Shown piece by piece: positions 1 to 33,034 of a DNA stretch of 33,034 nt. Both the position numbers and the translations under genes were made by a program. The notes under the pieces were generated by a model. It was not told the DNA's origin. It saw nothing but the letters and a program-made list of their open reading frames with translations, and did not search any database. The DNA is from Vampirovibrionales bacterium (GTDB lineage Bacteria > Cyanobacteriota > Vampirovibrionia > Vampirovibrionales > JAGQHJ01), in the NCBI GenBank assembly GCA_025449835.1, contig JANWIO010000012.1, forward strand, positions 1 through 33,034, in the 5' to 3' direction. The stretch's first letter is position 1. Each line of letters starts with the position of its first letter.

Positions 1-600
1 CTTGGGTATCCGCAATCACAGCATTTTTACCATCACCTGCATCCACTGTTGTGGTTGAATCTGCGGTTTTTGCGGCAACGGTATCATCACCGCTACCGGT
101 TTTCACATCCACCTTGCTGCTATCTTTCGCATCTACTGCAACCGTGTTATTGCCCGCACCCGCATTTATGGTTGCGGTGCTTGCATCAGCTTTGACACTG
201 ACTTTATCCTGACCAGCATCAGTTTTAACATCAGCTGTGCTCTTATCTGTTGCAGCCACTTTAACTGTATTGTCACCAGCGCCTGCATCCACTTTCACTT
301 GACTATCTGAAGCATTGGCCACAACCGTATCGTTATCTTTACCGGCTTGAACATCCACTGTACTCTTATCCGTTGCATTCACTGCAACTTTATTATCACC
401 AGCACCTACATCTATCTTAGTGGTTGCGTTATCAGCATTGGCCACAACGGTATCATTACCACTGCCGGTTTTAATAGCAGTTTCACCACCTTGGGTATCA
501 GCAATCACAGCATTTTTGCCATCACCTAAATCCACTGTTGTGGTGGAATCTGACGTTTTTGCAACAACGGTATCGTCGCCACTGCCAGTTTTTACTGCAG
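1..600. repeat. Diverged coding tandem repeats, about 61-bp unit, about 123-bp dimer, about 489-bp higher-order copy
   Basis: The repeat protein's DNA also repeats. Positions 1-105 match 490-594 closely, an offset of 489 bp or eight protein repeats. Positions about 234-355 match about 357-478 at a 123-bp offset. The unit is about 61 bp and alternates 20- and 21-residue motifs. This is consistent with expansion by recombination between repeats. The array continues beyond the left edge. Confidence 0.75.
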
Positions 601-1396
601 TTTCATTATGATTTCCACCAACAACAACGTTATTTTCACCGTCTTTAGCATTTACCACAGTGGTATTGTGGTCACCTTGAACAACGACCGTATCATTTTG
701 ATTGGCACCAACGGCAACCACATTGTTGTCATTTCCACCAACTTTGATAATAGCACTACCATCGGCTTCTTGTTGGGTCACAACATTATTATCATTACCA
801 CCGACTTGAATCTGATTTTGCCCAACACCGGTTTGAACGACATCCAAGTTGGTATTACCCCCTAAGGTAATGTTGGCATCACCTTGACCGGTTTTAACCA
901 TGTTGGTATTGTTATTGCCATCATCCACAACGGTAGCATTGCCCTGCTGAGAGACGATTGTATTGTTATCTGTGCTCCCTGTAATGTGGAAATAGTCATT
1001 TCCAGAGCTGTTTTTTGCCGTATTCGTGTTTTGTGTGCCCGTTAAATCAAAAGCATCATTGCCACTGCTACCTTGGGCGGTGTTGGTATTCTGCTGCCCA
1101 CCCATAAAAAAGAGGTCACTATTGGGACCACCAAAGGCCAAATTATTGTTTTGACTGCCCGCTTGAATAAAGAAATTCCGGAGCAACCCTCCAAAGGCGA
1201 TATTTTCATTGTTTGAACCAAATTGACCAAAAATATTGTTTTGATTTGGATTCCCAAAAACCAAATTAATGTTGCTTGAGCCTGCTTCTCCAAAAAGATT
1301 GTTATAAAGGCTTCCAACAACATAGTTAAAACTGTTTAATCCACCTAAAACTCTGGCATTGGGCAACGAATTAAAAAGATTCAATAATGATGACAT
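1..1396 (-). CDS. Tandem-repeat (RTX/beta-solenoid-like) protein, 5' part only
   Basis: The frame is open from an ATG at 1396 to the left edge (465 codons, no stop), so the C-terminus lies outside the window. AGGAGG stands 14 nt upstream of the ATG. After about 38 residues the whole protein has a 20-21 residue period. Residues about 39-265 are Asn-rich repeats of the form GxxNxNxV. Residues about 265-465 change to repeats such as GSGDDTVVAKTSDSTTTVDL and GAGDNKVAVNATDKSTVDVQ, which carry the RTX-like core GxGxDxVxx. No N-terminal signal peptide is visible. Known for RTX families: Ca2+-binding beta-roll, export by type I secretion through a C-terminal signal. That this protein behaves so is inference. 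Curlin-like amyloid repeats are an alternative, because the period and Asn spacing are also similar. Function unknown; probably an extracellular or surface protein. Confidence 0.85.
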   Translation of the reverse strand, partial: MSSLLNLFNSLPNARVLGGLNSFNYVVGSLYNNLFGEAGSSNINLVFGNPNQNNIFGQFGSNNENIAFGGLLRNFFIQAGSQNNNLAFGGPNSDLFFMGGQQNTNTAQGSSGNDAFDLTGTQNTNTAKNSSGNDYFHITGSTDNNTIVSQQGNATVVDDGNNNTNMVKTGQGDANITLGGNTNLDVVQTGVGQNQIQVGGNDNNVVTQQEADGSAIIKVGGNDNNVVAVGANQNDTVVVQGDHNTTVVNAKDGENNVVVGGNHNETAVKTGSGDDTVVAKTSDSTTTVDLGDGKNAVIADTQGGETAIKTGSGNDTVVANADNATTKIDVGAGDNKVAVNATDKSTVDVQAGKDNDTVVANASDSQVKVDAGAGDNTVKVAATDKSTADVKTDAGQDKVSVKADASTATINAGAGNNTVAVDAKDSSKVDVKTGSGDDTVAAKTADSTTTVDAGDGKNAVIADTQ

Positions 1397-1547
1397 GTTT
1401 CTCTCTCTGGCCTCCTAGGGTTTTTTGAATCGCATAACGACTCAGCTTCTCTCTTACTCTTGTAAATGTATAAAAACAATAATTAATATTTTATAAACAG
1501 TTTGTTGCAAAATGTAAACCTGAAATTTTCCATCGAGGTGAATTCCC

Positions 1548-1664
1548 ATGTGTTACCAATTGATTTGCCACAATAAACCCCTCAAAATAGGTTTTAATAA
1601 AGGATTAGAAATCGCTTATGTTGGCTTTAAGGCAATGCCCTTACTTTATTCCCGCTCCTGGTAA
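1548..1664 (+). CDS. Possible 38-residue small protein (doubtful)
   Basis: ATG at 1548 is preceded by GAGGTG at a spacing of 6-7 nt and runs 38 codons to TAA at 1662. The product begins MCYQLICHNKPLKIG. It has no recognisable motif and nothing but the SD supports it. It may be chance. Confidence 0.2.
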   Translation: MCYQLICHNKPLKIGFNKGLEIAYVGFKAMPLLYSRSW

Positions 1665-1761
1665 CTCCCTTCAAAACAGCTTGAAGTCAGCAGTCGGACT
1701 CCACTATACTGGATTGAGTCATTATTTGAGCAGGGGTCAAGATTCCATACTCAAGATAAAC

Positions 1762-1790
1762 TTGATGGGGCTGCGACACATCTTTATTAT
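1762..1790 (+). promoter_or_regulatory. Candidate sigma70-type promoter for the histidine kinase gene
   Basis: TTGATG (1762-1767), a 17-nt spacer, then TATTAT (1785-1790). The predicted start site would fall about 1797, inside the AGGAGG at 1794-1799. The transcript would then have almost no leader, or the true promoter lies further upstream. Confidence 0.35.
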
Positions 1791-1804
1791 ATAAGGAGGA
1801 TTTA

Positions 1805-3301
1805 TTGAAACGCAAGGAATTACGCATTCTTGCCATTGAAGATTCGGATTCCGATCTTCTTTTACTGATGCGAGAATTCCAAAAGTGCAGTTATTTAACC
1901 CATTATCAACAAATCAAAACCCTGGAAGCCTTTCAGTCTGCTTTAAAGCAAGAAACTTGGGATCTGATTATTGCAGATGATAACGTTTCCCAGCTTAGTA
2001 GCGAAACCGTCCTCTCTCTTTTAAAAAAAAACAACGCAGATATTCCGGTAATTGTTATCACCGGCCAGCCAAACCAAGTGAAGACGATGGACTTCATCAA
2101 GGCGGGTGTTCGAGATTTCTTTGTAAAAGGCTCTTGGCAAGAGTTGGTCTCCATGGTGAATCGAGAATTTGAATGTATTCGGCTTCGAAAAGAGCTTAAA
2201 CTAACAAAAAGTGCCTTACAAATGGAAGAAGTAGAGGCCCAAAAAGCACAATACTATCTTAAAGCCGCAGAAACCATTATTATGGCCCTCGATACTACCT
2301 TAAATATCACGTTAATAAACCCAAAAGGGTATGAAGTATTAGAGAATCGCTCAGAAAATCTGATTCTCCGGAAAAACTGGATTGAAACTTTTATTCCTGA
2401 GAAGGAAAAGAATGAAATTCATGCCATTTTCCAGCAACTACTTGAAGGTAAGACAACATGTATTGATTATTTTGAAACGCCTATCATGACCTTACATGGA
2501 AAAGAAAAGCTCATTGCTTGGAAAAACACAGAAATATTGACTACAGGCGCTGGCGAAAAAATAATTTTAATGTCGGGGAAAGATATTACCGACGAACGAA
2601 CCGTGCTTCAACGGAAAGAAAGTTTTGTTGCCACATTAACGCATGATCTGAATACCCCCATCCGGGCCGAGGTCCAAGTTTTGGAGCTTCTTTTAGCGGG
2701 CCATTTTGGCCCCATTACCAAAGAGCAAAAAGATGTATTAAACGAAATTTTAACGTCCAATCGCTTTATGCAGCGGATGGTGGATAGCCTCTTGGCAATT
2801 TATAAATATGAAGACCGCCAGGCAGAACTGAATAAAGAACCGACCGATCTCAATGATCTTATTTCATCCATCTTAACCACGAAAATCCATCCTCTCTTGG
2901 ATGAAAAGCATCAAAAAATTGACCGCCATTTTCATCCCAATCTGCCTAAAATCTTACTGGATCCGGACGAAATTAAACGAGTCCTCTCTACCTTTTTGAA
3001 TAATGCCCTTTTCTTTTCCCCAGAGAACTCTATCATATCCATTACAACGGATATTCGCCACCATGAAGCCTATGTTGCCGTAGAAGATAAAGGGCAGGGG
3101 ATCGAATCAGAAATGGTTAAAACCTTATTTAGTCGTTATAGCAGCTTGGCCAAAAAATTTCGCCAAGTTGGAACGGGACTCAGCCTTTACCTTGCGCGTC
3201 AAATTGTTGAAGCCCATGGAGGACATATTGGCGTCACCAGCGAAATTGGAAAAGGCAGCCGATTCTATTTTACGCTACCACTAACAACAGAAAAAGAATA
3301 A
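1805..3301 (+). CDS. Receiver-PAS-histidine kinase
   Basis: Cytoplasmic two-component sensor kinase with an N-terminal receiver domain, 498 residues. TTG start with AGGAGG 5 nt upstream. Receiver: acidic pair E12/D13, phosphoacceptor D58 (in LIIADDN), T86 and K108. A PAS-like segment covers about 150-265. HisKA H-box is [12 protein letters not shown] with H280. The ATPase domain has N-box N399/N400, the DKGQGI G1 box near 428-433 and the GTGLSL G2 box near 456-461. All catalytic residues appear intact, so it should autophosphorylate. There are no transmembrane segments, so the signal is probably cytoplasmic or comes through the receiver. No output regulator is adjacent, so it is an orphan kinase. 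The domain order REC-PAS-HK is the reverse of the common hybrid kinase. Target unknown. Confidence 0.9.
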
Positions 3302-3323
3302 ACCTCTTGAATAAGGCCACAGA

Positions 3324-3779
3324 TTAAACTGTTAACCCTTTAGCCATATGGACATGAAGAATATTTTCTTCCATAAAAGCGATAGGGTCTGTAACATCAT
3401 ACCCCAGTTTTTCATAAAACGTTTGGCATTGAACCTGACCATGCAAAATGAGTCGATTAAAACCCATCTGTCTTGCATCTTGCTCAATCTGCTCCATTAA
3501 AATTTTTCCAATCCCCCGCCCTCGTTCTGATTTTAAAACAGCCACCCGACCAACCTGTCCAACACCGTCTCCTAAATCAGTGAGCCGGGCTGTCGCAACC
3601 ATATCACCTCGATCATTCCGAACAACCCAATGATGTGCAACAGCATCCAAATCATCGGCTTCTGCTTCTGGAGAAACCTGTTGTTCTTCAACAAATACTT
3701 TAAATCGAATCTGTAAGGCTTGGGCTTTTTCTTCAGCCGTTATAGCCTGCTGAATATGATAGGTAGGGCACGATGTCAT
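3324..3779 (-). CDS. GNAT-family N-acetyltransferase (ElaA/YjcF-like)
   Basis: 151 residues, a normal length for a single GNAT domain. The acetyl-CoA pyrophosphate-binding loop is VAVLKSERGRGIGKILMEQ (about residues 79-97), with the R/QxxGxG/A pattern as ERGRGIG. The N-terminal RFKVFVEEQQV and the C-terminal FYEKLGYDV and HVHM match the ElaA/YjcF subgroup. ATG start with AAGGG 9 nt upstream. It lies tail to tail with the kinase gene, with only about 22 bases between them. Acceptor substrate unknown. Confidence 0.85.
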   Translation of the reverse strand: MTSCPTYHIQQAITAEEKAQALQIRFKVFVEEQQVSPEAEADDLDAVAHHWVVRNDRGDMVATARLTDLGDGVGQVGRVAVLKSERGRGIGKILMEQIEQDARQMGFNRLILHGQVQCQTFYEKLGYDVTDPIAFMEENILHVHMAKGLTV

Positions 3780-3874
3780 CCAAAATTACCCTTAAAATCG
3801 AACAATGATTTCATTATCTTCAAAAGCAGCCATGCTTAAAACCAGTTTTTTGAAAAATAAGCTATGAAAATCGC

Positions 3875-4372
3875 TTATGATAAAAATTTCATCACCAGGG
3901 GGGCAACATGCGGGATGAAAATACAAACACCACAGGCTAGGGCACTCACAGCCGTAATAAACACCGCCCCAGCAGCCATATCTTTAATGGCCTTTGCCCG
4001 GATATCGTACCGACCATCTGTGAGTAAATCAACAAACAGTTCCAATGCGGTATTAATAAGCTCTGCAAAAAGCACAACACCCATCACGCCCCATAACAAG
4101 GCCCATTCAAAAATAGAGATCTGAAGGGAAATAGCCAAGAACACTGCAACCGTTGCCATGCAAAGATGAATCCGAAAGTTACGTTGGGTTTTGGTTGCAT
4201 AAATTAAGCCTTCCCAGGCAAAAGAAAGGCTTGAAAGAAAATTTTCGGCTTTAAATCCTTTTCGTAAATCTGCAATTTCAGAAACAAGTTTTCCACCACG
4301 GCTTACCGCAGTGGTTTCGTTCACTTCCGACTCGAGGAGGGAGGAGGGGAGCATTTTTTTAAGTAATGGCAT
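3875..4372 (-). CDS. dgkA: Diacylglycerol/undecaprenol kinase (DgkA family)
   Basis: Small integral-membrane lipid kinase, 165 residues. The conserved core runs from FAWEGLIYATKTQRNFRIH through ELINTALELFVDLL to KDMAAGAVF, the DgkA signature, with three membrane segments. An N-terminal cytoplasmic extension of about 40 residues is not typical. In Gram-positive bacteria and relatives the family phosphorylates undecaprenol to recycle the cell-wall lipid carrier; in proteobacteria it phosphorylates diacylglycerol. The sequence alone does not settle which. The start overlaps the end of ybeY by 14 bases, so the two are probably translationally coupled. The ybeY-dgkA order is a widespread conserved pair. 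Confidence 0.9.
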   Translation of the reverse strand: MPLLKKMLPSSLLESEVNETTAVSRGGKLVSEIADLRKGFKAENFLSSLSFAWEGLIYATKTQRNFRIHLCMATVAVFLAISLQISIFEWALLWGVMGVVLFAELINTALELFVDLLTDGRYDIRAKAIKDMAAGAVFITAVSALACGVCIFIPHVAPLVMKFLS

Positions 4373-4964
4373 GGAGAACCGACCGTTGAATCTCTACGAC
4401 CTTATTATAGTCGGACATTGTATCATGGTGAACCCCCAAAAGGTGCAAACAACCATGAACCAGTCTTTCTAAAATAAATAACGTCAAAAGATCTAAAAAA
4501 TTGAGGGATTGATCCAAATTAGATTCAATTTGTTTACAAATAACATCCGCTGCCCAGGCAACGGAGATATAAATTTCACCCAAATTAAGCTCGGGTAGAT
4601 TCTGAAACCCTGCATCCACCATGGCTTCATCCAAAAGGGTAAATGTTAAGACATCAGTGGCCTCATTTTTTTCACGAAATGTTGTATTAAACTGCTGAAT
4701 TTCTGAATTGGTGGTTAAAACCACACTAAAACAGATGGGCCGTTGTTGTTCCTGATGAAGCCGAATCCACGGATTGTCAGAAATTTGTTCCACCAGATGG
4801 CGCCACATCGGGGGGACTTGTTTTTGTAATCGCTTATAAAGATATGGCCCTTCTTGGGGATATTGTTCAAGGATGGCCTCTGTTAAAGACAGATCACAAG
4901 TAAGCTGAGCTGGCATATCGGTGATTACTGTATTTGAAAAAGTTTCAGAAATCTTTAGCAACAT
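4359..4964 (-). CDS. ybeY: Endoribonuclease YbeY
   Basis: Zinc-dependent endoribonuclease needed for 16S rRNA 3'-end maturation and ribosome quality control. The signature is LVHGCLHLLGVHHD, with the HGxxHLxGxxH zinc site near the C-terminus (about residues 168-181). The conserved RxKNxxTDVLTF region appears as FREKNEATDVLTFTLLDE, followed by LGEIYISV. At 201 residues it is about 40 longer than usual, through an N-terminal extension. An internal ATG at 4916 would give a 185-residue protein. The ATG at 4964 overlaps the stop of the upstream pgpH by 10 bases. It sits in a pgpH-ybeY-dgkA operon. Confidence 0.92.
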   Translation of the reverse strand: MLLKISETFSNTVITDMPAQLTCDLSLTEAILEQYPQEGPYLYKRLQKQVPPMWRHLVEQISDNPWIRLHQEQQRPICFSVVLTTNSEIQQFNTTFREKNEATDVLTFTLLDEAMVDAGFQNLPELNLGEIYISVAWAADVICKQIESNLDQSLNFLDLLTLFILERLVHGCLHLLGVHHDTMSDYNKVVEIQRSVLHAIT

Positions 4965-7324
4965 CCCGGCTCAGGGCCTTCTTCCTGTTTTTGCAACTCT
5001 GCAAGAGAATCCAACTCAATTAAGGGGTCTTCTGTGGATTTTGAAATGCGATGACTGGCACTACCCGCAGCAATGGGAGATTGATTCAGCTGAACTTCAG
5101 ATAAACTACGAGCAGCCTGCTTTGCACTTTCCACCACAGGTTTTTTTCCAAGCTCCTCTAATACATTTTGCTGGTATTCAATCCGGTTATGCTGAATGCC
5201 TCGTAAAATCCGAATAAAAGTATCTCGAATAATCTGCATATCCTGAAACGTAATGGGGCACTCGCTAAATTGACCGTCATCAATTCGCTGCTTAAAAATC
5301 TTATCCACCCGCTCCTCAACTTGGTTTACCGTGGGGTTTTTTAACGCCCGTACAGAAGACTCGCAGGCATCGGCTAACATCACGACGGCGGTTTCCCGAG
5401 ACTGAGGTTTCGGGCCAGGGTAACGAAACTGTGCCTTATTCACATTTTCTTCCCCTTCTAACAGAACCGCCTTGTTATAGAAGTAACCCGCAATGAGCGT
5501 ACCATGGTGCTCCGGCATAAAACGCATTAACACTTTTGGGAGCCCCATCTGTTTTCCCATTTCAATACCATCTCTGGGATGCGCTGTAATAACCATCTTA
5601 CTCAGCCGAGGTGTTAGCTTATCATGAGGGTTTTCAACACCAAAATAAGCCTGATTTTCAACAAAAAAGAGGGGACGTTTTACTTTTCCAATATCATGGT
5701 AAAGGGCACCGACCCGGGTTAACACAGGATTTGCCCCAATGGCTTCAGCCGCAGCTTCAGAGAGGGTTGCCACCATAAGGCTATGATGGAATGTACCAGG
5801 AGCCTCCATCTGCATTCGTCGTAAAATCGGGCGATCATGGTTGCCGAATTCTAAAAGAGTGTATGTTGTCACCAATTTAAACAGGCTTTCTGCATAAGGT
5901 AGGACTCCTAAGGTAAAAATCCCGGTGACTAACCCTGAAACAAAGCCCAACATCATTTGAAACAGCAAGCCCGTCTGATCCATTTCTGCCACGGGCTCAT
6001 AAATAAAGCTTAAAACCAAAATGGTAATCCCTTGAGAAATCCCTACACTCAGCCCCGCCAAGAGGAGATCGTTTCGATCTTTGGGAATCAACTTTCGGGA
6101 GAGCACAAAAATCCCAATGAGGCTTGAAATGAGGAGAACTGACAACGACTCCAGGGGGATTTTTAAGACCAATCCACATAAAAGCAAAATCATAATGGTG
6201 GTTAAAATGGCAATCCGGGGATGCGTAAAAATACACACGATTAAAGACAAGATGGCAAAGGGATAAAACTCGGCATAACCAGGTTTAAAGTCCACTAAAA
6301 GCGCCATACTTGCTACTGAAAGGACCATGGACGTCGCCAACAATCCTGCATAGGTGGGCTTAAAGAAATTACTATGTTCAAAACGGTACAAATACCCCCA
6401 CACCACAGAAAGAAGCCCTATGGAAAGAATACAAACAGCAAAGACAGATAGCCATTTATTCTTATTCAGAATGCTCCCTTGGGCTTCTAAGGCGGCCCGT
6501 TGGAGATCATTAATTTTTTCGCCCTGTCTTACAATTAAATCACCCTTGTTATACACATCTTCAACAGGCTTTACGCTAGAAGCAGCAAAATCTTTTGCTT
6601 GTTCCGTAGATGCTTCATCAATGGTTAAAGTGGGCCTTAATTTTGCAGAAACCAGAAAAACAACGGCATCATTCTCTGCAGGTGTTAACCCTGAATAGGG
6701 AGGAATGGCCTGACGAACGGTGGACTCTTTTCTCATCATAAAGTCTTCCGATGTGACACCACGCTGTATCAGTGCTTCAGCCGTTTTGAGTGAAACATCA
6801 TAAATCCGTTTCCAGTGAGCAGATTTTAAAAGGGTTTGCGTCACCTGGGGTGTCAGTGGCTCATTTTGGCCAACCAATTGTTGAAGTCCTAAGACTTTGC
6901 CATCTGGAGAAAGTGCTCGATTCTGGCGGAGATATTGGATGTTCTCTAAAAAGTCAACCAAGCGGTCCATAATAATTTTGTCCGCCATGGGGCGCTTTTT
7001 ATAAATCGGCGAGACTTGCTCCCGGGCTTCATACCGCAAGTGCTTGGTTTCTACTTTATCTTGAACATGCAATGTCTTTTCAGTGTAAACATTGCGTAAG
7101 CTAATATCAGACTTGCTAACAGCACTGGCTGCGAGGTAACGGCCTGAAAGAATCCCCGTAACCATCAGCATCGACACAATGGCAATGAAAATCGAGAGCC
7201 CTATTTCTGTTGAGAAATAGGTTTTGATTTTCTTTTTGAGTTTACGAGGCCATTGGAAGGCCACTTTTTTCTTGCTTTCGGAATTGAGCGGGATATGAGG
7301 TGATTCTGTTCCGTTTTTCATCAT
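4955..7324 (-). CDS. pgpH: Membrane c-di-AMP phosphodiesterase, 7TM-HD family (PgpH/YqfF type)
   Basis: About 789 residues. Order: a short basic cytoplasmic N-terminus, one membrane segment (about 41-58), an extracytoplasmic 7TMR-HDED region of about 220 residues, seven membrane segments (about 290-470), then a cytoplasmic HD domain. HD residues visible: HHSLMV (H513/H514), YHDIGK (H543-D544), TAHPRDG, EHHG (about 606) and LADACE (D652). The family hydrolyses c-di-AMP to pApA. The start is uncertain: a GTG at 7384 extends the frame by 20 residues, but TATAAT (7350-7355, minus strand) lies inside that extension, so I prefer ATG 7324 (GTG 7327 and ATG 7321 are adjacent). No strong SD for any. 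First gene of the pgpH-ybeY-dgkA operon. Confidence 0.92.
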   Translation of the reverse strand: MMKNGTESPHIPLNSESKKKVAFQWPRKLKKKIKTYFSTEIGLSIFIAIVSMLMVTGILSGRYLAASAVSKSDISLRNVYTEKTLHVQDKVETKHLRYEAREQVSPIYKKRPMADKIIMDRLVDFLENIQYLRQNRALSPDGKVLGLQQLVGQNEPLTPQVTQTLLKSAHWKRIYDVSLKTAEALIQRGVTSEDFMMRKESTVRQAIPPYSGLTPAENDAVVFLVSAKLRPTLTIDEASTEQAKDFAASSVKPVEDVYNKGDLIVRQGEKINDLQRAALEAQGSILNKNKWLSVFAVCILSIGLLSVVWGYLYRFEHSNFFKPTYAGLLATSMVLSVASMALLVDFKPGYAEFYPFAILSLIVCIFTHPRIAILTTIMILLLCGLVLKIPLESLSVLLISSLIGIFVLSRKLIPKDRNDLLLAGLSVGISQGITILVLSFIYEPVAEMDQTGLLFQMMLGFVSGLVTGIFTLGVLPYAESLFKLVTTYTLLEFGNHDRPILRRMQMEAPGTFHHSLMVATLSEAAAEAIGANPVLTRVGALYHDIGKVKRPLFFVENQAYFGVENPHDKLTPRLSKMVITAHPRDGIEMGKQMGLPKVLMRFMPEHHGTLIAGYFYNKAVLLEGEENVNKAQFRYPGPKPQSRETAVVMLADACESSVRALKNPTVNQVEERVDKIFKQRIDDGQFSECPITFQDMQIIRDTFIRILRGIQHNRIEYQQNVLEELGKKPVVESAKQAARSLSEVQLNQSPIAAGSASHRISKSTEDPLIELDSLAELQKQEEGPEPGCC

Positions 7325-7349
7325 CACGCAATCATCTGTTGGTTCTTGT

Positions 7350-7355
7350 ATTATA
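7350..7355 (-). promoter_or_regulatory. Candidate -10 element for pgpH operon
   Basis: A perfect TATAAT on the minus strand, in the context GGTTATAATAC. I see no matching -35 at 16-18 nt, so the promoter is tentative. Its position argues that translation of pgpH starts at 7327-7319 rather than at 7384. Confidence 0.35.
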
Positions 7356-7472
7356 ACCGTTAATCCTATCAAACATCCCTCCACTGTCCAATGGAAGTGT
7401 GAGAAGAGCCTTTAAACAGTGCTTTTTAAGCTTCAAATCACAAAGACCTTCACAATTAGCTTTTAAAATAGC

Positions 7473-7934
7473 TTAATCCTTAAAAATGTCCGTGTAGAGA
7501 GAGCGAACTCGTAACGCCTGGATTGACTGAAGACTTACAACTGTTAAGTTTGTCGCAAAAATATGGCCATCCCGGTTAATCAGAAAGTGAACTACATCCC
7601 CTGGCACATCCGAGATAGCATCATCGACCTCATTGATAGACAACCCCTGCATGGCTTGAGAATTGACCGAAATAATAATGTCACCAGGATGAAGCCCAAC
7701 CTTTTGTGCCGGTGTTCCAGGATAAACCTCCATAATTATGGGAGAAAGATCAGGTGTAATTTGAAGATTCAGCCCAACAATTCCCTTGGAGGATTGAGCA
7801 GGCCGGGCAGATTCTTTGCCTTGCTCAGAGGCATAGCCATGAAGCATCAAAGCCTGTGCAGAAGGCATCATTATTAAGCACAATAGCAACCCGAAAAGAG
7901 TTAGTATTTGCGTTGGTTTCTTTCTATGGCACAT
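7473..7934 (-). CDS. Exported PDZ-domain protein
   Basis: 153 residues. The N-terminus CHRKKPTQILTLFGLLLCLI is a basic n-region plus hydrophobic core, ending in PSAQA with likely signal-peptidase cleavage after SAQA. The mature part is essentially one PDZ domain: GIVGLNLQI, then PGTPAQKVGLHPGDIIISVN (the GDxIxxVN PDZ core) and INEVDDAISDVPGDVV. This resembles the PDZ of CtpA/DegP proteases, but no protease domain is present. It may be a periplasmic adaptor or anchoring protein. GTG 7937 directly precedes ATG 7934; GGGAGAGAAGAAGG lies upstream. Divergent from the acylphosphatase gene. Confidence 0.8.
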   Translation of the reverse strand: MCHRKKPTQILTLFGLLLCLIMMPSAQALMLHGYASEQGKESARPAQSSKGIVGLNLQITPDLSPIIMEVYPGTPAQKVGLHPGDIIISVNSQAMQGLSINEVDDAISDVPGDVVHFLINRDGHIFATNLTVVSLQSIQALRVRSLYTDIFKD

Positions 7935-8009
7935 CACCTTCTTCTCTCCCTATTGATGGGGTTGCTGACAGTGTAATCCGATTTTGGTGGATTTCAAGCA
8001 GGAGACAAA

Positions 8010-8038
8010 TTGGTTTTTTTTCAGTATTTTTCTATAAT
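8010..8038 (+). promoter_or_regulatory. Sigma70-type promoter for acylphosphatase operon
   Basis: TTGGTT (8010-8015), a 17-nt spacer and a perfect TATAAT (8033-8038). The predicted transcript starts about 8045, leaving a leader of about 36 nt before the TTG start at 8081. Confidence 0.65.
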
Positions 8039-8080
8039 GCAGTAATATGCATCAATCGTTTGGCTGAGGCTTAAAGCAAG

Positions 8081-8389
8081 TTGGAAGATCAGATCCTGCA
8101 AACGACAAAACGAGGCCGAAAACATTTCTTCATCCATGGGCAAGTTCAAGGGGTGGGTTACCGATACTCCCTACAAAAACAGGCATTATCCCTCGGTTTA
8201 AAGGGATGGTGCCGTAATCTTCAAAACGGTTGCGTGGAAGCAGAAGTGTATGGCCCCATAGATGCCATTGAAACATTAACCCAATGGTGCTACCAAGGCC
8301 CTCCTGCTGCACAGGTTTCTCATATTGAGATTGAAAACCTTCCCCTCTCCGAAGAATCTTCTTATCTTTCTTTTCAAATCATCCGATGA
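8081..8389 (+). CDS. acyP: Acylphosphatase
   Basis: 102 residues, slightly longer than the usual 90-100. Hydrolyses carboxyl-phosphate bonds of acyl phosphates. The signature GQVQGVGYRYS (residues 20-30) holds the catalytic arginine R28, and GWCRNLQNG holds the catalytic asparagine N46. The TTG start at 8081 is the only start upstream of the signature; GAGG lies 11-12 nt upstream, so the SD is distant. The stop overlaps the start of the next gene (ATGA), which indicates translational coupling with an exported protein of unknown role. Confidence 0.92.
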   Translation: MEDQILQTTKRGRKHFFIHGQVQGVGYRYSLQKQALSLGLKGWCRNLQNGCVEAEVYGPIDAIETLTQWCYQGPPAAQVSHIEIENLPLSEESSYLSFQIIR

Positions 8390-9027
8390 GGCGCTTTTGG
8401 CTCATGCATCACCCGCAAAAAAACTTGTTACACTATGGGGTTTTATTGACTTTACTCTTCGTAGGGGGCTCACTGGCCTGGGGAAAGGTTCCTCATAAAC
8501 CATTTTTAAGCCCTCAGATTATGGATGATGGCCCCGTTTTTAAGATTAACGTGAGTACAACCCGTTTTCTTCCCCCTGCCATGTACGGCACCTGGAATAT
8601 TACCACAATGGTTCTAAAAAGTACTGCTCCTGCCTGGTTATACACACCAGCAGGCTCTGAAATCTGGGCCCTTGGCAAAGACAACAATGAAGTGACGTTA
8701 ACCAACATGATCACCAATGCCGTTGCAACCATAAATGTGGACAATGTTATGGGAGACACAGCCACATTTCATCACTTGGCCTCCGATGCCTCTCATCAAT
8801 TTAGCGTCTTAGAAGTTCCCACCATCACCGTCCATGGTGATCAACTTACGGGTATTAATCATCAAAAATTAATGCTCTACCGACATGGCAAACTTGAAAA
8901 AACCTATTATTTGGATATTCAACTGGTTGGGAATCGGTTAACCGGTGCTAAAGTTACTTTTGGGAATCCCGATGCGCCTACGCATCATGATTTTGAAGTG
9001 GCCCCCGTTCAATTTGAGGACAAATAA
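8386..9027 (+). CDS. Exported protein of unknown function
   Basis: 213 residues, not recognised. A signal peptide is visible: basic start, hydrophobic NLLHYGVLLTLLFVGGSLAWG, cleavage probably around residues 31-34. The mature part is rich in beta-strand-forming residues, with short polar turns (for example NEVTLTNMITNAVATINVDN and HGKLEKTYYLDIQLVGNRLTG), which suggests a small periplasmic or outer-membrane-associated beta protein. It contains no cysteine. It overlaps the acylphosphatase gene by 4 bases, so it is co-transcribed and probably coupled. Confidence 0.75.
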   Translation: MRRFWLMHHPQKNLLHYGVLLTLLFVGGSLAWGKVPHKPFLSPQIMDDGPVFKINVSTTRFLPPAMYGTWNITTMVLKSTAPAWLYTPAGSEIWALGKDNNEVTLTNMITNAVATINVDNVMGDTATFHHLASDASHQFSVLEVPTITVHGDQLTGINHQKLMLYRHGKLEKTYYLDIQLVGNRLTGAKVTFGNPDAPTHHDFEVAPVQFEDK

Positions 9028-9081
9028 AGAGATTTACAAGAGCAGGGAGGGAACAGGCCCAGAGATTAAGACGCTTTACCC

Positions 9082-9102
9082 CGATTTTACTTGATAAAAT
9101 CG
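9082..9102. terminator. Stem-loop between convergent genes
   Basis: CGATTTTA / TAAAATCG form a perfect 8-bp stem with a 5-nt loop, between the 3' ends of two convergent genes. Neither strand has a good T-tract directly after it, so it may protect 3' ends rather than terminate. Confidence 0.4.
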
Positions 9103-9120
9103 ATTCCAAAACGCAAAATT

Positions 9121-9324
9121 TTATTTAATGGGCTCTGTTTTTAAATTATTTTTTGCCAATAGCCAGGAAAAATAGCCTTTAGCATCATCATTGCCTTCAA
9201 CCATGATAGAGAGCGCTTCGAGGACGTCTTTTTCGATATTTTGAATAAATTGAATCTCTTGAATAGAAATGTTTGCTTCCTTTGCCGCCGCAGCAACCTT
9301 CGCCAAGTCAGGATAAACTTTCAT
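9121..9324 (-). CDS. Small protein of unknown function (67 residues)
   Basis: Not recognised. Predominantly helical and soluble: MKVYPDLAKVAAAAKEANIS followed by IQEIQFIQNIEKDVLEALS. The start at ATG 9324 has GGTAGAAGAG just upstream. An ATG at 9348 would add eight residues (MREGRRVN) and has AGAGAAG upstream, so either is possible. It lies downstream of the 91-residue Cys protein on the same strand, with about 130 AT-rich bases between them. Confidence 0.6.
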   Translation of the reverse strand: MKVYPDLAKVAAAAKEANISIQEIQFIQNIEKDVLEALSIMVEGNDDAKGYFSWLLAKNNLKTEPIK

Positions 9325-9433
9325 GTTCACTCTTCTACCTTCCCTCATCGCTTCTCTAACTCCTATTCATTACTTATTATACCTCCATTTGACTTAAGTC
9401 AGCAGGGGGATTTCTAAAACATAGCCTTTGAAA

Positions 9434-9471
9434 AAATTTTTTTCAAATCTAATAATTAAATTTTTTTCAAA
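9434..9471. repeat. Direct repeat of AAATTTTTTTCAAA with adjoining palindrome
   Basis: The 14-mer AAATTTTTTTCAAA occurs identically at 9434-9447 and 9458-9471, a 24-bp period. The left copy is also part of a near-perfect A/T palindrome (about 9427-9447). The element lies between two leftward small genes, just 3' of the 91-residue gene. It could be a terminator, an operator or a DNA-bending tract. Confidence 0.5.
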
Positions 9472-9476
9472 AACAT

Positions 9477-9752
9477 TTAAGAGTGGGAACACGATTGATT
9501 TTGGGAAGAATCATCGCCACCTTCATCCACAGCACTCCCCATTTCTTCTTTCGAGGGAGCCCCTTCAATCACACGAAGGTGGCGGGCAAATTGGCGGTAG
9601 AAGCCACAATTTTGGACTGTCACATCTTCTGAGAGCTCAACAACCCCTAAAGCCAATGCTTCCAATAATGGACACATGACACCCTTTAAGAAATGTTCGC
9701 ATGTGTAGCATTGGTCTGTTTTTTCAATGTGGATTGAGTCATCCATATACAT
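9477..9752 (-). CDS. Small four-cysteine protein, possible metal binder
   Basis: 91 residues, not recognised. The cysteines are CYTC (C15, C18), MCPLL (C26) and NCGFYR (C49). The CxxCx7C...C arrangement could bind zinc or an iron-sulfur cluster. The motif CYTCEHFLKGVMCPLLEALA is followed by a helix. The C-terminal 30 residues are acidic, Gly/Ser-rich and probably disordered. A further Cys lies in the terminal SCSHS. ATG start at 9752 with AAGGA about 12 nt upstream. No signal peptide. Function unknown; metal binding is inference from the cysteine spacing. Confidence 0.65.
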   Translation of the reverse strand: MYMDDSIHIEKTDQCYTCEHFLKGVMCPLLEALALGVVELSEDVTVQNCGFYRQFARHLRVIEGAPSKEEMGSAVDEGGDDSSQNQSCSHS

Positions 9753-10071
9753 GGCTAAGTGCTTTCCTTAGGAAGTCTTTTACTATATAAAGTATACCAA
9801 CTATATTTATAGTATAGCGGCATTTTACTCGAACTTAAAGGGGTCCTCTGGTAAATTTGCCGGGGGGTCAGAAGCCAATTCAAAAACTAAAATTTACAAA
9901 AATTTACAATTTGAAATCGAAAGAGGTCAGGATTTTTTCCAAAGGAGCCTCTCTAAAATCCATCCTTATTTTAAGCTATGATAGAATCTCTTGAAATTAA
10001 ACGCCGCACCCCTTTGAATTTTATTTCATCATCGGTTCCAATAGCAGTATATTTTTGAATCAGGACAAATC
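9753..10071. other. AT-rich intergenic region between divergent genes
   Basis: About 320 bases without a supported gene. The left end holds an imperfect dyad, TACTATA (9781-9787) and TATAGTA (9810-9816), just upstream of the leftward Cys protein and in a position to be its promoter or operator. The remainder is featureless apart from TTTACA direct repeats near 9890-9910. Confidence 0.4.
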
Positions 10072-10713
10072 ATGGGTCTTTTTAAACAAGCTCGCCCTTC
10101 AATCTTTTTGTGGATTATTCTCGACCTCCTGGTATTGGGTGTGGGAGGCGCTTTAATATTTTTGAAGCACTCACCAGCAACACTTCATAATCAAAAAAAA
10201 CAAGTTGAAAGCCCTTACTTAAGTGAAATTAAACAAAGTGATCGCTATCACTACCTCCGAGATATCAATATGCTGGGTAATCACTTTGTGATGCTTCAAC
10301 ATCAACCCACCCATCAGCGTCTTATTCTACTCATGGGCGGCGGAGCTGATCAAGAGACTGCATATCAGAAGATGTATCAAAAAAACCTTTCGGTCATGGA
10401 ATTTTCGCTACTTTTTAAGCTCTTTAAACATCAATCTCCGCACAACAAGCAAAACATCCTGATTACCCATGTGTCCTTACAGCCATCGGGTGAAATCCAT
10501 CAGAACACATTCCGTTTGCTTTATAAGCCCTATGAAGTTGAAACCATGGTAGAGGGCAAGCCTGAAATGTTTAAAGCCTATGTGGGCGAACTGGAAGTGG
10601 AAAACCACACAAAAGGCTTATTGTTTACCTATAATCATCAAACACAAGTTTCACTAGCGCCCTATACCGACTTACTCAAAGTACTCAAGCAACCGAGCAA
10701 AACAACGTCTTAA
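10072..10713 (+). CDS. Membrane-anchored protein of unknown function
   Basis: 213 residues, not recognised. One N-terminal membrane segment (IFLWIILDLLVLGVGGALIF, residues about 11-30) after a short basic stretch, with no obvious signal-peptidase site, so it is probably an N-in/C-out anchored protein. The soluble part is rich in His and Gln and predicted alpha/beta. It contains LILLMGGGADQETAYQKMY. ATG start with CAGGAC 6-8 nt upstream. Isolated transcription unit. Confidence 0.75.
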   Translation: MGLFKQARPSIFLWIILDLLVLGVGGALIFLKHSPATLHNQKKQVESPYLSEIKQSDRYHYLRDINMLGNHFVMLQHQPTHQRLILLMGGGADQETAYQKMYQKNLSVMEFSLLFKLFKHQSPHNKQNILITHVSLQPSGEIHQNTFRLLYKPYEVETMVEGKPEMFKAYVGELEVENHTKGLLFTYNHQTQVSLAPYTDLLKVLKQPSKTTS

Positions 10714-10754
10714 ACCTTTCAGTGATATCAACACAAGGCGTCTTTAGCCTCAGC

Positions 10755-10892
10755 TTATTTGCGAAACGCTTTAATTTCCCGGAGAATCTCTAAAATTGCA
10801 ATTTGCCATAGGTTGGCTTGAGACTCGATGGACTCTTCTAACGACTCTAGCTTTTCAATAATTTGCTCTATTGGATCCTGTTGCCCTGCCAT
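10755..10892 (-). CDS. 45-residue helical protein divergent from XRE-S24 regulator
   Basis: ATG at 10892 to TAA at 10755. The product begins MAGQQDPIEQIIEKLESLEE and continues through SIESQANLWQ to ILREIKAFRK. It is a heptad-like amphipathic helix, probably an oligomerising coiled coil. An SD-like GAGGG lies upstream, and a good promoter (TTGATC-17-TAATAT) precedes it on the minus strand. I judge it a real small gene because the promoter, SD and coding pattern agree. Its position opposite the repressor suggests it is regulated by, or modulates, that repressor. No known family recognised. Confidence 0.6.
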   Translation of the reverse strand: MAGQQDPIEQIIEKLESLEESIESQANLWQIAILEILREIKAFRK

Positions 10893-10935
10893 AGCCTAAA
10901 CCCTCTTTACAAATGTCGCATTTTCTTTTGCCTTT

Positions 10936-10964
10936 ATATTACCAAAATGAAAACCATTGATCAA
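10936..10964 (-). promoter_or_regulatory. Promoter for the 45-residue gene
   Basis: On the minus strand TTGATC (10964-10959), a 17-nt spacer and TAATAT (10941-10936). The -35 forms half of the palindrome TTGATCAA at 10957-10964, which also provides the -35 of the divergent repressor promoter. Confidence 0.6.
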
Positions 10965-10986
10965 TCTGCTAACATCCCGTTAGGGT
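10957..10986 (+). promoter_or_regulatory. Candidate repressor promoter with overlapping dyad operator
   Basis: TTGATC (10957-10962), an 18-nt spacer and a weak TAGGGT (10981-10986) on the plus strand. The perfect dyad CTAAC-N5-GTTAG (10969-10983) overlaps the spacer and -10, as expected for an autoregulatory operator of the downstream XRE-type repressor. The TTGATCAA palindrome contains a GATC Dam site. Confidence 0.45.
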
Positions 10987-11031
10987 AGAGATGGCATTAC
11001 TCCAGGAACAAGGCATTTTACATCTTTACGC

Positions 11032-11736
11032 ATGAGCAATTTCGGTCATCAATCCTTTGGAAAACAATTCAAACATTGGCGTCAATCCCAAGGTATTAGC
11101 GCCTATCGAATTGCAAAACATGTGGGGGTGAATACTTCCTTTATCAGCAACATCGAAGCGGGAAGACGGCCCATGTCAGACGCCCTTATGAAAAAGATTG
11201 CAGCCGTTCCAGAATTTAATATCTCCTACGAAACCCTCCAGGCTTGGAAAATCAATGGTAATTATGATACCCAGGCCCTTGAAGAAGCCTATAAAATCAC
11301 ATTTTCTGATAAACCATCCGGACAACCCAATGGCGTACCCCCTTTAGATGGCTTGTACCGGTTCCCCTTAAAAATGACTGTTAGTGCTGGAAGCCTCCAA
11401 CCTAAAATTGAGCATAAAGATCCCATTTATGTTGATTGGTATGACCTGAAACCGCTCCCATTGGATGTATTTTGCATCAAAGTCAGCGGTGACTCCATGT
11501 GGCCCCCGATTCCCAATGGGGCCATTTTACTGGTACGAGAAGTGGATACCCTTAAAAACGGCGAAAAATATGTGATTGAAACTGAAGATGAGCAAATGAC
11601 CTTTAAACTCATCCAACTTGATAAAACTGGGGCCCACCTGGTCCCATTAAATCCACAATATGAAGCGATTCCCCTGGGGCAAGCCCAGTTCAAACGTCTC
11701 TTTCAAGTGTTGGCCTATAAAGTAGATTGGACCTAA
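11032..11736 (+). CDS. XRE-HTH / S24 LexA-CI-like self-cleaving repressor
   Basis: 234 residues. N-terminal helix-turn-helix (about 10-60): GISAYRIAKHVGVNTSFISN. The C-terminal S24 domain has the catalytic serine in VSGDSMWPPI (S155) and the lysine in MTFKLIQ (K192). The LexA/CI-type Ala-Gly cleavage bond appears as TVSAGSLQ (A119-G120). All three elements needed for RecA-stimulated self-cleavage are therefore present; cleavage itself is inference. It is probably an SOS- or stress-responsive repressor of the divergent 45-residue gene and of itself. It could be a phage-derived repressor, but no phage genes are nearby. No strong SD precedes ATG 11032. It ends with a 4-base tail-to-tail overlap with the pgsA-like gene. 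Confidence 0.88.
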   Translation: MSNFGHQSFGKQFKHWRQSQGISAYRIAKHVGVNTSFISNIEAGRRPMSDALMKKIAAVPEFNISYETLQAWKINGNYDTQALEEAYKITFSDKPSGQPNGVPPLDGLYRFPLKMTVSAGSLQPKIEHKDPIYVDWYDLKPLPLDVFCIKVSGDSMWPPIPNGAILLVREVDTLKNGEKYVIETEDEQMTFKLIQLDKTGAHLVPLNPQYEAIPLGQAQFKRLFQVLAYKVDWT

Positions 11737-12338
11737 GGGGATTTTTCAAGGTTAAAAAACCGTTTTGCTTCAATGAGCACCGGTAACCCTCGAACCACAC
11801 AGAAGAAAACGGTAATGTAAACACTGGCATAAGCCAGGGGATAAATTACACTGATAAATTGAGGAGAAAGACCTGGCGTATATGCCAAAATCAGGAGAGC
11901 AAAGGCAACAGCCTTAAATGCCGCATACAACCAACGGCTGGCCCGAGAACTCACTAAGAATACCCCCAGTTTCGACTTCATCATGGTGGTTGAACCAAAT
12001 GCCGTATAGCCTTGTTCCAAGGCTATCGCCCGGAATCCATCCACCAAAATCCCCCGAATGACCACCACCAAGGGAATCCACAATGGAATCCAAGCCAAAG
12101 CTAAAAAAGCAATCCAATAGGTTACCTCAACCACCCGATCACATAAAATATCAATGACAGCGCCCATTTTTGAGGATTCATTTAACTTGCGAGCCACGTA
12201 TCCATCCAGACCATCCATCCAAATCACCACAATGGTGAGCCCAAAAGCGACGAGATAAACAGATCGAGAGTAGAAAAACAACAAACTCACCACCACAATG
12301 GCAAGCAATGCTCTTAAAAACGAAATCAAATTGGCCAT
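11733..12338 (-). CDS. pgsA: CDP-alcohol phosphatidyltransferase (PgsA-like)
   Basis: 201-residue membrane enzyme with the family signature DGLDGYVARKLNESSKMGAV followed by IDILCDR, i.e. DGxxAR-x8-G-x3-D-x3-D. It transfers a phosphatidyl group from CDP-diacylglycerol to an alcohol. Glycerol-3-phosphate (phosphatidylglycerophosphate synthase) is the commonest substrate, but the substrate cannot be read from the sequence. About six membrane segments. Its ATG directly follows the glgA stop (TAA-ATG), implying translational coupling. Confidence 0.85.
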   Translation of the reverse strand: MANLISFLRALLAIVVVSLLFFYSRSVYLVAFGLTIVVIWMDGLDGYVARKLNESSKMGAVIDILCDRVVEVTYWIAFLALAWIPLWIPLVVVIRGILVDGFRAIALEQGYTAFGSTTMMKSKLGVFLVSSRASRWLYAAFKAVAFALLILAYTPGLSPQFISVIYPLAYASVYITVFFCVVRGLPVLIEAKRFFNLEKSP

Positions 12339-13739
12339 TTATGAAATCCTTTGCAATGCTTTTTGATAAACCACTTGGTATACCTTTTGGTAGGCTTGGG
12401 CGCTATGTATCCAGCTAAAATCGTGAGACATACCACGTCTCACCATGGCCCACCAGCCTACTTCGTGTCGAGACCACTGCAACATGGCCCGCTCCATAGT
12501 TGCCCTCAATGCTTCGGGGGTTGGATTTTCAAAAACAAAGCCATTTCCCTCCGCTGGCATTTCATCAATATCGAAAACCGTATCCGCCAATCCACCGGTT
12601 TTTCTCACCAAGGGTACAGCGCCATAACGCAAAGCGATCATTTGCCCTAAGCCGCAAGGTTCAAACAAGCTAGGCATTAAAAAGAGATCAGACCCTGCAT
12701 AAATATGCTGCCCCAAGGCTAAATTAAACCCAACAATGCTCCGAATATTACGAGTGGTTTGATTAAACTGCTTCAACCGGGATTCATAGATTTCTTGCCC
12801 TGTTCCCAAAATCACAAGCTGAAAAGGGAGGTTCTCTATTTGAGGAATCGCTGAGATTAATAAATCGAGGCCCTTTTGTTCAACCAAGCGAGTCACCATT
12901 CCCAAAAGGGGAATCTCTGGCGAAACTTCCAAGCCAACTTCCATCTGAAGGGACACTTTACAAGCAGCTTTTCCCTGGGCTGCGGTTTCTACATCATAGC
13001 GCTGGGCAATAAACGGGTCTGTCTCTGGATTAAACAGCGTCATATCAATGCCATTTAAAATACCATATAACTTATGCCGTTCTTGCCGAACAACGTCCTC
13101 TAAGCCAGCCCCACTAATAGGGGTTTGAATTTCCCGGGCATAAGTTGGAGAAACAGCAACCAACGCATCACTGTGTATTAACCCTTCTTTTAACCAGTTA
13201 ATCCCATCTATAATGCCTTGGTACGCCATATTGTGTATGGTTAAAACCGTGCCAGTATTTTGATAAAAGGGATCTTCGGAATACACCGTTTTGAGAAAGA
13301 CAGTAATATTGGCTGTATGCCAATCTTGAATATGTAAAATATCGGGATGCCAATTGAGCTGCTTTAAAAAGGCCAAAATCGCTTTTCCCAAAACTTCATA
13401 GCGCAAGGCTTCACGCTCTGGAATCAATTGCGGATAAATTTCCGCCAAAGAGCCATAAAGATCTTGATTGGCAAAAAAATAGACTTTAACCGTACTTCCT
13501 GGTAAAGGATGCTCTAAAATTCGAATCGGATAGGATTTACCCTGATGCTCAACTGCAAAGGCAAATTCTGTATCTATCAAATGAAATTCTTCTTTGGGGA
13601 TACAGCCATATTGGGGCACACAAACAATAACATCTTCTCCACACTGTGTAAGCGCTTTAGGTAAGCTTCCTACAACATCCCCAAGCCCACCCACTTTTGC
13701 AAACGGGGCAACTTCAGCACTACAAAACACAATATTCAT
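12339..13739 (-). CDS. glgA: Glycogen synthase (ADP-glucose type)
   Basis: GT5-family glucosyltransferase that extends alpha-1,4-glucan from ADP-glucose; cytoplasmic. The ATG at 13739 gives the canonical start MNIVFCSAEVAPFAKVGGLG with the KxGGLGDV sugar-nucleotide motif (K15). The C-terminal half has the donor-site motif PSLFEPCGLGQMIALRYG and VRKTGGLADTV. It is 466 residues, a normal length for GlgA. The frame stays open up to 13952, but that extension overlaps uvrA and has no family similarity, so it is not used. No other glycogen gene (glgB, glgC, glgP) is in the window. Confidence 0.95.
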   Translation of the reverse strand: MNIVFCSAEVAPFAKVGGLGDVVGSLPKALTQCGEDVIVCVPQYGCIPKEEFHLIDTEFAFAVEHQGKSYPIRILEHPLPGSTVKVYFFANQDLYGSLAEIYPQLIPEREALRYEVLGKAILAFLKQLNWHPDILHIQDWHTANITVFLKTVYSEDPFYQNTGTVLTIHNMAYQGIIDGINWLKEGLIHSDALVAVSPTYAREIQTPISGAGLEDVVRQERHKLYGILNGIDMTLFNPETDPFIAQRYDVETAAQGKAACKVSLQMEVGLEVSPEIPLLGMVTRLVEQKGLDLLISAIPQIENLPFQLVILGTGQEIYESRLKQFNQTTRNIRSIVGFNLALGQHIYAGSDLFLMPSLFEPCGLGQMIALRYGAVPLVRKTGGLADTVFDIDEMPAEGNGFVFENPTPEALRATMERAMLQWSRHEVGWWAMVRRGMSHDFSWIHSAQAYQKVYQVVYQKALQRIS

Positions 13740-13791
13740 GGGAGCTATTTTAGACGGTTTTACCCAAAAACCCAATATCTCAACGTCGCCC

Positions 13792-16593
13792 TCAACCGGC
13801 AGCCGTTTTAAGCGAAAACATCTCTTGAGACGCTGAAACCCGTTGTTTAATAAATTGACCCGTGACCGACAGGGGATTTTCCATAACCTGAGCAGGTGAC
13901 CCTTCAGCCACAACTTGGCCACCTTTTTCGCCCCCTTCTGGCCCCAAATCAATCAAATAATCCGCTTGCGCCAGAAATTCAATATTGTGCTCCACCACAA
14001 TAATCGAATGTCCTGCTGCCAATAACTTTCGGAGTGCCGTGATTAAGGTTTGAATATCGGTTAAATGGAGCCCTGTCGTCGGTTCATCAAATAGAAACAA
14101 TGAAGATTGACTCTGAGCATCACTGGTAAACAAGTATGATGCAAGCTTTAAACGTTGGGCTTCTCCACCGGATAGGCTGGCCGTAGATTGCCCAAGGTGT
14201 AGGTAACCGAGCCCAATTTCAGCCAGGGGCAAAAGCTTTTTAACCACTCGGTTATGCCGTTGAAAAAAGGATAAAGCTTCATTAACGGTCATATCTAAAA
14301 CATTATTAATATTTTTTCCATCAAACTCAATGGCTAAAACAGCCGGTGAAAATCGTTTCCCTTGGCAATCCTGACACACTACCGTAACATCCGCCATAAA
14401 CTGCATATCAATGGTCACAAAACCAAGACCTTCACATGTCTCGCATCGTCCTCCTTTGGAATTAAAGGAAAAATGGCTGGCTGTGATCCCCAGGGCCTGG
14501 GCTTGTCGGGTGCCAGCAAACAATTTCCGAATCTCATCATAGGCCTTGACGTAGGTGACGGGATTCGAACGAACGGATCGCCCAGGAGGAGATTGATCCA
14601 CCAGAACAATCTCTTTAAATTCTTCAAAGCCATTGAGGCCAATGTAGGGAGCAGCTTCCATATTTAACTCGTGCCCTTTTGACTGCTGATAATTGGCATA
14701 AAGGGTCTGTTTAATCAGCGTCGATTTACCGGACCCTGAAACCCCAGAAATACAAACCAACTGGTTTTTAGGCAGTTTCACATCAATATGTTTTAAATTG
14801 TTTCCATAGGCCCCCACAATCTCCATCCAAGCCGTTTTTTTCTCTGAAGGAGATGGCCTCAATTCAATTTGAGGAGGATGATTTAGATAATAAGCGGTTT
14901 GAGACGTACTAGTCTTTAAAAGCCCTGAAGGGCTTCCTTCATAAACAACATGCCCTCCCTCCTGTCCTCCTGTGGGGCCTAAATCCAGAATTCTATCGGC
15001 ACCTAAAATCATTTCCGGGTCATGTTCAACCACCACCACGGTATTTCCGTAATCCCGAAGTACCTTTAAAACAGATAACAATCGTTGGGTATCCCGAGCA
15101 TGGAGCCCCACCGTGGGTTCATCCAGAACATATAGCGTATCCGTAAGCGCTGTGCCCAAAGCCGAAGAAAGATTAATACGCTGTGCTTCTCCCCCAGACA
15201 AGGTTCTAGATTGCCGAGCTAAAGTTAAATATCCCAAACCAATTTCAACCAAATATTCAAGCCGTCCTTGAATTTCTCGAAGCAACCGATGGGCAATTTC
15301 TTGCTGATAAGGGGCTAAAGGCAAGTTTTTAAAAAAGAAAAACAATGCCGTAATGGGCAGCTGACATAAATCATCAATAGATTTCTTATTTAATTTAACG
15401 TTTAAAGCCTCTTTCCGTAGCCGAGACCCATAACACTCCGGGCATGGATAATATCCCCGATACTTGGCCAGCATTACCCGCACATGAACTTTGTATTTTT
15501 TAGATTCTAACCATTCAAAAAACTGGTAAATCCCTTCGTACCGCCCCGCTCCATCAAACACAAACGCTTTTTCATCCGCCGTCAACTCTTCAAAGGGAAC
15601 CGTCAGACGAATTCGGCGTTTTTTCCCCTCTCGCATTAGATCATCGTACATTTCTTGCGCTGACGGCATATTAAAAGGGTGAATCGCCCCTTCTTCTAGA
15701 GACAACTGGCGATTGGGAATCACTTTATTGAGATCAAGACCGATGATTTTGCCAAACCCTTCACACGCTTTACATGCCCCCAGGGGACTGTTAAATGAAA
15801 ACAAGTTGGGAAAAGGCGCTTCAAAAATTTTGTGACAGCTTTGGCATGAAAATTGGGTATCAAAGAGAAGCGCTTCACTATTTTCTCCCACAAAATAAGC
15901 CTTTATCTGGTGCGGGTTAACCTCTAAGGCTTTGCGAATAGATTCACTGAAACGAGAAGGGGTTTTATCTCCCTTTAATACCAGCCGATCAATCACAATA
16001 TCCAACTCAGCCTGATGAAATGCCTTTGGAAGCCCTTCATTTAAATCAATCAGCGATTCTTGCCAGTACGCTCGAAAGTAGCCTTGCTGAATAAGAGTCT
16101 CCACAGGGTATGCTTTTAAGCTGACCTGTGCCGTCAAGATGATTTTTGTCCCTTCCGGTTGATTTTTTAAGTCTGCTTCAATGGTATGAGGCGTTGCTTT
16201 TGAAACCACACCATCACAGGTATCACAATACGTGGTTCCCACCGTGGCAAAAAGCACCCGTAAAAAATCATAAATTTCGGTAGCTGTCCCCACCGTAGAC
16301 CGGGCATTTTTAATATGATTTTTTTGCTCTAAGGCAATCGTAGGCAAGATATGTTGAATTTGATCCACATCAGGCTTTTCAATGCGCTCTAAAAACTGCC
16401 GGGCGTATGTTGACATGGATTCCATAAACCGACGTTGGCCTTCAGCATACAAGGTATCAAAAGCCAAAGAAGATTTCCCAGACCCTGAAGGGCCGGTAAT
16501 CACAGTGAGTACCCCATGTGGGATCTCACAACTGATGTTTTTCAGATTATGGGTTCGAGCACCTTGAATTCGGATGGAGCGGTGTTTAGGCAT
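13792..16593 (-). CDS. uvrA: Excinuclease ABC subunit A
   Basis: DNA-damage recognition ATPase of nucleotide excision repair, 933 residues (the family is about 940). Two ABC modules: Walker [10 protein letters not shown] (about residues 35-43) and GVSGSGKST in the second half, with signatures LSGGEAQR twice. Zinc modules: CQSC-x19-CKAC in the first half and CETC-x20-CQDC in the second. Both halves are intact. ATG 16593 has AAGG 11 nt upstream; a TTG at 16602 would add three residues. I see no LexA-type dyad upstream resembling the one at 10969. Confidence 0.97.
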
Positions 16594-17110
16594 TTTGGTC
16601 AAAACCTTGTGGCGAGAAATGTTTTTCCTATTTTACCCCATCCAGCCACGCGTCTCCATCTTCGCTTCCCGCCCCATTTCAGGACAATTCGAAGGGGTTG
16701 ACTGTTCATTTGGATAAAGCCGTTGGAAAAATGGGAAAGAGGTAATTACTGAAGAGCTTTTTCTTAAAATGCTTCTGAATGGACCGTGTCGAGCCTAGTA
16801 TTGTCAGGGCAATAGGCATTTAGTTTGCCTGTTATACGCCTGTGTCCCTAATAGCGGACACGCTAATTACAGAAAAGCACTTTAAAAGAATCCACCCTAA
16901 AGAGAGAAACCTCTTTCCCTCCTCCCTGTGTATAAAAAGAGTATTTTTATTTTACATATAAATACAAAATATTCAATCAAATCCACATAAATGTATCTTC
17001 AATATTTATATTTCTTAATAAACACGCTTTATAAGGCAATTTTAATAAAAAGTTCGTTTTTTTATATATGTAAGAATAAAATATGATCTTGGTTTTTGGA
17101 GGAGGCAACA
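16594..17110. other. Long intergenic region: structured candidate RNA plus AT-rich leader
   Basis: About 520 bases without a supported gene between uvrA (-) and the 63-residue gene (+). Positions 16785-16862 contain several inverted repeats that could fold into an RNA (separate entry). Positions about 16930-17097 are extremely AT-rich and form the upstream region of the next gene. The promoters of uvrA and of the next gene must be here, but I cannot place either with confidence. Confidence 0.5.
16785..16862 (+). ncRNA. Candidate structured RNA element with competing hairpins (strand inferred)
   Basis: Inverted repeats: outer CGTGTC (16785-16790) with GACACG (16857-16862); GCCT...ATTG (16793-16803, three-base bulge) with CAATAGGC (16810-16817); AGGCA (16814-16818) with TGCCT (16826-16830); and GTGTCC (16842-16847) with GGACAC (16856-16861). 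Two pairs of these stems are mutually exclusive. No RNA family is recognised. It could equally act as DNA (protein-binding dyads). Confidence 0.3.
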
Positions 17111-17302
17111 TTGTCACAACAACATAGTTTAGAGCATTATGTCACGCAACGATACTTAAGAGATTTAAGCGAATCTGGATATCAAGCAACTTGTCAAAAT
17201 AATAGCGATATGCTCGAAGATGCACTCAGCATGATGGCTGCATTAAACCAGGCCTCTCAATTTATTCAACAAGCTGTTTCTAATAAAAGAGCCACGGCAT
17301 AA
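17111..17302 (+). CDS. 63-residue protein of unknown function
   Basis: TTG start at 17111, chosen because GGAGGAGG (17098-17105) lies 5 nt upstream; an upstream in-frame TTG at 17096 overlaps this SD and is excluded. The product begins MSQQHSLEHYVTQRYLRDLS. It is hydrophilic, helical and Gln/Ala-rich, with one Cys and no membrane segment. It is followed 180 bases later, on the same strand, by the HD-GYP gene, probably in one transcript through a hairpin-rich spacer. Its size and AT-rich leader resemble those of the small gene at 26775. Confidence 0.65.
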   Translation: MSQQHSLEHYVTQRYLRDLSESGYQATCQNNSDMLEDALSMMAALNQASQFIQQAVSNKRATA

Positions 17303-17345
17303 AGCTTAAAGTAAAAACAGCAGCATTGAGAGAAATGGTTAAACT

Positions 17346-17448
17346 CGGTTTTTCGGGTAATACAAGCAAATAATGTCCATTGAAAACCGAATTGCTAATG
17401 GCAAAAGCCATTACAGGTTTTTCTTCGTCTTTCAACAATCCCTGTAAT
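17346..17448 (+). promoter_or_regulatory. Hairpin-rich leader before HD-GYP gene, attenuator-like
   Basis: Three inverted repeats: CGGTTTT (17346-17352) with AAAACCG (17383-17389); a tight hairpin TAATGGC-AAAA-GCCATTA (17396-17413) followed closely by TTTTT (17418-17422), terminator-like; and ATTACAGG (17410-17417) with CCTGTAAT (17441-17448). The last two share bases 17410-17413 and cannot both form fully. This geometry is typical of terminator/antiterminator switches, but no known riboswitch aptamer is recognised. Confidence 0.4.
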
Positions 17449-17481
17449 AGAATGGTGGTAGAAATATCGAAGGAAAATCGT

Positions 17482-18786
17482 ATGGGATTCCAAGACGTTG
17501 GAGAAGCTTACTTATTGCAAGAAGAGCCTATCCAAAACGCTGGTTCATGGCCAACGACATTGGATATGACCATTGCTTTAAGCAAGGTGATCAGTCTTGC
17601 CGAACAACAACCCTTAACCCATGGGCTTGCTGTGGCCACCTTGAGTGGTGCACTGGCACAAACATTGCTCAAATCAGAGCATGACCAAAAACTGGCCATG
17701 CAAAGCGGATTACTGCATGATATTGGTATTTTACCCTTATTAAGCAGCCTTTCACCCGAACAAGAGGCTTTGCTACCGCATCATAACACCGCTATTTTTC
17801 AAGGGCATTATGAAAAATCCCAATGGCTTGAACCTCATCTGTATTTTCCAACTGAAATCCTCTCTTTACTCCATTTAGACAGGGAGATCATCGACTGGAT
17901 AAAACTACATCACTGTTTTATCAATAAAACGGGCCTTTTACCCAAAGATCCTCCTTTAAAACCACCCACTTTAGGGATGAATATTGTCACATTTTCCCAT
18001 TCTGTTATCGATACCCTTTATCACATTCCCAATTCACTCCAACGGTACGAAAAAGCGCAGCATTTTCTGTCCCAACTTCCTGCCTGTCAATTTTATTCAG
18101 ACATTGTGGAAACATTTCAGGAGCAGTTTAGTACACCTGAAAGTTTTAAATTATTAGACGCTCGACGAATTACAACCCATTTTCAATCACTCTACCCGCA
18201 ATCAGCCCAGCCAATCTTGCTCAACGGCTCTGAAATTTTACATCTCTGCCAGTGGATTTCAAATCAAACCGACGCCAGGCAAGGGAAGTATACCCAGCAT
18301 GAAGGGACATTAACTGCCCAATTAATGGTTAAAATGGGTAAAAGGCTCAACCTACCCCTCCATGAGTTAGGACAACTGGCATTGGCGGGGTTACTTCATG
18401 ATGTGGGGAAACTGGCTATTCCACTTCAGGTTTTAAATCAACATCGAGCGTTGACCCCCCAAAACCGAGAATCTATTGTGTCCCACACCACCATTCTGGA
18501 AGAAATCATTTCCGGCATTCCAGGCTTTCAAACCATTGGGCAATGGGTGGGCGCCCATCATGAATGTTTAAATGGGAGCGGCTACCCCTACGGTAGGCGC
18601 CGTCATGAGATTCCCATTGGTGCAAGAATGTTAGCCATTGCCGATACATACGTTGCACTGACCCAAGCAAGACCTTTTCGTCCCTCAGCCTACCGCCCGA
18701 AAGATGCGCTGGATATTCTGAAAAACCAACAGGGACGGATTTTTGATCCATCCCTGTTAGAACTCCTTGAAGCCTCTATCCTTTGA
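17482..18786 (+). CDS. Tandem HD / HD-GYP protein, probable c-di-GMP phosphodiesterase
   Basis: 434 residues, cytoplasmic. The ATG at 17482 has AAGGA 8 nt upstream; the frame extends to a TTG at 17380 with no SD. The C-terminal HD-GYP domain has H273, LLHDVGK (H306-D307-K310), H335, HHECLNGSGYP (H359-H360, GYP 367-369) and D388 (IADTY). The usual HHE-x-DG is HHECLNG here, Asp replaced by Asn. The N-terminal half repeats the same fold in degenerate form: H47, LLHDIG (H79-D80), H100 and HHCFINKTGLLP at 143-154 in place of HHExxDGxGYP; the last Asp is lost (TFSHSVID). The family hydrolyses c-di-GMP to pGpG or GMP. The N-terminal copy is probably structural or sensory. No phosphoreceiver or membrane domain. 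Confidence 0.88.
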   Translation: MGFQDVGEAYLLQEEPIQNAGSWPTTLDMTIALSKVISLAEQQPLTHGLAVATLSGALAQTLLKSEHDQKLAMQSGLLHDIGILPLLSSLSPEQEALLPHHNTAIFQGHYEKSQWLEPHLYFPTEILSLLHLDREIIDWIKLHHCFINKTGLLPKDPPLKPPTLGMNIVTFSHSVIDTLYHIPNSLQRYEKAQHFLSQLPACQFYSDIVETFQEQFSTPESFKLLDARRITTHFQSLYPQSAQPILLNGSEILHLCQWISNQTDARQGKYTQHEGTLTAQLMVKMGKRLNLPLHELGQLALAGLLHDVGKLAIPLQVLNQHRALTPQNRESIVSHTTILEEIISGIPGFQTIGQWVGAHHECLNGSGYPYGRRRHEIPIGARMLAIADTYVALTQARPFRPSAYRPKDALDILKNQQGRIFDPSLLELLEASIL

Positions 18787-18810
18787 GGCTTACACCAGAA
18801 AAAGAAGCGC

Positions 18811-19449
18811 TTAAACCTCTATTTCTTGATGCTGCTGTGATACTCGCTCAATGCGATTATTTCGAGAAGACTCTCTAGCCTTAGAGGGGGGGAATCCTCC
18901 AGAACTAATAGCTGCATTGGGATACTGCGCCTGCATGGCTTCAACACGTACTTTTTTGAGCTGTTTTTGAGCGTTTCGGGAAACTGTTTGAAATTCTTCG
19001 AGATTACGGCTCAAGGTTTTTAACACCGTTTCAGCATATTCATCGGCACTTTCCCGAACATGCTTACTCTCTTCATAGGTTTTGCGACGCAATTCTTCCA
19101 ACTCTTCCATGGTTTGTTGGCGCAAAGCCTGAAGTTCAGACATGACTTGTTGCCGAACCCGATCAGCTTCTAACTGAACTGCCTTCAACAACTCTGACTC
19201 ACTTAACATAATCTCAGCTTGTTGTTTGGCCTCCTGAAGCATCAATTGGGCACGGCGTTGCGCCTCTAATTGAATTTCTTCTTTCTGGCCTAGAATCTGA
19301 TCCGCTTTTTGGACTTCCTCTGGAATCGCCGTTTGAATTTTGTCCAGCAAAACAATCAGTTTTTCCTGATTCACCATGGAGTAGGGTAAGAACGGAATTG
19401 GGACACCATCCATGATGACACTTTCCAAACGATCCAGCAGTTTATACAA
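18811..19449 (-). CDS. DivIVA-like / coiled-coil protein
   Basis: 212 residues. Residues about 28-165 form a long coiled coil rich in Glu, Gln, Arg and Leu (for example AQRRAQLMLQEAKQQAEIML), preceded by a short region VNQEKLIVLLDKIQTAIPEE typical of the DivIVA-type/F0F1-b-like proteins encoded near coaD. The C-terminus is disordered (Ser/Gln/Arg-rich). Probably a cytoskeletal or cell-division-associated scaffold, by family analogy only. The TTG start at 19449 is the first available; GGGGAG is about 16 nt upstream, which is long, so the start is uncertain. Follows coaD by 28 bases, same strand. Confidence 0.7.
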   Translation of the reverse strand: MYKLLDRLESVIMDGVPIPFLPYSMVNQEKLIVLLDKIQTAIPEEVQKADQILGQKEEIQLEAQRRAQLMLQEAKQQAEIMLSESELLKAVQLEADRVRQQVMSELQALRQQTMEELEELRRKTYEESKHVRESADEYAETVLKTLSRNLEEFQTVSRNAQKQLKKVRVEAMQAQYPNAAISSGGFPPSKARESSRNNRIERVSQQHQEIEV

Positions 19450-19477
19450 GGTATTAATAAGGCATCTCCCCTTTCTA

Positions 19478-19960
19478 TTACTGTTTCTTAATCTGTTTTA
19501 ACGCAGTTTGTACAGTTTTTGGTACCAATGGTGACACATCTCCACCCAGCACGGCCACTTCCTTAACCATGCTTGAGGATAAAAACGTATATTCCAGATT
19601 GGCCATCACAAAAATCGTTTCAAGCTCAGGATAAAGTGTCTTGTTCATCTGAGACATCTGAAACTCAAACTCAAAATCAGAGATGGCACGAAGTCCTCGG
19701 ATAATCACAGTGGCCCCATGTTGTTTTGCAAATTCAGCCGTTAGGCCCTCAAATGATTCTACCGTTACATTGGTTAAAGGTCCAAGAGATTCTCGTATCA
19801 GCTGAACCCGCTTTAAGGGCTCAAACAGCGTATCTTTCTGCGGATTGGCTGCCACAGCCATAATAATGTGATCAAACAGCCGACTGGCTCGGGTAATCAC
19901 ATCCACATGCCCTTTGGTAATGGGGTCAAAACTTCCAGGATAAATTGCAGTGACAGGCAC
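19478..19960 (-). CDS. coaD: Phosphopantetheine adenylyltransferase
   Basis: 160 residues, the family's standard length. Catalyses ATP + 4'-phosphopantetheine to dephospho-CoA, the penultimate step of CoA synthesis; cytoplasmic hexamer. Motifs: YPGSFDPITKGH (TxGH nucleotidyltransferase motif at 15-18), IIRGLRAISDFEFEFQMSQM (substrate site) and YTFLSSSMVKEV (SSxxVRE-type ATP loop, here with Lys). GTG start at 19960 with GGA about 10 nt upstream. Operon with the downstream coiled-coil gene. Confidence 0.96.
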   Translation of the reverse strand: MPVTAIYPGSFDPITKGHVDVITRASRLFDHIIMAVAANPQKDTLFEPLKRVQLIRESLGPLTNVTVESFEGLTAEFAKQHGATVIIRGLRAISDFEFEFQMSQMNKTLYPELETIFVMANLEYTFLSSSMVKEVAVLGGDVSPLVPKTVQTALKQIKKQ

Positions 19961-20137
19961 AATCGAAATTCCAAAAGGTTACTCTAGGCCAAGTTTACTA
20001 TAGAACTCTCGGAATAAACAATATGTTGAGTAGTAAAATTGTTGAACCTGTATCAATTCTTTACACCGTGCCCATCGCCGATCCCAAAGCATGCCAAAAA
20101 GTTTAATCTTTCATCAACAACGTCTCAAACCTTTAAG

Positions 20138-20160
20138 CAGGTACTATTTATCCGTACCTG
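20138..20160. terminator. Stem-loop overlapping the stop of the HNH gene
   Basis: CAGGTAC (20138-20144) and GTACCTG (20154-20160) form a perfect 7-bp stem with a 9-nt loop, spanning the last codons of the HNH gene. There is no T-tract on either strand, so a role in 3'-end stability or partial termination is only possible. Confidence 0.3.
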
Positions 20161-20998
20161 TTGGCGGAAGTGGCTTTGAAAAAGGATTTTGCCCCGTCGG
20201 CAACTCCACAACATGATCACCGTTTTGGAAGCTTTTGCCCTTACGAATTTTGAAGATGGCCGTCAGTAGAGCATCTCGTTTTTCAGGCACCGCTTTAAAA
20301 TCAGATGTGACAATTTCTTCAAAGCGTTTTCCCAGCCAAAAAGAGGGCGCTGTATCGGAAAGAATGTTTAAAAAAGTTTTAACCCGAGAAACATACTGTT
20401 TTTTGAGAACAGCGGGATCTTTGGAAGATTGCCCTTGCCCCCAAATAGGATAGAGGATATTGTCCAAAGCCTCAACAAACCAGTTACACTGGCTAGCCAC
20501 TTCACCTTGCGTGGCCCTTGTTTTCACTTGAATCCGATTTTCAACAAAAAAACGTAGGTAGTTGGAAAAAGACTGTTTCCGAGTCATTAACAATGATTTT
20601 TTACGTCGCCGAATAACTTTTTTGGGCTCGGCTGATGTTCCGTTTTTCTTATAGGTGTACATGCCCTCATGCCCCTTTAAAAATTCCAAAAGGGGGACAT
20701 TCCCACGAGCGCTATTGCAATCACCACATGAAAGTACCCCATTGGTGGCACGAGAAGACCCCTCTGCTGTATCCGGACGAAGGTGATCAAACGTTGCCAG
20801 AGGATACCTTAAGAGAAACCCCTTATCATCAACAACTTTGTTTTTTGGGGGAAGGGATACGCCACAATAGGCACAATTCCCCACAACATCCTGAAGTTTT
20901 TTTCGTTCCTGGCCATTTCCAGCAAAAAGCAATTGAAGCGATTGATTGTATTGACCAAGACGATGAATCATTTGGTGCTTCGAAATTGCTTGAATCAC
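20144..20998 (-). CDS. HNH endonuclease-domain protein
   Basis: 284 residues. The HNH module lies at about 42-100: CAYC (C42, C45), FDHLRP (D71-H72), N86, and CGDC (C91, C94) followed by NSARGN. The two CxxC pairs bind a structural zinc and the His/Asn residues form the nuclease site. The C-terminal 180 residues are basic then mixed helical, not recognised. I place the start at GTG 20998 because GGGAGGGG lies 5 nt upstream; the frame stays open to 21160 but without SD or family support. TATAAT on the minus strand at 21026-21031 agrees with this. Solitary: no adjacent methylase, so a restriction role is not indicated; mobile or defence origin is possible. Targets unknown. Confidence 0.8.
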   Translation of the reverse strand: MIQAISKHQMIHRLGQYNQSLQLLFAGNGQERKKLQDVVGNCAYCGVSLPPKNKVVDDKGFLLRYPLATFDHLRPDTAEGSSRATNGVLSCGDCNSARGNVPLLEFLKGHEGMYTYKKNGTSAEPKKVIRRRKKSLLMTRKQSFSNYLRFFVENRIQVKTRATQGEVASQCNWFVEALDNILYPIWGQGQSSKDPAVLKKQYVSRVKTFLNILSDTAPSFWLGKRFEEIVTSDFKAVPEKRDALLTAIFKIRKGKSFQNGDHVVELPTGQNPFSKPLPPTGTDK

Positions 20999-21025
20999 CC
21001 AAACCCCTCCCAAAACAGGATTTAT

Positions 21026-21031
21026 TATAAA
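21026..21031 (-). promoter_or_regulatory. Candidate -10 for HNH gene
   Basis: Perfect TATAAT on the minus strand, 28 nt before the GTG start. A TTGATA lies only 10 nt upstream of it, too close for a standard -35, so the promoter is incomplete by consensus. Confidence 0.35.
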
Positions 21032-21151
21032 AACAATTTTATCAACACTTCCCCAGCATTGTAAATGCAACACCCTAAAATAGAAACATGTGTGTTTGAG
21101 AAAAACGCTGACAGAGCCGCTTTTTACCAAAAGTAAAAACTTGCTTGAGAG

Positions 21152-21180
21152 TTGACACACCCATGTATTGACGCTAACAT
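21152..21180 (+). promoter_or_regulatory. Sigma70-type promoter of the rpmG-trnW-secE-nusG-rplKA operon
   Basis: A perfect TTGACA (21152-21157), a 17-nt spacer and TAACAT (21175-21180). The predicted start is about 21187, with a 36-nt leader before rpmG. The position and strength fit the main promoter of the ribosomal operon. Confidence 0.65.
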
Positions 21181-21222
21181 ATCAGTTCAAAGTCAAATTT
21201 GACGGAAAGGTGTGTCACAAAA

Positions 21223-21387
21223 ATGGGTGCCAAAAAGAAGGACAAAATTATTACTTTGGCATGCACAGAATGCCAAGAACGGACTTATACCACAACCAAA
21301 AACAAGAAAAATACCACCGGACGACTTGAACTCAGAAAGTATTGTCCACGGTGCAACTGCCACATTCTCCACAGAGAGACCAAATAA
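21223..21387 (+). CDS. rpmG: 50S ribosomal protein L33
   Basis: 54 residues, the standard length: [20 protein letters not shown] to RHILHRETK-like ending HILHRETK. It has both zinc-ribbon pairs, CTEC and CPRC (the zinc-binding C+ form). ATG at 21223 with GGAAAGG about 12 nt upstream; an upstream in-frame extension to 21199 has no support. First gene of the rpmG-tRNA-Trp-secE-nusG-rplK-rplA cluster, an arrangement found in many bacteria. Confidence 0.95.
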
Positions 21388-21414
21388 CAACGGGTCTTGA
21401 TTTGAATTGAATGG

Positions 21415-21486
21415 GCGTCCTTAGTTCAGTGGCAGAACGTCGGTCTCCAAAACCGAATGTCGGGGGTTCAAATCCTCCAGGGCGCG
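21415..21486 (+). tRNA. trnW: tRNA-Trp (CCA anticodon)
   Basis: A full cloverleaf can be drawn. The acceptor stem is GCGTCCT with AGGGCGC, including one T-G pair. The D arm is GTTC/GAAC. The anticodon stem TCGGT/ACCGA encloses loop CTCCAAA with anticodon CCA (21447-21449). The T arm is GGGGG-TTCAAAT-CCTCC. Discriminator G at 21486. The 3' CCA is not encoded (GATTT follows), so it must be added by a nucleotidyltransferase. Lies between rpmG and secE, probably cut from the same transcript. Confidence 0.95.
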
Positions 21487-21549
21487 ATTTTGTTTTTTAC
21501 TTGCTTTCTCGATACAATAGCTGATGTAATTTGGAATAAAAATAACAAG

Positions 21550-21819
21550 ATGACCCTCACGTTTGTGAAACAAAACTCAGAAGCGTCAAAAGAAGGCAAA
21601 AAGCCTGTTACCCCTAAAGGAACTCCTGAAAAAACGGAGCCTTTTAATGTGGTTGAATACCTTAAGGGTGTAAAACAGGAGTGGAACAAAGTCACTTGGC
21701 CCAGCCGGGAACAAATTATGGCAGAAACTGGTATTGTAATCGTAGTAGTTGCAGTTTTTGGCTTTTTTATATTTCTAGCAGACATCCTGCTACAAGTTTT
21801 GATTCGATGGATAACCTAG
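21550..21819 (+). CDS. secE: Preprotein translocase subunit SecE
   Basis: 89 residues. A hydrophilic, Lys/Pro-rich N-terminus, then the conserved amphipathic helix FNVVEYLKGVKQEWNKVTWP and a single membrane segment (IVIVVVAVFGFFIFLADILL): the minimal one-span SecE. It clamps SecY in the SecYEG channel. ATG 21550 is chosen because the upstream open frame runs into the tRNA gene; the SD is weak (GGA 14 nt upstream). Immediately upstream of nusG. Confidence 0.93.
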   Translation: MTLTFVKQNSEASKEGKKPVTPKGTPEKTEPFNVVEYLKGVKQEWNKVTWPSREQIMAETGIVIVVVAVFGFFIFLADILLQVLIRWIT

Positions 21820-21852
21820 GAAACAGAAACAGAAGGAATTAATAGAACAGTG

Positions 21853-22500
21853 ATGATGGCTGAAAGAGAAGACACGTCAGACGTAAACGAATCATTCCAG
21901 TTCGAAGGTCAAGAAGTGGACTACGGAACTGCGCCTAGCCGCGTAGCTCGCCAGGCTGCTGTAACCCAAAGACCCAAAGTAAAACGTTGGTATATTATTC
22001 ACACCTACTCAGGGCATGAAAACAAAGTAAAAGTAAACTTAGAACGCCGGATTGAATCGATGAATATGCAAGATAAGATTTTCCGGGTTGAAGTGCCCCA
22101 AAAAACAGTAACCAAAGTAAAAGAAGGGAAACGCGTTGAGCGAGAAGAGCGTCTTTTCCCTGGCTACGTTTTAGTTGAAATGGTGATGGATGATGATTCG
22201 TGGTACGTGGTTCGGCATACACCCGGCGTCACCAAGTTTGTGGGTGCTGAGAAAAAACCCATCCCCGCAAAAGATTCTGAAATTCGACGAATCCTCTTAA
22301 AAAGTGCCCCTGCTCCTGCTAAAATTCACATTGATCTTAAAGTGGGCGAGAATGTCAAAATTATTAGTGGTCCTTTTGCTGACTTTGAAGGTACCGTTAC
22401 GGAAGTCAGCCCGGAAAAAGAAAAGCTCAAAGCAACTGTTTCGATTTTTGGACGAGAAACACCTGTTGAGCTGGCCTTTAACCAAGTTGTAAAGTCTTAA
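21853..22500 (+). CDS. nusG: Transcription termination/antitermination factor NusG
   Basis: 215 residues. A disordered acidic N-terminal extension of about 38 residues, then the NGN domain ([20 protein letters not shown] ... [20 protein letters not shown]) that binds the RNA polymerase clamp, and the C-terminal KOW domain ([20 protein letters not shown]) that contacts Rho or ribosomal S10. GTG 21850, ATG 21853 and ATG 21856 are consecutive; AAGGAA lies about 14 nt upstream of 21853. Follows secE by 33 bases. Confidence 0.96.
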
Positions 22501-22529
22501 ACAGGTAAACCAGTCGGAGGCTCAATCCA

Positions 22530-22955
22530 GTGGCAAAGAAAATCATCGGAAAAATTAAACTACAACTTAAGGCAGGTAAGGCAAATCCTGCCCCCCCAGT
22601 GGGTCCTGCACTTGGACAACACGGGGTTAACATTATGGAGTTCTGTAAGCAATACAATGCGGCAACCGCCGATAAAGGAGATCAGATTATTCCTGTTGAA
22701 ATCAGTGTATTTGAAGATCGCTCCTTCTCATTTGTATTGAAAACCCCACCTGTCTCTTTCTTAATTTGTAAAGCAGCAGGAATTCCAAAAGGCGCTTCAA
22801 AACCCAGTATTGAACAAGCTGGAACCATTACAGAAGCCCAGGTGGAAGAAATTGCAAAAGCCAAAATGGCAGATTTAAATGCACATACCATTGAATCTGC
22901 TGCTGCAATGGTTCGTGGTGCCGCTCGTAGCATGGGTGTTGCAGTCGAAGGTTAA
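22530..22955 (+). CDS. rplK: 50S ribosomal protein L11
   Basis: 141 residues, the standard length. GTG start with GGAGG 9 nt upstream. [20 protein letters not shown] and [20 protein letters not shown] are the invariant N-terminal domain; the C-terminal rRNA-binding domain has [15 protein letters not shown]. Part of the GTPase-associated centre and needed for RelA activation. Confidence 0.97.
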
Positions 22956-23026
22956 TATTTAAGCTCGTTTTTTAATACATTGTGGGAGAGCAAAAGAGCT
23001 CGCTTGAACCACGAAAGGAGTCGAAT

Positions 23027-23761
23027 ATGTCAAAGAAACTCACGAGACGTCAGAAAAAGTGCCAAGAACTTTTAAAAGACTTGTCTCAACCGGCCAGTGT
23101 TAAAGAGGCGGTTTCTGCCTTGAAGAAAGTTATGACAGAGACAGCCAAATTCAACGAAACCATTGAATGCCACCTCAAACTTGGGATCGATGTAAAGCAT
23201 GCCGATCAACAAGTGAGAAGTACGGTGGTTTTACCAGAAGGTACGGGAAAAACGGTTCGGATTGCAGTTGTGGCAAAAGGCGAAAAATTACAAGAAGCCA
23301 AAGCTGCTGGAGCTGACTACGTTGGCGCTGAAGATATTGTTGAAAAGATTGAAAAAGAAAACTGGTTAGACTTTGATGTGTTGGTTGCAACCCCTGACGC
23401 CATGGGGATGCTGGGGAAACTCGGGAAGCTCCTGGGCCCCCGTGGCTTAATGCCTAACCCAAAAACCGGCACCGTTACCTTTGATTTGGCCAACGCCATT
23501 AAAGAAATCAAAGCTGGGAAGGTTGAATTCCGGGCAGATAAACAAGGGATTGTCCATGTTCCCATTGGCCGGTCTGAGTTTAGCGAAGCTCAAATCCTAA
23601 AGAACTTCTCCACATTGGTGGATGCCATCCTTCGGGCAAGGCCTTCTGCCGCAAAAGGGACTTATTTGAAAACCCTTTTTATCACCAGCACCATGGGCCC
23701 CAGTATTCGCGTGGATTCCACCAAAATTGGCACGGAAATCCGAGATTACCTGGAAGCTTAA
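23027..23761 (+). CDS. rplA: 50S ribosomal protein L1
   Basis: 244 residues (usual about 230, with a slightly longer N-terminus). ATG 23027 is chosen because AAAGGAG lies 6 nt upstream; the frame stays open to 22982. Core motifs: [37 protein letters not shown] (the L1 signature) and [11 protein letters not shown]. Forms the L1 stalk and, in bacteria that have the feedback site, represses its own operon. Followed 26 bases later by a strong terminator. Confidence 0.97.
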
Positions 23762-23784
23762 ACCCAAGGCAAACAGATTCTTTG

Positions 23785-23820
23785 AATAAAGAAGGGATAA
23801 AATCCCTTCTTTATTTTTGT
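23785..23820 (+). terminator. Rho-independent terminator after rplA
   Basis: AATAAAGAAGGGAT (23785-23798) and ATCCCTTCTTTATT (23802-23815) form a 14-bp perfect stem with a three-base loop, followed by TTTTTGT. It marks the end of the ribosomal operon. Confidence 0.9.
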
Positions 23821-23869
23821 GAAAAAAGTCTATTTCCTCAGGAATGCTCCCTGAATCCATCTTGATTCA

Positions 23870-23898
23870 TTGTCTTTCCCCTATTTTTGCCCTAGAGT
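23870..23898 (+). promoter_or_regulatory. Candidate promoter for ROK kinase operon
   Basis: TTGTCT (23870-23875), a 17-nt spacer and TAGAGT (23893-23898). The predicted start falls at about 23905, only a few bases before ATG 23908, so the transcript may be leaderless. Confidence 0.4.
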
Positions 23899-23907
23899 AA
23901 AAGCACT

Positions 23908-24912
23908 ATGGTACAAGCATCGCCTTCCATTACAATATCCCCTTATGGGAATTTACCTGAAACCGCCGTTGCCATTGGTCTTGACATTGGTGGCACCAAA
24001 ATCAGTGCGGCCAAAGTAAGCTTTCAAGAAGGGCTAACCGCATTTCAAAAAGTGAATACCCCTGAAAAAGGGAAAGCATTTATTTCTGCCATCGAAGCCC
24101 TTGTCGATCCCATTCAAAAATCTTCATCCGATACACCTTTATGCCTTGGCATTGCGTCTGCTGGCACCATTAACAGTAATACCGGTGAGATTTTTGGCGC
24201 AACTGGGAATCTTCCAGCACTGAGAGAAATTGGATCCTTAAAACAAACCCTAGAAGACCATCTTGGAATTCCCGTTTTTATTGAAAACGATGCCAATGCC
24301 GCTGCTTATGGAGAAGCTCGGGTGGGTGCAGCAGAAGGTCATGCCAACATGCTTGCCATTACTTTAGGCACAGGTGTTGGGACCGGTTTTTTAATCCATA
24401 ACGCATTGGTTCGAGGTGCTCATTTCTCGGCTGCTGAAGGTGGCCACATTGCCATCTCCATACACCGTGAAAGACTTTGTACCTGCGGCAAATGGGATTG
24501 CTGGGAAACCTACGCTTCGGGTAGTGGCTTGGCTGAAACCGCTAGAAGAGAACTTCAAGCAGCTCCCAATGCAGAAAGCTCTTCTATCTTACAAGGAACG
24601 ATTCCCATTTCACAGGTTACCACACGAGAAGTGATTGCAGCCTGGGAATCAGGTGATTTTATTGCCCAAGAGGTCATGAACCAGTGGCATTTCCACATTG
24701 CTACCGGTTTAGGAAGCTTATTAAATGTTTTGGATCCCAGTATCACCGTGGTAGGCGGTGGAATGGCCAAATTTGTGGACTTCCCCAAATTAAGGACTCT
24801 GACCCAAGAACGGGCCATGTACAAAGACATTCAACTGGTTCCTGCAAAACTGGGAAACCAAGCCGGTATTGTGGGTGCTGCACTCCTTGCGTTGGAACGT
24901 GTCTGTCAATAA
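23908..24912 (+). CDS. ROK-family sugar kinase (probable glucokinase)
   Basis: 334 residues. Phosphate-binding AIGLDIGGTKISAAKVS (about 21-37), the ROK zinc motif CTCGKWDCWE (CxCGxxGCxE, with Asp in place of the central Gly), ENDANAAAYGEA and LGTGVGTGFLI with catalytic Asp in ENDANA, and GGHIAI. ROK members phosphorylate glucose, N-acetylmannosamine or other hexoses; glucokinase is likeliest but not proven. No SD is visible, and the promoter position suggests leaderless translation. The stop overlaps the rsmA start by 14 bases. Confidence 0.88.
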   Translation: MVQASPSITISPYGNLPETAVAIGLDIGGTKISAAKVSFQEGLTAFQKVNTPEKGKAFISAIEALVDPIQKSSSDTPLCLGIASAGTINSNTGEIFGATGNLPALREIGSLKQTLEDHLGIPVFIENDANAAAYGEARVGAAEGHANMLAITLGTGVGTGFLIHNALVRGAHFSAAEGGHIAISIHRERLCTCGKWDCWETYASGSGLAETARRELQAAPNAESSSILQGTIPISQVTTREVIAAWESGDFIAQEVMNQWHFHIATGLGSLLNVLDPSITVVGGGMAKFVDFPKLRTLTQERAMYKDIQLVPAKLGNQAGIVGAALLALERVCQ

Positions 24913-25756
24913 GGCACTTGTCAAAAAAGCCAAAGCCCTCCGACTTAAAAAGGGGCTTTCTCAAAATTTTCTGGTGGATGATAGCTATTTACAGAAAATT
25001 GTTGACGCTGTTTCCCAAAAGCCAACGGCGCTTCCTATCGTTGAAATTGGAGCCGGGGCTGGATTCTTAACAGAGAAGCTTTTACGTGCTGACTATCGGG
25101 TAACCGCCATTGAAATTGATTCTAAAATGATTCGGCAGTTACAACTTCTCCAGCAACAATACCCTCAGCTGCAAATTATCCACCAAGATGTCACCACCCA
25201 AGATTTAGACAGCCTGGTTGCGCCACGAGGCATTATCGTGGGAAATATCCCTTACCATTTAACCGGCCCCATCCTGTTTCAAATTACGGGAGAACTCTCT
25301 AATCCAGACTATCCTTTACGAAAACATCTTGAAAAAGCTGTTTTAATGGTTCAAAAAGAAGTGGGAGAACGACTTACCGCAAAACCTGGTGATAGCAGCT
25401 ATAGCCAACTGACTTTGCAAGCTCAGTTTTGGTTTCAGGTCACCCCGCTTATCACCATTCCTAAAAATGCATATTATCCCAGCCCACAGGTGGATTCCAT
25501 GGTGATTCAGCTTATCCCAAGAGAAATACCTGCCATTACTGTTCAAGATTTAGCCTTTTTTAGTCGCCTGATTAAGCAAAGCTTTCTCCATCGGCGAAAA
25601 ACCTTGTTGAATAACCTGAAAATAGCTGGATTTGGAACAGATACGCAACTCAAATTGCTTCTGGAACAGCTGAACATCCCAGAGAATTACCGCCCTCAAT
25701 CCGTTTCCATGGAAAAATTCGGAGCTTTAGCCAATGCCCTTCTCGCAAACCAGTAA
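24899..25756 (+). CDS. rsmA: 16S rRNA dimethyladenosine transferase RsmA/KsgA
   Basis: 285 residues. SAM-dependent dimethylation of A1518 and A1519 of 16S rRNA. Motifs: KKGLSQNFLVDDSYLQKIVD (family N-terminus), VEIGAGAGFLTEKLL (motif I, about residues 48-62) and GNIPYHLTGPILF (NxPY motif IV); C-terminal RRKTLLNNLK. GTG 24899 is the best start; a TTG at 24869 is further inside the upstream gene. The SD is weak. Overlaps the ROK gene and ispE, so it is translationally coupled on both sides. Confidence 0.94.
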   Translation: MSVNKALVKKAKALRLKKGLSQNFLVDDSYLQKIVDAVSQKPTALPIVEIGAGAGFLTEKLLRADYRVTAIEIDSKMIRQLQLLQQQYPQLQIIHQDVTTQDLDSLVAPRGIIVGNIPYHLTGPILFQITGELSNPDYPLRKHLEKAVLMVQKEVGERLTAKPGDSSYSQLTLQAQFWFQVTPLITIPKNAYYPSPQVDSMVIQLIPREIPAITVQDLAFFSRLIKQSFLHRRKTLLNNLKIAGFGTDTQLKLLLEQLNIPENYRPQSVSMEKFGALANALLANQ

Positions 25757-26615
25757 GGCTTTTGCCAAAATCAATCTTTTCCTGAACCTCTTGGGGAAAC
25801 GCCCTGATGGGTTTCATGAAGTGCGTTTTATTATGCAGACCCTTTCATTGGCTGATACGCTAGAAGTGACTCATACGGGAGAGGGATTGGGGATTGATTT
25901 CACCTGTAGCGACCCGACCTTGGCCAATACCGATAATCTCATTGTAAAGGCCTATCATCACTTTTACCAATCCACAAAGCTTCCCCCTCTCGCCCTCCAA
26001 GTAAACCTTCAGAAAGAGATTCCCATTCAGGCAGGCTTAGGCGGAGGGAGTTCTGATGCAGCAGCGATGCTCAAAACCTTAAACACGCTTCATCAAGAGG
26101 CTCTTTCTTCCCATGAGCTTCATGCTCTAGCAGCACACCTGGGATCCGATGTTCCGTTCTTTCTTACCGGAGGAACCTGCCTTGCCACAGGCAGAGGTGA
26201 GATAGTTACACCCTTGCCATCACTCCCTTCTCAAAAAGTTGTTCTTTTAAAACCCAAAGGGTATGGGATTTCAACGCCTTATGCCTATCAATTGGTCCAA
26301 CAAAAAGGATATTACCAAACCCATGATATTTCTCCTTTTGAAGCCTACTTAAAATTACAAACCCCTTATCCTGAAACACTTGGAGCATTGCTATTGAACG
26401 ACTTTGAGTCAGCTCTTTTTGAGGCTCATCCCGATTTAGCTAAGACCAAAGAGACACTTTTAGGATTAGGGCTTCCAGGGGCTTTGCTTAGTGGCAGTGG
26501 TCCCACACTGTTTGGCATTTTATCTAATCCTGAGCCCCAAATGGCGGCAATAAAATACCATTTTTCAGCAGATCAATGGGTTGTGCTTGAAACCCAGGCC
26601 CTTGATTTTTCTTAA
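25734..26615 (+). CDS. ispE: 4-diphosphocytidyl-2-C-methyl-D-erythritol kinase
   Basis: 293 residues. Fourth enzyme of the MEP isoprenoid pathway, GHMP kinase fold. AKINLFLNLLGKRPDGFHEV (catalytic K12), PIQAGLGGGSSDAAA (ATP loop, about 97-111), GSDVPFFL (catalytic D139) and LLSGSGPTLFGIL near the C-terminus (GHMP motif 3). Starts 23 bases inside rsmA; rsmA-ispE is a common pair. Shows that the organism makes isoprenoids by the MEP route. Confidence 0.96.
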   Translation: MPFSQTSKAFAKINLFLNLLGKRPDGFHEVRFIMQTLSLADTLEVTHTGEGLGIDFTCSDPTLANTDNLIVKAYHHFYQSTKLPPLALQVNLQKEIPIQAGLGGGSSDAAAMLKTLNTLHQEALSSHELHALAAHLGSDVPFFLTGGTCLATGRGEIVTPLPSLPSQKVVLLKPKGYGISTPYAYQLVQQKGYYQTHDISPFEAYLKLQTPYPETLGALLLNDFESALFEAHPDLAKTKETLLGLGLPGALLSGSGPTLFGILSNPEPQMAAIKYHFSADQWVVLETQALDFS

Positions 26616-26774
26616 TATTGAAAGTATTTTTTATATCAAAAAATATATATTAAATATAAACAAGAAATTCTTATTAAAGTAATGTAACAAGTTTGCCCTA
26701 AATTAGCATTATTCCTTATATATTTTGTTTTTATATAGATATAAGTTTATTTTGACTTGAGAGAGAGAAATTCA
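26616..26774. other. Very AT-rich upstream region of the small gene
   Basis: About 160 bases, mostly A and T, with TTTTTATATAGATATAAG near 26729-26748. This resembles TTTTTATATATGTAAG near 17059-17074, upstream of the other small gene. A weak promoter is possible (TTGCCC at 26693-26698, then TATATA), but not convincing. It may bind a nucleoid protein. Confidence 0.35.
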
Positions 26775-26996
26775 GTGTTTAGCCATATTGATGAATTTGA
26801 AAATCATAAAACGCATATTGATGAGTTAACCACTCAGGTAATGGCTGCAGAACTCCATCTCACTTATTTTGCAGCACGTCAGGGAAGAGACTCTAAGCTG
26901 TACCAAGACTCTTTGCGAGATTTTGGAACCGCTTGGTATCTCCTGAAGAAAAACCGCGGAAATGAAGCTTTTTTAAAAGAAGTCAGAGCGTCTTAA
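26775..26996 (+). CDS. 73-residue protein of unknown function
   Basis: GTG start at 26775 with GAGAGAGA 6-8 nt upstream; an in-frame TTG at 26757 lacks an SD. The product begins MFSHIDEFENHKTHIDELTT and is predicted all-helical, charged and without a membrane segment. The central part, RDSKLYQDSLRDFG, is faintly like NSDMLEDALSMMAA of the protein at 17111. No family recognised. Ends 31 bases before a good terminator. Confidence 0.65.
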   Translation: MFSHIDEFENHKTHIDELTTQVMAAELHLTYFAARQGRDSKLYQDSLRDFGTAWYLLKKNRGNEAFLKEVRAS

Positions 26997-27027
26997 AATC
27001 TCGTTTTAACTCGCTGACAAATAATGT

Positions 27028-27059
27028 AAAAGGGTCGTCTGAAAAGGCTGACCCTTTTT
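27028..27059. terminator. Bidirectional rho-independent terminator
   Basis: AAAAGGGTC (27028-27036) and GACCCTTTT (27050-27058) form a 9-bp stem with a 13-nt loop and T-tracts on both strands. It lies between the convergent small gene (+) and AAA+ gene (-), 11 bases from the stop of the latter, and can serve both. Confidence 0.8.
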
Positions 27060-27069
27060 GGGTTTTGTC

Positions 27070-29673
27070 TTATTCCGCTTTAGGAGATCGATGCAGGGTA
27101 TGAAATCCCATGTTACTTCGGGGTTTATCAGTCTTCCTTTTTCGTACTGCCAGAAGTTCCCGCATCAGATCCGCTTGTGTCACTGTGGGCACTTCTTTTG
27201 CCAAGGCCTCCATATCAGGAGAGTCTTGCTGACCGTAGTGATCTAGGATTGAACCTAAGGAAGCCAAACCGTGGTTGGTGGCCCGTCGGATAAGCATTTC
27301 CAACTTCCGGCCGGAAAACCCTTTTGTCAGACCGGCTAATTTGTCAAAATCAATATTGCCATCAAAGGGAAATCCTGAACGCTGTGCATGGAGTTTTAAA
27401 ATGGCTTCTCGATCTGCTTGTTTAGGCATTTTAAAGTGAATTTGTTTGTATTGACGGCTTTGAAATGCTTCATCCAAAACTTCCGGGCGATTGGTAGCAA
27501 CAATGGTTGTCACACCCTCACGACCCACAAAACCGTCCAGTTCTACAAGAATTTGATTCAAGGTACTTTCAACTTCTTGAGCTCCGGAAGAAACTTCTCC
27601 TTTTCGGGTTCGAGCAATAGCGTCAATTTCATCTAAAAAAACAATACAAGGCTTATGGTCATTGGCTTTGCGATATATTTCTCGAACACTAGCAGCGCCT
27701 TGGCCTAGATACATTTTACGCAGTTCTGAAGCGCTGAGAGAAATCAGTTTGAACCCTGATTCATTGGCAAGGGCTTTGGCAAGCATTGTTTTACCCGTTC
27801 CTGGCTTTCCGATAAAGGAGATTAGGGGAGGCACTTTAATATCAATGTTTTTTTGCTGCTTTAAAGTCGCCAACAGTTTGTAATTTTTCAACAACGCTAC
27901 AAGACGCTGGGCTTCTTCAACAGCTTCTTTTTGGCCAATGACATCCCCTAACATCACATCCGATTTGGGGGCAAAGCCAAAGGAACCTTCTTCAGAAGAT
28001 TCAGGTTCAGACCCAACAGACTCCAAAAACTGCTCACGTGCTGTTTGATAGTGATCAATATCATCAGTCGTGATGAGACTCCCACCACGAATCCTTTTTT
28101 CAGCTGTAGGCTCTATTTTTTCACCCACTTGGTATGCAACATTTTCAAGCACATGCATAATATCGGCTCGGTTGGGAGGCCGACCCGTTTTATCCATTAA
28201 ACTTTTTGCAGTATATTCAATCACTTTTGGCGGAAACTTAACATGATAGGTATCCTCAATGGCTTGTAACGGCCCTTTTTGGGTCAGTTGAAATTCGGCA
28301 GAGACCTGAGACAGTGAGGGGGGCGAAACTTTTACAATGGCTGCATGATCATATAATTTAGGATTCACGTTTGCAGACAATTGGTTTAACCCTGCCACCA
28401 CCAGCTTGACCCGAGGATATGCCCGAGCCAATTCCGGTAACTTGTCAACAACTGGTAATAATAATTTATCTCCAATTAAGAACATCACCGCATTTTCACC
28501 GTTTGGGGTCTTCCGCTCAATTTCGGCCATGGTATAGCGTACCCCCTCTAAAATATAAGATCTATCGGTTTCATGCAGCGCATTCTCTGTTACAGGAAGA
28601 TCTAGCCATTGCGAATGGAATTGCTCGTTAACATTCTCTTGTGGCTTACCCTTTGGAAATGGCGAAAAAGGCTCATTGACCAAAACATGGCTATAAATAT
28701 TTTCCTTAATTCTGGGATCTAAGGCCAACTGAATCAGCGCATCTTTTTGATCCGCCGCGTCTCCTAGAATAATCCCGACTTTAGGCAGGAAATTAAACCC
28801 TTTGATAACTTTCTCAACCAGGGTTTCCACCTCATTGATGTGTACATGCTCTGGTGCTATCGCAACGCGTAAAGGGCGAGACGTATAAGAGCGGAACTCA
28901 GCCTCTTCTTGTTGCTCATATGGTTGCTCAGAGTTCAATGCTACATCTTCTTCAGGTAATGGTTCTCCAGTTCCTTTAGATGTTCCTGTTTCAGCAAAAT
29001 TTTGCACATAGGTAGGCAAATCGGAAAATCCCTCTGCAAAAGATTTTAAGGTTTGCTTCAAAATATTTTCTGACTCTTCAGACTTGCGTAATACCCGGAA
29101 TAAAGATTGATACAGATTTTCAGAAGACAAGGGACCTTTATTCGCCCTTGAAGCTGTTCTGAGGAGATTAACGAGAATTTTTTCCTCATTTTTGGCAAAC
29201 GTGCTTCGTTTTAACTTGATGAGATCTGACTTGAACTGAGCCAGCATATTTGCAAAACTCTGGTTAAACAGATTGTGAAGATTATGTTCAAGCGTTGTTT
29301 TGGGGCCTTCCATGGGGAGATTACATGCCAATTGATTTTGAAAGGCAACCAATGCTGGTGCTTTTTGCCAACGCTGAAATAATTGCCCCAGTCGAGATTG
29401 GTTTTGATATGCTGTATAGGCGTGAATGTCATTTAAAATAAAGCTGGTTATTTTGCGATCCTCGGCAGATGCAGCACGCCAACGCTTTTTTAAATCAGGC
29501 GCCAAAACATCTGGCGATAGCCTTTCTCCTACATCATTCACGTCTTCTTTAATAGAGACTTGGGAGTTTGCCTCTCCCATACCTGAGCTCTCTAACGGAG
29601 AACCAGACAATTTACCTTGAAAACGCGGGAACGCATTTGCATTCAAACCAATTTTGGGTGACCCAACCAACAT
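27070..29673 (-). CDS. Two-module AAA+ ATPase: degenerate Clp-like module plus FtsH-like module, no protease
   Basis: 867 residues from ATG 29673, chosen because AAAGG lies about 12 nt upstream and a promoter covers the longer frame. Residues about 30-260 are helical and unrecognised. About 270-520 resembles a ClpA/ClpB first nucleotide-binding module with lost catalytic sites: VGIILGDAADQKDALIQLAL replaces Walker A and AVMFLIGDK replaces Walker B. About 575-760 is a live FtsH-type AAA module: Walker A GKPGTGKT (622-629), Walker B CIVFLDE (676-682) and sensor TIVATNRPEVLDEAF. The first arginine-finger position is kept (SRQYKQ) and the second is Lys. No HExxH zinc protease follows; the last 100 residues are the lid and a basic tail. 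No membrane segments. Probably a cytoplasmic remodelling ATPase; substrate unknown. Confidence 0.85.
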   Translation of the reverse strand: MLVGSPKIGLNANAFPRFQGKLSGSPLESSGMGEANSQVSIKEDVNDVGERLSPDVLAPDLKKRWRAASAEDRKITSFILNDIHAYTAYQNQSRLGQLFQRWQKAPALVAFQNQLACNLPMEGPKTTLEHNLHNLFNQSFANMLAQFKSDLIKLKRSTFAKNEEKILVNLLRTASRANKGPLSSENLYQSLFRVLRKSEESENILKQTLKSFAEGFSDLPTYVQNFAETGTSKGTGEPLPEEDVALNSEQPYEQQEEAEFRSYTSRPLRVAIAPEHVHINEVETLVEKVIKGFNFLPKVGIILGDAADQKDALIQLALDPRIKENIYSHVLVNEPFSPFPKGKPQENVNEQFHSQWLDLPVTENALHETDRSYILEGVRYTMAEIERKTPNGENAVMFLIGDKLLLPVVDKLPELARAYPRVKLVVAGLNQLSANVNPKLYDHAAIVKVSPPSLSQVSAEFQLTQKGPLQAIEDTYHVKFPPKVIEYTAKSLMDKTGRPPNRADIMHVLENVAYQVGEKIEPTAEKRIRGGSLITTDDIDHYQTAREQFLESVGSEPESSEEGSFGFAPKSDVMLGDVIGQKEAVEEAQRLVALLKNYKLLATLKQQKNIDIKVPPLISFIGKPGTGKTMLAKALANESGFKLISLSASELRKMYLGQGAASVREIYRKANDHKPCIVFLDEIDAIARTRKGEVSSGAQEVESTLNQILVELDGFVGREGVTTIVATNRPEVLDEAFQSRQYKQIHFKMPKQADREAILKLHAQRSGFPFDGNIDFDKLAGLTKGFSGRKLEMLIRRATNHGLASLGSILDHYGQQDSPDMEALAKEVPTVTQADLMRELLAVRKRKTDKPRSNMGFHTLHRSPKAE

Positions 29674-29719
29674 ATACCAAGCAAACCTTTCTTCATTTTT
29701 AAATCTAGAAGTGACTCTT

Positions 29720-29748
29720 TTTATATCAAAAATGTGTTTAAATATCAA
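29720..29748 (-). promoter_or_regulatory. Sigma70-type promoter of the AAA+ gene
   Basis: On the minus strand TTGATA (29748-29743), a 17-nt spacer and TATAAA (29725-29720). The predicted start is about 29713, with a 40-nt leader before ATG 29673. Confidence 0.7.
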
Positions 29749-29802
29749 TTTAAACAATACAAAAAGTGAAATATTTTGTAATAAATTTCGGGTATTCTAA
29801 AA

Positions 29803-30711
29803 TCAATCCAAGGTTTCTTGAACTTTTAGAAGTCTTTTAGCTGCTAAATCAATATATTCTGGATTATTATCATAGCCAACAAAGCGCCGACGTTGCTTTA
29901 AAGCCACTACACAAGTGGTGCCGCTCCCACAAAATGGGTCTAAAACCACATCATTTTCAAATGAATAGAGCTGTATCAAGCGATAGGGCAGTTCTTCCGG
30001 GAAAGGGGCTGGGTGGCCAACGCGTCGGGCCGATTCTGAACGAAATGTCCAAAGGCTTTTGGTGTAGGTCATAAATTCTTCTTTCACCATGGTTGCTGGA
30101 GACGCCGGTTTTCGCCGAGAGAAACTCTCTTTGGAAAAAACCAGAATATATTCATGGGTATCTCTTAAAATAGGGTTGGTTGGCGAGTTCCAGCTTCCCC
30201 AGGCTGTTGAAATGCCCGCACTACTCCCTTTATCCCAAATAATTTCACCCCGCATTAAAAATCCCAAGCGCAACATCTCTTCAATCACATACAGGTGCAG
30301 GGGAATATACGGACTTCGGCCCAGATTGGCAATATTGATACACGCTCGCCCCCCTGTTACCAACACCCGATACGTTTCTTGAAAAACCGACCTTAACAAC
30401 TCCCGATATTCCTGAAGGGATAGATTCGTATCATAAAGTTTAGAGGCGTTATAAGGGGGAGAGGTAATCATCAGATGCACGGAGGCATCTGGCAGCTGAT
30501 TCATGACATCACTGGATTGGCAAAAAAGTTGATTCTGAACAGATTGAGGGAGTGGGTTTTCAATAAACTCACTGGGTTTTAATGCGGGTCGATTCTCATA
30601 TAAACGAGATTGATAAAACGTATCGGCCTTATGATTTTCTCGTTTGGATGATCCAAAGGCCTTGGTCTTGCTTCCTTTACGGGAAGGTTTTTTAGGATGT
30701 AATTCTTTCAT
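29803..30711 (-). CDS. Beta-class DNA methyltransferase (SPPY type)
   Basis: 302 residues. Catalytic motif IV TSPPYN (S84-Y87) comes before the SAM-binding motif I DPFCGSGTT (D258-T266), the beta-class order. SPPY is commonest among N4-cytosine methyltransferases, but some N6-adenine enzymes also carry it, so the base is uncertain. The first 30 residues are Lys/Ser/Arg-rich and probably disordered. ATG start with no clear SD. It lies 62 bases downstream of dam on the same strand. No restriction endonuclease is recognisable beside it, so it is probably an orphan or regulatory methylase. Recognition sequence unknown. Confidence 0.9.
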   Translation of the reverse strand: MKELHPKKPSRKGSKTKAFGSSKRENHKADTFYQSRLYENRPALKPSEFIENPLPQSVQNQLFCQSSDVMNQLPDASVHLMITSPPYNASKLYDTNLSLQEYRELLRSVFQETYRVLVTGGRACINIANLGRSPYIPLHLYVIEEMLRLGFLMRGEIIWDKGSSAGISTAWGSWNSPTNPILRDTHEYILVFSKESFSRRKPASPATMVKEEFMTYTKSLWTFRSESARRVGHPAPFPEELPYRLIQLYSFENDVVLDPFCGSGTTCVVALKQRRRFVGYDNNPEYIDLAAKRLLKVQETLD

Positions 30712-30772
30712 GTGTTTATTTTATCCAGAATCCCTACCCAGCAAAATAACCGATTTAAAGTGCTCTTATTTA

Positions 30773-31606
30773 TCACCTGTAAACTGAGCTTGCAGGCTCA
30801 AATAAAGCCAGTAGCTCTGATGCTTTATTGCGATTTTTCCCTTGACAACTAATATAGCGCTGAACAAATAACTCTGTTTTCTTGGCATTGTGATAGATCT
30901 GTTGGGTAAACTCAGTGTTGTGATTGGAAAGTAACACAACAACGTCACGGTCTGCTAAACCTTGGGCCAGTTTGGCCAAGGCTTCTTGCTGTTCTAATGA
31001 AAATCCGCCTGCGCTATAGCTGGTAAAATTTGCAGTGGTAGATAAGGGGACATAAGGCGGATCACAGTAGACAATGTCACCCACCTTAGCCATTGGCATG
31101 ATGGTTTTAAAATCGGCTTTCTGAAAACAAGCCCTCTGCGATTTTTGATAAAACCAAAGCATCTCTTTTTGGGGGAAATAGGGTTTTTGATACCGCCCAA
31201 AGGGGACATTAAATTGATGCTTTGCATTATAGCGACACAGCCCATTAAAGCAATGACGGTTTAAATACAAAAATAAGGCCGATTTATACACCGGATCTTC
31301 TGTTGTATTAAAGGCCTCTCGAAGTTGGTAATACTGATCAGCAACATTGTTTTGAGGGATAAAAAAGGTTTCACAATACTGGATAAACGCCTCACCCTGT
31401 GCCTGTAAAATTTGATATAACTGAATTAGATCACCATTGGTATCTGTCAGTAGAGACTCGGGATAAGTCGTATTTAAAAATACCGCCCCTGATCCGACAA
31501 AAGGCTCCATAAGCCGTTTTCGATCCGGGTATTTTTTTAAAATTGCTTCAATATTTTGCAGAATGGCATATTTATTACCTGCCCACTTTAAAAAGGGTTT
31601 ATGCAT
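30773..31606 (-). CDS. dam: DNA adenine methyltransferase Dam (GATC)
   Basis: 277 residues, almost exactly the length of E. coli Dam. FLKWAGNKY (5-13) and MEPFVGSGAVFLNT form the SAM site; CDPPYVPLS (DPPY 182-185) is catalytic. The DNA-recognition stretch LNRHCFNGLCRYNAKHQFNV followed by PFGRY is very close to that of GATC-specific Dam enzymes, so N6-methylation of GATC is likely. ATG 31606 is chosen because AAAGGG lies 6 nt upstream and gives the canonical N-terminus; the frame stays open to 31660. No mutH or seqA is in the window. Confidence 0.93.
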   Translation of the reverse strand: MHKPFLKWAGNKYAILQNIEAILKKYPDRKRLMEPFVGSGAVFLNTTYPESLLTDTNGDLIQLYQILQAQGEAFIQYCETFFIPQNNVADQYYQLREAFNTTEDPVYKSALFLYLNRHCFNGLCRYNAKHQFNVPFGRYQKPYFPQKEMLWFYQKSQRACFQKADFKTIMPMAKVGDIVYCDPPYVPLSTTANFTSYSAGGFSLEQQEALAKLAQGLADRDVVVLLSNHNTEFTQQIYHNAKKTELFVQRYISCQGKNRNKASELLALFEPASSVYR

Positions 31607-31720
31607 TGATTGCCCTTTGGCGCCCATCATGATGAAACCTTTGAAAATCACTCCAATCACTAAGGTATCACTAATACCCCAGTTTCCAAAATGGTTGGTT
31701 TAAATAGCGATTTTAGGGCG

Positions 31721-32071
31721 TTAATACCCACCACCTTGCTTGGTTCCAAATTCATCTTTCGCCGCCTGCGACGTTTTTTGAGACATTGCGTCCAACTGCC
31801 TTCCAATGGCCGTTGATTTATCGCTAATAATCTTAAGTCGGGTATCAATAAGGCTTTCTGCTTCAGAAAGTTGAGAAACCCTGGCCTGTAAAAGCCTTGC
31901 CGTCTCTGATCCGGGTTCAAAATTAACTTTATGGGTTAACAGGCCACTAAGCTTAGAAGCCGCCCGCTGAAGAAACATCTTTTGCTGTACTAAAAACGTT
32001 TCTTCCAACTCATACTCATATTTCAGAGCGATAAGCATTGATATGATTGGTAAACCTGATGCAAATGGCAT
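31721..32071 (-). CDS. Small coiled-coil protein of unknown function
   Basis: 116 residues from ATG 32071, which has GGGGGA about 7 nt upstream. An N-terminal hydrophobic patch (MPFASGLPIISMLIAL), then a predominantly helical protein with coiled-coil propensity: SEAESLIDTRLKIISDKSTA followed by IGRQLDAMSQKTSQAAKDEF. Gly-rich end (KQGGGY). Not recognised. It could be a filament or secretion-apparatus component by size and helix pattern, but this is speculation. A second small unknown gene lies 85 bases upstream on the same strand. Confidence 0.6.
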   Translation of the reverse strand: MPFASGLPIISMLIALKYEYELEETFLVQQKMFLQRAASKLSGLLTHKVNFEPGSETARLLQARVSQLSEAESLIDTRLKIISDKSTAIGRQLDAMSQKTSQAAKDEFGTKQGGGY

Positions 32072-32156
32072 TTTGTGTTCCCCCAAGGACCCCTTTAACT
32101 ATATAAAAACCCTTCGACCTATTTTTGTGCTAGTTCCTGTAAAAAATGTTTAATCT

Positions 32157-32396
32157 TTAAAATTTCCGATCCATTTTGCCACCCCGATATTGGTATGGGC
32201 TGGCCTCCGACAAAAACCCTTCCATGCGTTTTAATTGCTGCAAATAGAGGTTATGCCGGTATTTCGTAAGCTTAACATTGCTTTTGTAGTTTATAATATT
32301 ATAAACCAGTATGCTCACACGATTCACAACTTCCAAAACAGGATTATTGCGTTGAAACGCTTGAACTGCAAGATTAAAATAAGTACTGGCGCTCAT
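32157..32396 (-). CDS. Small protein of unknown function (79 residues)
   Basis: ATG at 32396 with AGGA about 11 nt upstream. The product begins MSASTYFNLAVQAFQRNNPV and ends in a basic tail YQYRGGKMDRKF. Helical, basic, rich in Asn and Tyr. No family recognised. Probably co-transcribed with the coiled-coil gene downstream. Confidence 0.55.
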   Translation of the reverse strand: MSASTYFNLAVQAFQRNNPVLEVVNRVSILVYNIINYKSNVKLTKYRHNLYLQQLKRMEGFLSEASPYQYRGGKMDRKF

Positions 32397-32541
32397 ATTT
32401 TCACTATCCTAAATCGAATGAATCTTTCTCTACATGACCCCTATTCATGAAAAAACGTTGGCCAAGCAAAAATTGCGCTTTTTTGAAGAAAACGTTACAA
32501 AAAGATATATTTTAGATATTTCAATAATCCGACTAAAGCCC
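32397..32541. other. Short intergenic region after truB
   Basis: About 145 bases between the end of the truB remnant and the small gene at 32396. Contains AACGTT repeated near 32455 and 32494 on either side of a T-rich run, possibly a weak terminator, not convincing. Confidence 0.3.
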
Positions 32542-32787
32542 TTAAAAGACGTCCTCGTCGGACGTTGATTCTAAGGGAAAAACCTTTAATGGCTTTAATC
32601 GCCCCTTTTCTTCTCCGGCGGCCACCGCAATGGGAAGGTTTTGAAGGGTTAATAAATAAAGCTCATGATTCCGAATCGCCTCTTCTAACTCTTCTGATTG
32701 TAATTTCATCCCATGAAAAATTTTGTCGGCATTTTGCGAGGAAACCGGTAAGGGGATTTACGATAAAAAATCCGCAGGATTGTGTAA
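32542..32787 (-). pseudogene. truB: C-terminal part of truB, separated by two in-frame stops
   Basis: The truB frame continues past the TAG at 32788-32790 as LHNPADFLS, then a TAA (32758-32760), then 71 codons to TAA (32542-32544). The last stretch has the TruB C-terminal pattern: IPLPVSSQNADKIFHGMKLQ, a helix, LPIAVAAGEEKGRLKPLKVF and an acidic tail. All of this is in the same frame as the upstream part, so only the two stop codons interrupt it. No restart codon with a good SD is obvious (an ATG at 32706 exists). See the finding. Confidence 0.75.
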
Positions 32788-33034
32788 CTACTGTTTTGGA
32801 TGATCTGCGGCCACAAAAGTTTCTAATGAAACACGGTCTTCAAGTTTAAATTGGCCATGACGTGTCCTCACCAAAGCCGATAAAAAAGCACCATAACTGG
32901 TTTGTCTCCCCATGGCTTCCGCAATGGATCGAATATACGTGCCACTGGAGCAATGAATATCAAAAATGGCCACCGGATGATCTGCTCCTGTATGTTGAAA
33001 ATCCGCTAGCTCAAGCGCATAAACCGTGGTTTTA
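32788..33034 (-). CDS. truB: tRNA pseudouridine-55 synthase TruB, central-C-terminal part with early stop
   Basis: The frame enters from the right edge and ends at TAG 32788. It has the TruB signature FDIHCSSGTYIRSIAEAMG (the family CSKGTYIRxLA motif), then SYGAFLSALVRTRHGQFKLE (family LG..A.L..LRRT..G.F). The enzyme makes pseudouridine 55 in the T-loop of tRNAs. The catalytic Asp is upstream, outside the window. The stop lies after VAADHPKQ, where other TruB proteins continue for another 60-90 residues, and homologous sequence does continue downstream in frame. The upstream 5' part is outside the window. Confidence 0.85.
   Translation of the reverse strand, partial: KTTVYALELADFQHTGADHPVAIFDIHCSSGTYIRSIAEAMGRQTSYGAFLSALVRTRHGQFKLEDRVSLETFVAADHPKQ

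Follow-up and report, generated by a model that had tools for sequence, protein, structure and literature searches.

A small two-module AAA+ protein family in Vampirovibrionales that appears to combine a live, peptidase-free FtsH-type module with a putative inactive first module

The question raised by this locus is what a protein might do that carries the AAA module of FtsH without its protease, behind a long N-terminal part of obscure relationship. The initial annotation had read the gene as a dead Clp-type module fused to a live FtsH-type module, and as a pairing that had not been described before. The gene lies in the window, by which we mean the whole stretch of DNA analysed here (33,034 nucleotides of contig JANWIO010000012.1 from a Vampirovibrionales bacterium). 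Two start codons are available, an ATG at 29673 leading to 867 amino acids and a TTG at 29757 leading to 895 amino acids. The ATG form was adopted because an AGAAAGG stretch lies 5' of it, while by eye no ribosome-binding site precedes the TTG, and residue numbers refer to the 867-aa form unless the 895-aa form is named. Approximately 130 bp separate the gene from its nearest upstream neighbor. A promoter immediately 5' of the ATG was rejected with matches at or below the shuffle level, as was a viral origin, the viral hits being generic AAA matches. GC and GC3 are uniform throughout the gene, and a chimera is therefore not indicated by composition. The protein is divided as follows.

27070-29673, reverse strand: coding sequence of the tandem AAA+ protein, 867 aa, an uninterrupted reading frame with its stop codon at 27070-27072
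29614-29631, reverse strand: FPRFQG element, residues 15-20, resembling RFG/RFQG elements near the starts of other Vampirovibrionales proteins
28969-29511, reverse strand: N-terminal helical region, residues ~55-235, all helix in a low-confidence model, no homolog found
28024-28866, reverse strand: putative dead AAA module (D1), residues ~270-550, with the low-confidence element order beta1-alpha1-beta2-alpha2-beta3-alpha3-beta4-alpha4 plus four lid helices
27184-27963, reverse strand: apparently live FtsH-type AAA module (D2) and lid, residues ~571-830, assigned from Pfam, NCBIfam and solved relatives

The C-terminal module is the well-defined part of the protein. It matches the Pfam AAA family with an E-value of 4.4e-36, and its best NCBIfam model is FtsH (TIGR01241; E 4.5e-60, residues 598-826 of the 895-aa form), whose full-length score of 204 bits stays below the curated cut-off of 600. 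Solved relatives are p97, Cdc48, NVL and FtsH. It is not a Clp D2 module; AAA_2 remained below its cut-off and ClpB_D2-small was absent. The motifs that had suggested FtsH were all located, with GKPGTGKT at residues 622-629, CIVFLDEIDA at 676-685 and ATNRP at 726-730, and the individual elements map as listed.

27787-27810, reverse strand: D2 Walker A, GKPGTGKT (motif position)
27697-27714, reverse strand: D2 pore loop MYLGQG, aromatic-hydrophobic-Gly, at the site of the FtsH FVG loop
27619-27648, reverse strand: D2 Walker B, CIVFLDEIDA (motif position)
27484-27501, reverse strand: D2 sensor 1, ATN (motif position)
27448-27462, reverse strand: D2 arginine finger, SR in place of RPGRFDR, a family feature
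27304-27318, reverse strand: FSGR in place of F(S/T)GAD, a family feature

AAA rings use an aromatic pore loop to pull on polypeptides, and the site of each subunit is completed by an arginine finger from its neighbor. D2 keeps Walker A, the Y-L-G pore loop, Walker B, sensor 1 and one arginine finger. Residue 830 is followed by no more than a short tail, and, as had been claimed, neither an HExxH motif nor a Pfam peptidase follows beyond residue 800. With these motifs kept, D2 looks like a working motor that lacks its protease. At the level of its residues, D2 is thereby shown to be an FtsH-derived AAA module that carries what is needed to bind ATP, to hydrolyze it and to grip a substrate, and that has lost its peptidase. 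Apart from the best family match, the likeness to FtsH extends to the DGF segment. In contrast to FtsH, the protein has no recognized transmembrane N-part, no HExxH and an unmatched N-part of ~560 residues, and within D2 it departs from FtsH at the arginine finger and at the FSGR segment. The motor of FtsH proteins is, to our knowledge, almost always coupled to a proteolytic function.

The N-terminal part could not be assigned by similarity. For the first ~563 residues, nothing above noise was obtained in Pfam (E up to 10) or the PDB, and there was no match in GTDB contigs, viral contigs, the own genome, 289 genomes of the class (including 18 Vampirovibrionales genomes), 386 genomes of the phylum, or phages, plasmids and PHROGs. 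AlphaFold predicts no regular structure for the first ~50 residues, and an acidic linker lies between the helical region and the putative D1. A worn Clp_N domain was considered for the N-terminal region and rejected; the best local alignment of the Clp profile fell on the second Clp_N repeat with a chance-level score. Elements of the type RFG, RFQG or RFAG also occur in the low-complexity N-terminal stretch of unrelated proteins (L022, L023, L024, L025, L036, L037, L077, L087 and L110), where their counts are suggestive only, because the control set (other phyla, FtsH-redundant) is high as well.

A survey of related genomes, which the initial annotation had proposed, showed that the layout recurs. 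A paralog of 785 aa (L036, G000:C150) is encoded in the same genome, and a homolog of 820 aa (L022/L110; G013:C2, CAIPMU010000002.1) in a metagenome-assembled genome of Vampirovibrio chlorellavorus. In both, a module without recognizable ATPase motifs precedes a live FtsH-type module, and no peptidase follows. The SR finger and the FSGR segment occur together only in these three proteins among ~70 FtsH-type modules compared. A tree of D2 modules firmly groups L022 with L036, while the 867-aa protein sits on a long branch and does not group with them unaided; forcing the trio into one clade changed the log-likelihood by +2.07 with a p-AU of 0.71, so that the grouping is not rejected, although the clade is not recovered unaided. 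A profile built from the trio returned only the three at 494-602 bits among the 289 genomes, with ordinary FtsH next at 227 bits. It is the gap below the trio that is informative rather than its own score, because the members built the profile. No fourth member was found in this search of the 289 class genomes. Three genes in 2 of the 18 Vampirovibrionales genomes make this a rare family, and one that changes fast. The expectation that the pairing had not been described before held, as it is absent from Pfam, NCBIfam and PADLOC. Judged by these comparisons, the three proteins are a new, very small and fast-evolving two-module AAA+ family of Vampirovibrionales, and a variant of known AAA+ machines.

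What the first module is, is the more difficult part of the question. The segments in which a ClpA/ClpB-like first module had been recognized are present, namely GIILGDAADQKDAL at residues ~300-313, AVMFLIGDK at 395-403, VSPPSLS at 449-455 and YHVKFPPK at 476-483, and none of them contains a Walker A or Walker B residue, in agreement with the claim that the ATPase residues are lost. The positions of the expected elements are given below.

28735-28779, reverse strand: D1 Walker A position, VGIILGDAADQKDAL, without GK[ST]
28465-28494, reverse strand: D1 Walker B position, NAVMFLIGDK, without DE, in hhalign register with the Clp Walker B
28390-28410, reverse strand: D1 sensor-1 strand position, VKLVVAG, from model and motif position
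28024-28272, reverse strand: putative D1 lid, residues 468-550, containing ITTDDIDHY, from lid scoring

Structure models of D1 were single-sequence AlphaFold predictions with a pLDDT of 38 for the full length and 48 for D1 only. The D1-only model runs through a helix, a strand (298-303), a helix, a strand (326-333), a helix (368-388), a strand (395-400), a helix, a strand (422-427), further helices and a final set of four helices. This order matches an AAA core followed by its lid (pLDDT 48, pTM 0.39), and nearly the same D1 order is seen in the full-length model. In a Foldseek search with the low-confidence D1-only model, the top match was the AAA+ protein PCH-2/TRIP13 (best E 2.2e-3), and AAA+ chains made up approximately one quarter of the best 50 matches, with ClpC, Mpa, proteasomal ATPases, RFC and Vps4 among them. 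Matches of the full-length model to p97/Cdc48 (TM ~0.13) were given no weight for D1, because D2 alone would bring them. On these indirect signs, together with the alignment register and the lid scores given below, we consider an AAA fold of residues 270-550 likely, and we infer that such a module would neither bind nor hydrolyze ATP.

Two origins fit such a module, either a Clp N-domain and D1 fused to an FtsH motor, or the duplication of an FtsH-type module with subsequent decay of the first copy. With regard to Clp, D1 resembles the first module of ClpA, ClpB and ClpC in element order and alignment register; it differs by the lack of significant similarity and of Walker residues, and by a second module that is not a Clp D2. 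A profile HMM of the Clp N-domain and D1 scored ~0 bits on the N-terminal part, which is not above chance. Aligned by hhalign to a Clp D1 profile made from 32 sequences of the same class, D1 reached a score of 13.8, at the level of shuffled sequences (14.9 +/- 2.8). The alignment itself spans more than 110 columns and places AVMFLIGDK within 5 positions of the Clp Walker B; of 150 shuffles, 9 fell into the predicted Walker B register and 2 reached at least 80 columns. We regard this long in-register alignment as suggestive. The lid adds a further signal. Compared with the lids of L022 and of a Clp paralog described below (L077), it scored above ~422 of 424 unrelated segments with BLOSUM45; BLOSUM50 was at least as good and BLOSUM62 weaker. 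The lids of canonical ClpB, canonical ClpC and L036 remained at background level, and pairwise scores of the D1 region among the three family members were not significant for the 867-aa protein.

The Clp paralog L077 (L077:1-2568, forward strand; on G000:C78, beside clpB) comes from the same genome and carries, like the 867-aa protein, an N-domain and then an eroded D1 next to a live D2. Its D1 retains the P-loop GPKKVGKT and has VILHLQN at the Walker B site, and its D2 is intact; its family-mate L087 keeps both P-loop and Walker B. In contrast to the 867-aa protein, both modules of L077 are unmistakably of Clp type (Pfam AAA_lid_9, AAA_2 and ClpB_D2-small) and its D1 P-loop is kept. By analogy, it offers a helpful same-genome case of how a D1 may decay.

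The strongest competitor accepts the same machine, but derives D1 from a classic AAA module of FtsH type that was duplicated inside an FtsH-like protein and then decayed, instead of from Clp. Within the class, two or three FtsH-type modules follow one another in L029 (G023) and in ORFs of ~1,100 aa in G028:C262, G033:C13 and G038:C3, the open frames of these proteins, L029 included, measuring 898 to 1,128 aa, and therefore a duplicate origin is realistic. The failure of Clp profiles to find D1 and the background scores of the canonical ClpB and ClpC D1 lids point the same way. However, D1 aligned no better to an FtsH-type profile than to Clp D1 in hhalign, and the only lid matches above background were L022 and the Clp paralog L077. 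We hold this origin as a tentative possibility. A dead Clp D1, as initially proposed, stays plausible on element order, register and lid score. The Clp sequence scores are at chance, and no measurement favors the Clp type over a copy of a classic AAA or FtsH module that decayed. The suggested check by AlphaFold and profiles against Clp D1 came out in the same divided manner, with order and register in favor, but with low model confidence and a chance-level score. A specifically Clp origin of D1 is doubtful in our estimate, and a true chimera of an Hsp100/Clp N-domain and a D1 without ATPase function, fused to a protease-less FtsH motor, is somewhat unlikely. If it were true, six identical subunits would make up a bacterial double ring, one of whose rings had entirely lost the binding of nucleotides. 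As a separate observation on the tandem proteins, L029 is FtsH-like and carries a C-terminal peptidase with HExxH.

A further alternative denies the first module its fold. Residues 270-550 would then not be AAA, and the protein would be a one-ring AAA remodeller on the Vps4/Msp1 plan, with a long N-terminal adaptor containing another alpha/beta domain. This would agree with the lack of any sequence-level link of the region to an AAA family, and with the pantothenate synthetase, PLP enzymes and other Rossmann-type enzymes that appeared in the Foldseek search of the D1 model at E-values similar to those of the AAA+ proteins. Against it speak the order of elements, a four-helix end that resembles a lid and the long in-register Clp D1 alignment, and we consider it unlikely.

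Our main reading, to which we assign a probability of approximately 0.6, is a two-module AAA+ family with a dead AAA-fold D1 and a stacked hexamer driven by D2 alone, which releases a remodelled or unfolded product. From what is known of AAA+ families, six copies would stack as one homohexameric particle, in which the D2 ring alone would hydrolyze ATP and pull the polypeptide through its Y-L-G pore loops. D1 and the helical N-domain would form a passive, flexing ring that may dock substrates or adaptors and hold the hexamer together, comparable to the inactive D1 of Pex1/Pex6. The output would be an unfolded, remodelled or disassembled client protein and no cut peptides. By analogy, the family members are probably peptidase-free unfoldases with one working ring stacked on a non-hydrolyzing module.

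In the type II AAA+ machine Pex1/Pex6, the D1 ring is inactive and moves along with the active D2 ring on which it is stacked, and the D2 ring threads the substrate (PMC10518020); the order of a dead D1 and a live D2 is the same here. Pex1/Pex6 is, however, a eukaryotic heterohexamer whose D1 is recognizable as AAA and still binds ATP, whereas the D1 of the 867-aa protein lacks even a P-loop and its D2 is of FtsH type. The plant FtsHi proteins are FtsH-derived pseudo-proteases that are presumed to be proteolytically inactive and yet are essential, and thus offer a second case of an FtsH-derived AAA thought to work without proteolysis (PMC8197885). FtsHi proteins retain the overall FtsH architecture, and their zinc site is mutated or lost; in the 867-aa protein the whole peptidase domain is absent and an extra module precedes the AAA. 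An FtsH-type AAA that has no peptidase and is joined to a module devoid of nucleotide-binding residues would exemplify how bacteria can arrive at a machine of the Pex1/6 kind. It would also make it possible to study the part that an inactive ring plays in a simple homo-oligomer.

The neighborhood suggests another role, as two methylase genes lie upstream of the AAA gene.

29803-30711, reverse strand: DpnA-like N6/N4 methylase, upstream of the AAA gene
30773-31660, reverse strand: Dam methylase (DpnM-like), upstream of the DpnA-like gene
25734-26615, convergent, downstream of the AAA gene: GHMP kinase gene (Pfam), which we take to be ispE

In the DpnII system, the third gene encodes an endonuclease. 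Since the AAA gene stands in the place of this endonuclease, a defense role is worth naming, with the AAA protein as the motor of a DNA-defense locus that may act in restriction or transformation. The order of dam, dpnA-like and AAA gene on one strand recalls the dpnM-dpnA-dpnB system (PMC3573125), and no DpnII endonuclease was found in the genome, although the model used scored above its cut-off in just a single control genome. However, the gap of 130 bp, an AAA protein without nuclease motif or family, the neighbors seen beside L036 and L022, which were not such methylases, and a DpnA-like gene without homolog in the other 17 Vampirovibrionales genomes render this very unlikely. The anti-phage ATPase IetA, whose system also includes a subtilase partner, was rejected as a candidate: it matched D2 only, with 91 bits against a cut-off of 510, the neighbors examined were methylases, and the match reflects generic AAA similarity. 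Finally, a decaying FtsH or Clp relic heading to loss, for which the very long branch and the lack of a close homolog might speak, is hardly credible given 867 open codons of even composition, all D2 catalytic motifs kept, and a paralog and a homolog of the same layout. Upstream of dam, a 121-aa ORF (31721-32086, reverse strand) had no family match.

Within the order, which includes the algal predator Vampirovibrio, the protein-quality machinery looks unusually varied, with an eroded Clp paralog and FtsH paralogs of altered zinc motif. The latter (L023, L024, L025, L026, L034 and L038) carry HExxGH, one residue longer than HExxH, and, going by this motif, may together be pseudo-peptidases or altered peptidases. 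Another FtsH-like protein, the 434-aa ORF L030, stops after its AAA module and has no peptidase.
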